NCBI GenBank assembly: GCA_024695575.1
Contig: JAILHY010000143.1
Location: 1-48,717 of the forward strand
DNA length: 48,717 nucleotides
Origin: Lachnospiraceae bacterium
GTDB lineage: Bacteria; Bacillota; Clostridia; Lachnospirales; Lachnospiraceae
Reading direction: 5' to 3'
Positions within the stretch are counted from its first letter, which is position 1. Each line of letters begins with the position of its first letter. The notes beneath the pieces were generated by a model. The model saw only the letters and a list, made by a program, of their open reading frames with translations. It did not search any database and had not been told where the DNA came from. Shown here one piece after another: positions 1-48,717 of this stretch. A program made the position numbers and the translations under genes.

Positions 1-474
1 CGGGATCATCAGCATGGCATGAGCCTTGTTCAAAAGCTCCGACTGCTTAACCTTAACTGCCATTAACTGATAGATTGTGTTAAAAGGCTGTTTCTGAATA
101 CCGGTGCGAGCATATAGCTCATCCTCTGGAATCGCTTTGTACACATCCTTATCGATGCCTTCGGTACGCGAATCCCTGTAGGCTACGGCAGGACCCAGCA
201 TCTTGTCATTTTCATCCAAAAGAACAAAGTCGACACCCCATGTGTCGATACCCACGGAAACAGGAATCTTGCCGATCTCTTTACACTTACGCATGCCCGT
301 AAGAATGCTCTTAAACAAAGAATCCGTATCCCAGATGAGAGTGCCGTTAACTTCCTTGTTGCCGTTCTCGAAGCGATAAATTTCCTCGGTTACCATGGTG
401 TTATTCTCGATATGGCTGAGGATATGACGTCCGGAGGATGCGCCTATATCTATGGCGAGATAATATTTTGACAT
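1..474 (-). CDS. rhaB: Rhamnulokinase, N-terminal part (3' end outside window)
   Basis: FGGY-family sugar kinase, expected to phosphorylate L-rhamnulose at C1 in the cytosol. The 158 visible residues start MSKYYLAIDIGASSGRHI, the phosphate-binding loop typical of rhamnulokinases, and continue with an ENGNKEVNGTLIWD stretch and a GVDTWGVDF-like segment (here SVGIDTWGVDFVLLD), both characteristic of RhaB. The start is the ATG at 474, and the gene runs off the left edge. It lies 29 bases downstream of the small basic protein and is the last visible gene of the microcompartment operon. It points to rhamnose as a substrate of the pathway. Other FGGY kinases such as fuculokinase are possible, but the DIGASSGR signature favours RhaB. 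Confidence 0.85.
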   Translation of the reverse strand, partial: MSKYYLAIDIGASSGRHILSHIENNTMVTEEIYRFENGNKEVNGTLIWDTDSLFKSILTGMRKCKEIGKIPVSVGIDTWGVDFVLLDENDKMLGPAVAYRDSRTEGIDKDVYKAIPEDELYARTGIQKQPFNTIYQLMAVKVKQSELLNKAHAMLMIP

Positions 475-503
475 ATAATGTACCTATCCTTGTATATGTT
501 GAT

Positions 504-731
504 TTACAGCAAATATACCGGCAGTTCATCCGTGATCGTGTAGATCTTCTGCCCCGTTACAGCTTTTGTTTCAGATTTAACTGCGGGTTGTTCCTTAACC
601 TGTTTATCTTCTGTCTTCACGGCAGCCTTCGGAGTCGTTTTCGCCTTTACCGCAGTCTTGGCAGGAGCCTTCGTAGGTGCAGCCTTCTTCGCGCCTTTAC
701 CGTTACTTCTGATAACACCTTCAAGCGACAT
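504..731 (-). CDS. Small Lys/Ala-rich basic protein of the microcompartment operon, unknown function
   Basis: A 75-residue protein that I do not recognise. A strong ribosome binding site (AAGGAGGAAG, about 5 bases before the ATG) and a position between the DeoR gene and rhamnulokinase make it a real gene. Residues 1-9 (MSLEGVIRS) are followed by a low-complexity region of about 48 residues rich in Lys, Ala, Thr and Pro, probably disordered and very basic. The C-terminus is an ordered-looking hydrophobic tail, QKIYTITDELPVYLL. The layout of disordered linker plus short conserved-looking tail resembles adaptor or scaffold peptides more than an enzyme. A role in cargo organisation, positioning or nucleic-acid binding is speculation. 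Confidence 0.75.
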   Translation of the reverse strand: MSLEGVIRSNGKGAKKAAPTKAPAKTAVKAKTTPKAAVKTEDKQVKEQPAVKSETKAVTGQKIYTITDELPVYLL

Positions 732-747
732 ATAAACTTCCTCCTTC

Positions 748-1515
748 TCACACGCCGGGATACTTAATCTCTATGTTCTTTTCCGCAAAGAAATCCATCC
801 ATTCATCGGAGGGTTTCGCATCCGTTACAACTATATCCACCCGGTTGCAATCGCATATCTGTGAAAAAGCAACCGTATCGAATTTCGAATTGTCAACCGC
901 CAGAATGTGAACCTTGGATGAATCAAGCATGGACTGCTTAACTTCCGAAAACAGCTCGTTTCCGTCGGTTATTCCCTTTCTCATATCAAATCCCTTGCAG
1001 GAAATGATGGCCTTGTCTGCGTTAAAAGAAAGAATGCTTTCTTTGGCACGGGCTCCCACCAAAGCAAGATAATTCTCGCGAAGAGTGCCGCCGGTTGAGA
1101 TTATGTCCCACCCGGGCTGATCCGCAAGTTCCGTCAGGACTTCGATGGAATTGGTAATGACTGTTAAGCGTTTCTTTGGTTTAAGAGCTGAAGCTATGGC
1201 AACACCCGTGGTTGAAGGATCGATAAAAATGTGATCTCCGTCGGAAATAAGTTCCGTCACAAGCTCCGCGATCTTTCTTTTGCCGTCGGTGTTTTTCTTT
1301 TTGCGGACGGTGAAAGGCATTTCCACGCCGCCGGATTCGTTTAACACCGCGCCGCCGTAACTCTTGATACAAAGGCCTTCCTTATCAAGCTTGTCAAGGT
1401 CACGCCGGATTGTTTCCTCGGAAACATCAAAAAGAAGGCTGAGTTCCGAGACTACCACCTTCCTGTCTTCCTGCAGTTTTTCAAGTATCAGTCGTTTTCT
1501 TTCCGCTGCCAGCAT
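748..1515 (-). CDS. DeoR-family transcriptional regulator
   Basis: 255-residue cytosolic repressor. An N-terminal DeoR helix-turn-helix is visible (LAAERKRLILEKLQEDRKVV, then VSEETIRRDLDKLDKEG), followed by a sugar-phosphate sensor domain with DGDHIFIDPSTTGVAIA and the ISTGGTLRENYLALVG motif. DeoR proteins of this kind usually bind a phosphorylated sugar intermediate and derepress the operon. The ATG at 1515 was chosen because it begins the HTH and follows GAGGATCTT; the frame stays open about 230 bases further upstream but overlaps the shell gene. It sits inside the operon, 7 bases after pduT. The 10-bp repeats upstream of the dehydratase promoter are its most likely operator, by inference. 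Confidence 0.88.
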   Translation of the reverse strand: MLAAERKRLILEKLQEDRKVVVSELSLLFDVSEETIRRDLDKLDKEGLCIKSYGGAVLNESGGVEMPFTVRKKKNTDGKRKIAELVTELISDGDHIFIDPSTTGVAIASALKPKKRLTVITNSIEVLTELADQPGWDIISTGGTLRENYLALVGARAKESILSFNADKAIISCKGFDMRKGITDGNELFSEVKQSMLDSSKVHILAVDNSKFDTVAFSQICDCNRVDIVVTDAKPSDEWMDFFAEKNIEIKYPGV

Positions 1516-1522
1516 AAGATCC

Positions 1523-2071
1523 TCACAGTATCTTGGCCCAAAGATTGCTGTCGGGGTTGGCGATGACGGAGGAATCAAGGAACATTCCGTTTTCGCCGAC
1601 AGAGGCTTTGGCCTTCTCGATGGCAGCTTCGCAAGCCGCCACTTCACCGGTAATGAGCATATATGATTTGCCGCACATGCCCTTGGCGATCCTGAGCTCG
1701 ATAAGATCAACAATGGCGGTCTTGGCTGCAACATCCGCTGCAACGATTATCGCACTGGCATCGTAGGTTTCAAGTACTCCGAGAGCCCTGGGATTCTCTA
1801 CATGAGTCGTTCCGTAAATAGCAGGGAAAATGGACTCATCCGGATTACCGAGGACAAAACTGTCGATGTACTCGTCGGGTCTTGTGGCCATGGCACGCTC
1901 TACAGCTGCCTTCACCGCCGAAAGCTCACCCGTTATCAGGGCAATATACTTTCCGGGGCAGACAGTTTCCGCTTCAAGCAGTTTAACGCTTGCTGTCTTA
2001 ACCATCTGATCCGCCGCCGTGATACCTGCCGACACCGTCTTAAATTCGATCATTCCGATTGCCTGAGACAT
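1523..2071 (-). CDS. pduT: Tandem-domain BMC shell protein, PduT-like
   Basis: 182-residue shell protein with two BMC domains (about residues 4-88 and 95-180), forming pseudohexameric trimers in the microcompartment shell. Start MSQAIGMIEF matches PduT closely. Cys38 in ETVCPGKYI aligns with the PduT cysteine that holds a 4Fe-4S cluster in the trimer pore, so the protein is expected to pass electrons across the shell. Its neighbour is the PduS-like flavin/Fe-S protein, the usual partner of PduT, 6 bases upstream. RBS AAGGAATAAAACCAC precedes the ATG. Confidence 0.9.
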   Translation of the reverse strand: MSQAIGMIEFKTVSAGITAADQMVKTASVKLLEAETVCPGKYIALITGELSAVKAAVERAMATRPDEYIDSFVLGNPDESIFPAIYGTTHVENPRALGVLETYDASAIIVAADVAAKTAIVDLIELRIAKGMCGKSYMLITGEVAACEAAIEKAKASVGENGMFLDSSVIANPDSNLWAKIL

Positions 2072-2077
2072 GTGGTT

Positions 2078-3400
2078 TTATTCCTTCTCTATAATAACGA
2101 ATCTTTCGTTTATTTCCAATACCCTGCCGCTAATGGAAGCGTGGATCCCGACGGATAATCCCGAAGCGGGAGTTGCGATACAGTCACCTTCTTTTACAAG
2201 GTCTCCGACCTTCACACAGGGGACTGCGGGTGCTCCTATATGCTGTGACAGCCCGATGGATACCCTGTTTGCGGGTACTATCGCATCATTAAGCCTTGCT
2301 TCTTTGTCATATTCGGATAATCCGAGGCGGGCCAGAAGCCTCTTGGTCGGAACCTTCCTGTATTCCCTTGCCTCGTTAACGGGCTTTGGTTCCTTGGGTA
2401 CGGGTTTGATCCCGTTCTTTCTCAGTTCACTCTTAACCTCCGCCATCATGGAACGGGGATTAAGTCCCTGGGGGCATGAGAAATTCTCACACAAACCGCA
2501 GGACGAACAGTACATTGTATTTAAAAAAGCTTCCGTATTACCTGCATCTCCGTTGGCCACCGCTCTCATAAACAGGTGAGGCTCGATGGGGTGTCCCAGA
2601 TTATGTCTGGGACAGAGATCCGTACAGGTCATACACTGGCAGCACGCGCTTGCGGCTCTCGCTTTAGCGATCTTAAAGTCCGTTTTTTTGCGCTGGACCA
2701 GCTTATGATCCCTCGGAAGCACTATTATCGCATTTGTAGTTTTGGTAACCGGATCGGCCGAAGATTTGAAACTTCCCATCATGGGACCGCCGATAAGGTA
2801 TACCGGATCATCCACAGTTACGCGACCTGCCGACTTTAAAGCATCGCCGATGCTCATGCCGACGGGCACTCTTACCGTAACGGGATCGGAAACCTCACCC
2901 ACTATGGTCACAAGCTTTGAAGTCACGGGATGATCATTTAACGCTCTGTAGGTGTTGTACATGGTCTCCACGTTAAACACCGCAACGCCCTGCTCTATGG
3001 GGATTCCGCCGGGACGAACGACTCTTCCCGTAGTCTCATAGATCAGAACAACCTCGTCACCTGCAGGGTAAGAGGATTTTAACTTCTTAACGGTGATGCC
3101 CTTAAACTCCGGAAGGATCGCCTCAATGGCATCCACGGTTTCCGCATACTCGGCCTTGATACCGATTATGGCGTTCTTGGCGTTTAAGGTTTCTTTTACA
3201 ATGGAGAATGCCTTAAGAATCTCGCGGCATTTCAGCAAAAGAAGCTGTCTGTGAAGCTTCAAAAGCGGTTCACACTCAGCACAGTTAAGAATTATAGTAT
3301 CAGCCTTGTCCGATAATTTACCGTATGTGGGAAAGCCGGCGCCACCTGCTCCGACTACTCCGTTTTCTCTTAGTATCTTACTGAGAGTTTCGATATCCAT
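2078..3400 (-). CDS. pduS: PduS-like flavin/iron-sulfur NADH dehydrogenase (RnfC-like)
   Basis: 440-residue electron-transfer protein related to RnfC and the NuoF fold. The N-terminal glycine-rich motif GVVGAGGAGFPTYGKL marks the nucleotide/flavin site. Two 4Fe-4S ligand sets follow, CCQCMTCTDLCP and CSSCGLCENFSCP. The C-terminus is a lipoyl/biotinyl-like barrel (VKVGDLVKEGDCIATP). In Pdu systems PduS recycles cofactors and donates or accepts electrons through PduT in the shell. Here, with a glycyl radical enzyme instead of B12, cobalamin reduction is not needed, so redox balancing of NADH is the likelier job. ATG at 3400 is favoured because MDIETLSKIL begins the domain. Confidence 0.88.
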   Translation of the reverse strand: MDIETLSKILRENGVVGAGGAGFPTYGKLSDKADTIILNCAECEPLLKLHRQLLLLKCREILKAFSIVKETLNAKNAIIGIKAEYAETVDAIEAILPEFKGITVKKLKSSYPAGDEVVLIYETTGRVVRPGGIPIEQGVAVFNVETMYNTYRALNDHPVTSKLVTIVGEVSDPVTVRVPVGMSIGDALKSAGRVTVDDPVYLIGGPMMGSFKSSADPVTKTTNAIIVLPRDHKLVQRKKTDFKIAKARAASACCQCMTCTDLCPRHNLGHPIEPHLFMRAVANGDAGNTEAFLNTMYCSSCGLCENFSCPQGLNPRSMMAEVKSELRKNGIKPVPKEPKPVNEAREYRKVPTKRLLARLGLSEYDKEARLNDAIVPANRVSIGLSQHIGAPAVPCVKVGDLVKEGDCIATPASGLSVGIHASISGRVLEINERFVIIEKE

Positions 3401-3407
3401 GGTACGT

Positions 3408-3680
3408 TTACTTGCTCCACTCCGGCGTAGGATCGTCAATGATACCAACGATGGCTGCATCTATGGGAGAGCCTTCCTGACCAGTACCGATACGGGCAGC
3501 GCTTCCTTGTGCCACAAGAACATATTCACCGATTCCGGCGCCTATGTTGTCGATGGCAACAACCTGTCTGTTTTCGCCGTTCATGATGCTTACTGGTTCA
3601 ATGATCATGAACTTGTTACCGATAAGATTATCCTGTTTACGCGTACTTACAACGCTTCCTGTTACTTTTCCGATGATCAT
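3408..3680 (-). CDS. eutN: EutN/CcmL-type BMC vertex protein
   Basis: 90-residue pentamer-forming protein that caps the vertices of the microcompartment shell. The start MIIGKVTGSVVSTRK and the middle DNIGAGIGEYVLVAQGSAAR are the standard EutN/PduN/CcmL signatures. Length fits the family (85-100 residues). The ATG overlaps the PduL stop codon (ATGA), indicating translational coupling. Confidence 0.92.
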   Translation of the reverse strand: MIIGKVTGSVVSTRKQDNLIGNKFMIIEPVSIMNGENRQVVAIDNIGAGIGEYVLVAQGSAARIGTGQEGSPIDAAIVGIIDDPTPEWSK

Positions 3681-4324
3681 ATTATGTAAACCAAATCTCC
3701 CTGCTTGATAGTGCTGGCATTTGCTTCGTCCGTGTCTATGTGCATCTCAAGCGTAAAGCTCTTGTCCACACGGATCTTAACATGTTCAAATACGGTACCG
3801 CGGTCATTCTCCGCACGCACACGTACGTAATCTCCGTCTTTCAGGTTGCATTTTGCTGCATCCTCCGGAGACATGTGGATGTGTCTTGCTGCGATTATGC
3901 AGCCTTCATTAAGATAAATGGCGCCTTTGGGCCCTACAATTGCTATAGGCGCAGACCCCTGCACATCACCCGATTCTCTCACGGGCACTGTGATGCCAAG
4001 CTTGCGCGCATCCGTCAGACTGATCTCTACCTGAGTCTTGCTCCGGGTAGGTCCCAGCACTCTGACATTTTCTATGGCTCTCAGCTTAAGCCCCACTATT
4101 GTGCAGCATTCTTCGGCGGCAAACTGTCCGCCCATAAGATCTTTCTTTTTGGTGAGCTTGTGTCCCGGTCCGAAAAGCGTTTCCACATCCTTTTCCGTTA
4201 AATGGATGTGACGGTTACTTACCCCTACAGGGACAGGAAAGCCCGTTGTATGGCCTTCCTGTTCCTTTATACAGGAGATAATCATCCGGGTTAAAGACTC
4301 AACGTCGATTCCCGTAGTGCTCAC
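3677..4324 (-). CDS. pduL: Phosphate propanoyltransferase PduL
   Basis: 215-residue BMC-type phosphotransacylase, converting propionyl-CoA plus phosphate to propionyl phosphate and CoA. This recycles CoA inside the shell and supplies acyl phosphate for ATP synthesis outside. Two PduL domains are seen with the metal-binding histidine motifs VSNRHIHLT and AARHIHMSP, followed by HIDTDEANAS near the C-terminus. The first 20 or so residues (GIDVESLTRMIISCIKEQE) form an amphipathic helix of the kind used as an encapsulation peptide. The start is a GTG with GGAGGACTACT in front of it. Confidence 0.93.
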   Translation of the reverse strand: MSTTGIDVESLTRMIISCIKEQEGHTTGFPVPVGVSNRHIHLTEKDVETLFGPGHKLTKKKDLMGGQFAAEECCTIVGLKLRAIENVRVLGPTRSKTQVEISLTDARKLGITVPVRESGDVQGSAPIAIVGPKGAIYLNEGCIIAARHIHMSPEDAAKCNLKDGDYVRVRAENDRGTVFEHVKIRVDKSFTLEMHIDTDEANASTIKQGDLVYII

Positions 4325-4355
4325 AGTAGTCCTCCGTTAACAAACCGAAATACAA

Positions 4356-4634
4356 TTATTTGATCTTCGGTAAAATAGCCTCAACATCGGTGTGAGGGCG
4401 AGGAATTACGTGCTGAGCAACGAGTTCACCAAGGCGAGCAGCGTTGGTAGCGCCTGCTTCTACTGCAGACTTAACTGCGCCTACATCTCCGCGAACCATA
4501 ACGGTTACGAGACCGGATCCGATCTTCTCGGTACCTACAAGGATTACGTTTGCAGCCTTGCACATGGTATCTGCAGCTTCGATAGCAGCTGTGAGACCTC
4601 TGGTTTCAACCATTCCTAAAGCTTCCTGTGTCAT
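4356..4634 (-). CDS. BMC-H shell protein, PduA-like
   Basis: 92-residue hexameric shell protein, a canonical single BMC domain. Start [20 protein letters not shown] and [18 protein letters not shown], with the pore segment KIGSG, match PduA/PduJ-type proteins. It ends [19 protein letters not shown] very strong RBS (TAGGAGGAAATC) suggests high expression, as expected for the main facet protein. It is the third of three consecutive BMC-H genes, separated from the previous one by 77 bases with no clear element beyond the RBS. Confidence 0.95.
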
Positions 4635-4711
4635 TTTGATTTCCTCCTAAAAATGAAATTGATTTGGTTTTTAAGTTTATATTTCAACACCTGTACGGTG
4701 AAGAAAGCAGT

Positions 4712-5041
4712 TTATTCTCCGCCCTTTAAGAGCTCTGTGTAGAGGTCCTTGCCAAGGCGTTTGGCTGACAAAGCAACCATTTTCTTTATTTCGTCCGAAG
4801 GTGCGGGGATAACTCCGTATGCAGCCATTATGTGTCCGTTTACCTTCGTGATGTTGCAGGCCGCTTCAACCGCCGCTCTGCAATCTGAGACCTCACCCTC
4901 CACAATAAGGGTAACAAGCCTTCCTCCCAGCTTTCTTTCCCATGTAAGGAGCTTAACATTGCTTGCCTTACACATGGCATCCAGGGATTCGATGGCTGCC
5001 ACGACTCCGGATACTTCTATAAGTCCATATGATCCTGCCAT
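4712..5041 (-). CDS. BMC-H shell protein with C-terminal helix
   Basis: 109-residue single BMC-domain protein (MAGSYGLIEVSGVVAAIESL, pore region ERKLGGRLVTLIVEG). It diverges from the PduA-like neighbour. After the usual VIPAPSDEIKKM end it carries about 20 extra residues (LSAKRLGKDLYTELLKGGE) that look helical, possibly lining the lumen or binding cargo. RBS GGAAAGGGAAAG. It is 14 bases after the extended BMC-H gene. Confidence 0.9.
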   Translation of the reverse strand: MAGSYGLIEVSGVVAAIESLDAMCKASNVKLLTWERKLGGRLVTLIVEGEVSDCRAAVEAACNITKVNGHIMAAYGVIPAPSDEIKKMVALSAKRLGKDLYTELLKGGE

Positions 5042-5055
5042 TTTCTTTCCCTTTC

Positions 5056-5490
5056 CTAATTAGTATCGAAGCCGCAGATCTTAAGCATCTTGAGCGTATC
5101 TTCAACGGGCCTCGGAATAATGTGGCTCGTAACCACGCCGCTTACCTGTTCTGCCATTCTGCGTCCTGCTTCAACCGCTGCCGTTACATCCGAAACCGAG
5201 CCTCTGAACTTGATGGTAACAAGAAGAGGAACGGGAAGAGTATCGGCATTGGCCGGTTTGTTTTTATCAAAGGGTTCGAGGGTGACATTCGCTGCCTTGC
5301 AACCGGCATCTGCGGCCATAAAGGCACACACGAGGCCGTACACCTCAAGAAACCCTACTGCGCGGTCATCTACCGTTGTTTCTTCAACCTTTGACTGTCC
5401 CAGGAACTCGGGGGCTTCCGATCTGGTCTGTGTAAATGACCCGGACTGTTTGCTGTTGGCAGAAGTTTTCTTTTTCTTTGAATCAGCCAT
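5056..5490 (-). CDS. BMC-H shell protein with basic N-terminal extension
   Basis: 144-residue shell protein. Residues 1-42 form a Lys/Ser/Gln-rich, probably disordered extension (MADSKKKKTSANSKQSGSF and onward). Residues 43-140 are a BMC domain (RAVGFLEVYGLVCAFMAADA ... SHIIPRPVEDTLKMLK). The domain has an insertion before its second strand (PFDKNKPANADTLPVPLLV), near the pore loop. Extended BMC-H proteins occur in GRM-type loci; the extension may project from one face of the hexamer. It sits between the alcohol dehydrogenase and the other two BMC-H genes. Confidence 0.9.
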   Translation of the reverse strand: MADSKKKKTSANSKQSGSFTQTRSEAPEFLGQSKVEETTVDDRAVGFLEVYGLVCAFMAADAGCKAANVTLEPFDKNKPANADTLPVPLLVTIKFRGSVSDVTAAVEAGRRMAEQVSGVVTSHIIPRPVEDTLKMLKICGFDTN

Positions 5491-5506
5491 TACTTATATC
5501 TTTCCT

Positions 5507-6721
5507 TTAGTCTGCTACTACCGCGATTTTGAGGCCGGTTTGTGCTGCGGCTTTCTTGAACGCCTCATCCACCTGTGACAAAGGATATTTGTCGGTGATG
5601 AGTTCGCTAATGGGAAGGCCGATAGCCTTGGCTCCCTTAAGGAAGTCAAAGGTCGTAGCATAATCTCTCAAGGTGTATACCCAGCTTCCAACGATTGTAA
5701 GCTCCTTCGAGCAGATATCGAAGTGAGGATTGATGGTCGCGTCGCCGCCGTTTATAAAGAAACCAAGTTCGCAAAGGCCGCCGCCGTTACGTACGAATTT
5801 GTAAATGTTTGAATGGCCTGCAGGGCTTCCTGTACACTGGAATGCAAAATCCGCAAGATGTCCGCCGAATTTACTTTCAACGCCCTTAGCCATATCCTCG
5901 ATGCCGCTGTAATCCTTGAAATTAACGGTATCTGTTGCGCCAAGCTTCTTTGAGAACTCAAGACGCGCGGGATTTCCGTCTACAGTGATGATATTCTGTA
6001 CCCCCATAGTCTTAAGTACTGCAACGCAGATAAGACCGATGGGGCCGCAACCCTGAACAACAACTCTTGAATTAAACTTAAGGATTCCGGTACTCTTGGC
6101 TCTCTCTACAGCATGTACAAGCACTGCACAGGGCTCGATGAGGATTCTTGAATCGAGGTCAAGATCGGATACGTTAAAGAAAGTGGATCCGAGCGCTCCG
6201 CGAACAAGAATATAATCTGCAAACCAGCCGTTTGTGTGTACTCCGTCATCAGGGAGGAGTCCGTATACATCTGCACCGCCCACGTTCTTTTTGTTAAGGT
6301 CGAACATGGTGATATCGGGGTTATCCTTAAAGATCATGCAGGTTACAATCTTGTCGCCCACATGTACGTCCTTGCCGGCAGAGTCCTTGGTAACATTCTT
6401 ACCAAGCTTAACGATCTCACCGGTTCCCTCGTGTCCGAGAGCTACAGGGATGAGACCGAAAGGATCACGCTTATATTCGTGTGAATCGGTTCCGCAGATT
6501 CCGCAGCCTTCAACCTTTACAAGGATGTCGTCGTCGCCAACCTCAGGCATGGGGAATTCTTTAACTTCCATCTTGCCAAGCTCGGTGAGCATTGCAACAC
6601 GGGCCTTGGAAGGGATGGGGCCGGAAGCATGGGACACGGAGGATGTGGCTGCTCCGGTGCCGGAAAGGTTCGAAAGAACCTGCTTGACTATTGCTTCTAT
6701 TTGTTGATTACTGATATCCAT
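5507..6721 (-). CDS. Zinc-dependent alcohol dehydrogenase (MDR family) with N-terminal encapsulation peptide
   Basis: 404-residue medium-chain dehydrogenase. The catalytic zinc region GCGICGTDSHEY and GHEGTGEIVKLG and the Rossmann motif VQGCGPIGLICVAVLK are visible. Residues 1-20 (MDISNQQIEAIVKQVLSNL) are a predicted amphipathic encapsulation helix, then a Gly/Ser/Ala linker to about residue 38. It probably reduces propionaldehyde to propanol and may also reduce lactaldehyde to 1,2-propanediol, regenerating NAD+ in the lumen. ATG at 6721 is chosen (RBS GTGGAG); an upstream in-frame start lacks support. This MDR enzyme takes the place of the iron alcohol dehydrogenase found in Pdu operons. Confidence 0.9.
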   Translation of the reverse strand: MDISNQQIEAIVKQVLSNLSGTGAATSSVSHASGPIPSKARVAMLTELGKMEVKEFPMPEVGDDDILVKVEGCGICGTDSHEYKRDPFGLIPVALGHEGTGEIVKLGKNVTKDSAGKDVHVGDKIVTCMIFKDNPDITMFDLNKKNVGGADVYGLLPDDGVHTNGWFADYILVRGALGSTFFNVSDLDLDSRILIEPCAVLVHAVERAKSTGILKFNSRVVVQGCGPIGLICVAVLKTMGVQNIITVDGNPARLEFSKKLGATDTVNFKDYSGIEDMAKGVESKFGGHLADFAFQCTGSPAGHSNIYKFVRNGGGLCELGFFINGGDATINPHFDICSKELTIVGSWVYTLRDYATTFDFLKGAKAIGLPISELITDKYPLSQVDEAFKKAAAQTGLKIAVVAD

Positions 6722-6795
6722 ATTATTCTCCACTTTATTGAAACTATTTACTCCGTTCAAGCGGCACTCGGCCTGACATCTTCCTTCGAAAGATG

Positions 6796-8187
6796 TCATC
6801 TGATACACAGACTGTCTGACATTGTGCAGCGTCTTCTCTTGGTGAATGTAGCTGCGCTTGTAAGTCCCTCGCCGGTACGGCTTGCTATGGTGAATGTAGG
6901 GAAGCCTTCGCCTCCGAAACCAAGAGCTGCGTAACTGGGTCCGTTCTTTACAAGGATCGCAGTATCGATGGCACGTGCATATTCCGTGATACGATCAACG
7001 TTCTTTGAATGGATGTGAGCGCTGTGTCTGTTACCGTGCTCAAGCCATACAGCCTGTTCAACCGCATCCTTAAAGTCTTTGGCTCTTACGATACCAAGGA
7101 TCGGCATCATAAGCTCTGTAGTGATGAGAGGATGTTCCTTGGGGCCTTCGAAGATGATGCAGCGGGTTCCTTCGGGAGCCTTAACGCCTACCATCTCAAG
7201 AAGAACCTTGGCGCTTCGTCCCACGCACTTACGGTTAAGAGCGCCCTTTTCGGTGATAACGGTCTTAGCAAGCTTGTCCTGTACTTCTTTGGAAGCAAGG
7301 TAGCAACCGTTCTCCTCTATCATGTATTTCATAAGTTCATCGCAGATACTTGAAACTGCAACTACTTCTTTTTCAGCTATGCAGGGAAGATTGTTGTCAA
7401 AAGTACATCCGTTAACGATGTCCTTGGCTGCCTTCCTGATATCGGCTGTCTCGTCAACAAGTGCGGGAGGATTGCCTGCGCCTGCGCCGATACCTCTCTT
7501 GCCGCTTGAAAGTACTGCGGTAACAACTCCGGGACCGCCTGTAGCCACCAGAAGCGGAATGTCCTTGTGCTTCATCATGATGGCGCTTGAATCAAGTGTG
7601 GGATTCTCAACTGTAACTGCCACATTGTCGGGTCCACCTGCTTCCAGGGAAGCTTCGTTCACCAGATTGATGGCATACTGTGAAGTCCTGATGGCCTGGG
7701 GATGAGGGTTAAAAACAACCGTATTGCCGCCGGCTATCATTCCCATTGAGTTACAAAGAACCGTCTCACTGGGGTTGGTGCAGGGAGTGATGGCGCCGAT
7801 CACGCCAAAGGGTCCCATCTCAACCAGCGTAAGTCCTCTGTCTCCGGACCATGCAACAGTCTTGATATCCTCTGTTCCGGGAGTTTTTTCGGCTACAAGC
7901 AGGTGCTTTAAGATCTTGTCACCCACGTTGCCCATTCCGGTTTCTTCTACACCCATACGCGCGATGGTCTCGGCATTTTCCTTAATCTTACGGCGTATGA
8001 TGGATATTATCTTTTCTCTCTGATCCATGCTCATGACACGGACGATGCGCTGTGCTTCTTTTGCCTTCTCGATGGCAGTGTTCATATCATCAAACACACC
8101 GTGTCTTGCAGCTGAATCAGCTTTCAGATTAACTCTGGCGATTACCTCGCTTACTACAGCCTTTAACTGGCTTTCAGACATTTCCAT
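6796..8187 (-). CDS. pduP: CoA-acylating propionaldehyde dehydrogenase, PduP-like
   Basis: 463-residue aldehyde dehydrogenase that converts propionaldehyde, CoA and NAD+ to propionyl-CoA inside the shell. The first 18 residues (MEMSESQLKAVVSEVIARV) are a classic encapsulation helix. TPCTNPSETVLCNS, GPGVVTAVLSSGKRGIGAGA and the catalytic Cys269 in NNLPCIAEKE are seen, as in PduP/EutE. RBS AAGGAGACAGTC precedes ATG 8187; a second ATG two codons later is possible. It lies between the aldolase and the alcohol dehydrogenase, completing the aldehyde branch point. Confidence 0.93.
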   Translation of the reverse strand: MEMSESQLKAVVSEVIARVNLKADSAARHGVFDDMNTAIEKAKEAQRIVRVMSMDQREKIISIIRRKIKENAETIARMGVEETGMGNVGDKILKHLLVAEKTPGTEDIKTVAWSGDRGLTLVEMGPFGVIGAITPCTNPSETVLCNSMGMIAGGNTVVFNPHPQAIRTSQYAINLVNEASLEAGGPDNVAVTVENPTLDSSAIMMKHKDIPLLVATGGPGVVTAVLSSGKRGIGAGAGNPPALVDETADIRKAAKDIVNGCTFDNNLPCIAEKEVVAVSSICDELMKYMIEENGCYLASKEVQDKLAKTVITEKGALNRKCVGRSAKVLLEMVGVKAPEGTRCIIFEGPKEHPLITTELMMPILGIVRAKDFKDAVEQAVWLEHGNRHSAHIHSKNVDRITEYARAIDTAILVKNGPSYAALGFGGEGFPTFTIASRTGEGLTSAATFTKRRRCTMSDSLCIR

Positions 8188-8229
8188 GACTGTCTCCTTG
8201 AAAAAGAAAGTGTTATGTAAACCGACAAG

Positions 8230-9099
8230 TTATTTCATTTCAGAAACAACTTTACGAACGATCTCTGCGATCATTGCTTCGTTGATCCCTGCGCCTGCTG
8301 TAGGAACGGAATCGGATCCGGAGTTGCTGAAATCATAGTTGTAACCGGGCATTGTACGCATAACCTCATCGTTGCAGCCACTGCAGTTTCCGCCGCAGTT
8401 GTGGCAGTTGTCCTTGCCTGCATTCAGGCACACATTCGCGGGATGCTTACCGGGCATACCGAATTTACGTCTGATCTCGTAAAGCTTCTTGATGTTAGCC
8501 TTGTCGAATTCCTTGGGTCCGCCGAGCATCTTTGACTTGTAAAGGAGCTCTGCATAGAACTCAACGCTCTCCATCTTGTGATATGCTGCAAGAAGGTCTG
8601 TAGACCAGGAAAGAGCGCCGTGGCTCTCAAGTAATACAGCATCAAAGTAAGGAAGGTATTTCTCAAGATTGTCGGGGATCTCCATGGTTGAAGGAGTACC
8701 GTACTCAGCGATGGGCACGCAGCCAAGAGAAATAACGGCTTCGGGCATGATGGGCTGAGTAAGGGGAATTCCCGCAATGGCAAAAGAAGTTGCAAATGTG
8801 GGATGAGCGTGTACTACGGCACCTACATCGGGGCGCTTCTCATATACGCGCATGTGCATCTTTATTTCACTTGAAGGCTTGAAGCCCTTGTTAGCCTGGA
8901 TAACATTTCCTTTTTCATCAACCTTGCAGATATATTCGGGAGTCATAAATCCCTTGGATACGCCGGTAGGTGTACAAAGAAACTCGTGGTCGTTAAGCTT
9001 AACGGAGATATTACCGTCGTTGGCTGCAACCATGTTTCTGTTGTAGATTCTTTTACCGATGTCACAGATCTGTTTCTTGATTTCCATTTCGTTTACCAT
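8230..9099 (-). CDS. Class II sugar-phosphate aldolase (fuculose/rhamnulose-1-phosphate) with Cys-rich linker and C-terminal encapsulation peptide
   Basis: 289-residue enzyme cleaving a 6-deoxy-ketose 1-phosphate to DHAP and lactaldehyde. Residues 1-210 match FucA/AraD-like class II aldolases: NDGNISVKL, the phosphate site TPTGVSKG, catalytic SSEIKMH, zinc ligands in VVHAHPTFA and LLESHGALS. It is about 70 residues longer than FucA. The extension has seven cysteines within about 30 residues (motif CHNCGGNCSGC near residues 232-242), a Gly/Ser linker, and a terminal helix (NEAMIAEIVRKVVSEMK) resembling an encapsulation peptide. Adjacency to rhaB suggests rhamnulose-1-phosphate as substrate; fuculose-1-phosphate cannot be excluded. 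RBS AGGAGGAATAT. Confidence 0.9.
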   Translation of the reverse strand: MVNEMEIKKQICDIGKRIYNRNMVAANDGNISVKLNDHEFLCTPTGVSKGFMTPEYICKVDEKGNVIQANKGFKPSSEIKMHMRVYEKRPDVGAVVHAHPTFATSFAIAGIPLTQPIMPEAVISLGCVPIAEYGTPSTMEIPDNLEKYLPYFDAVLLESHGALSWSTDLLAAYHKMESVEFYAELLYKSKMLGGPKEFDKANIKKLYEIRRKFGMPGKHPANVCLNAGKDNCHNCGGNCSGCNDEVMRTMPGYNYDFSNSGSDSVPTAGAGINEAMIAEIVRKVVSEMK

Positions 9100-9126
9100 T
9101 TTTATATTCCTCCTGCATTTAATGCT

Positions 9127-9193
9127 TCTTAAGATCCTTCGGCTGACTTACGTCATCTCATATTCATTCGATGACCATGCTCAGGATGACGTG
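9127..9193. repeat. REP-like palindromic element inside the BMC operon
   Basis: The 127-base gap between the GTPase and aldolase genes is unusually long for this operon. Read on the minus strand it has CGTCATCCTGAGC at one end and GCCGAAGGATCTTAAG at the other, with a perfect 8-bp inverted repeat ACGTCATC/GATGACGT at 9150-9157 and 9185-9192. The CATCCTGAGC...GAAGGATCTT signature is, as far as I recall, that of dispersed extragenic repeats in many bacterial genomes. It may be a neutral insertion or may form an mRNA hairpin that sets relative expression of the genes on either side. Confidence 0.55.
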
Positions 9194-9226
9194 CCCTTTA
9201 CAGGCCTCATTAATAGTTCTGTCGAT

Positions 9227-9658
9227 TTAGTTCTCTTCTTTTAAATAATTTAATATATCTCCTACGCCCTCTCCTTTAAGGGAGTTAACGTGAAATATCT
9301 TTTTGCAGCCCGCGATGGAAAGCCATCTGTCCGCAAGCGGGATATTGGCATCCGGCAGGTCGATCTTGGTCACGATTCCGATGCACTCCCTGTTGGCCTG
9401 TGCCGTTACATTCGGCGGGAACAGTGAGTAAGGTTCGTTGGCAGCAACCAGGATTCCCACCACATCGGCTTCGTAGGTGTAAAGCGCAAGGGCTTTACCG
9501 AGCCTGTGGCTCTGTGCGTATTCACCCGGGGTATCGATAAAGCTTTCATAGTGCTTGACATCCTGGGTCTTGTAATACCTGATCTCTTCACCCTTAAGCG
9601 CCTGGGTGAGAGTGGTCTTTCCGGACATTGACCGTCCCATGAGTATGAGTTTCTTCAT
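9227..9658 (-). CDS. EutP/PduV-like small GTPase
   Basis: 143-residue P-loop protein with GRSMSGKTTLTQ (Walker A), DTPGEY (G3) and VTKIDLPDA (G4, NKxD-like TKID). EutP/PduV proteins accompany microcompartments and have been linked to their positioning or to acyl-kinase activity. The exact job here is not shown by the sequence. Start overlaps the stop of the PduU-like gene (ATGA), so the two are translationally coupled. Length is typical. Confidence 0.87.
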   Translation of the reverse strand: MKKLILMGRSMSGKTTLTQALKGEEIRYYKTQDVKHYESFIDTPGEYAQSHRLGKALALYTYEADVVGILVAANEPYSLFPPNVTAQANRECIGIVTKIDLPDANIPLADRWLSIAGCKKIFHVNSLKGEGVGDILNYLKEEN

Positions 9659-10023
9659 GTTTTGGTAATCTCACAGACGTTGTACCTGAGTCTGTCTCTC
9701 GTGTAATCGAGCATGGCGTGCATGGAAGCCTCGACTTCGCTGACGGAGCCCGTGATTATAAGTGATCCGCTGAAGCGATCCACAAATCCCAGTGTGATAC
9801 CGCTGGCCTTAAGTGCCACATCCGCCATGATTATTGCCGTTTCCGAAGGTGTTACGGTGACGACACCGATAGCAGCCTTGTCATAATCGATCCTCGGGTC
9901 AAGTCCCAGCTTCTCGTAAAGCACCTTGTCGGGGCTTGCAATTATGTGGCAGAGCGTCACCTGACAACCCGGCACATATTCCTGTATTATTCGCATACGA
10001 TCTTCAAGACCGGTTATTTCCAT
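9655..10023 (-). CDS. Permuted BMC-H shell protein, PduU/EutS-like
   Basis: 122-residue shell protein with a circularly permuted BMC domain. The N-terminal segment RIIQEYVPGCQVTLCHIIA forms the beta-barrel plug seen in EutS/PduU. AAIGVVTVTPSETAIIMADV and GFVDRFSGSLIITGSVSEVE are family hallmarks. RBS GGAGGTTAACATAAC before the ATG. It sits directly after the activase and before the GTPase, the same neighbours as in other fucose/rhamnose GRM loci. Confidence 0.92.
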   Translation of the reverse strand: MEITGLEDRMRIIQEYVPGCQVTLCHIIASPDKVLYEKLGLDPRIDYDKAAIGVVTVTPSETAIIMADVALKASGITLGFVDRFSGSLIITGSVSEVEASMHAMLDYTRDRLRYNVCEITKT

Positions 10024-10038
10024 GTTATGTTAACCTCC

Positions 10039-10830
10039 TCATCCACCTATGTGGCACACAAGCTTCGACACGTGCTCCACCTGTTTCTTGAGCATTTCCA
10101 TGTGCTCTGCGGTGGGTGTCTCGATATTGCCCATAGGGTAAGGTCTGTTCAATCCTTCGTACTTTCCTTCTCCGTATCTGTGATAGGGAAGAAGGTGTAT
10201 ATCCTTAACTCCCGGAAGTGAATCCGCAAATCTCGCTATCCCTGCTATTTCCTCGGGAGTATCGTTAAAGGTGGGGATCACGGGAACTCTCACTATAAGT
10301 CTCGTAAGCCCGCTCAGTGCTGTCTTTCTTGCATTTTCAAGCATCAGGTCGTTTCTTTTGCCGCAGAACTTCTCGTGCTTAGCGGGATCCGTATGCTTAA
10401 TGTCAAACAAATATGTATCAAGGTAAGGAAGAATACTTTCGATAACCTTAAAATCCGCAAATCCCATGGATTCCATAGCCGTGTTGATTCCACGGCGCTT
10501 GGCTTCTTTTAACAAGGCCTTCGCGAAATCAGGCTGAAGAAGGCTTTCTCCGCCGGAAAGGGTCAATCCTCCGCCGCTTCTGTAGTAATACTGCCTGTCA
10601 CGTTCAACGATATCCATGACTTCGGCGACGGTCACATCCCTTCCCACGGTCTTAGGTTCTCCAAGTACCGTCATGGTCTCGATCTCGTGACTCTGGGATT
10701 CGGGATTGCAGCACCACTTACAGCGCATTGCACAGCCCTTAAGGAACACTATTGTGCGAATTCCAATCCCATCGTGGATGCTGTATCTCTGTATGTCAAA
10801 GATCCTTCCTTTAACTTCCAAATCGTCCAT
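10039..10830 (-). CDS. Glycyl radical enzyme activase (radical SAM)
   Basis: 263-residue radical SAM enzyme that installs the glycyl radical on the neighbouring dehydratase, using S-adenosylmethionine and a 4Fe-4S cluster. Cluster ligands are in KGCAMRCKWCCNPES (CxxxCxxC), and the SAM-binding GGLTLSGGE motif follows. Many dehydratase activases of this class carry a ferredoxin-like insert with two extra clusters after the CxxxCxxC motif; here that insert is absent and the chain goes straight from NPES to LTLSGGE in about 50 residues. Start ATG 10830 has RBS GGAAGG; a longer frame reaches into the dehydratase gene. It is 19 bases downstream of the dehydratase. Confidence 0.92.
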   Translation of the reverse strand: MDDLEVKGRIFDIQRYSIHDGIGIRTIVFLKGCAMRCKWCCNPESQSHEIETMTVLGEPKTVGRDVTVAEVMDIVERDRQYYYRSGGGLTLSGGESLLQPDFAKALLKEAKRRGINTAMESMGFADFKVIESILPYLDTYLFDIKHTDPAKHEKFCGKRNDLMLENARKTALSGLTRLIVRVPVIPTFNDTPEEIAGIARFADSLPGVKDIHLLPYHRYGEGKYEGLNRPYPMGNIETPTAEHMEMLKKQVEHVSKLVCHIGG

Positions 10831-10849
10831 TCTGTGCCTTCCGTACTTT

Positions 10850-13378
10850 CTATCTGTTAAAAGCCTGCTCAGTACGTCTGATGATATCATCCTGAAGGCT
10901 CTTGGAAAGGGTGGTAAACAACGCGGAGTAACCTGCGACCCTTACCACCAGGTGTCTGTAATTCTCAGGATGTTTCTGTGCATCGAGAAGTGTTTCTCTC
11001 GACACCACGTTGAACTGCATGTGCATTCCCTTCTTGTCAAAGAAGGTGCGTATCAGATCAACGAATTTGTGAAGTCCTTCGTCACCCGCGAGGGCACTTG
11101 GATGGAACTTCTGGTTGAAAAGTGTTCCGTTGCTTGCGATCCCGTGATCAAGCTTGGCTACGGAATTGGCACAGGCCGTTGGACCGTTCACATCGTTGCC
11201 TGCTGTAGGTGAAACACCGTCTGCTATCGGCATTCCCGCCAGACGACCGTCGGGAGTTGCACCGGTTGCGGCTCCTAAAGGCACATTGGCGGATACGGGA
11301 TATAATCCGGCCTGGAACCTTCCGCCCCTGGGATTTCTGTAATTAAGAAGGGGCCTTGTATAGGTATAAGCCACATCTCTTGCAAAGAGATCGACTTCAT
11401 CGATATCGTTACCAAATTTGGGAACTTCCTTAATAAGCTTAAGGATCCTGTCAAAGTTTTCTCTGTCCGCATCCGATACGGATTCGGAAAGGACCTTCTC
11501 CGTAAGCGCCTTCACCTGCATGGGATCGGGAGTTACGCCCTGACGAACAAACTCGGAAGCGATACGCCCCGCAAATTCACGGATGACCGGAGCCGGAGTG
11601 CCCTTGCCGTAGTTAAAAAGAAGGGCTTTCTTAAGCTCTGCCATGGTGATTTTCTTTTGCTCGTAAACAAGTGTCTTAATGGCGTAGAGCGAATCTGCCA
11701 TGTTGGCGATACCAAATCCCTGAGGGCCCGTGAAATTATATACACAACCGCCCTGCTCGGGAGTAAGTCCCCGTTTCATGCAGTCATCAAGAAGACTTGC
11801 AAGGAAAGGAAGGGGTACAAGCTCTGCATGAGCCTTATCTATTGAATTGTCAGCATTTACAAGAAGTGAAATAAAGTAATTCTGCTGAGTCTTATATGCA
11901 TCGTAGAATTCGTCGAAGGTCTTGAAATCCTCCACATTGCCGGTGTGAGGACCGATCTGCTCTCCCGCATCCTCACCGTCTGAGAATACAAGTTCAAGAG
12001 GTCTGCACATGTTGTAGAACGCTGCATCGTGCCAGCCCATGGTCTTGCCGGCTTTCTGAGGTTCCACGCAGCCGATGATGTCGTAATCTCTTGCTTCCTG
12101 TAAGGTAAGTCCCATGCTCATAAGCGAAGGGATGATGACTTCGTCGTTGTAATATGCGGGAAGTCCGATTCCCGTGCGGGTAAGCTCTGCCGCCCTCATG
12201 AGAAGTTCGTAAGGCGAACCGTTCCATACTCTGATGGACAAAGAAGGCATGGGCAGAAATACGTGCATTGATGCGTCTATACACATGAAGGAAAGGTCGT
12301 TGGTGCCATCGAGACCGTTCTCGTGCTGTCCGCCGACAATCATGTTCTGGAACAGGCTGTATCCGGCAAATCCCTTGGCGCTTTCCGCATCACGGCATTT
12401 ATTCAGGTCGTTTAATTTCACAAATACGCAATCTATAAGTTCCTGGGCAAAATCTCTTGTAATCGCGCCCTTGTCCATGTCAGCCTTGAAATAAGGGAAC
12501 ATGTACCGGTCGAATCGTCCGGGTGAAATTGAATGTCCGGATGACTCAAGCTGCAAGAGCTGCTGTACGAACCAGAAGCTCTGACAGGCTTCGTAAAAAC
12601 CGGTGGCAGGTTTCGCAGGTACCCTTGAAAGAACCTCTGCTATCTTTGAAAGCTCTGCCTTGCGTGTCTGATCCGAACACTTATCCGCCATGGCAAGTGC
12701 CAGTTTACGGTATCTTTCCGCATAGGTCATGACCGCGTCACAGCTTATGATCATAGCCTCTAACAGTGTATGTTTCGCTGCATAATCGGCGTCTCCCACG
12801 TTGCAGCATTCCATCTCGGCCTGTGCTTTGGCTTTGATACCTTCAAATCCCAGTTCCAGTACTTCCCAGTATTTGCAGGTAAGATGTCCAACACCGTTGT
12901 AGAAATAGTTGCCCGGTGTGAACATGGCGTGATCGATGGCCTTAAGGGTCTCGGGAGCCATGTAGGAAGCCGCAAGTTCACTGGTGGTCTTACCCTTCCA
13001 GTATCTGTCCGCTTCCTTTATCTCTTTCTTTGCCTTGTCGGAAATATAGAAAGGATCGGCTTCGCGGGTAGCTACGGTATCAAATTCGGCCTCAAGCCAT
13101 TCAAAAGAAAACTCGGGATAAGTCTGACAACCCCTGGGAGCTATGGTCTGTGAACCGACGATAAGCTCGTCGTCACGGATGATAATCGGAATATTCTCTA
13201 AGATATGTTTAAAAGCAAGTGCACGCCTCATTACTATGGGCATACCTTCCGTTGCCTTGTATGACTCGGTGATAAGGACGGCTCGGGATGACTCGATCTC
13301 GGGCATCTTGGCAAAAAGATCGTGAACCAGTTTATCAATACGCTTTGATTTACTGCAACGTGTGCTGTTGAATCCCAT
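10850..13378 (-). CDS. B12-independent propanediol/glycerol dehydratase (glycyl radical enzyme)
   Basis: 842-residue signature enzyme of the microcompartment, dehydrating 1,2-propanediol to propionaldehyde. The thiyl-radical Cys437 and general base Glu439 lie in IIGCVEPQ, and Asp451 (GWHDAAFYN) is spaced from Cys437 exactly as in glycerol dehydratase. His165 (GVGHLTCKYW) and the SSGHSISPGRFD motif supply the other active-site residues. Gly816 in RVAGYSALF is the radical glycine. This set separates it from choline lyase and pyruvate formate-lyase. No encapsulation extension is present at either end, so recruitment must use another route. First gene of the operon, RBS AAGGGAAGT. Confidence 0.95.
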   Translation of the reverse strand: MGFNSTRCSKSKRIDKLVHDLFAKMPEIESSRAVLITESYKATEGMPIVMRRALAFKHILENIPIIIRDDELIVGSQTIAPRGCQTYPEFSFEWLEAEFDTVATREADPFYISDKAKKEIKEADRYWKGKTTSELAASYMAPETLKAIDHAMFTPGNYFYNGVGHLTCKYWEVLELGFEGIKAKAQAEMECCNVGDADYAAKHTLLEAMIISCDAVMTYAERYRKLALAMADKCSDQTRKAELSKIAEVLSRVPAKPATGFYEACQSFWFVQQLLQLESSGHSISPGRFDRYMFPYFKADMDKGAITRDFAQELIDCVFVKLNDLNKCRDAESAKGFAGYSLFQNMIVGGQHENGLDGTNDLSFMCIDASMHVFLPMPSLSIRVWNGSPYELLMRAAELTRTGIGLPAYYNDEVIIPSLMSMGLTLQEARDYDIIGCVEPQKAGKTMGWHDAAFYNMCRPLELVFSDGEDAGEQIGPHTGNVEDFKTFDEFYDAYKTQQNYFISLLVNADNSIDKAHAELVPLPFLASLLDDCMKRGLTPEQGGCVYNFTGPQGFGIANMADSLYAIKTLVYEQKKITMAELKKALLFNYGKGTPAPVIREFAGRIASEFVRQGVTPDPMQVKALTEKVLSESVSDADRENFDRILKLIKEVPKFGNDIDEVDLFARDVAYTYTRPLLNYRNPRGGRFQAGLYPVSANVPLGAATGATPDGRLAGMPIADGVSPTAGNDVNGPTACANSVAKLDHGIASNGTLFNQKFHPSALAGDEGLHKFVDLIRTFFDKKGMHMQFNVVSRETLLDAQKHPENYRHLVVRVAGYSALFTTLSKSLQDDIIRRTEQAFNR

Positions 13379-13396
13379 ACTTCCCTTTCCGTGTTA

Positions 13397-13411
13397 TGAC
13401 CGTTTCGGTCA
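13397..13411. promoter_or_regulatory. 15-bp perfect palindrome in the BMC operon leader
   Basis: TGACCGTTTCGGTCA has 6-bp arms around a 3-base centre, just upstream of the dehydratase ribosome binding site and downstream of the predicted transcription start. It could be a repressor roadblock site or an RNA hairpin. It does not fit the catabolite-responsive element consensus. No matching T-tract follows on the minus strand. Confidence 0.45.
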
Positions 13412-13425
13412 AAAAACCACAAAAA

Positions 13426-13456
13426 ATCAGTCTAAAACTGTTTGTTTCAGACTGAT
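13426..13456 (-). promoter_or_regulatory. Inverted repeat overlapping the -10 box and start site
   Basis: The arms ATCAGTCT/AGACTGAT are perfect and are extended by a further 4 bp after one G-T wobble, with a 5-base loop. It overlaps the last two bases of the -10 element and covers the expected +1. In RNA the hairpin would be followed by a run of six U, so it could be a repressor operator, a weak attenuator, or both. Confidence 0.5.
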
Positions 13457-13483
13457 TATAGTATTGCTTATGGGGGATGTCAA
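13455..13483 (-). promoter_or_regulatory. Perfect sigma-A promoter of the microcompartment operon
   Basis: On the minus strand TTGACA (13478-13483), a spacer of exactly 17 bases and TATAAT (13455-13460). Both hexamers match consensus. It is 77 bases upstream of the dehydratase ATG. Such a strong promoter on a large catabolic operon implies tight repression, which fits the flanking repeats and the operon's DeoR gene. Confidence 0.85.
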
Positions 13484-13486
13484 TAG

Positions 13487-13527
13487 TTTTATGTGGTTTT
13501 ATGTGCGTTTCATGTTGACTTGTGTGG
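13487..13527. promoter_or_regulatory. Four 10-bp phased repeats upstream of the -35 box (candidate DeoR operator)
   Basis: Consecutive units TTTTATGTGG, TTTTATGTGC, GTTTCATGTT and GACTTGTGTGG lie one helical turn apart, immediately upstream of the -35 element. Tandem helically phased repeats are typical of operators of DeoR-family regulators. The link to the operon's DeoR protein is inferred. Confidence 0.5.
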
Positions 13528-13537
13528 TTTTGGACCG

Positions 13538-13597
13538 GTAACCCCGTCCCGGGGGTCCAATGAACCACTAACCCCGTCCCCATAGTCCACTCAGTCG
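13538..13597. repeat. Two copies of a 30-bp GC-rich repeat overlapping the malY-like stop codon
   Basis: TAACCCCGTCCC occurs at 13539-13550 and 13569-13580, exactly 30 bases apart, and the similarity continues to a following GTCCA. The second copy contains the stop codon of the aminotransferase gene and encodes its last few residues. On the minus strand TTGGACC and GGTCCAA (7 bp) flank CCCC/GGGG arms, so the region can fold into a stable hairpin that may stop transcription leaving the operon, although no T-tract follows. Confidence 0.5.
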
Positions 13598-14758
13598 CTC
13601 CAGTGCTTCACGGAGCACCACTCTCGGGCAGGCCACGTTTATTCTCTGGAATCCGGTTCCCGCGTTACCGAATATCTTTCCGCTGTCAAGCCAGAGCTTT
13701 GCTTTATTGATCACCAGATCGTCAAGTTTCTCGGGATCCGGACAGATTCCGCGACAATCAAGCCAGATAAGATAAGTTCCTTCGGTGACACTCTTGCTTA
13801 CTCCCGGCAAGTTTTCTTTTAAGAAACGGTCTGCGAATTCGATGTTACCCGCAATGTAGGATTTGCATGCCTCGTACCACACGTCTCCCGATTCGTAGGC
13901 GGCCCTTGCTGCGGTGATGCCTGCCGCATTTGGTTCATCGTAGCCGGTTTTGTCGATCTCTGCCTTGATCTTTCCGCGTATTTCCTTGTTGGGGATGAAG
14001 ATGTTAGCCTGCTGAAGTCCCGCCAGATTAAAGGTCTTGCTGGGTGAGGTGGCAGTAATTGTGAAATCTTTGTATTCTTCTTTTACCTCCTGAAAAAAAA
14101 CATGCTCTCCCTTAAAAACAAAATCGAAATGGATATCGTCACTGAATACAAAAACTCCGCGGCGCCTGCAGATTTCCCCGACAGCCTCCAGTTCCTCCCT
14201 TGTCCACACTCTTCCCACGGGATTGTGAGGATTGCAGAGAATAAAAAGCTTAACCTTGTTATCCGCTACCTTCCTTTCAAAGTTCTCAAAATCCATTTGA
14301 TATCTGCCGGACTCGTCCCGATAAAGGTCTGAGCTTACGGCCTTTCTGCCGTTTTTAAGGATGAGGGATTTAAAGGGATAATAAACCGGCTCCTGAATGA
14401 TGACCGAATCACCCTCTTTGGTAAGTGCCTTTATGGCCATGGCGATGGCAAAGCTTACACTCGGAGTCTTTACGTGCCACTCTTCCTGTACCGTCCAGTT
14501 GTGGTGTCTTTTCATCCAGCCCGAAACCGCGTCAAAGAAGCCGTCTCCGTGCTGAGTATTGGTGTATCCGTATATATTGTGAAAAGAAAGTCCCGCCAGG
14601 GCGTCCCTTATGTAGGAGCTTGTCTGGAAATCCATGTCCGCAACCCACAAAGGAAGTACCTCCGCGGGATATCCCCTTTTTACGGCAAAATCGTATTTAA
14701 GGCAGCCAGTATTCTTTCTGTTTACTACCCTGTCAAAATCAAGATTTCTTTCAGCCAT
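13568..14758 (-). CDS. MalY/PatB-type PLP C-S lyase (cystathionine beta-lyase)
   Basis: 396-residue fold-type I PLP enzyme. PLP lysine lies in TATSPSKTFNLAGLQ; LPLWVADMDF near the N-terminus, NPHNPVGRVW and SDDIHFDF are hallmarks of the MalY/PatB branch. These enzymes split cystathionine, cystine or S-substituted cysteines into pyruvate, ammonia and a thiol. It is the last gene of the operon, 7 bases after the second PLP lyase. ATG 14758 with GAGGACGAA is chosen over a longer frame that runs into the upstream gene. The operon context supports release of sulfur from imported cysteine derivatives. Confidence 0.88.
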   Translation of the reverse strand: MAERNLDFDRVVNRKNTGCLKYDFAVKRGYPAEVLPLWVADMDFQTSSYIRDALAGLSFHNIYGYTNTQHGDGFFDAVSGWMKRHHNWTVQEEWHVKTPSVSFAIAMAIKALTKEGDSVIIQEPVYYPFKSLILKNGRKAVSSDLYRDESGRYQMDFENFERKVADNKVKLFILCNPHNPVGRVWTREELEAVGEICRRRGVFVFSDDIHFDFVFKGEHVFFQEVKEEYKDFTITATSPSKTFNLAGLQQANIFIPNKEIRGKIKAEIDKTGYDEPNAAGITAARAAYESGDVWYEACKSYIAGNIEFADRFLKENLPGVSKSVTEGTYLIWLDCRGICPDPEKLDDLVINKAKLWLDSGKIFGNAGTGFQRINVACPRVVLREALERLSGLWGRG

Positions 14759-14765
14759 TTCGTCC

Positions 14766-15863
14766 TCACTTTGCTTCAAAAGCCTGCTTAAGATCGGCAA
14801 TTATGTCATTCGCTGATTCGATCCCCACCGACATTCTAAGTAACCTATCGTTTATTCCAAGCTTTTCTTTCTGGGTCACGGGTACATCCGGATGGGTCTG
14901 GACCGTCGGATAGGTAAGAAGGCTCTCCGTTCCCCCAAGGCTTTCCGCGAAGGTTATAAGCTTAATGTTCTTAAGTATCGAAACCGCCTTTTCTTTTGAC
15001 TTAACGTAAAAAGAAACCATTCCGCTTCCCACATAGAAAACTTCCGAAACCTCTGACTGACCCTTAAGCCACTCACTTACCCTCTCCGCGTTTTCTTTGT
15101 GGCGTTCCATGCGAACGGAAAGAGTCTTAAGCCCCCTAAGGCAGAGCCAGCATTCAAAGGGTCCGAGAGTTGCTCCCGTGGTCTTGGAAAGAAGCCTGTA
15201 ATCCGCAGCCAGTTCACTGTCTGCAACGCACAGGAAACCGCATACCGTATCATTGTGACCGCAAAGATATTTGGTGCCTGAATGGATCACCACATCAGCT
15301 CCTTCTTTTATGGGATTTTGAAAATAAGGAGTCATGAAGGTATTGTCAACGCATACCAGAATCTTACGTTCATGGGCGATCTTCGCTACCGCCTCAATAT
15401 CCGTCACCTGCATCATGGGATTGGTAGGAGTTTCAAAGTAAACTGCTTTCGTATTGTCTTTAATGAGTTTCCGTAAGCCTTTCGGGTCCGTAGTGTCCGC
15501 ATATTCGATCTCGAGCCCGTTCTTTTTAGCGATGCGGTCAAACAGTCTCACGGTGCCGCCGTAAAGATCCTCTCCGCAGATAATGTGGTCTCCGGGTGCG
15601 AATCTGTCAAAGAAACATGATAATGCCGCCATGCCCGATGAAAAAGCAATTGAATCACAAGCCCCTTCAAGGGAGCTGACGGTTTCTTCAAGATATTGTC
15701 TGGTAGGATTGGATTCCCTGGAATAATCAAACCCCGTAGGATTGTGTCCCGGGGTCAGATGGGAAAAAGAAGCGGTTTGATAGATTGGATAACTGATCGC
15801 GAAATTACTGTCTTCGTTTTTGTGCTCGCTTCCGTGTATACATCGTGTTTCTATGGAATACAT
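14766..15863 (-). CDS. Cys/Met metabolism PLP enzyme (cystathionine gamma-lyase/gamma-synthase family)
   Basis: 365-residue enzyme of the MetB/MetC/MGL family, slightly shorter than the usual 380-400. PLP lysine is in VIHSGTKYLCGHND; ISYPIYQTASF, YSRESNPTRQYLEE and TPTNPMMQVTDIEA fit the family, as does the end segment SLGGTESLLTYP. It cannot be assigned to synthase or lyase by motif alone. With the adjacent MalY-type lyase and a cysteine-type uptake system, a gamma-lyase or S-alkylcysteine lyase role is favoured. RBS AGGAGTTATCTT. Confidence 0.85.
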   Translation of the reverse strand: MYSIETRCIHGSEHKNEDSNFAISYPIYQTASFSHLTPGHNPTGFDYSRESNPTRQYLEETVSSLEGACDSIAFSSGMAALSCFFDRFAPGDHIICGEDLYGGTVRLFDRIAKKNGLEIEYADTTDPKGLRKLIKDNTKAVYFETPTNPMMQVTDIEAVAKIAHERKILVCVDNTFMTPYFQNPIKEGADVVIHSGTKYLCGHNDTVCGFLCVADSELAADYRLLSKTTGATLGPFECWLCLRGLKTLSVRMERHKENAERVSEWLKGQSEVSEVFYVGSGMVSFYVKSKEKAVSILKNIKLITFAESLGGTESLLTYPTVQTHPDVPVTQKEKLGINDRLLRMSVGIESANDIIADLKQAFEAK

Positions 15864-15873
15864 AAGATAACTC

Positions 15874-17001
15874 CTAAATCGTCATAAGATTAATTGTCAG
15901 TTCTGCTGCCCTGACTAAAGCATCCACTGTGGTGAATTCAGCCGTTGTGTGGACTTTCTCCATGCCTGATGCAAGTACTATGGTCTCTATTCCTATCTCG
16001 TTATAGTAATTTCCGTCGCTCCCGCCAAAGGTTTCGATAAATTCGGTCTTAAGTCCCGTTTCCTCTGCGGCTTTAAGGAATTTCTCAACAGTATCACTTG
16101 TTTGTGCCACCCTGTAAGCTTTCACATGCTCGGAAAAAGAAACCGAAACCTTTCCCCCTGCGTTCTTTGCCGCTTTATCAAAGCGTTCAAAGATCTCATC
16201 CTTTACTGAAAGCGCATGAGAATGATCCATGCTCCTTACTTCACCTGTGATCTCAATGGTTTCAGGCACCACGTTTTTGCCCGTGCCGCCCCGGATTGTT
16301 CCGAAGTTTACGGTGGTATCCTTGTCGATATGCCCGGTCTTAATGTCCTTTAATGCTTCAACTGCAATATTTAAGGCATTTATCCCCTTTTCAGGTTCAA
16401 ATCCGGCGTGGGCTGCTCTTCCATTTACTTTAATGCTAAAAGAAATAATGGAAGGTGCGGCTAAAGCTGCCCTCCCGATAGGGCCCGTAAGATCAAGCAC
16501 ATAGGCTGACTTAGATCTGATGCTCGTAAAATCAAATTTCTTGGCTCCTTCGCAAAACACTTCCTCTGCGGGACTTATTAATACTTCAATATCAGGATGA
16601 GGAAGGTTCTTTTCCTTTATAACGGAAAGGGCCTCAAAGATCGCCGAAAGCCCCGACACATCGTCGGCTCCGAGCACCGTATCGCCCTTGGATACGATCC
16701 CCCCGTCCTCTTTGACAAGGGCTTCTTTTCCCTTACCCGGTGAAACCGTATCAAGGTGAGCCGCAAAAAGAAGGGGATCTCCCTGCGCCGTACCCGGCAG
16801 TAATGCGTAAATGTTTGGAAAGCCCTCCGGATGTTCCCGTAAATAATCAGGATCCGTACCTTCCGTGGTAACCGTAAGCCCAAGCGCCTGCAGATCGTTC
16901 CTAACCCGCTCCCCAAGAGCCTTTTCGTGAAAGGACTCGGAATCGTAGCCCACATATTCTGAAAATCTCTTTACAAGCCTTTCTTTGTTGACAGCGCTCA
17001 T
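15874..17001 (-). CDS. M20-family metallopeptidase (PepT-like or amino-acid deacylase)
   Basis: 375-residue di-zinc hydrolase. Metal and catalytic residues are visible: AAHLDTV, LGADDVSGL, SPAEEVF and a C-terminal HTTAEF. The lid domain (SIKVNGRAAHAGFEPEKG) carries the dimerisation histidine. It resembles PepT-like tripeptidases, but in ytm/yxe-type sulfur operons M20 enzymes remove an N-acetyl group from S-substituted cysteines. The GNAT protein encoded in the same operon makes a deacetylase role plausible; peptidase activity on Cys-Gly dipeptides is the alternative. RBS AAGGAGATAA. Confidence 0.88.
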   Translation of the reverse strand: MSAVNKERLVKRFSEYVGYDSESFHEKALGERVRNDLQALGLTVTTEGTDPDYLREHPEGFPNIYALLPGTAQGDPLLFAAHLDTVSPGKGKEALVKEDGGIVSKGDTVLGADDVSGLSAIFEALSVIKEKNLPHPDIEVLISPAEEVFCEGAKKFDFTSIRSKSAYVLDLTGPIGRAALAAPSIISFSIKVNGRAAHAGFEPEKGINALNIAVEALKDIKTGHIDKDTTVNFGTIRGGTGKNVVPETIEITGEVRSMDHSHALSVKDEIFERFDKAAKNAGGKVSVSFSEHVKAYRVAQTSDTVEKFLKAAEETGLKTEFIETFGGSDGNYYNEIGIETIVLASGMEKVHTTAEFTTVDALVRAAELTINLMTI

Positions 17002-17018
17002 AGCAAACAGTTATCTCC

Positions 17019-17789
17019 TTAAATATAGAATTCAGGCTCTTTTAAGCCTCTCATCTTTTCAAAGAAATCCTTGGCTCTTTCGCTCTTTGGATGATCAAAG
17101 ACTTCCTTTGGCGTGCCGTCTTCGATTATCTTGCCTCCGTCAAGGAATATGACTCTGTTGGATATCTTTCTGACAAAGTCCATCTCGTGTGAAACAAGGA
17201 GCATTGTGTAGCCCTGTTCCGCAACAGCTTTGATGGTGTTTAAAACTTCCGTAACAAGCTCGGGATCAAGTGCTGATGTGGGCTCATCAAGAAGAATGAT
17301 GTCGGGCTTCATGGCAAGAGTCCTTGCTATTGCCACTCTTTGCTGCTGACCGCCCGACATGTGCTTCGGATAATGGTTCTGCCATTCAAGAAGTCCAACG
17401 TTCTCAAGTTTCTTTAAAGCTTCTTTCCTTGCTTCTTCTTTTGGAATCTTTCGAACGGTCACAAGGCCTTCCATTACATTCTCAAGAGCGGTCTTATGTT
17501 CAAAAAGGTAAAACCTCTGAAATACCATTCCCGTGTGAAGCCTTAATTCATTTACTTTCTTACGGTCCTTACCTTTAAAGGGAAGGTTTAGCTCCGTATC
17601 TCCGATCTTAATGGTTCCTTTTTCCGGTTTCTCAAGTAAGTTTATGGAACGAAGCAGAGTCGATTTACCTGTTCCCGAGGGGCCCACGATACCGATGATA
17701 TCGCCCTTGTTAACGGAAATATCTACGCCGTTAAGCACCACATTGCTGTTGAAACTCTTATGAAGATCCTTAATTTCAAGTATGGCCAT
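17019..17789 (-). CDS. Polar amino acid ABC transporter, ATPase
   Basis: 256-residue ATPase of the GlnQ/TcyC type. Walker A GPSGTGKSTLL, signature MSGGQQQRVAIAR, Walker B ILLDEPTSALDPE and the switch histidine LLVSHEMDF are intact. It energises the adjacent permease; its RBS (AAGGAGCC) lies inside the last codons of the permease gene, 4 bases apart. The substrate is set by the binding protein and is likely cystine or another sulfur amino acid. Confidence 0.95.
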   Translation of the reverse strand: MAILEIKDLHKSFNSNVVLNGVDISVNKGDIIGIVGPSGTGKSTLLRSINLLEKPEKGTIKIGDTELNLPFKGKDRKKVNELRLHTGMVFQRFYLFEHKTALENVMEGLVTVRKIPKEEARKEALKKLENVGLLEWQNHYPKHMSGGQQQRVAIARTLAMKPDIILLDEPTSALDPELVTEVLNTIKAVAEQGYTMLLVSHEMDFVRKISNRVIFLDGGKIIEDGTPKEVFDHPKSERAKDFFEKMRGLKEPEFYI

Positions 17790-17793
17790 TTCT

Positions 17794-18528
17794 TCAGGCT
17801 CCTTCTATTGCTTTGGGCTGATCCGGAATCTTGATCTTCCGCTCAACAAACTTAAATATCCGTTCAAAGATTACCGTAAGCACCCAGTATATGATGGCAA
17901 GGGCCACGTAACCCTCCAGGTATCTGTAATCCCTGCCCGCCAGTATCTGGTTCTGATAAGTGATCTCGATGATACCGCAGGTAGAAGCAAGGCTTGTGCC
18001 CTTAATAAGGCCAATCAGGGAATTTCCGATGCCGGGAAGAGCATTTTCCGAAGCTTCCGGGATGATTATCCTTCTTAATATCTGACCGTAGGTCATTCCC
18101 ATGGCGGTGGCTGCTTCGATCTCGCCGTTATCAACGGATTCAAGGGCTGCTCTGATGGTTTCGCTTGTAAACGCCGCCTGATAAAGGCCAAGAGCGATAA
18201 ATGCATATACGATCTTTGGAATGATGTTTACATCAATGTTTGCGCCCCAGGAATTAAATATTCGGAGGATCGCGGGAATCCCGTAATATGCCACATACAA
18301 CTGGATCAGCATCGGGGTCCCGCGCATTATGGAAAGGAAGGCTGTGGCAAGCCTTGATAAAACCTTTATCTTTTTGTATCTTGCAACCGCTATTAGCAAT
18401 CCCACAACGATGGATACAAGGAATGCAAGTCCCGCAAGCTCAAGTGTAATCGGTATTTTCTTTATAAGCTCCGGGAATCTCGACCACACAAGTTTAAAAC
18501 TGAAAAAATCCGATAATTTAGTAGCCAT
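17794..18528 (-). CDS. Polar amino acid ABC transporter, permease
   Basis: 244-residue His/Glu/Gln/Arg-opine family permease (three-TMS domain family) with several membrane helices from about residue 20 onward. The ATPase coupling loop is seen as AATAMGMTYGQILRRIIIPEA (EAA motif). Only one permease gene is present, so it should act as a homodimer. ATG 18528 is preferred to a TTG six codons upstream because the other members start close to MATKLSDFF-like sequences. Confidence 0.94.
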   Translation of the reverse strand: MATKLSDFFSFKLVWSRFPELIKKIPITLELAGLAFLVSIVVGLLIAVARYKKIKVLSRLATAFLSIMRGTPMLIQLYVAYYGIPAILRIFNSWGANIDVNIIPKIVYAFIALGLYQAAFTSETIRAALESVDNGEIEAATAMGMTYGQILRRIIIPEASENALPGIGNSLIGLIKGTSLASTCGIIEITYQNQILAGRDYRYLEGYVALAIIYWVLTVIFERIFKFVERKIKIPDQPKAIEGA

Positions 18529-18548
18529 AATCTCTCTCTTTAACAAGC

Positions 18549-19442
18549 TTAGTATTCATCCGGGAATCTGTAGCCCTTTGGAAGGTTAAACCCTATTGCT
18601 ATTTCCTGCGGCATTTCTCCCGGGGAATAAGAAAGTGACGTTTTGTTTCTTTTAAATCCCTTTCTGTTGTAAAACCCAACAGCACCGGGATGGGTATTTA
18701 GAAAAATAAAGAATCCGGGAAGCTGCTTTGAAAGATTTGCAACCACGTTCCAGCCTATGTGGAAGCCCTGATATTCGGGATCCACCGCAACGTTTAAGAT
18801 AAGCGCTTCGCCATGTCCGTCCGTTACGGCTCTTGCAACACCAACTATCTTATCTCCGTCGTAGGCTACTTCCACCTTCTGGGAATTTCTAAACACTTCT
18901 TCCGTCTTTTTTATATCTCTTTCGTGGCCTCCGAAGGCCTTTGACAGGACTTCGTTGATCCTTGCAAGATCGGCGCCTTCAAGGGAATCCCGGTAACGTA
19001 TTCCTCCCACGTTTTCCTTTTTCACCACATTACCGTTATCTATGAAGGACTTTCGCGGATAAAACTCATCCTCAAACCGAAAGCCTTCCGGAAGAAAGAA
19101 TCCATGCTTTTCCCAGTCGTCAAGCTTTGCAGGTGATACTTCGTTCACATAGGTAAAAGAAGTTTTGGATCTGAAAAATCCAAGTTCCTCATAGATCCCA
19201 AGTTCATCCGTATCATCCACCGTTGCAAATATATGCTGCCCGGAAAGCTCATTCTTTAAATGCACTAATAACTCTTTTTTGAGGCTGCCAACAGCATATT
19301 CGGGTTCCACATTAACTTCCGTGATCTTAGACCACTCCTGTCCGTCGGAAATGGCTTTCGCTGTTCCCACATGTCTGCCATTTTCATATGAATCTACCGA
19401 ATATACCGATCCCTCCCGGGATTCTTTAAATTCTACGCTCAT
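18549..19442 (-). CDS. Tandem GNAT N-acetyltransferase
   Basis: 297 residues made of two GNAT-like halves. The second half is the better conserved, with ALILNVAVDPEYQGFHIGWNV as acetyl-CoA loop and HPGAVGFYNRKGF at the end. The first half has EVNVEPEYAVGSLKKEL and DDTDELGIYEELGF, where the loop glycines are degraded, so it is probably not catalytic. Each half ends in a related tail (FFLPEGFRFEDEFYP and FNLPKGYRFPDEY), evidence for internal duplication. In this operon it may N-acetylate an S-substituted cysteine. RBS AAGGTGAGTT. Confidence 0.85.
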   Translation of the reverse strand: MSVEFKESREGSVYSVDSYENGRHVGTAKAISDGQEWSKITEVNVEPEYAVGSLKKELLVHLKNELSGQHIFATVDDTDELGIYEELGFFRSKTSFTYVNEVSPAKLDDWEKHGFFLPEGFRFEDEFYPRKSFIDNGNVVKKENVGGIRYRDSLEGADLARINEVLSKAFGGHERDIKKTEEVFRNSQKVEVAYDGDKIVGVARAVTDGHGEALILNVAVDPEYQGFHIGWNVVANLSKQLPGFFIFLNTHPGAVGFYNRKGFKRNKTSLSYSPGEMPQEIAIGFNLPKGYRFPDEY

Positions 19443-19450
19443 AACTCACC

Positions 19451-20686
19451 TTAGTTGTGTAATTTTCCTTTTAAAGGATTGATGGAAGCGTCAACGGAAA
19501 GTACAAAGTTCTTGTCCGCTCTTACTTCCTGTGAAGGATCGTTCCATTTGGTCTTAGATATTACGGACTGGTAATCCTCCACCGTTTCACCTGCGGGATG
19601 CTTTAAGAAAACATTCTCGGGATCTGCGGAAAGTGCCTTTCTTGCGTGATCGGTCTTTAAGAACTCGTCAAGATCGATCTTGCTTACCACTCTGTAGATA
19701 TAGGAACCGAAATCCCCTCTGGTGTCATCCTTAGCATTATTGTGTCTGTTAATGTACTTTGAAAATGCAGGAATGCTGTAAAGTTCCTTAACATATTCCC
19801 AGACATTCTTGTATTCGGAGACTCTCCTTTTCTGAGGTCCCGCTGCAAGATAGAAGTCTGTCTCCCATTTGATCAGTGATACATAGGCCCGTACATCGGA
19901 GTCAGTAATGTAATCACCAAAGAGGAATCTGTTTTCTGCGAGTCGTTTGTCAAGCTTTTCCAATGCTGCATGAAATGCTGCATGGCCGTCGTTATAAGCT
20001 TCGGGAGACTGGGCAAATGCCTGTCTGTAATGTCCGTCGTTGATGTTGGGGAATAACCAGTCATTGAACTCATCTATCTCCTTTCTGTACTTAACGGGAT
20101 AAAGGTCCGGTGCATCCACGGGCTGGAACTCTCTGAACTGAACCTCCAGATAGTTTGTAAGCCTGTGATAATCGTTGTTTACCGCTTTCTTTTCCTTGTA
20201 ATCGGCAAAAGTAGGTGTGGTTGCGCGTCCCGTGTAATTGGGATCCGCGTTGGTGTAAAGATCCGATAAGAAGTTTACGCCTGTTGTTTCGTCTCTGAAG
20301 TTTTCCTGATCAGGAAAGCCCCAGCCGTATTTGTTATGTTCGCCCGTAGGGCTTACCTTACGCTCTTTGATCACGTCCTGAAGACCTAAAAGTTCTCTTA
20401 CGATTACAGGGCGCTGGCTCCAGTTGCATCCGGGGTTCCAGTAGATTATGTATCTGTCCTTGTCTGCCTTAAGGTCTCCTGCTTCTTTTCCAAAAGGAGT
20501 GATAAGGGAATTCTTCTGTCTTACCCAGTAACCCTTTTCGTCGATCTCACCCTGATTGATGGTGGGACGGGGCTTGGTGTGATTTAAGCCTGCGAGATAT
20601 TCCGCTATCTCGTCGGTGTACTTTACTTTATTTTCCTGCTCTTTAAGTTTTGCCTGATGAGCTTCAAGGCTGCATGCGTTTGCCAT
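19451..20686 (-). CDS. Glutathionyl-hydroquinone reductase-like protein (Xi-class GST, YqjG/ECM4 family)
   Basis: 411 residues, longer than the usual 310-370. A thioredoxin-like domain carries YWNPGCNWSQRPVIV, corresponding to the catalytic CPWAHR of YqjG with Cys about residue 87 and the Arg kept; a GST-like helical domain follows (RFLFGDYITDSDVRAYVSLI). TPTFADYKEK and TNYLEVQFREF also fit. The family uses glutathione to reduce glutathionyl-hydroquinones. In a sulfur-amino-acid operon of a Clostridia that probably lacks glutathione synthesis, it may cleave imported glutathione or other S-conjugates by thiol exchange. The specific substrate is unknown. Confidence 0.85.
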   Translation of the reverse strand: MANACSLEAHQAKLKEQENKVKYTDEIAEYLAGLNHTKPRPTINQGEIDEKGYWVRQKNSLITPFGKEAGDLKADKDRYIIYWNPGCNWSQRPVIVRELLGLQDVIKERKVSPTGEHNKYGWGFPDQENFRDETTGVNFLSDLYTNADPNYTGRATTPTFADYKEKKAVNNDYHRLTNYLEVQFREFQPVDAPDLYPVKYRKEIDEFNDWLFPNINDGHYRQAFAQSPEAYNDGHAAFHAALEKLDKRLAENRFLFGDYITDSDVRAYVSLIKWETDFYLAAGPQKRRVSEYKNVWEYVKELYSIPAFSKYINRHNNAKDDTRGDFGSYIYRVVSKIDLDEFLKTDHARKALSADPENVFLKHPAGETVEDYQSVISKTKWNDPSQEVRADKNFVLSVDASINPLKGKLHN

Positions 20687-20704
20687 TTTTCGTTTCCCCC
20701 TTTA

Positions 20705-21604
20705 TTAGTTCAGATATTCAAAATCAGATTCTGCAGGCACGATGTCGATACCTGTATACCGGTCTGCGAGTTTCTTTAATGTACCGTTCTTGTAGAGTTC
20801 ATAGATACCTTCTGAAAGAAGTTTCTGATATTCTTTTGCATGAGCACCGGTCTTACCAAAAAGGAAGTGAGAAGTTGAGTGCTCGGTGATAAGTAAAGCC
20901 TCCTCATCGGAAATGACTGTCTCGGTGATGTTTGCAAACAGTTCCGGATAAGACTCTCTGTAAGCTGCCCAAACGGGGGTATCGCCAATACCTACGTGGG
21001 TTCCTTCCGCAATGTGCTGTAATTCAGCGGTAATGTCAGCCGAGGTGTACTCAATGTTGATCTGCTTGTCGGGATTTGCTTCGTTCCAGCGCTCTAATGC
21101 GTTAGCTACGTTGTTTCCTGCAGAAGTCTCAACCGGAATACCCGATGCCGCGATCTCTGCAAAAGAAGAAATTGTGGTGCCGTTTTTTGTAAGTATTGCG
21201 TATTTAGCCTTTGTATAAGGATAAGAGAAGTAAAAGCTCTCTGCTCTGTCTGAGTTATAAGAAAAGTTGTTAACACCGAAATCTACGGTTCCCTGCTGGG
21301 CATCAACTATGGTGTTGGAATTAACTCTTAAATCAAGTGTGTAGCCCTCAAGTGCCTTGGTCTTAAAGAGTTCAACGAGAACTGCAATGTCGTAGCCCGA
21401 AAGCCCAACGCCCTCTGCCGTTGTGTAAATGGCATCCTTGGGATCCTCGGGTGAATAGATGAAAGGCGAAGGTGCTCCGAAGGTCTCTGCGGTGATGACC
21501 TTCTTTGATGCTGCCTGTACCTGACTTCCGCAGGCGGTGGTTGCTGCCAGTGCCAAAACTGCCAATGCTGCTGCTGTTGTTCTTATAAGTTTATTGATCT
21601 TCAT
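20705..21604 (-). CDS. Amino acid ABC transporter, solute-binding lipoprotein
   Basis: 299 residues. Signal peptide at 1-25 (KLIRTTAAALAVLALAATTACGS) ends in a lipobox-like Cys, so it is probably tethered to the outside of the membrane. The family 3 binding-protein core is seen as GLSGYDIAVLVELF, VDFGVNNFSYNSDRAESF and YPYTKAKYAIL. It resembles cystine/S-substituted-cysteine binding proteins such as TcyJ and YxeM; substrate is inferred from the operon. First gene of the operon, RBS AAGGAGAAAAAC, preceded by the attenuator-like leader. Confidence 0.92.
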   Translation of the reverse strand: MKINKLIRTTAAALAVLALAATTACGSQVQAASKKVITAETFGAPSPFIYSPEDPKDAIYTTAEGVGLSGYDIAVLVELFKTKALEGYTLDLRVNSNTIVDAQQGTVDFGVNNFSYNSDRAESFYFSYPYTKAKYAILTKNGTTISSFAEIAASGIPVETSAGNNVANALERWNEANPDKQINIEYTSADITAELQHIAEGTHVGIGDTPVWAAYRESYPELFANITETVISDEEALLITEHSTSHFLFGKTGAHAKEYQKLLSEGIYELYKNGTLKKLADRYTGIDIVPAESDFEYLN

Positions 21605-21640
21605 TTGTTTTTCTCCTTATTGTTCGTAAATTTAGGTAAT

Positions 21641-21670
21641 AAAAAACCCGGGATCATCTGATCGCCCGGG
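21641..21670 (-). terminator. Intrinsic terminator in the leader, 36 bases before the solute-binding gene (attenuator)
   Basis: On the minus strand CCCGG...CCGGG arms with a 2-base bulge and an inner GATC/GATC stem around a 4-base loop (21647-21670) are followed directly by TTTTTT (21641-21646). A terminator in this place, ahead of the first structural gene and inside a leader, is the hallmark of transcription attenuation. The GGGCCC at 21668-21673 overlaps its 5' arm and can pair with GGGCCT at 21745-21750 to prevent it. Confidence 0.8.
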
Positions 21671-21694
21671 CCCTATCGTTGTATGTTATATGTT

Positions 21695-21799
21695 TCAGCG
21701 CATGCATGGCATGACATTGAAACATGGCTTCTCATACGTTCTACAGGCCCTGTTTTCTGACATTCGACACATGCACATACACATCATTTGCTTTTTCAT
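21695..21799 (-). CDS. Cys/Met-rich leader peptide, 34 residues (candidate attenuator sensor)
   Basis: A short ORF not previously assigned. It starts MKKQMMCMCMCRM, ends NVMPCMR, and holds 6 Cys and 8 Met in 34 codons, a composition far from random. RBS AAAGGAAAT lies 2-10 bases before the ATG. Cys codons 7, 9 and 11 (21767-21781) form the sensing run. An 8-bp hairpin (ATGTTTCA/TGAAACAT, 21690-21725) spans the end of the ORF and its stop codon. By analogy with trp and his leaders, slow translation at low Cys/Met-tRNA would change leader folding and let transcription pass the terminator at 21641-21670. Confidence 0.75.
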   Translation of the reverse strand: MKKQMMCMCMCRMSENRACRTYEKPCFNVMPCMR

Positions 21800-21801
21800 G
21801 T

Positions 21802-21855
21802 TTATTTCCTTTCCAAGGTCGCCGATTTGTTTGCGCCTTTCTTTGTTGTAGCCAT
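21802..21855 (-). CDS. Short upstream ORF, 17 residues, Lys-rich
   Basis: MATTKKGANKSATLERK, with RBS AAAGGTGATAGG just before its ATG. Its stop codon ends 2 bases before the ATG of the Cys/Met-rich ORF, and its last codons contain the RBS of that ORF, so ribosomes finishing it would load the second ORF. It may ensure ribosome presence on the leader. The function of the peptide itself, if any, is unknown. Confidence 0.5.
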   Translation of the reverse strand: MATTKKGANKSATLERK

Positions 21856-21888
21856 CCTATCACCTTTCCTGGGGTTTGAAAAATACAC

Positions 21889-21930
21889 AAAAACTATCGC
21901 CTGTGATAAGTTTTGGTTATCACAGGCGAT
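21889..21930 (-). terminator. Terminator of the LysR gene, also a possible LysR-type box
   Basis: A perfect 14-bp inverted repeat (ATCGCCTGTGATAA/TTATCACAGGCGAT) with a 7-base loop, followed on the minus strand by AGTTTTT. It ends the LysR transcript 23 bases after the stop. The core ATAA-N7-TTAT also fits the T-N11-A dyad bound by LysR regulators, and it lies about 40 bases upstream of the first leader ORF, where an activator would sit. Confidence 0.8.
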
Positions 21931-21952
21931 CTTTCATCAAAAATTCCAATAC

Positions 21953-22861
21953 TTACTGTATTTCCTTGTATTGTAAAAGCTTTGAAACGTAGAGCTTTCC
22001 GTATTCGGAAAGAGCCGATCCCTTTCTTGTGATGTAGCCTATCACCAGAGGATCTTCTTCTTTCAGTTTAACGGACACAAGGCCTTTAAGCACCGCATCC
22101 TCACCGGAGAGCATTCCCGAACCTATGGAATAGCCCTTAAGCTCTGATATCAGCTCCATGGTGGTGGCGCGGTCGTCGGACTTGATCATCTTGTCGAAAT
22201 CGTAGTCGGAAAGAGCCTCTTCCGTAAGATAGTAGTTACTGTCCGTATCCTGGTCAAAGGAAATGCAGGGATAATCGGTAAGTTCCGCAAGGGATATCTC
22301 TTTTCTTTTGGCAAAAGGATGGTCCTTCCAGAAATATACGTAGGTGTCTCGCTTCATTAATGGAGTAAATTCAAGCTGATATTCTTTAAAAAGCTTCTTA
22401 AGTACCTTCTCATTGGCACCGGAAAAAGAAACTATTCCCACCTCGCTCTTAAGGCTCCTTACCTCCTCAAGCACCGCTTCCGTTTTGGTCTCGTGGAGGG
22501 AAAAAGCATATTTATCGGGAGATTTTTCTTTTACCATTTCGGTAAAGGCCCGGATTGCGAAGTTATAGTGCTGGCTGGAAACGGAAAACCTGTCCTTATT
22601 CTTATCTTTGGAAAGGAAATGATCTTCGAGGATCTCGTATTGATTCACGGCCTTCTTGGCATAGGTGACAAACTCCCGTCCCTCGTCCGTAAGGGCTATG
22701 CCCTTGTTGGTCCTGTCAAAAAGAAGGATGCCAAGCTCTTCCTCAAGCTCGTGAATGCTTGAAGAAAGTGCGGGCTGTGAAATGAATAATTTGGACGCCG
22801 CTTCACGTATGGAGGAAGCTCCGGCTACGCAAAGCACGTATTTGATCTGTGTAATGTTCAT
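21953..22861 (-). CDS. LysR-family transcriptional regulator
   Basis: 302 residues. N-terminal winged helix-turn-helix (VAGASSIREAASKLFISQPA, then LEEELGILLFDRTNKG) and a periplasmic-binding-like effector domain. Homologues such as CysL, YtlI and CmbR control sulfur-amino-acid genes in Firmicutes. Its gene lies directly upstream of the transporter operon in the same direction, so it likely activates it. Effector (for example O-acetylserine) is not deducible. The 67 bases upstream contain two TTGACAC copies; I cannot pick a promoter with confidence. Confidence 0.9.
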   Translation of the reverse strand: MNITQIKYVLCVAGASSIREAASKLFISQPALSSSIHELEEELGILLFDRTNKGIALTDEGREFVTYAKKAVNQYEILEDHFLSKDKNKDRFSVSSQHYNFAIRAFTEMVKEKSPDKYAFSLHETKTEAVLEEVRSLKSEVGIVSFSGANEKVLKKLFKEYQLEFTPLMKRDTYVYFWKDHPFAKRKEISLAELTDYPCISFDQDTDSNYYLTEEALSDYDFDKMIKSDDRATTMELISELKGYSIGSGMLSGEDAVLKGLVSVKLKEEDPLVIGYITRKGSALSEYGKLYVSKLLQYKEIQ

Positions 22862-22928
22862 TGCTATAAATCATCCATTTGCGTGTCAAAATACAACTAA
22901 TTGTGTCAAGACACGTGATTTTAATACT

Positions 22929-24032
22929 TTATGATGATTTGATGCCAAACTGCGCCATCTGCTCTTTGCTGAGCACGTGACGGGAATCCATGGTCTTAAC
23001 CACATCATCTATTTCGATATCCGAGTACTCGGGACTTGCAAGATCCATGATACGGTTGGTGGAAAATTCGAGTACCATGGGCTTAAGGATATCGTTGTAA
23101 TTAACGGAAAGCACAAGAGCCTGACTTCCGTTTGACAAAAGCACGCTTGTACCCTGGGGAAGAAGATCCACCGAAAGGACAAGGGCTTCCACTGCTTTCT
23201 TATTAAAGATCTCGGGATACTTGTATAAATATCTCAAAGCGGCGATACCGGACATGGGCTCTCTTCCGCCGGTTGTACTGATGGAAGTAAGAGTATCGTA
23301 GGTATCTGCCACATTCAATATCCTAGTACCGGTAAGAACCTTCATGCGGTCAGGTTCGCGTCCCATTATAATGGACATGCGCATATTGAAAGACTGCGAG
23401 CAAATGCGCTTGATATTGGGATTGGAAGGAAACAGGGTATCCACCATATCAAGGCCCGTCTCCTGGGCATTGTTAAGGATCCTGTCAAGTTCATCCGGAT
23501 CCTCACCGTCAAGAAGGATGTCCGGAACGGTGACCTTACCGAAATCGTGTATCATACAGGCCTGAAGGATTTCCTCCTTCTCTGCCTGGGAAACGCTCAT
23601 ATGGAAAAGCATAAGGGTTGCGAGGATGCTGACATTCAGAGTGTGCTTATAAACATAATCCTCTTTGCTTCGGATATCCTGCATGAAATTAAGCTTGCGG
23701 CGCATATGACCGTACTTAACCAGAATATCGTTACAGATATTGCTTAATTTGTGAACACGGTGAGTGGCGATGATGTCCTTGAATTCGCCCATGATCTCGT
23801 AGACTTTGACTGTTTTGAAACGTTCGAACTCGATATCATCCTCGGACATTGGCGGAACCGGTTCCGTTGCATCAAGCACGAAGATTCCGATAAGTCCGAA
23901 ATTACTGATACTCGCGATGGCCTGCGAAGTAAGACTTGAGCCTGCTTCATACAGGAGTACACCCTTTTTGTTGTAGATCGGTCGGGCAATTCTCAGCCCG
24001 GTCTTCAATTCATCAGTTCTGACAAATCTCAT
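22929..24032 (-). CDS. Degenerate HD-domain (HD-GYP-like) signalling protein
   Basis: 367 residues. The N-terminal part (RTDELKTGLRIARPIYNKKG) is the small beta domain that precedes many HD-GYP domains. The HD core keeps YKHTLNVSILA and MIHDFGKVTVPD (His-Asp near residue 158), but the downstream HHE and GYP signatures are missing, being replaced around NAQETGLDMVD. It probably has altered or no c-di-GMP hydrolase activity and may bind nucleotide as a sensor. ATG 24032 is used; a GTG six codons upstream is an alternative. It lies 29 bases after dprA. Confidence 0.82.
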   Translation of the reverse strand: MRFVRTDELKTGLRIARPIYNKKGVLLYEAGSSLTSQAIASISNFGLIGIFVLDATEPVPPMSEDDIEFERFKTVKVYEIMGEFKDIIATHRVHKLSNICNDILVKYGHMRRKLNFMQDIRSKEDYVYKHTLNVSILATLMLFHMSVSQAEKEEILQACMIHDFGKVTVPDILLDGEDPDELDRILNNAQETGLDMVDTLFPSNPNIKRICSQSFNMRMSIIMGREPDRMKVLTGTRILNVADTYDTLTSISTTGGREPMSGIAALRYLYKYPEIFNKKAVEALVLSVDLLPQGTSVLLSNGSQALVLSVNYNDILKPMVLEFSTNRIMDLASPEYSDIEIDDVVKTMDSRHVLSKEQMAQFGIKSS

Positions 24033-24061
24033 TCGCGTAACCCCACGCACAATAATCTACA

Positions 24062-25264
24062 TCAATTATATTGCATGTCATTAAGCTTTTCAAGAGCGTG
24101 CTTCAATTCAAGCCCTTTCTTTCCTGCTTTAAATCTGCCTGCTCCCATGGAAACAACGATTTCCTGCTCTGTTAACATAAGACAGGTTCCAAGGAGTTCC
24201 ATTCCGGGCACTCCGCATTTTTCTCCCATCATATCAAGGGTAAAAGAATCCTCGTCAAGATTTGCTATGATCTTAAGCTCCGTTTCCGAGAAAGTTGCCA
24301 GTTTCTTTTGCAGGGGATCATCCTTGGTTTCAAGGCTTCGGACCTGTCGCATGATGCCGTATTTCTTAAGCACGTCCTGAATGAACAGCTGAACGTCCGA
24401 AACTACCGTAGCCCCCTGTCTTATGAGCTCGTTTGTGCCAAAAGAAGTGTGATCGCAGATCCGCCCGGGAACCGCATAGACTTCTCTACCCTGGTCAAGG
24501 GCGCAGTCAACGGTTATAAGGGTCCCGCTCTGTTCTTTTGCTTCAATTACGCACACAGCGTCGGACAGTCCTGAAATAAGCCTGTTTCGCATGGCAAAAT
24601 AGGGCTTTAAGGGCTGTGTTCCCGGTGGAAACTCGGAAAGGATCCCGCCTTTTTCTTCCAGGGCCCTATAGAGTTTAAGGGATTCCTTGGGGTAGATCAC
24701 GTCAACTCCACCGCCAAGGACTGCAAGGGAGTATCCGCCTGCCTCCACGGCACCTATCTGCGCCATGGAATCTATGCCCCTGGCCATTCCGCTTACCACT
24801 GCGATCCCGCTTGCCCCCGCCAGTTCTCCTATCCTGTGGGACACGCTCTCTCCGTATCCTGTGCAGCGCCTTGCTCCTATGACGGAAATCACCGGCATGT
24901 AATTACCCGGAAGTTCACCCTTTAAGAATATGGCAAGGGGCGGATCCTTTATTTCTTTAAGCATCACGGGATATTCCCTGTCGGTTATGGGGATCATCCT
25001 GATATCAGATGAAAGCATCCGCTCGTAATCCTCCATGAGGCTCTTTTCTTTTGTAGTCCAGCGGATCTTTGCGATCTGAAGCTCCGTAAATAGTCCCGTA
25101 CTCCTTAGTTCCTCTTCGGAAGCCGCGAAAACCTCCTTTAAAGAGCCGTAGTAATTCTGCATCTGATTGAACTTATCCAAAGAAATGTCGTTAATCACCG
25201 CAAGTCTGTAGTAATTCCTTGCTTCCTCGCAAGGATCCATTTTATATGCATTTTCAAAAATCAT
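24062..25264 (-). CDS. dprA: DNA processing protein DprA/Smf
   Basis: 400 residues. The Rossmann-like DprA core is clear: SVIGARRCTGYGES, VVSGMARGIDSMAQIGA, LGGGVDVIYPKES, SEFPPGTQP and RNRLISGLSDAV. An N-terminal SAM-like helical region and a C-terminal winged-helix segment flank it. DprA loads RecA on single-stranded DNA during natural transformation. It follows comM after 6 bases with a GGGAGGTTAACATAAC RBS. Together with comM this is a competence-type pair. Confidence 0.95.
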   Translation of the reverse strand: MIFENAYKMDPCEEARNYYRLAVINDISLDKFNQMQNYYGSLKEVFAASEEELRSTGLFTELQIAKIRWTTKEKSLMEDYERMLSSDIRMIPITDREYPVMLKEIKDPPLAIFLKGELPGNYMPVISVIGARRCTGYGESVSHRIGELAGASGIAVVSGMARGIDSMAQIGAVEAGGYSLAVLGGGVDVIYPKESLKLYRALEEKGGILSEFPPGTQPLKPYFAMRNRLISGLSDAVCVIEAKEQSGTLITVDCALDQGREVYAVPGRICDHTSFGTNELIRQGATVVSDVQLFIQDVLKKYGIMRQVRSLETKDDPLQKKLATFSETELKIIANLDEDSFTLDMMGEKCGVPGMELLGTCLMLTEQEIVVSMGAGRFKAGKKGLELKHALEKLNDMQYN

Positions 25265-25270
25265 GTTATG

Positions 25271-26809
25271 TTAACCTCCCATATATTCCGGAAACCTGTA
25301 GCAGCTTGCTTCTGCCAGATGTTTCACCGTTACTGTCTCGTCGCCATCAAAGTCCGCTATGGTCCGTGCCACCCGTAATATCTTGTAAAAAGAACGCATG
25401 CTTAAATTCAGCCTTTCGTACATGGAATAGGCAAAATCCTTCTCCTCTCTGCCAAGAGGTATGTATTTGTCAGCCTTTGAAGAAGGAAGCAGGGCGTTAT
25501 ACTTAAAGTTTTCGTTTTTATATCTTTCTTTTTGCAGATCCATGGCGCGTATGACTCCGGCACGAAGCTCCGCCGTAGATATGTTTTCTTTCTTTACCAC
25601 TATGTCCTTAGGGTCCATTCTGTCCACTTCCACACAGATATCGATGCGATCCGCTATGGGGCCCGAGATCTTTGATAAATACCGCGAAATCTGGGGCTGT
25701 GAGCAGGTGCATCGGTTCCTGTCGGGGTAATATCCGCATGGGCAGGGATTCATGGCTCCCACCAACATAAACTTGGCGGGGTAGGTATAGGTTCTTTTGG
25801 CCCTTGATACCGTGATCTCCCCGTCTTCCAGGGGCTGTCTTAACATATCAAGGGTCTCTCGTTTAAATTCGGGCATTTCGTCAAGGAACAATATCCCTCT
25901 GTGGGACAAAGAAACCAGTCCCGGCTTGGCGCTCTGACCGCCGCCCACGATTGCCTGGGGACTTGCGCCGTGATGGGGTCCGAAAAAGGGTCTTTCCGTC
26001 ATGAATGGGAGTCTTCCGTCGAGTTTGCCGGAAACAGAATAAACAGAAGTTACTTCGAGACTTTCTTCATAAGATAGAGGTGGTAAAATACCGGGAATAC
26101 GCTTTGCTATAAGGGATTTGCCTGTGCCGGGCGGCCCTATCAGTATAAGGTGATGCATTCCTGCTGCCGCTATGGCTGCTGCCCTTTTGACACCTTCCTG
26201 GCCGGAAACATCCGCAAAATCGGGAATGTCCCTGTTCTCCGTGACCATTCCGCCGCTGCCTCTTTCATAAGGCGGGAATTCCTTCGGAAGATATTCCGCA
26301 GGGCATTCAAGGAACCTTATGTATTCGGATAAGGAATCCATGGGGATTATCTCGATATCCTTGATTAAGCCTGCCTCCGGAGCGTTGATCCTTGGGACAA
26401 TGACCCGTTTGAAGCCTTTTTCTTTTGCAAAACGAACAATTGGAAGAACGCCCCGTACGGGAAGGACCTTACCATCCAAAGAAAGCTCTCCCAGGATCAG
26501 CGCCTCATCCGGATCAAAATCTCTGATACGCTCCATAGTTCCCATGATCCCCGTAGCAATAGCAAGATCGAATCCCGCCCCTTCCTTGTGCTCGTCCGCA
26601 GGAGACAGATTGATGATAACGCGGCCTGATGGGCAGGAAACGCCGCAATTCTTTAAAGCTACGCGTACCCGGTCTTTGGCTTCTTTTACATCGCTTCCCG
26701 CAAGGCCGATTATATCGATACCGGGAAGTCCCGCGGAAGAATCCACCTCCACAGTGATAAGATCACCGAATACGCCGCCTACTCTGCCGGAGTAAACCTT
26801 GTAAACCAT
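25271..26809 (-). CDS. comM: ComM/YifB-type AAA+ ATPase (Mg chelatase-like)
   Basis: 512 residues. N-terminal Lon-like ChlI domain (VEVDSSAGLPGIDIIGLAG, LSPADEHKEGAGFDLAIA), then the Mg-chelatase AAA+ domain with Walker A LIGPPGTGKSLIAKRI and Walker B ILFLDEMPEF, a zinc-like CPCGYYPDRNRCTC segment, and the C-terminal domain. ComM is a helicase that promotes branch migration of recombination intermediates in transformation. RBS AAAGGAATATG. Full length and intact. Confidence 0.95.
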   Translation of the reverse strand: MVYKVYSGRVGGVFGDLITVEVDSSAGLPGIDIIGLAGSDVKEAKDRVRVALKNCGVSCPSGRVIINLSPADEHKEGAGFDLAIATGIMGTMERIRDFDPDEALILGELSLDGKVLPVRGVLPIVRFAKEKGFKRVIVPRINAPEAGLIKDIEIIPMDSLSEYIRFLECPAEYLPKEFPPYERGSGGMVTENRDIPDFADVSGQEGVKRAAAIAAAGMHHLILIGPPGTGKSLIAKRIPGILPPLSYEESLEVTSVYSVSGKLDGRLPFMTERPFFGPHHGASPQAIVGGGQSAKPGLVSLSHRGILFLDEMPEFKRETLDMLRQPLEDGEITVSRAKRTYTYPAKFMLVGAMNPCPCGYYPDRNRCTCSQPQISRYLSKISGPIADRIDICVEVDRMDPKDIVVKKENISTAELRAGVIRAMDLQKERYKNENFKYNALLPSSKADKYIPLGREEKDFAYSMYERLNLSMRSFYKILRVARTIADFDGDETVTVKHLAEASCYRFPEYMGG

Positions 26810-26907
26810 ATCATATTCCTTTCAAGTACTGTTAATCATTGCTGAAAATACGGACCGACCGGCCCTTCTGAATATCAGAATTTTCAGATGCAGTGTTCAT
26901 TATAAGC

Positions 26908-26948
26908 AAAAAGAAAAGAGGATGTCAAGCCTAAACTTTACATCCTCT
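26908..26948 (-). terminator. Terminator after the PAS-GGDEF-EAL gene
   Basis: A perfect 9-bp stem AGAGGATGT/ACATCCTCT with a 14-base loop (26917-26948) is followed on the minus strand by TTTCTTTTT. It stands 6 bases after the stop codon of the EAL gene and separates it from comM. The rest of this 145-base gap holds no other recognisable feature. Confidence 0.85.
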
Positions 26949-26954
26949 CAAATA

Positions 26955-29909
26955 CTATTCTTTTCTGACGCCCACCAAAATGCGCTTTTCGCCGTCTTCT
27001 TTCGTCATTACGGCTTTTAATCGAACCGGCACGGGCTTTCCTTCTATCATGAGCCTGTAGGTTATGGAGTAAACTTCCCCGCTTTCAAGCTTCTCCATGA
27101 TCTTTTCCTTGGTGAACTCACTTAAGAATCTGTCACAGTCATCCTTGTGTATGACTTTCTTTATCTCCTGTCTGGAATCGGTAAAGAAATCCGCTCCGCT
27201 TGTGGCGACATTAAGGTTATCAAAGGTATCGGTGGAGTTGAACTGGTAATAGTTTTCACTCTCCGGATCCACAGCAAAGAAACTGAAATAGTCTCCCGCT
27301 ATGGCCATGATACGCGAGTACATCTGCTGTTCCTTCTTGGCACGCTCAAGCTCATGCTGCTGGCGAAGCTGGGTATCGACGTTTGTAACACCTATGATGA
27401 TGTTCTTTTTCTCACGGCCCATGTAAATAGCCTTAAGGTTCACATAGATGGGGCCATCGTACTCCACAAGTCTGTAGGTTATGGTAAAAGAACCGAACTT
27501 TTCAATGGAATCAACCACATTTTCCTTGGTAAACCGGGAAATAAAAGTCTCTCTGTCCTCGGGATAAAGGAATGCAAGCGCATCTTCCCTTGCAGTTTCA
27601 AAGAAGTCGTTACCCCTCCTCTCCACTGCAATGCGCTCATTTTTGGAATCCGGTCTGTAAGCGATAAATTCCTCGGTCTCAAGATTAACGGTATACATAT
27701 CGATGTAATCCGTGGAAAGAGCCTTGGCTGCATAGGCGTAGTTCAGAGTATCCGCTGCAGTCATGTCCTCGGTGATACCAAGTACAACCACCAGCATTGC
27801 CGAAGCATTGTTGACGGGATTAACGGAAATGCGCCTTATGAGGGTATGCAGTATCTTTCCGTCCTGAGTCTTCTGATCCGATAAGAGCTGTCCGCCTTCT
27901 TTTGCACATTTAAGAATATCCTTTAAGAAGGAAGCTGCAGGGCTTCTGAGGATATCCGTAATCTTAGCTTCGGAATATACTCCCGGAATGGAATAACAAT
28001 TCTCGATATGCTTACGGTATGACTGGTTGGCACGCCTTATAAACAGCCTGTTTCCGTCTATCTCTGCTATGGACATGGGAAGGGTATCAAAGAAATCTGC
28101 GAAACCGCCCTCATCACCCACGCTTAAAGAAAGATCGTAAAGATTTACTTTACCTATCTCGCTGTAATACTCTGTTTCGTCGGGATTTTCAAAGCCGATC
28201 TGTGAGCCTTCCTCATAACGCTTAAAGATATCATCAACCGGAATGGGCTTGCAGTAATGATATCCCTGAAGCTTGGTGCAGCCGATCTCCTTTAAGAACT
28301 CAGCCTGTTCCTCGGATTCAACACCTTCGACGACGGTATCGATACCAAGGCTTGCAGCCATCTTAACAAGTCCGCCTATAATGAGCTTGCTGCTTGGATT
28401 TGTCTCAAACTGCCTTATGAACATCATGTCAAGCTTAAGGGTATCAAAGGGAATGTTCATCAGAATGTCGGGACTTGAATAACCGCTTCCGAAATCATCC
28501 ATCCATACCTTGAATCCAAGCTTGTGGAACCTTTCCACCTGCTCCTTCATGTAGTCAAGGTTACCGGCGAGAACGCTTTCCGTAATCTCGATGGTTATAA
28601 GGCTCCTTGAAATGCCGGATTCGTCCACCCTTCGGCGGATCTCCTCCACCACGTCACAGGCAGCGAAATCAAGCCGGGATATGTTGATGGAGCAAGGCAC
28701 CAGAAAAAGGCCTGCAAAAGCAAGTCTGCGCATCTTTAAAAGTACCTGCTCAAGGATATAAAGATCAAGTTTATATATAAGACCCGCATCCTCCAATACA
28801 GGGATAAACTCTGCAGGAGAAAGAAAACCGTTCCTTGGATCGATCCAGCGGGCAAGAGCTTCTTCGTCGCAGACACGACCGTTGGCGCCCCTTACTATAG
28901 GCTGATAATAAGCCTTTATCCAGTTTTCCCGCATGGCCTGATCAAAATGATCGACGATGTATTGCTTCTTTTTGATCTCCATGAAGAGATCCTGGCTGAA
29001 AACGGCATACTCCGAATCCGTACCCTTGGTAATGTTATCGCATACCATCTTGGCCCGGTCACAGGCTATACCGATGCTGGCTTCACCAATCCTGTCAGGA
29101 TAGATGCCCGCACGCACCGGAAGGCTGTTTCCCTTATTAAGCTTCTTTGCATCTTCTAAGAGGTTTTTAACGATCTTTTCTGCGTCTGATTCGAGACAGA
29201 AGGCCACAAAACGATCGCCGCCAAGACGCCCGCAGTTGCCGTCTGAGAAGTGGTTTACCATAAGCTTCGCCATATCGATAAGAAGCTTGTCACCTTCGGC
29301 AAACCCGAATTTTAAGTTATAACCTTTCATACCGCTGAAGTTTAAGAAAACCACTGCGGTATCCTGTCCTTTTTCGTGATAATTGCGCCTTTTAGCCTCT
29401 GCCAGCTCAAAGAAGTGGTTAAGCCCCGGAAGACCTGTCAGATGATCGTATTCGCTCTTAAGCTCGCTGCTGTAACGATCTTCCTCATCCTTTATGGCCT
29501 TGTCAAAAATGTCTCCGGATTCCTCATCAAATGGGCCTTCATCGGAATACCACACGTAAGCAAGCTTCTCCCCTGTTTTGGTAAAAATATGCTTGCCTCT
29601 TGCACGCACCAGATGATAGCTTCCGTCAATGAGAGTACGATAAACCACATCATATCCCGATGAACGGGCCGCAAATCTGATGGCAGCATCGGTGATCCTT
29701 GGAATATCGTCAGGATGCGCATCACGATACATGTTGTTATCCATGAGGTCGTAGGTTTCGGCACGATCAGTAAATCCAAAAAGTTCCATGAACCCGGCCG
29801 AAAGCGCGATGGTCACCACCTTACGATCAACATACTGGTAGACTCCGAAGGGTATGCAATTTTCTTCCAAAGCTGCAAGCTCTGAGTCGCTGTAATGATA
29901 CCTTTCCAT
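26955..29909 (-). CDS. PAS - degenerate GGDEF (GGDRF) - EAL - double PAS-like c-di-GMP phosphodiesterase
   Basis: 984-residue cytosolic protein. A PAS domain (about 1-130) is followed by a GGDEF domain whose motif is GGDRF (near residue 229), so cyclase activity is unlikely and it may act as a GTP sensor. The EAL domain keeps EALARW (near 350), ITIEITES, DDFGSGYSS (near 470) and GVESEEQ, so hydrolysis of c-di-GMP looks possible. The last 250 residues hold two copies of a PAS-like module, each with an FTKE...G...TYRL.....P..V.LKA pattern. ATG 29909 with GGGGG RBS. Confidence 0.9.
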   Translation of the reverse strand: MERYHYSDSELAALEENCIPFGVYQYVDRKVVTIALSAGFMELFGFTDRAETYDLMDNNMYRDAHPDDIPRITDAAIRFAARSSGYDVVYRTLIDGSYHLVRARGKHIFTKTGEKLAYVWYSDEGPFDEESGDIFDKAIKDEEDRYSSELKSEYDHLTGLPGLNHFFELAEAKRRNYHEKGQDTAVVFLNFSGMKGYNLKFGFAEGDKLLIDMAKLMVNHFSDGNCGRLGGDRFVAFCLESDAEKIVKNLLEDAKKLNKGNSLPVRAGIYPDRIGEASIGIACDRAKMVCDNITKGTDSEYAVFSQDLFMEIKKKQYIVDHFDQAMRENWIKAYYQPIVRGANGRVCDEEALARWIDPRNGFLSPAEFIPVLEDAGLIYKLDLYILEQVLLKMRRLAFAGLFLVPCSINISRLDFAACDVVEEIRRRVDESGISRSLITIEITESVLAGNLDYMKEQVERFHKLGFKVWMDDFGSGYSSPDILMNIPFDTLKLDMMFIRQFETNPSSKLIIGGLVKMAASLGIDTVVEGVESEEQAEFLKEIGCTKLQGYHYCKPIPVDDIFKRYEEGSQIGFENPDETEYYSEIGKVNLYDLSLSVGDEGGFADFFDTLPMSIAEIDGNRLFIRRANQSYRKHIENCYSIPGVYSEAKITDILRSPAASFLKDILKCAKEGGQLLSDQKTQDGKILHTLIRRISVNPVNNASAMLVVVLGITEDMTAADTLNYAYAAKALSTDYIDMYTVNLETEEFIAYRPDSKNERIAVERRGNDFFETAREDALAFLYPEDRETFISRFTKENVVDSIEKFGSFTITYRLVEYDGPIYVNLKAIYMGREKKNIIIGVTNVDTQLRQQHELERAKKEQQMYSRIMAIAGDYFSFFAVDPESENYYQFNSTDTFDNLNVATSGADFFTDSRQEIKKVIHKDDCDRFLSEFTKEKIMEKLESGEVYSITYRLMIEGKPVPVRLKAVMTKEDGEKRILVGVRKE

Positions 29910-29956
29910 TTTTAACCCCCAACCCGTTATTATCCGGGCACAATTATTCACACTCA

Positions 29957-29962
29957 ATTATA
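29957..29962 (-). promoter_or_regulatory. Candidate -10 box for the PAS-EAL gene
   Basis: TATAAT on the minus strand, 47 bases before the start codon, in the otherwise AT-rich 90-base gap next to hemW. No good -35 hexamer is visible at 16-18 bases. The 5' leader would hold a small CCCG/CGGG hairpin. Confidence 0.4.
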
Positions 29963-29999
29963 ACAATACAGCGAAATGAAGTATTAAAAAAGCTCTGAT

Positions 30000-31109
30000 T
30001 TATTTGATAAAATGACCTGTCACATAGTTTTCAAGATCAAGGCCCTGTTCGGTTAACATAACTCTGTCACCGGCAACCTGTATCAAGTCCTCCGACTTAA
30101 GTTTATCTATGGCTCCCGGAAACTCCGTATCTATGTCCGCACCGAAATTCTCCTTAAACTCCGCGGCGGATATTCCTTCGGTCATGCGAAGCCCAAGGAA
30201 CATGAACTCTTCCATCCTGCCGTTTCGATCAAGCACCTCGGTTTCCTCGGTAAAGTCCCCCGCAACATACTTATCCAGATCCCTGTGTTTCTGGTATCTA
30301 ACCTCCTCATAAAAAGAAGCCGCAGCGATACCGAATCCAAGATATGGCCTGCGGGTCCAGTATCCGATGTTATGCCGGCACTCACAGCCTCTCCTGGCAT
30401 AATTGGAGATCTCGTACCTGTGATATCCTGCGCTCTCTAATATCCTGCCGGTTTCACGGTACATCTCTCTATCCTCATCCTCGGAAGGAAGGCCGAGACC
30501 GTCTTTATACCGGTCATAAAAGGGTGTCCCCTCTTCGATTATGAGGGAATAAGCGCTGATGTGTTCAGGATTAAGGGCTGTTACCTTGTGAAGGGTATCG
30601 GAAAGAGACTTTGCAGTCTGACCGGGGATTCCTGTCATGATGTCAATGTTTATGTTATGTAAACCTGCTTTTCGGGCATTTTCGTATGTAGTCAGGAAAT
30701 CCTCATACCTGTGCACCCTGGAAAGGGTCTTAAGTTCCTCATTATCAGCCGCCTGAAGGCCGATACTAAGCCTGTTAAATCCGGCTTCTTTGTACTCTAC
30801 AAGCTTATCAAAAGAAGCCGAGTTGGGATTTGCTTCAAGGGTGATCTCCGCGTCATCCTTTACCTTAAATTCAGCCCTTATGGTATCAAGGGTCTCGGTA
30901 ATGAAATGGGCCTCCGGGAATGTGGGGGTTCCGCCTCCGAAAAAGATTGAATCCACCGGCAGACCACCATTGAATCTTGCGGATTTTTCTTTGATCTCCT
31001 CTTTAAGGCGTAAGAAATAGGGCCGAATCATTTCGGCCCTGTTGCATGAACAAAAATCGCAGTAATCGCATTTACGCACGCAAAAAGGGACGTGCACATA
31101 TATTTCCAT
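30000..31109 (-). CDS. hemW: HemW-like radical SAM heme chaperone
   Basis: 369 residues. Starts MEIYVHVPFCVRKCDYCDF with the CxxxCxxC cluster and the FxxF-type residue after the third Cys as in HemW, not the coproporphyrinogen oxidase HemN. SIFFGGGTPTF, EANPNSASFDKL and NRLSIGLQAAD follow. The C-terminal HemW domain is present. HemW traffics heme to respiratory enzymes; older records call it an oxygen-independent coproporphyrinogen III oxidase. Start overlaps the lepA stop (TAATATG), the usual lepA-hemW arrangement of Firmicutes. Confidence 0.9.
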   Translation of the reverse strand: MEIYVHVPFCVRKCDYCDFCSCNRAEMIRPYFLRLKEEIKEKSARFNGGLPVDSIFFGGGTPTFPEAHFITETLDTIRAEFKVKDDAEITLEANPNSASFDKLVEYKEAGFNRLSIGLQAADNEELKTLSRVHRYEDFLTTYENARKAGLHNINIDIMTGIPGQTAKSLSDTLHKVTALNPEHISAYSLIIEEGTPFYDRYKDGLGLPSEDEDREMYRETGRILESAGYHRYEISNYARRGCECRHNIGYWTRRPYLGFGIAAASFYEEVRYQKHRDLDKYVAGDFTEETEVLDRNGRMEEFMFLGLRMTEGISAAEFKENFGADIDTEFPGAIDKLKSEDLIQVAGDRVMLTEQGLDLENYVTGHFIK

Positions 31110-31110
31110 A

Positions 31111-32919
31111 TTATTTGTCATCATCAAGTTTAAGAACGCTCATGAAGGCTTTCTGAGGTATTTCCACGTTACCTACCTGGCGCATACGCTTCTTACCTTC
31201 CTTCTGCTTCTCCAGAAGTTTCTTTTTACGTGTGATATCACCGCCGTAACACTTGGCAAGTACGTCCTTACGCATGGCCTTAACTGTTTCTCTTGCTATG
31301 ATCTTGCCGCCGATAGCCGCCTGAATCGGGATCTCAAACAGGTGTCTCGGAATCTCGTCCTTTAACTTCTCGCACATCTTTCTTCCGCGCTCATAAGCCG
31401 AATCCTTGTGCACGATAAAGGAAAGAGCGTCCACTTCCTCGCGGTTAATAAGGATATCAAGCTTGACCATCTCGGACTGCTCGTAGCCTTTAAGCTCATA
31501 GTCAAAGCTTGCATAGCCTCTGGATCTTGATTTGAGTGCGTCAAAGAAATCGTAGATGATCTCGTTAAGAGGAAGCTCGTACTTTAAAAGTGCTCTGGTT
31601 TCCTCAATATATTCCATGCTCACGTATCTGCCGCGGCGCTCCTGACAAAGTTCCATAATGGAGCCCACGAAGTCCTTGGTCACCATGATCTCGGCGTTGA
31701 CTATGGGTTCCTCCATAAAGTCGATCTCCGTAGGTGAGGGAAGGTTGGTGGGGTTGGTAAGCTCGATCTCGGAGCCGTCGGTCTTGTGAACCTTGTAAAC
31801 TACGCTGGGTGCGGTGGTCACAAGATCAAGGTCATATTCTCTCTCAAGGCGTTCCTGAATGATCTCTAAATGAAGAAGGCCTAAGAATCCGCATCTGAAA
31901 CCGAATCCGAGAGCCACCGAGGTCTCCGGCTCGTAAAATAAAGAAGCATCGTTTAACTGTAATTTCTCAAGTGCATCACGAAGATCGGGATACTTGGCTC
32001 CGTCCGCGGGATAAACACCGCAGTAAACCATGGGTTGAACCTTCTTGTAACCTGGAAGAGGTTCGCTGCAGGGCTTGTTGTTATCCGTAACGGTATCACC
32101 TACCGCAGTGTCCCGAACGTTCTTGATGGAAGCGGTGATATAACCTACCTCGCCTGCCTTAAGCTCTTCGCAGGGAAGGAACTGTCCTGCACCGAAATAT
32201 CCGACTTCAACAACTTCCTCAACGGCACCGGTAGCCATCATCCTGATGGTGGTACCCTTCTTTACGCGACCGTTTACGACTCTTACGAAAACTATTACGC
32301 CCTTGTAGGAATCGTACAGTGAATCAAAAATAAGGGCCTGAAGAGGGTCATCCGCTGATCCGCCGGGAGCGGGGATCTTCTCAACTATTGCCTCCAGAAC
32401 CTGATCGATATTGATGCCGTTCTTGGCGCTTATCAAAGGCGCATCCTCGGCCTCGATACCGATAACATCCTCTATTTCCTTAATAACCTTCTCGGGCTCT
32501 GCGCTGGGAAGGTCGATCTTGTTGATAACGGGAAAAACATCCAGGTCGTGGTCAAGGGCAAGGTATACGTTAGCAAGAGTCTGAGCCTCAACACCCTGGG
32601 CTGCATCAACTACAAGGATTGCTCCGTCGCAGGCTGCAAGGGAACGGCTGACTTCGTAGTTAAAGTCCACATGGCCGGGAGTATCGATTAGATTGAAGAT
32701 ATACTCCTCGCCGTTCTTAGCCTTGTATACGGTACGAACGGTCTGTGCCTTGATGGTAATGCCGCGCTCTCTTTCAAGGTCCATGTTGTCAAGGACCTGC
32801 GCCTGCATCTCACGGCTTGTAAGAAGGCCGGTCTGCTCTATGATACGATCGGCAAGTGTTGATTTGCCGTGATCGATGTGGGCGATGATACAAAAATTGC
32901 GAATGTGATTCTGATCCAT
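31111..32919 (-). CDS. lepA: Elongation factor 4 (LepA), ribosomal back-translocase GTPase
   Basis: 602 residues, normal family length. G1 [16 protein letters not shown]3 DTPGHVDF, G4 NKIDLPSA, and the LepA-specific C-terminal region ([23 protein letters not shown], shown here only in part by its [11 protein letters not shown] core) are intact. ATG 32919 starts [14 protein letters not shown]. The GGAG RBS is 13 bases away, longer than usual. Divergent to rpsT; the 199-base gap holds the rpsT promoter but no clear lepA promoter. Confidence 0.97.
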
Positions 32920-33010
32920 ATATATATGCAAACTCCAATATATGATAGTATTTATGAATATGATTGATATGTTCAAATTTAACAAGTTACATGATATCAG
33001 AAAAAAACTG

Positions 33011-33039
33011 TTGACACAAGGCTTCTTTTCGACTACTAT
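33011..33039 (+). promoter_or_regulatory. Sigma-A promoter of rpsT
   Basis: TTGACA (33011-33016), 17-base spacer, TACTAT (33034-33039). It places the transcript start about 73 bases before the UUG start codon, leaving a leader of ordinary size. Confidence 0.8.
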
Positions 33040-33118
33040 ATTTGAGTGCGTATATTAAATCGTCCGTGTCCGGATTAACATACGCCTGATTGATTTGATA
33101 TTATATGGAGGTGTAGTC

Positions 33119-33382
33119 TTGGCAAACATTAAATCTGCAAAGAAGCGTATTCTTGTAAACGAGACAAAGGCTGCTCGTAACAAAGCCATCAAGTCCGGAG
33201 TTAAGACCGCTGTAAAGAAGGTTTATGCTGCTATTGACGCCAATGATCAGGCTGCTGCAAAGGAAGCTTTAGTTAATGCTACTTCCGTTATGGATAAAGC
33301 TTGCCACAAGGGTGTTTATCACAAGAACACTGTAGCAAGAAAGGTATCCCGCCTGAGCGTTGCAGTTAATCAGATGGCATAA
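33119..33382 (+). CDS. rpsT: 30S ribosomal protein S20
   Basis: 87 residues, small-subunit protein that binds 16S rRNA. Sequence begins ANIKSAKKRILVNE after the initiator and ends LSVAVNQMA. The start is a TTG placed 5 bases after a perfect GGAGGTG. No ATG or GTG is available in frame at a sensible distance. E. coli rpsT also uses UUG, where it takes part in autoregulation. One of only two plus-strand genes in the window. Confidence 0.96.
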   Translation: MANIKSAKKRILVNETKAARNKAIKSGVKTAVKKVYAAIDANDQAAAKEALVNATSVMDKACHKGVYHKNTVARKVSRLSVAVNQMA

Positions 33383-33408
33383 TCGGACTAACGATACAAA
33401 ATATTAAA

Positions 33409-33446
33409 ACCCTGCTTGTACCCGTCATGCAAGCAGGGTTTTTTAT
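33409..33446 (+). terminator. Terminator of rpsT (bidirectional)
   Basis: ACCCTGCTTG/CAAGCAGGGT, a perfect 10-bp stem with an 11-base loop, followed by a T-run (33439-33446). The minus strand also shows a TTTT after the hairpin, so it may stop convergent transcription. Confidence 0.9.
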
Positions 33447-33461
33447 TACGCGGTGACTATA

Positions 33462-33560
33462 GTCGCACCCTTAACAGGGTGTGACAGAAGGAGAGCCACC
33501 GCATCAGAAATCAGCTTCGCTGATAGCGGTGGCCTACGTCATATCCCTGCGGGATATGAC
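33462..33560. repeat. Compact three-hairpin palindromic element between convergent genes
   Basis: Three consecutive inverted repeats fill the gap. 33462-33485 has a 10-bp stem GTCGCACCCT/AGGGTGTGAC (one G-T). 33495-33533 has outer arms GCCACCGC/GCGGTGGC enclosing ATCAGC-TTC-GCTGAT. 33538-33560 has a perfect 10-bp stem GTCATATCCC/GGGATATGAC with a 3-base loop and touches the stop codon of the EAL gene. It looks like a REP or small mobile palindromic element and not coding DNA. No transposase is nearby. Confidence 0.6.
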
Positions 33561-35455
33561 TAGAGCCACTCCTGTATAAATGTCAGCACTCTGTTCCTAG
33601 GCAGGGGTCTTGAGAAGTAGAATCCCTGTATATACTCTACCCCAAGCGCCTTGAATGCAAGGAACTGCTCTTCTGTTTCGATTCCCTCAACAACCACCTT
33701 CATACCGAGCTTGTGGATCATGTTGATGGTATATTCCGTAGTGATCTTAACCTTCTCAGATGTGAAATAGGAATCCACCATCTGCTTGTCCAGCTTGATA
33801 ATAGCCAACGGAAGATTGATGACATAGGAAAGATTGGAGTATCCGCTTCCGTAATCATCGAGCGAAAATCCCGAACCGTAATTGATAAGTTCGTTCATGT
33901 TCCGATCCATTGTAGCCTTGGAGCTTGCTATGGCGGTCTCCGTTATCTCAAAATTGATGCGATATGGCGGAACCTGATATTCACCCATGATATTCTTTAA
34001 GATCCTGCCCATATCCTCCTGCATGCACTGAACTACGGAAAGGTTTACTTCGATGTAATCAATGCCGTATTCCTCAACATGCATCCGCTGTATGAATTCG
34101 CAGACCTTTCTGAACACGATCTCACCAAGTTTTAAGATAAGTCCGTTCTTTTCCGCAAAAACAATGAAATCCGAAGGCATGATGAAATTGCCCTCTTCGT
34201 CATGTATACGTGCAAGGGCTTCCATTGAATTGAAACGCCCTTCTTTGATGTTGTATATGGGCTGATAATAAACCTCTACGCCGTCATGGGAGAACGCCCA
34301 CTCTAACGCCTGCTTAAGCTTAATGTTACGTTCGCGTCCCGCAAGCTCGTCCTCGTTGACATGAAGGATATCTCCCGAAATCCTCTTGGTGGATGCCTTG
34401 GCGAAATAATGAACAATCTCCTCAAGTTCGTCTTCGTCCTCGTACTTGGACACATCGTCGATATAGGAAAAAGAAGCATTGACCTCAACCGTAGCTTCCC
34501 CTACTGCCCAGGGCTGCGAAAATCTGCTTGAATACACTTCAAGCGCATTCTCCGCCGGGTCTCCCGTATTGGTTATAACACTGAAAACATTGTCTTCAAG
34601 TCTGAAAAGTGATGCGTGAGGAACATTATCCGTAAACTTGGACAAAGATCTTACGATGGTCTCAGTCGCCTTGTTACCGAAAATCTCGTTGACCCGTCCC
34701 GCGTCGGTAATGACGAAGGTGATGATGGCTTTCTTTTCCCGTTTCTTAATGTGTTCCGTAAGAATAGCCGAAAAGGCCTTGCCGTTAAACACATTGGTGG
34801 CATAATCAAGCCTGTACTCAGGGTTCTCAAGCTTACAGTACATATATACGCAGGCAAGTGACATTGCGAAACTTACGATAAGGAGCTGATTGTTAAGGAA
34901 CTGAATTAGAGCGGCCAGCATCCAGCAGATCATCCAGAAATAAATGGACGCCCGGGCCTTGGTATTGATGTCCCGATGCAGTATCAGCACAGTCAGAAGT
35001 GACCCTATGAGATAAAGAACACAAAGTGCATAGGTCATCATGACCGGAATACCCTCAGTATAAAGCTCTCCTTCCGAAACGTGGATCCCGATGGGGAAAA
35101 CAACCAGTGAAACAACCTGAATAACAAGAGGAACAAAAAGAAGCTTCTCTAACGACGAATCTATAACGTGCTTGATCTCCGCTGCGGAGAAAGTAGCGGA
35201 TGAATAGGCAACACCAACGATGGTATACAAATATGCCTTACAGATGATCTCGGTAGCATTCAGCCCGATGGTCGCTCTGTAATTGATGGCAAAGACCGAA
35301 GCTATATCAAAGATGATACTGAGAGTCACCGAAAAAAGAAGCCGGATGAAAGCCTTCTCTGCTGCGAAATTAAGTCTGCGCTGGGCAAGACTCATTGAAG
35401 CTACCACCAAAACCAGTACCAATCCTGCAAACTGAAACTGAACATTCCAGACCAT
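33560..35455 (-). CDS. Membrane c-di-GMP phosphodiesterase: seven-helix region, degenerate GGDEF, EAL
   Basis: 631 residues. About seven hydrophobic helices (1-205) form an N-terminal membrane sensor. The GGDEF-like domain (about 215-350) has no GGDEF signature; the spot reads FRLEDNVFSVI, so it is inactive. The EAL domain keeps MEALARI (near 410), INFEITETAIAS, DDYGSGYSN (near 531, DDFG variant) and VVVEGIETEEQ, consistent with activity. Start MVWNVQFQF has RBS GGAGGG. Terminated near the palindromic element. Confidence 0.88.
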   Translation of the reverse strand: MVWNVQFQFAGLVLVLVVASMSLAQRRLNFAAEKAFIRLLFSVTLSIIFDIASVFAINYRATIGLNATEIICKAYLYTIVGVAYSSATFSAAEIKHVIDSSLEKLLFVPLVIQVVSLVVFPIGIHVSEGELYTEGIPVMMTYALCVLYLIGSLLTVLILHRDINTKARASIYFWMICWMLAALIQFLNNQLLIVSFAMSLACVYMYCKLENPEYRLDYATNVFNGKAFSAILTEHIKKREKKAIITFVITDAGRVNEIFGNKATETIVRSLSKFTDNVPHASLFRLEDNVFSVITNTGDPAENALEVYSSRFSQPWAVGEATVEVNASFSYIDDVSKYEDEDELEEIVHYFAKASTKRISGDILHVNEDELAGRERNIKLKQALEWAFSHDGVEVYYQPIYNIKEGRFNSMEALARIHDEEGNFIMPSDFIVFAEKNGLILKLGEIVFRKVCEFIQRMHVEEYGIDYIEVNLSVVQCMQEDMGRILKNIMGEYQVPPYRINFEITETAIASSKATMDRNMNELINYGSGFSLDDYGSGYSNLSYVINLPLAIIKLDKQMVDSYFTSEKVKITTEYTINMIHKLGMKVVVEGIETEEQFLAFKALGVEYIQGFYFSRPLPRNRVLTFIQEWL

Positions 35456-35498
35456 AAGCCCTCCGGTTAACATCTGTATCTGATTAATACACCTTGTT

Positions 35499-35528
35499 AT
35501 TATATCATATCTGTCTATTCTATTACAA
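35499..35528 (-). promoter_or_regulatory. Promoter of the membrane EAL gene (extended -10)
   Basis: Minus-strand TTGTAA, 18-base spacer, TATAAT preceded by TGA, which makes an extended -10. It overlaps the last codons and stop of the upstream protease gene and is 44 bases before the EAL ATG. Confidence 0.6.
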
Positions 35529-36837
35529 TTGCCTGAGAATAAAACTGCTTAAAGCGCTTAATAAAGAGTTCAAGGTCATATTCCTTTATTCCCCGCATGG
35601 GATCCGAAACAATGGCCTTACCGTTAAAGGTGTCATAGCCGATAAGCACCATGCAGTGAAGATTTCCCTTCCAGGCAAGATATTCGCCGTCAACGACCCA
35701 CTGGATGGTAAACTCCGGATCCTGATTGATGTAGGATGTAGCCCAGACTATAACGGGCTTACCCGCTCTTATCTTTAGCATAAGGTCCTGAAAGGATGAG
35801 CCGGTGCGATCATAGGCCCGTAAGTCAGAGCCTGCATCGGAAAGATATCTGTTGGCGGTTTCAACTATAACGGGAGCGTAACAGCCGTAAGCATTGCCGT
35901 TTCGGGGATCTCCCACGAACTCTTCAAAGAAATTGGCCTGTCCCACGGGAGCCTTGGGAAGATAATCATCGGAAAGTTTTTCCTTGCTTATGTCAAAGCC
36001 AAGATAGTTTAAGACCGTAGCAAGGCTTGTAACCTCACAGCCGTTTGGCAGGGTCGGATTCTGGCTTATATACTTGACCGGCAGTTCAACTCTTTCTTCT
36101 TCCAGGGTTATATTCTCTGTAAGATATACGTCCTCACGGAACCTTCGAAACAAAGTGCCGTCCGCGTAAAGTACCACGTTATCGTCAGAAAGGAACTGAT
36201 ACTTACAATCCTCCGAAATACCAAGGCGTGTATATGCCTGCCAGGTATCCGAGGTCTCAATGGCCTCACCCTCCAGCAAAGGACTTTCGTAAAGCTTAAC
36301 GTTTTCTATGGCGTAGACCACATCATTTACCGGGCGGAATGTTACTCCATCCGTTTCCGAAGGTATCCTTACATAGCGATACACCGCCACATTGGGCGCA
36401 TCTCCCCTGTCTACCATGGAAAGAAAGCGCTCTCCCGTTTCGGTGGTGACAAGGGTAGTCTCCGGAACCACTTCGTCAATGTCTTCCTCGGTCTTAACCT
36501 CCACCACGTTGGTGTTTCCTTCCATGTGGGAATCGATGTATTCAACACTGGTCATCTGGGCAAGATATTTGGCTTCTTTTTCGGCCTCACGCTCCGCTTT
36601 CCTGCGGGCACGCTCTTCCCTCTTGACCATTCGGTAGGCCTGATAGTCCGTCCATTTGTCGGAGACAAAATCTCCCACGGAAACCGCAATCTCCTTAACC
36701 ACGGAAGCAACCGACCTGCCTGACCCGTCTTCATCAGAGGTCTTTGAATTACCGGCGCTGAAACGATATACGATTATAATAAGCAAAAGCACGGAAACAC
36801 TCAGGATCAGTGCCTTTATCTTTCTTTTGTCCGACAT
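35515..36837 (-). CDS. Membrane-anchored C39-like cysteine protease
   Basis: 440 residues. One transmembrane segment near residues 7-25 (ALILSVSVLLLIIIVYRF) places the rest outside the cell. A charged, coiled-coil-like region rich in Arg/Lys/Glu follows (REERARRKAEREAEKEAK), then a spacer and a Peptidase_C39_2-type domain: Cys in LPNGCEVTSLATVLNYLG, His in KGNLHCMVLIGYD, Asp in VSDPMRG. Such proteins are cell-surface proteases or peptidase-like of unknown substrate. The start ATG has no RBS but stands 6 bases from a TATAAT; a GTG 13 codons upstream is the alternative. Confidence 0.8.
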   Translation of the reverse strand: MSDKRKIKALILSVSVLLLIIIVYRFSAGNSKTSDEDGSGRSVASVVKEIAVSVGDFVSDKWTDYQAYRMVKREERARRKAEREAEKEAKYLAQMTSVEYIDSHMEGNTNVVEVKTEEDIDEVVPETTLVTTETGERFLSMVDRGDAPNVAVYRYVRIPSETDGVTFRPVNDVVYAIENVKLYESPLLEGEAIETSDTWQAYTRLGISEDCKYQFLSDDNVVLYADGTLFRRFREDVYLTENITLEEERVELPVKYISQNPTLPNGCEVTSLATVLNYLGFDISKEKLSDDYLPKAPVGQANFFEEFVGDPRNGNAYGCYAPVIVETANRYLSDAGSDLRAYDRTGSSFQDLMLKIRAGKPVIVWATSYINQDPEFTIQWVVDGEYLAWKGNLHCMVLIGYDTFNGKAIVSDPMRGIKEYDLELFIKRFKQFYSQAIVIE

Positions 36838-36843
36838 GTAAAT

Positions 36844-36849
36844 ATTATA
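36844..36849 (-). promoter_or_regulatory. -10 box directly before the protease start (possible leaderless mRNA)
   Basis: TATAAT on the minus strand with only 6 bases before the ATG, so transcription would start at or next to the start codon. A weak -35 (TTAAAA) lies 17 bases upstream within the preceding terminator loop. Confidence 0.45.
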
Positions 36850-36851
36850 AC

Positions 36852-36882
36852 AAAAAAAGAGGTGGATTTTAACCACCTCTTT
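36852..36882 (-). terminator. Terminator of the receiver/HD-GYP/hybrid-kinase operon
   Basis: AAAGAGGTGG/CCACCTCTTT, a perfect 10-bp stem with a 7-base loop, then a run of T on the minus strand. It follows the 45-residue ORF by 7 bases. Confidence 0.9.
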
Positions 36883-36888
36883 TCAGAT

Positions 36889-37026
36889 TCAGATCCTGAA
36901 GGAATCTACAAAACTCTCAATTCTGTCAGCGTTTACGGCTACCGTGTCGGCGCTGTCCTCAACGCTCTGGCTCTCGTTAGCCACATCCTTGGCCGAGTCT
37001 GCCGCGGTCTCAACAGTTGTCGTCAC
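36889..37026 (-). CDS. 45-residue helical ORF overlapping the HD-GYP stop codon
   Basis: GTG start overlaps the HD-GYP stop in GTGA. The chain, TTTVETAADSAKDVANESQ... ending RIESFVDSFRI, is entirely helix-like, acidic, and resembles the C-terminal tail of methyl-accepting chemotaxis proteins (Ala/Ser/Asn repeats, then a VxxFR/K-I end). It ends just before the operon terminator, and the codon use and lack of internal stops support coding. It may be a separately made small protein or a tail joined to the HD-GYP protein by -1 frameshifting. No RBS other than coupling. Confidence 0.5.
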   Translation of the reverse strand: MTTTVETAADSAKDVANESQSVEDSADTVAVNADRIESFVDSFRI

Positions 37027-39437
37027 TTTATCCTTATATCTGAAATGGCGCAGAGATTTCCCGTTATGGCAACATACACATTATCACAGTCCGCCGGGAC
37101 AACGCTCCTGCACTCTATGGCAATACCCGAATTTTCCGTGTCAAAGAAGATGCAGTTTCTTTTGCGATAGAAATTCACGATATAATCGAGGCCCTTTAAG
37201 TTCCTCTCCTTCCAGGAATCCCAGCCTGCAAAATCCTCGTTCTTACGGATCGAAAGGGTATTGTCCGCCTTACCTTCGTTTGTGGCGTCGTCACCGTCAA
37301 GCCTTATGCAGGCAAACTCACTGTAGTTCCTGCCGTTAACCGTACCGTCATCCGATGTATACAAAAGAATATAGGCACAGTGATGAACAAGGCGTGCAGT
37401 AGGAAGACTCTGGGTGTGGAAAAACAGTCTCATTCCGTCTTCAACAGGAATTCCGAGAGATGAAGTCTCCCTGTATCCGTCAACCTCAACATTGGGAAGA
37501 TCGCCGCATTTACGTTCAAAATAGTCAACTTCCGGCGCTATGCGCTCAATGTCGTCCTTATCCGCGGTCCTTCCGATCTCCTTAACTGAAGCGTTTCTGA
37601 TACTGCAATGCTCGCCCGTCACCCCAAGGAACACGTATCTGGTGGAATCGGGAAGTGCAACCGTTACTTTGGCATGAATACTTCTGCTGTCAATGGTAAG
37701 CTTTACGTGATCCTTGAAGCTTACCGCCTCTATCTCGTAGGTCTGCCAATCCGCAGCTTCTTTGTCAGCATCCGTGTTTACGTAGGTTTTGTTTGTGATA
37801 TCTATCTTAAGATTTCTGGCGGCAGTAGTTATATAGTGACCGTCAAGCCAGACCTCCGCATACTCAAAGTAATGAACATTCTTTATGTTACGGGCATTCC
37901 TGTGAACGCATCTGTCAAAGGAATCAAAAAGAATGATTGAAGGAATGGCCATTCTTTTGTCAAATCCCGCGTCAGGGCAGCTTTCGAACTTGATCTTAAT
38001 GTATTCGTGCTCAATTCGGATACCGTCGGAAACCAGCTCCTTATAGTTGTCAAAGTGCATTCTTTTAACTTTTGCAAGGTTGTTACGGTCCGCGGCTTCA
38101 ATGTTTTCTTCTTCCGATTCACGCATCATGTATTCAGCGTCACGGTCGATCATGTCAACCATGATATCTGCGATCTTGGGATCGAACCTGGTTCCCGCGC
38201 CCTTAACAAACTCGTCTCTTACGCGACCCTGGGCAAAAGGAGGCCTGTCGAATTTAAAGGAAGTCATCTCATCATAAGCATTGGCAACCGCCACTATCCT
38301 TCCGATAATAGGGATTGCCTCACCGCGGATTCCTTCCGGATAACCCTTTCCGTCATATCTTTCATGATGAGTCTTTGCCGCAACACTTAAGAAGGGGATC
38401 TCATTAACTTCCGAAAGGATCTTCCCTCCTGCTTCCGCGTGTTTCCTTATGAGTTCCTCCTCTGCCGCAGAAAGGTGCTCGTGCCTGCTTATGACGGTGT
38501 CGGGAATCTCAATCTTTCCTATATCATGAAGGAGCGCCGAACAGTAAACCTCATGGCTCTGAGATTCGCTCATTCCAAGAGCCTGAGCGATATCCATGGA
38601 GTACTCGGCCACTCTCTTAGAATGTCCCCTTGTGAATTTGTCGCGTGCATCAATGGCCTTAGCAAATACTTCCGCGGTCTGCTCGTAGGATCTTAAAACG
38701 GAGTCAACCAGGCTTCGGGCCGCATCCAGTTCCTGCTTCTGGGCCTTGGCGAGCTTTTCGTTCATCTCCATTATGGCAAACACGTAAAGTACAACACCCA
38801 TGCCAACTATGGACATATTGGTAAAAGAAACCCCGTAATACAAGGCCTGGAAAATGGAAGCCACCATGGGGATAACGGTAAAAAGAAGCACCGGGATACT
38901 GATATAAAGGCTCATCCTCGTAAAAAACTGTATCACCACGGAAAGCTGAATAAACAAAGCTATAAAGGGTATTGCATAGCAGATAAGGAAACCCGGTCCT
39001 CTCTGGTAGGCGTTGGTTTCGTCAAAGGTATAATAGATGCCCGTAAACTGAGAAATGATGACAAGGGCCCAGCCTATGCCGACTATCACTTCAACTATCT
39101 TAAGTCTCACGGGAGGCTTGGAGAGGCCTATCTCATTCCGACAAAGGTCACTGAGATACAGGTTAAAAGCATGCAGCACGGAAATGGTCATAAAGAACAC
39201 AAGGAAGTTGGATATCCGGACAAGCCAGTAGCCCTTGTTGCTTATATCTCCGTGGAACATGTATGCCAGTCTGTCGTTGTAAAGAAGGATCGCGGCGGAG
39301 AATTCCATATCCGCAATGGCAAGCTTTCTTTTACGGGGAAGAGATTTTGTAATAAGCGAAAAGATACCCACCACTGCACAGATGCTGGAAAGAGCGAGCA
39401 TTATATTCAGTTGGTATGCCTGTAATAACTCAAACAT
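37023..39437 (-). CDS. Membrane HD-GYP phosphodiesterase with large beta-rich C-terminal region
   Basis: 804 residues. About seven membrane helices (1-230), a coiled linker (KLAKAQKQELDAARSLVDS), then a full HD-GYP domain: GHSKRVAEYS, LLHDIGKIEIPD (near 301) and KTHHERYDGKGYPEG (near 354). This is a complete c-di-GMP hydrolase signature. Residues about 460-804 are unusual: two related beta-rich halves, each ending in a VYVAITG/VFLGVTG strand, unrecognised by me but resembling carbohydrate- or jelly-roll-type folds. It overlaps the hybrid kinase gene by 8 bases. Confidence 0.88.
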   Translation of the reverse strand: MFELLQAYQLNIMLALSSICAVVGIFSLITKSLPRKRKLAIADMEFSAAILLYNDRLAYMFHGDISNKGYWLVRISNFLVFFMTISVLHAFNLYLSDLCRNEIGLSKPPVRLKIVEVIVGIGWALVIISQFTGIYYTFDETNAYQRGPGFLICYAIPFIALFIQLSVVIQFFTRMSLYISIPVLLFTVIPMVASIFQALYYGVSFTNMSIVGMGVVLYVFAIMEMNEKLAKAQKQELDAARSLVDSVLRSYEQTAEVFAKAIDARDKFTRGHSKRVAEYSMDIAQALGMSESQSHEVYCSALLHDIGKIEIPDTVISRHEHLSAAEEELIRKHAEAGGKILSEVNEIPFLSVAAKTHHERYDGKGYPEGIRGEAIPIIGRIVAVANAYDEMTSFKFDRPPFAQGRVRDEFVKGAGTRFDPKIADIMVDMIDRDAEYMMRESEEENIEAADRNNLAKVKRMHFDNYKELVSDGIRIEHEYIKIKFESCPDAGFDKRMAIPSIILFDSFDRCVHRNARNIKNVHYFEYAEVWLDGHYITTAARNLKIDITNKTYVNTDADKEAADWQTYEIEAVSFKDHVKLTIDSRSIHAKVTVALPDSTRYVFLGVTGEHCSIRNASVKEIGRTADKDDIERIAPEVDYFERKCGDLPNVEVDGYRETSSLGIPVEDGMRLFFHTQSLPTARLVHHCAYILLYTSDDGTVNGRNYSEFACIRLDGDDATNEGKADNTLSIRKNEDFAGWDSWKERNLKGLDYIVNFYRKRNCIFFDTENSGIAIECRSVVPADCDNVYVAITGNLCAISDIRIK

Positions 39438-42400
39438 TGCCGATTACCTCTTCCATCTTATCCCAGTCAACATTCTTAAATGCCGTTTCGATCTCTGATA
39501 TGATCTGTTCGTCACGAGGCTGGAGTTTGAAATCATGAAGCTGCATAAGGATCATCTCAACAGAATCAAAATCCATCTGGGGAATAACGTCCTTAAGAGC
39601 CGAATATGCATCTTTAAGATCCGAAGGTGAGATATCGGGCTTAAAGAATTCGGTTTCTTCTTCCACGTCCACACGCTTAAGAATATCCTTGAATGCACGA
39701 TAGTCCGAAAGGACCTTATCCCTGTTAGCCTCAATATATTCCATATCTCCGGCATTGCCCGCATTCTCAAGGGCCTGGCAGGCTTCGGAAAGCTTAAGGG
39801 CACCTATGATCCTTGCGGAACTCTTAAGGGCATGAACCTTGACGGTAGCAAGCTTAAGGTCACCGTCCGCATAGGCTTTCTCAATAACCGCGGAATTGTC
39901 GTCGATATTATCGTAAAAGAGCTTAAGAGTAAAGGCATACTGGGAAGCACCGCCGGAGTTTTTGATACCGTCCTCCGCAGATATTCCCTCTGCTTCCTTC
40001 ACCCATTCAAGGTCCTCGGTAAGGGTGTTGTCTTCCTCGACCACATCCTCCTCCGTAGGCTTGGACATCATCTTTTCGGGAAGATGACGCATTATGGCAT
40101 GTTCAACCGCCACGATATCAATGGGCTTAGTAAGGTAACCGTTAAAGCCCTTGGATACGTAGAACTCCTCGCCGCCTGACGTAGCGTTGGCAGTAAGGGC
40201 ATATACGGGAAGATCCGGGTGAGTCTCACGAATCTTTTCAAGAGTCTCAAGCCCGTCCATTCCGGGCATCATATGGTCAAGAAGAACAACATTGAAATCG
40301 TTGGATGCGATCTTTGCAAGACACTCTTCGCCGCTTCCCGCGGTGGTAACGAATACCTTGGTAGGCTTTAGGAGTCCCTTGATGACATTTAAGTTCATGG
40401 GAGTATCGTCAACAACCAGTATGTCAGCATCCGGCGCAATGAAAGAAGGCTTGTATCCGCTCTTTCCGCCTTCGGGGCTTTCTTCGATAAATACGCCTAT
40501 TCCGGCGGAATCAACGATCTTTTGCTTAAGAGTAAAAATAAATTCGCTTCCTTCGCCGTAAACGCTCTCACACCAGAGTTTTCCGCCCATGAGCTCGGCA
40601 AACTGCTTTGAAATATCTAGTCCGAGACCTGTACCCTGAATATTGGAGTTCTTTACTTCATCAAGTCTCTCGTAGGCGGAGAAGAGCTTGTCGAGGTCTT
40701 CCTTCTTAACACCGATACCGGTATCCTTAACGGATATCTGCAGGGAAACTCCCGCTTCGGTTCTCTCGATAACTCTGATACTCAGCGTGAATCCGCCTTC
40801 ATCCGTATACTTGACCGCGTTTGTAAGAAGATTTAAAACGATCTGCTTTATTTTGCCTCCGTCGCCGTAAAGACGCCTGGGAAGGGTCTCATCGATCTCA
40901 AGGTCAAAGTAAAGCTTTCTGTCGTCGGCACGGCCCCTTATCATGGTGGTAAGGCCTCGCAAAAGCTCGACCGTATCATATTCCTGCTCCACAAGGTGCA
41001 TCTTGCCGGATTCGATCTTGGAAATGTCCAGGAGGTCGTTAATCAGGTTAAGGAGCGACTCCGATGCGTATTTGATGTTTCTCGCATAACCCGTAACAGG
41101 GCCGTAATACTCCCTGGATGCTGTCTTTGTGTCTTCTCTTAATATCATTTCGTCCATACCCATTATGGTATTGATGGGGGTACGGATCTCGTGGCTCATA
41201 TTGGCAAGGAACCTTGACTTGGCGGAATTGGCTCTCTCCGCTTCGTCCCTTGCTTCCTGTATCTGAACGTACTGTTTCTTGATGACGGTACCGGTAAGGA
41301 TACGCCAGACAGCTATTCCGATGGCAGCAATAAGAAACAGTATTCCGATAACCTGCACCGACTGTCTCTCAATGAAACCGGGTATCTTGACTATGGTGTA
41401 CTTTCGGCCCGTTATAACGTTTCTGTTGCGGGCATCCTTCACTTCGATGTGGAGGACATAATTTCCGTAATTAAGGCGTGTATATTCAAGGGCGGTCATT
41501 TTACTCTGGTTGGCAGTAATTCCGTCCTGATCGAGGCCTTCCAGATGCATGCTTACAAAGGGATCGGATACGGTATAATCAAGTACCGCCGGAACTATCT
41601 GGATACGCCCCGTACCTTCCGGAATCCTGTAGGTTCCGGTATGGTCCGGAAGAATCTCTTCGCCGTCGTAGGTTATGCTTCGCACTCCAACCTTGGGAAC
41701 GTTGGAGAAATTCTTAAAATTATTGATGTTTACGACTGAAACTCCGGTCTGCCCCGCAATATAGAGATTACCGGCATCATCAAGTCCGCTGTAGCAATGA
41801 CTGATGGGAACACTTGTAAGTCCGCCGGCAGTATCGTAAAGCTTGTATGACTTGATATCATCATGTATGGCGGATGTACCGTTCACAACGTAAATACCCA
41901 TGGATGAAAGGAACCAAAGGTCATCATTTTCGTTGACCACCACGTCAAAGTTATTGTTGTAAGGGAAAGACGAAACGTTTTCTATCTTGCCGTTACGAAT
42001 GTAATCCACAGAGCTTGAGGTAATGACCCAGATAACTCCGTGCTTTTCGTCCCTCTTAACGCGCATGATAACATCGCTTCCGAGACCGTCTTCCGTGCTT
42101 AAGTGGGTGACCTTGCCGTTCTTTATGATATAAAGCCCGTCGCCGTCACTTCCCGCTATGATCTCTCCGTCATCGCCCTCGCATATAGTGAGGATGACCA
42201 TATTACTGAGGCCGTCAGAGGAATTGTATATCCTGCCGACCTTGCCTTCCGTCACCACGGCTACACCCTTGTTGGTCCCCACCACGATTCTGCCGTCTTT
42301 CATTTCATAGGCGCATCTTATCTCATTGGTGGGCATACCCTGATAAACGTTTATGTCAGTAAGCTTACCGGCACGATCCAGCCACACCAGGCCGTGTCCA

Positions 42401-43665
42401 CCTGTGAAGGTTGAAAACCAGGTGTTACCTATCCTGTCGTGAATGATGGATCTTATCCTCGAACCCTTGAAATATTCGGTAAACTTGTTCTCTATCTCGT
42501 GATAATCCCTGTCTACTATCCTAAGGCCGTCATCCGTTCCTATATAAAGATTGGCTCCCACTTTGCAGGTGGTATTGGTTACCTCGGGATCTATGCCTGC
42601 CGCTCCCGTTATATCAAGGAAATTATTGGAAACAAGCTTCATAACTCCGTATCTTGAGGAAGCAAACCACATATTTCCCTGATAATCCGAAGTCATCATT
42701 TCGTAGGAATCTTTGATCGGAACACTGGTAAAAGGAATGAAATCATTGTTTTCATCCACATATCCCGCAACCTTGACGGTTGTTACCCACAGGCGGTCGC
42801 AGGCATAATGAAGCCAGTGTATGTTCTCGGCATCCCCTGTATCAATGCGGTCCATTACACCCGCAGTCTCACCGACTCTTCCGTGATAAATGCGATTGCT
42901 GCTGGTTCCGAAATACAGAGTTTCAGGAGCCTTTGGGTCAGCCAGTATGGTAGTGACCTGACCTATGAAAAGGTCCTCGCTTGTATAGTACTTTTCAATT
43001 CCTTTTTCAGAGATTGAAAAGACCTGTCCGTTTCCCGTATTTCCGTAAACATTTCCTGCCACATCACTTACAAGTCTTAATATCCTGGCATTGTCGATCC
43101 TTTCATCCTCAATGAGATGAAGCTTCATGTCCGGATCGACATAGGAGACTCCGGCGGTGGAGCCAATATATACGTTTCCTTTTGCATCCTCTGCAAAGGT
43201 ACGTATGGAGTTGGAGGAAAGCCCGTCGGCCTTGGTGAATCTGGTCCTGTCAAGCCCGTCTATCACCACGACTCCGCTGTCATTGGTGGCAACCCAGACC
43301 CTGCCGCGACTGTCTTCAAAAAGCCCTCTGCCGCTTGTAAGGCCGTCCGTAACCGGAAGACGCTCGAAACGCACTCCGTCGTACTTTACGATACCGCTGT
43401 AGCCGCCGATCCAGATATAGCCGTCACTGGTGCAGAGGATGCAGTTTGCCTCGGATGTAGGCAGTCCGTTGGACGCATCGTACAAAACCGGCAGGAAATA
43501 AACTCCCGGAAGCTGGTAACTAGCCGCGTAACCTCCTCCCGAAGCATAATTTATGCTCTGCTCTTCAATTGTTTCTGCCCCGTCAGCTGCAGCGGTCGTT
43601 CCCGTACACATGAGAAACGCCGCCAAAAGAAAGACGAAGACATTAACAAGGTTTCTTTTCATCAT
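39430..43665 (-). CDS. Reg_prop hybrid histidine kinase with receiver and Hpt domains
   Basis: 1411 residues. Signal peptide (1-26), then about 14 Reg_prop beta-propeller repeats (GYIWIGGYSGIVKYDG type) up to about residue 650, a Y_Y_Y domain, one TM helix (about 767-787), HisKA with NMSHEIRTPIN (His near 821), HATPase with LLTNAVKYTDEG and GTGLGLDISK, a receiver (phospho-Asp in VVLLDHMMPGMDG near 1125) and a C-terminal Hpt (KVHALKSSARIIG). Unlike Bacteroides HTCS it has no AraC DNA-binding domain. A periplasmic-like propeller on the outside suggests a polysaccharide or solute signal. Confidence 0.92.
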   Translation of the reverse strand: MMKRNLVNVFVFLLAAFLMCTGTTAAADGAETIEEQSINYASGGGYAASYQLPGVYFLPVLYDASNGLPTSEANCILCTSDGYIWIGGYSGIVKYDGVRFERLPVTDGLTSGRGLFEDSRGRVWVATNDSGVVVIDGLDRTRFTKADGLSSNSIRTFAEDAKGNVYIGSTAGVSYVDPDMKLHLIEDERIDNARILRLVSDVAGNVYGNTGNGQVFSISEKGIEKYYTSEDLFIGQVTTILADPKAPETLYFGTSSNRIYHGRVGETAGVMDRIDTGDAENIHWLHYACDRLWVTTVKVAGYVDENNDFIPFTSVPIKDSYEMMTSDYQGNMWFASSRYGVMKLVSNNFLDITGAAGIDPEVTNTTCKVGANLYIGTDDGLRIVDRDYHEIENKFTEYFKGSRIRSIIHDRIGNTWFSTFTGGHGLVWLDRAGKLTDINVYQGMPTNEIRCAYEMKDGRIVVGTNKGVAVVTEGKVGRIYNSSDGLSNMVILTICEGDDGEIIAGSDGDGLYIIKNGKVTHLSTEDGLGSDVIMRVKRDEKHGVIWVITSSSVDYIRNGKIENVSSFPYNNNFDVVVNENDDLWFLSSMGIYVVNGTSAIHDDIKSYKLYDTAGGLTSVPISHCYSGLDDAGNLYIAGQTGVSVVNINNFKNFSNVPKVGVRSITYDGEEILPDHTGTYRIPEGTGRIQIVPAVLDYTVSDPFVSMHLEGLDQDGITANQSKMTALEYTRLNYGNYVLHIEVKDARNRNVITGRKYTIVKIPGFIERQSVQVIGILFLIAAIGIAVWRILTGTVIKKQYVQIQEARDEAERANSAKSRFLANMSHEIRTPINTIMGMDEMILREDTKTASREYYGPVTGYARNIKYASESLLNLINDLLDISKIESGKMHLVEQEYDTVELLRGLTTMIRGRADDRKLYFDLEIDETLPRRLYGDGGKIKQIVLNLLTNAVKYTDEGGFTLSIRVIERTEAGVSLQISVKDTGIGVKKEDLDKLFSAYERLDEVKNSNIQGTGLGLDISKQFAELMGGKLWCESVYGEGSEFIFTLKQKIVDSAGIGVFIEESPEGGKSGYKPSFIAPDADILVVDDTPMNLNVIKGLLKPTKVFVTTAGSGEECLAKIASNDFNVVLLDHMMPGMDGLETLEKIRETHPDLPVYALTANATSGGEEFYVSKGFNGYLTKPIDIVAVEHAIMRHLPEKMMSKPTEEDVVEEDNTLTEDLEWVKEAEGISAEDGIKNSGGASQYAFTLKLFYDNIDDNSAVIEKAYADGDLKLATVKVHALKSSARIIGALKLSEACQALENAGNAGDMEYIEANRDKVLSDYRAFKDILKRVDVEEETEFFKPDISPSDLKDAYSALKDVIPQMDFDSVEMILMQLHDFKLQPRDEQIISEIETAFKNVDWDKMEEVIGNV

Positions 43666-45866
43666 ATCTCCTGATATTTATTAAGTACCTTCTTAACCTC
43701 GGCCGCAGATTCAACGAAAACCTCGACACAGAGGGGATCGAACTGTGTTCCTGATCCTTCACTGATTATCCTTACCGCTTCATCAAAGGGAAGGGCAGAT
43801 TTGTAAACTCGTGAAGAAGAAAGCGCATCAAATACATCGGCAACCGCCATGACTCTTGCAGAAAGTGGAATGACTTCGCCGTGAAGCCCCTCAGGATAGC
43901 CCTTACCGTCCCATCTTTCGTGGTGGTAGGCCGCCATGTTCCTGGCTTCCTTCAGGTAATTATCGCCTTCCATCGAACTGATGGCGTTTTCGAGGATTCT
44001 TTTACCTGAGGTGGTGTGGCTTTTCATGATCTCGTATTCCTCAGGGCTAAGCTTGCCGGGTTTATTTAAGATGGCATCGGGGATGTTTATCTTGCCCACA
44101 TCGTGTAGTGGCGCGCTCATTTCAACGTCCCGGATGTATTTGTCTGATATCTTCTCGGCGTAGTAACCGTTCTTTTTAAGGCCCTGGAGGATAATGCGCA
44201 CGTAGGCCGCAGTCTTAAGGACGTGAGCACCCGTATCCGAGTCTCTGCTTTCCACCATGTCCGCCATTGTCATAAGCAACACGCTCTGCATTTTGGAAAT
44301 GGCTTCAGTCTTGTTTTTGTTATCGTTAAGCTGATGAACCGTATCACCCGTAAGATTGCAAAGAGCCCTGTAAAGCTGCTCGATCTCGTCCCCGGTACGA
44401 ATGTCAAGTTCCTCGATTCGCTCGTAGCTTTCCTCGTTGGCACCGCCCCTTGAATCCACCAGCTCGTTGGCATAATAAGTCATGCTGGTTATAGGCATAA
44501 CAATGTGATATCTGGTAGTAAGGATACTGACTGCCACGATGAGGATCAAAAAGCCCGAAAACAGGAGCACAACCCTTCCGAAATACCGGTCAAGGGGGTA
44601 CCTTACAAGACCGTACTCTATATTGGATACCGCGTAGCATACACAGTTTCCGCTCTGGTCATATATGGGACAGTAAGAGGCTATAAAGCTTCCGTACTCA
44701 TCCTCCATCTCTACCGTAGGGATTCTTTCTCCCGCCAAAAGTTCCTCAAGGAAAGAAATGGATGCCTGCTCGAAGCGCACCAGCATTCCGGGCGGATCTC
44801 CGGGAACAAAGCTTCCGTCACTTAATGTTGCATCAAGGTCAAACACCACGTGACAGCCGTCACGCGCTATCTTGTATACATAGAGAAAGGCTATATTTGA
44901 TGAGCTTTCTTTGATGTCGGTGAGTCTTGCCTTGGTTTCCATGTAGCCGGGAGCCGAACTACCCATCTGAAGGTATACGTCGACCTTGGAAGGATCGATC
45001 TCCTTTGATGCAAGGAAAGCCGTCTGAGCTGCGGATGAAGAAAGAGTCTCGATGGTGTTTTCACGGAAACTGATTACGTTAAACGCAAGACATACTACCG
45101 TCATAAGCAGTGTTGAGAGTACCAGAATTATGTTTATACGAAGGCCGATGGAAAACTTTCCCTTGACCTTTCTTTCGGCCCTGACCTGCTCATCCGGTGT
45201 CATGGGCTTCTGGCACCAGGAGGAAAGCTTTACGAGTTTCTTTATCTTGTCAGGCAGGATATAAATGATAAGCAGAGAAACCAGTACAGAAAGTGCCTTG
45301 TCAAGGAAATCCGCCACAAAGGTTGAAACCATATGGCAGCCAAAGACGCTGAGTCCGATGTGCTGTGAAAGCCAGGCAGACATTCTGATGATCATCGGCG
45401 CATCGGAAGGAGTTTCGTAAAGGTACCAGGTTATGGCTCCGCCCAGCCCGCCTCCGATGAGCGCAAGGAGAAGCGTAAACACCAAAAGGCCCGCAGGATT
45501 TCGTTCCCCGTCGTCCTCCGACCGGGTCTTCCCCTGCATTTGCTTTTTCTTTTTCCTGAAAGAAGAATACTCGCCGAAATAGGCAGCTGAAAGAATTGCT
45601 ATCAGCATGTTTAAAGAAGCATAGAAAATGGACTCTCCGTCCATGAAGAAATTGACGGCGTTGGTAACAAAGGCCGTAATAATACCGGGGACCGTGCCGC
45701 CAAGTGCCGTTGCGACTATGATCCCGACCGTATCGATGTAAAAGGGGAGTGCCGTTGCCCTTACGATCGTGGACAACAGAATATTGAGAAGGATTGAAAT
45801 AACCACCAGCAGAATAACCGCAGGATGGATAAATCTGCCTCTCGGATGTGGATACTTACGGCTCAT
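43662..45866 (-). CDS. Membrane HD-GYP phosphodiesterase with ECF-like N-terminal helices
   Basis: 734 residues. The N-terminal part (about 15-220) has five or more membrane helices (TALPFYIDTVGIIVATALGG and following) that resemble ECF-type or MASE-like membrane sensors. A second TM flanks an extracytoplasmic domain (about 250-410), a HAMP-like linker follows, then HD-GYP: GAHVLKTAAYV, PLHDVGKINIPD (near 586), AYHHERWDGKGYPEG (near 647). Complete motif set. ATG 45866 has AGGAGACAGCAC. The stop overlaps the hybrid-kinase ATG (ATGA). Confidence 0.9.
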   Translation of the reverse strand: MSRKYPHPRGRFIHPAVILLVVISILLNILLSTIVRATALPFYIDTVGIIVATALGGTVPGIITAFVTNAVNFFMDGESIFYASLNMLIAILSAAYFGEYSSFRKKKKQMQGKTRSEDDGERNPAGLLVFTLLLALIGGGLGGAITWYLYETPSDAPMIIRMSAWLSQHIGLSVFGCHMVSTFVADFLDKALSVLVSLLIIYILPDKIKKLVKLSSWCQKPMTPDEQVRAERKVKGKFSIGLRINIILVLSTLLMTVVCLAFNVISFRENTIETLSSSAAQTAFLASKEIDPSKVDVYLQMGSSAPGYMETKARLTDIKESSSNIAFLYVYKIARDGCHVVFDLDATLSDGSFVPGDPPGMLVRFEQASISFLEELLAGERIPTVEMEDEYGSFIASYCPIYDQSGNCVCYAVSNIEYGLVRYPLDRYFGRVVLLFSGFLILIVAVSILTTRYHIVMPITSMTYYANELVDSRGGANEESYERIEELDIRTGDEIEQLYRALCNLTGDTVHQLNDNKNKTEAISKMQSVLLMTMADMVESRDSDTGAHVLKTAAYVRIILQGLKKNGYYAEKISDKYIRDVEMSAPLHDVGKINIPDAILNKPGKLSPEEYEIMKSHTTSGKRILENAISSMEGDNYLKEARNMAAYHHERWDGKGYPEGLHGEVIPLSARVMAVADVFDALSSSRVYKSALPFDEAVRIISEGSGTQFDPLCVEVFVESAAEVKKVLNKYQEI

Positions 45867-45886
45867 GTGCTGTCTCCTGTTTTCCG

Positions 45887-46651
45887 TCACTTAGCATTCT
45901 GAAGGATGAAAAATTTCTTTAACTCCTCCAAAAGATCGTCTTTCTGGATACTTTTGAGGAAGTAACCTTCGGGATGCAACGCAACCACGGCCATAACGCT
46001 TTCTTTGTCACTCTTACCCGTTAAGAACATGACGGGGATGGAGCTTGTTTCGGAATCACTCCTTAGCATTTCAAGGACCTGAGGACCGGAAGTTACCGGC
46101 ATTTCGTGGTCAAGAAGAATCAGATCAACCTTGTTTTTGCCAAGGAACTTAATGGCCTGGAGCCCCGAGCTTGCAAGGGAAACCTTGTAGGAGCCCATCA
46201 GCCATTGTCTGACTATATTAAGATACTGCGGATCGTCGTCCACAATTAGAATGCTCTTTTTGAAATCGCCGGATTCCATCTTGCTGTAATAGTCCTTGAG
46301 CGTTGATGAAAACTCGGTGTTGTCGACAGGGCGCGGGAATGACGCATAAATAAACTGTCCGGGGATATGATCGCAGACATAGTTTATATCCGACTGTTCC
46401 CCTACTATTATAAGCTTGGCGTCCTTTTCCTCGATATTATCCAAGAGAAAATGCAGAACGTCTTCTCTGGGCCTTGTACCCTCTTCCATGTAAAGTGTCA
46501 AAAGCGGCGCGTCTTTCCAGTGTGAATTGATATCATCAACCGTATCCTTTATGAAGACGCATTCCACTCCCGCGTCCTGCACCTTTTTCACAAGAACGCG
46601 AGTTATAAAGGATTCTTTTTCCGCTATAAAAAGCATACGCTTGGCAAGCAT
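45887..46651 (-). CDS. Two-domain response regulator (pseudo-receiver plus receiver)
   Basis: 254 residues. Residues 1-115 resemble a receiver without its Asp set (FIAEKESFITRVLVKKVQDA). Residues 125-250 are a true CheY-like receiver: ILIVDDDPQ, LILLDHEMPV (phospho-Asp near 178), MFLTGKSD and YFLKSI. No output domain is present, so it likely acts by protein contact, for example as relay partner of the Hpt domain of the hybrid kinase made from the same operon. RBS GGGGGAACGG. First gene of this operon. Confidence 0.85.
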   Translation of the reverse strand: MLAKRMLFIAEKESFITRVLVKKVQDAGVECVFIKDTVDDINSHWKDAPLLTLYMEEGTRPREDVLHFLLDNIEEKDAKLIIVGEQSDINYVCDHIPGQFIYASFPRPVDNTEFSSTLKDYYSKMESGDFKKSILIVDDDPQYLNIVRQWLMGSYKVSLASSGLQAIKFLGKNKVDLILLDHEMPVTSGPQVLEMLRSDSETSSIPVMFLTGKSDKESVMAVVALHPEGYFLKSIQKDDLLEELKKFFILQNAK

Positions 46652-46700
46652 TAACCGTTCCCCCAATGAATGTCATATGTATAGATTCCGCAACATCATC

Positions 46701-46706
46701 ATTATA
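46701..46706 (-). promoter_or_regulatory. Candidate -10 box of the response regulator operon
   Basis: TATAAT on the minus strand, 49 bases before the start codon. The -35 region (ATTCAC at 17 bases) is poor, so activation may be needed. An inverted repeat, GATCGAACCC/GGGTTCGGTC, at 46746-46768 lies further upstream. Confidence 0.4.
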
Positions 46707-46787
46707 TACCAAAAAACATGGCTGTGAATTAACAATTTTGGGAATAGACCGAACCCTCAGGGTTCGATCCTACGCGTATGCTCCTAT

Positions 46788-46830
46788 AACAGAAAAAGCC
46801 TCGATCTAAAACGACCGGGGCTTTTCTGTT
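46788..46830 (-). terminator. Terminator after tRNA-Arg (bidirectional)
   Basis: AACAGAAAAGCC/GGCTTTTTCTGTT arms with a CCGGTCG...CGATCTA-type centre. The arms contain A- and T-runs so it can work on both strands. It is 9 bases after the tRNA. Confidence 0.8.
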
Positions 46831-46838
46831 ATATGAAG

Positions 46839-46912
46839 CGTGCGCAAAAGGATTCGAACCCTCGACCTTCTGGTCCGTAGCCAGACGCTCTATCCAGCTG
46901 AGCTATGCGCAC
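46839..46912 (-). tRNA. tRNA-Arg(ACG)
   Basis: 74-base cloverleaf: acceptor GTGCGCA/TGCGCAC with discriminator G, D-arm AGCTCAGCTGGATAGAGC, anticodon stem TCTGG/CCAGA with loop CTACGGA giving anticodon ACG (A34 becomes inosine), and T-arm with GGTTCGAATCC. CCA is not encoded, so it is added by the nucleotidyltransferase. Confidence 0.95.
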
Positions 46913-46964
46913 ATTTCATGCCGTTCTTTGTCGGCACGAAAAGTATGTTATCACAGAGAAATAA

Positions 46965-48443
46965 TTAAGTCAAGTACTTATTTGCATCATCATCAAGTTT
47001 AAAATTAATGGTGATAACGAGCCTGGTCCCGCCGGATCCCTGACCCTTGATATCAAGGCGTCCCTTCATAAGTTCAAGGATGCACTTACTGATTAAGAAG
47101 CCCGTTCCCGTTGCACTTATATGCCCGCCGTCGCTTTCGGCTTCGTTAAAGAAAGTATCGTAAACCTCGGAAATGCTGCTTTCATCCACCGAGAGGCTGT
47201 CACCTGCTATGGAAACCTCGAAATGAGCCTTGCCGTTTAACGTTCCCACTTCTTTGGCCTCAACAAGAAGTGAACTTCCCTTGTCAGAGAAATCAATGGA
47301 ATAATCAAGCAGTCTCTTGATGATTGAATAAAAACGGGCTCTGTCGCCGATCACATCCGTGTGGGTTATGTCATTGACAACGGCTACCGCAATGTTACGC
47401 GCCTCAGCCTGTGCGGAATTGGCTTCAACCGCTTCCTCAACCACTTCTTTTAAATTCATGGGAGCGTCGTAAAACTCCACATCCTGACTCTCGATGGCAC
47501 TGATATCAACTATGTCGTTGATAAGGAAGGACATTCTTTCCGCGGAGCTTACAATGCGCTCAGCGTTTTCTTTAAGCCCCGGTATGGCCTCCGCTTCGGC
47601 CGCAACCATGCTGGCGTTTCCGGAAATCTCATTTAAGGGCGTAAGGAGTTCCTTTGAAACATTGGAAAGGAATATGTTCTTGGTATTATTTGCTTTTTCG
47701 GCCTGCTTGAGAGCGGTCTTGTAGGCTGCAGTGCTGTCTTTCTTTTCCCTGACCTCGGCATCAACGTCCGCAAAACCAACAATGAGCTTGGTGTTGGAAC
47801 CGTCGCACTTGGTAACCTTCATCTCAAAGTAATTGGGACGGCCGTTCTTGTCACCGATATAAATATAGGTGTAGTAATCTCTGGTGGAAAGCTTGTCTTT
47901 GAGATTCTCTCTGGATAACTCGCGGATAAACTCATCCTTGTAGGTAGGATCAACAATCCTGTCGCAGTAAGACTGAACATACCACTCGTAGGAATGCTTC
48001 TCGGAATACTCCTTGCCCATGTAGTGCACGATACGGTCCGTAAGAGAAAGAAAATCGATGTCTCCTGTCACAAGGTCGATGTAATAAGCTGCCGTAAAAT
48101 TGGAACAAAGAGACTTGATTATATTAACCTGATTGCTGCTGGAGCGCTCAAGCATCTTCCCGCTTTTCTGGAAATGCTCGCTGAATTTCTTGGACTGAAC
48201 CGTCATATAAAAGTTCATGCAAAGAGTTGCGGTCATTGCAATTACTGACCACAATCCTACTGTGTTAAAAGAAATTCGATTGTTCTCATACGGCACGAAA
48301 ACAGCCACCAGCACTATGGTCAGAAACCACAGTACAAAACCCACAACCATTGCAACACTTCTGAATATTCCCATTGCACGGCCGTGAGCGGCAAGATCGC
48401 TGATGTCAGCTGAATTCTGTGATGCTTCTTTGATATCAGACAT
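46965..48443 (-). CDS. Degenerate membrane histidine kinase (no phospho-acceptor His)
   Basis: 492 residues. Two TM helices (about 30-52 and 61-82), a PAS-like domain (about 110-235) related to the tail modules of the PAS-EAL protein, then a kinase core. In the HisKA position the motif reads LSNVSKELLTPLNE, with Lys where the His of SHEIRTPLN should be. The N-box has LLDYSIDFSDKG instead of the Asn motif, and the G1 box DxGxG is lost (AGDSLSVD), while the final GTGFLISKCILELMKG fits. It is probably a non-catalytic pseudokinase sensor. RBS AGAGGGG. Confidence 0.85.
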   Translation of the reverse strand: MSDIKEASQNSADISDLAAHGRAMGIFRSVAMVVGFVLWFLTIVLVAVFVPYENNRISFNTVGLWSVIAMTATLCMNFYMTVQSKKFSEHFQKSGKMLERSSSNQVNIIKSLCSNFTAAYYIDLVTGDIDFLSLTDRIVHYMGKEYSEKHSYEWYVQSYCDRIVDPTYKDEFIRELSRENLKDKLSTRDYYTYIYIGDKNGRPNYFEMKVTKCDGSNTKLIVGFADVDAEVREKKDSTAAYKTALKQAEKANNTKNIFLSNVSKELLTPLNEISGNASMVAAEAEAIPGLKENAERIVSSAERMSFLINDIVDISAIESQDVEFYDAPMNLKEVVEEAVEANSAQAEARNIAVAVVNDITHTDVIGDRARFYSIIKRLLDYSIDFSDKGSSLLVEAKEVGTLNGKAHFEVSIAGDSLSVDESSISEVYDTFFNEAESDGGHISATGTGFLISKCILELMKGRLDIKGQGSGGTRLVITINFKLDDDANKYLT

Positions 48444-48523
48444 ACTGTACCCCTCTTCTATCTGTCAATTTATCATATAATAAACAAACTATAAACCAGT
48501 TAACAAATCTTTTAGAATTTTTG

Positions 48524-48550
48524 TTAGCACTCACCCTTGACGAGTGCTAA
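48524..48550. promoter_or_regulatory. CIRCE element (HrcA operator)
   Basis: Perfect TTAGCACTC, nine bases, GAGTGCTAA, the consensus bound by the HrcA repressor. It overlaps the -35 element of the promoter below, giving heat-shock control of hsp20. Confidence 0.97.
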
Positions 48551-48565
48551 CAACAGGTGTATAAC
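48537..48565 (+). promoter_or_regulatory. Sigma-A promoter of hsp20, overlapping CIRCE
   Basis: TTGACG (48537-48542), 17-base spacer, TATAAC (48560-48565), about 70 bases before the start codon. HrcA bound at CIRCE would cover the -35 element. Confidence 0.7.
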
Positions 48566-48635
48566 AAAATCATCAGAAGAATACCTGATAAACAACATTA
48601 CTAACCACACATTAATATATAAGGAGGTATTGATT

Positions 48636-48717
48636 ATGTTTATGCCCAGTTTATTTGATGAATTTTTCTTTGATGCACCCAAGAGCGCAAGGAGACCTTC
48701 CATTCCCCAGATAATGA
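48636..48717 (+). CDS. Small heat shock protein Hsp20, N-terminal part (cut by window edge)
   Basis: 27 codons are visible, starting MFMPSLFDEFFFDAPKS. The short Leu/Met/Pro start with FDEFF-like residues is typical of Clostridia Hsp20 genes, and the CIRCE site upstream supports a chaperone. A very strong RBS (AAGGAGG) precedes the ATG. The crystallin domain is outside the window, so identity rests on the N-terminus and regulation. Confidence 0.75.
   Translation, partial: MFMPSLFDEFFFDAPKSARRPSIPQIM

Follow-up and report, generated by a model that had tools for sequence, protein, structure and literature searches.

A 75-residue protein encoded beside a GRM5 operon is most plausibly (with a probability of about 0.6) an orphan McdB-like adaptor, one that would still bind the microcompartment shell but would no longer be driven by a ParA-type ATPase. 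The window, the whole stretch of DNA analysed (48,717 nucleotides of contig JAILHY010000143.1), belongs to a Lachnospiraceae MAG (82% complete, 5% contaminated), the one genome from which the orphan adaptor is known. GRM5 is the fucose/rhamnose glycyl-radical microcompartment; to our knowledge, the positioning of metabolosomes is largely an open question, and the McdAB-like pairs encoded nearby have been reported only bioinformatically. A recurrent ParA/McdB-like pair is shown here in Lachnospiraceae GRM5 loci, and the window offers a natural case of separation of function, in which the motor and the putative motor-facing motif are lost and the putative shell-facing motif is kept; a two-ended adaptor model therefore becomes testable.

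The gene, its locus and its homologues

The open reading frame (504-731, reverse strand) starts with ATG, stops with TAA and is preceded by an AAGGAGG ribosome-binding site (RBS) at 740-746. The features of the locus are:

1..474 (-): rhamnulokinase, 5' part, running off the window (translation; 70% identity to rhaB of locus L004)
504..731 (-): probable orphan McdB-like adaptor gene, 75 aa (ORF and RBS, GRM5 homologues, purifying selection on the tail codons)
507..560 (-): residues 58-75, VTGQKIYTITDELPVYLL, the conserved C-terminal motif and presumed shell-binding end (PSSM, pS/pN)
561..695 (-): residues 13-57, Lys/Ala/Pro/Thr-rich disordered linker, net +8 (composition; pLDDT about 55)
696..731 (-): residues 1-12, MSLEGVIRSNGK, diverged counterpart of the putative ParA-facing motif MxVGxxSIxRAA (PSSM)
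732..747 (-): deoR-to-adaptor junction, 16 bp, carrying the RBS AAGGAGG at 740-746 (window sequence)
748..1515 (-): DeoR-family regulator of the GRM5 locus (Pfam DeoRC and HTH_DeoR)
1523..13378 (-): GRM5 microcompartment operon (ORFs, NCBIfam for some genes, synteny with relatives)

The operon encodes BMC-T, an RnfC/PduS-like protein, EutN, PduL, three BMC-H proteins, ADH, AldDH and an aldolase, and further holds PduV- and PduU-like proteins, an activase and a glycyl radical enzyme; gene names beyond those supported by NCBIfam or synteny are presumptive, having been assigned from what GRM5 loci usually carry.

The window protein has a net charge of +8, is rich in Lys, Ala, Pro and Thr at residues 13-57 and ends in the tail GQKIYTITDELPVYLL. 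It gave no match above cut-off in Pfam or NCBIfam, and AlphaFold2, run on a 20-row alignment, predicted no fold (mean pLDDT 59, rising to ~75 only in the last ~15 residues). The original prediction, of an unrecognised, disordered, microcompartment-associated protein of 75 residues with a strong RBS and a Lys/Ala/Pro/Thr-rich middle, lying between the regulator and rhamnulokinase, thus describes the gene accurately. Disorder, biased composition and low hydrophobicity (the last judged from the sequence) are also what is expected of an McdB-like protein.

Because the protein is of low complexity, searching with it directly was unsuccessful: against 397 family genomes and the contig database it returned low-complexity matches only and no relative. 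Homologues surfaced only by way of neighbouring genes, when 80 GRM5 loci were collected via the adjacent BMC-T and the genes following deoR were read. In many of these loci the gene after deoR encodes a ParA-type ATPase, which matches Pfam AAA_31 and CbiA and has a Walker A motif of KGGSGK[ST] with the signature lysine retained; its nearest solved relatives are ParA/Soj proteins, with McdA lower on the list. Adaptor homologues occupy the position of the window gene, after DeoR, in 18 of the 69 other testable GRM5 loci, a presence near other such loci on which the original prediction had staked itself. Since these homologues share both tail and position, the ORF is more than a chance reading frame; it is a genuine gene and not a one-off.

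The homologue lies directly after the ATPase gene in all 18 loci, and overlaps its 3' end in 17. Among GRM5 loci with enough flanking sequence, both genes are present in 18, ParA only in one (L053), neither in 50 and the adaptor alone in none, so that the adaptor directly follows ParA in 18 of 19 ParA-bearing loci and is found in 0 of 50 ParA-less ones; the loci are related and the counts are not independent, but the association is still complete. The window is the sole adaptor-alone locus seen: a place directly downstream of a ParA/McdA-type ATPase, characteristic of McdB-like proteins, is held by the 18 GRM5 homologues and not by the window gene. The family has an N-terminal MxVGxxSIxRA motif, a variable, disordered middle rich in Lys, Ala, Pro and Thr, and a C-terminal ELPxYLL motif. 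Its members are predicted to be McdB-like adaptors between shell and ParA, because this layout is that of the McdA/McdB positioning system and McdB-like proteins are known near GRM loci.

The proposal that the protein is a linker or scaffold attaching cargo to shells therefore needs amending, because every other GRM5 adaptor directly follows a ParA ATPase: a disordered microcompartment adaptor it appears to be, but as the McdB-like partner of a ParA-type ATPase and not as a cargo-to-shell linker. A short conserved tail on a flexible linker within a microcompartment operon would suit a scaffold fixing enzymes to the inner shell face. However, the protein has no enzyme domain, and encapsulation peptides are amphipathic helices fused to an enzyme or core protein, whereas AlphaFold2 predicts no helix even 4 residues long here, the tail included. 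ParA systems, moreover, operate outside the shell, and the GRM5 loci that carry the family, the window excepted, all have a ParA, making the scaffold very improbable.

The basic charge had also been matched to the N-terminal tail of the extended BMC-H protein. Both are indeed basic, but the extension is confined to three same-genus GRM5 loci and most adaptor-bearing loci have a BMC-H without one, and a contribution of the BMC-H tail was rejected on this ground. In the window the extended BMC-H lies at 5056-5490, its basic N-terminal extension of roughly 40 residues containing APE[LF]LGQ; the match in a same-genus relative (G397:C51:58216-58638, locus L085) is reported with one internal TAA.

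A ParA of the BMC clade occurs at E <= 1e-70 in 41 of the 397 family genomes. Of 32 BMC-type ParA loci read (30 from the family, two from the wider class), 23 have an adaptor next door and nine have none there. BMC-type ParA genes without an adjacent McdB-like gene are those of L053, L137, L143, L144, L146, L147, L150, L154, L156 and L158; in adaptor-less loci the next gene is mostly an AraC regulator or a glycyl radical enzyme. Four loci (L160, L162, L174 and L176) carry a ParA/McdB-like pair but show no match to a GRM5 shell gene for about 8 kb around it; the pair adjoins the same iron-ADH gene that many GRM5 loci have after deoR, and these are possibly satellite loci.

Probable loss of the ATPase gene

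Among 18 genomes of the genus, the extended BMC-H of the GRM5 locus is present in three, including that of the window. The other two, G397 and G398, have the intact order deoR-ParA-adaptor-rhaB, and the tails of their adaptors, AVTGQVIYTINDELPVYLL and AVTGQKIYTIADELPIYLL, are clearly orthologues of AVTGQKIYTITDELPVYLL in the window. In these relatives an ATPase gene of ~790 bp separates deoR from the adaptor (L004:5887-6678 and L127:5784-6575); in the window it is absent, and 16 bp lie between the deoR stop and the adaptor ATG. The RBS within this junction resembles an AAGGAGG inside the parA 3' end of the relatives, the remnant expected if, as we infer, almost all of parA was removed in the window lineage. 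In a tree the BMC-type ParAs stand apart from Soj (support 99/98), and those of G397 and G398 fall within the BMC clade, so that loss in the window lineage would be simpler than gain in the others.

No BMC-type ParA was found in the whole assembly, where the sole ParA-type genes are Soj, adjoining a Spo0J-like ParB, and FlhG, adjoining an FlhF-like gene. The adaptor might nevertheless still work with a ParA missed by the assembly or with the chromosomal Soj: the assembly is 82% complete, ParA and adaptor are non-adjacent in some relatives, and an Arg and nearby lysines persist close to the N-terminus, through which some residual ParA contact may occur. Such a partnership appears unlikely, given that both same-genus relatives have ParA inside the locus, that no BMC-type ParA turned up in the assembly, that Soj already has its own ParB, and that the window protein has lost the N-terminal motif found in each of the 39 ParA-linked homologues.

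The two ends of the adaptor

This divergence was quantified with a position-specific score (PSSM) built from the 39 ParA-linked homologues, all of which have Gly4, Ser7, Arg10, Pro(-5) and Leu(-2), with Y, H or F at position -3; the absolute level of conservation comes out somewhat too high, because the homologues were chosen by ParA adjacency and a loose C-terminal pattern, with start codons preferred at the N-terminal motif. The window N-terminus scores 3.9 at its best gapped alignment, compared with leave-one-out scores of 25.3-45.0 for the homologues; 287 of 2000 shuffles equal or exceed 3.9, placing MxVGxxSIxRA at shuffle level. The conserved charged N-terminus that would serve the ATPase is thus reduced to a few basic residues. 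AlphaFold2 places a helix at residues 5-18 of the G397 adaptor, resembling the N-terminal helix reported in H. neapolitanus McdB; for the window protein it predicts no helix, and confidence is low in both models.

In contrast, the last seven residues of the window protein rank first of 40 in the PSSM, with the Tyr at -3 supplying the Y/F within the last five residues that marks non-carboxysome McdB-like proteins. Over the last 19 codons, comparison with the two same-genus homologues gives pS of 0.63-0.89 and pN of 0.07-0.12, which shows purifying selection on the tail; this synonymous divergence spans the whole split from G397 and G398, so selection after ATPase loss in particular is unproven. 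The earlier emphasis on the C-terminal tail was well placed, as it is the conserved part, shared with the GRM5 homologues and under purifying selection.

These contrasting ends bear on whether the gene is a functionless, decaying remnant of a lost McdAB-like pair. The missing motor and decayed N-terminal motif are what such decay would produce; yet the frame is intact, the RBS good, the C-terminal motif the best of 40 and tail pN low against saturated pS, and the N-terminus has diverged without any frameshift. A remnant is accordingly doubtful. A histone-H1/HC2-like DNA-binding protein, suggested by the Lys/Ala/Pro repeats and by the G398 homologue, which matches HC2 weakly (E 7.8e-5), is extremely improbable: the two matching homologues reach 15.1 and 23.3 bits (the latter being G398) against a Pfam cut-off of 40 bits (HC2, PF07382), the window protein has no reported match, and the match follows composition, leaving the conserved terminal motifs unexplained.

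Proposed origin and known systems

The orphan-adaptor reading would derive the protein from an McdB-like adaptor that belonged to a ParA-type (McdA-like) positioning system serving the GRM5 microcompartment. In the relatives, the N-terminal motif presumably engages the nucleoid-bound ParA ATPase and the C-terminal Tyr motif the shell, with a flexible basic linker in between. In the window lineage the ATPase gene between deoR and the adaptor would have been lost and the N-terminal motif would have decayed, the C-terminal motif being retained. Homology and synteny, the missing ATPase of locus and assembly, the lost N-terminal motif and the conserved C-terminal one are established from sequence. 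From these patterns we infer shell binding, ParA contact in the relatives and a present function: the window protein most likely still decorates the shell without driving ParA-dependent distribution, probably as a shell-surface or condensate factor, for example against aggregation, or perhaps through weak passive nucleoid contact via the basic linker. That it has become a stand-alone factor, with the Tyr motif on the shell and a histone-like basic linker on DNA for passive, ATP-free tethering or anti-aggregation, is quite unlikely in that specific form.

In H. neapolitanus, the first 20 residues of McdB bind McdA (PMC12204374), and a C-terminal aromatic residue sends McdB to carboxysomes (PMC11321042). 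Like the McdB proteins of H. neapolitanus and S. elongatus, the window adaptor is biased and disordered with a terminal aromatic motif, but its ParA partner is lost, it lacks Trp anywhere, including the invariant C-terminal tryptophan of alpha and beta carboxysome McdB, and full-length similarity is not claimed. ParA in microcompartment loci had already been noted (PMC4207490), and McdB-like proteins whose tails carry Y/F have already been described beside GRM and PDU loci (PMC11321042). Compared by description, the window protein resembles the latter in its disorder, its microcompartment locus and its C-terminal Tyr/Phe within the last five residues with acidic residues close by; unlike them, it has neither a ParA neighbour nor the conserved N-terminal motif. 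What is new is the state of this copy, with ParA gone, the N-terminal motif lost and the C-terminal motif intact. Literature word searches, which covered subscription papers only in part, found no paper on a GRM5 orphan adaptor or on McdB-like proteins bearing a ParB domain.

A parallel is the orphan alpha-McdB type 2, which lies in the cso operon without mcdA and lacks the charged N-terminus, in genomes that have a second McdAB elsewhere (PMC8262871). The window adaptor is likewise kept in a shell operon without the ATPase gene and has an altered N-terminus; it differs in that no second McdAB was found in the assembly, its C-terminal aromatic is Tyr and not Trp, and GRM5 is not a carboxysome.

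Like ParB/Spo0J, the family is a ParA partner encoded after parA, although the window protein itself has no ParB domain. Three adaptors lying directly after ParA, those of L132 (= L160:9518-10063), L135 and L159 (= L180:8792-9415), contain a ParB_N domain inside, scoring 36-52 bits against a Pfam cut-off of 26.3 and flanked by the terminal motifs of the family, which hints at common ancestry or a fusion with ParB. McdB-like and ParB partners may thus be linked in evolution.
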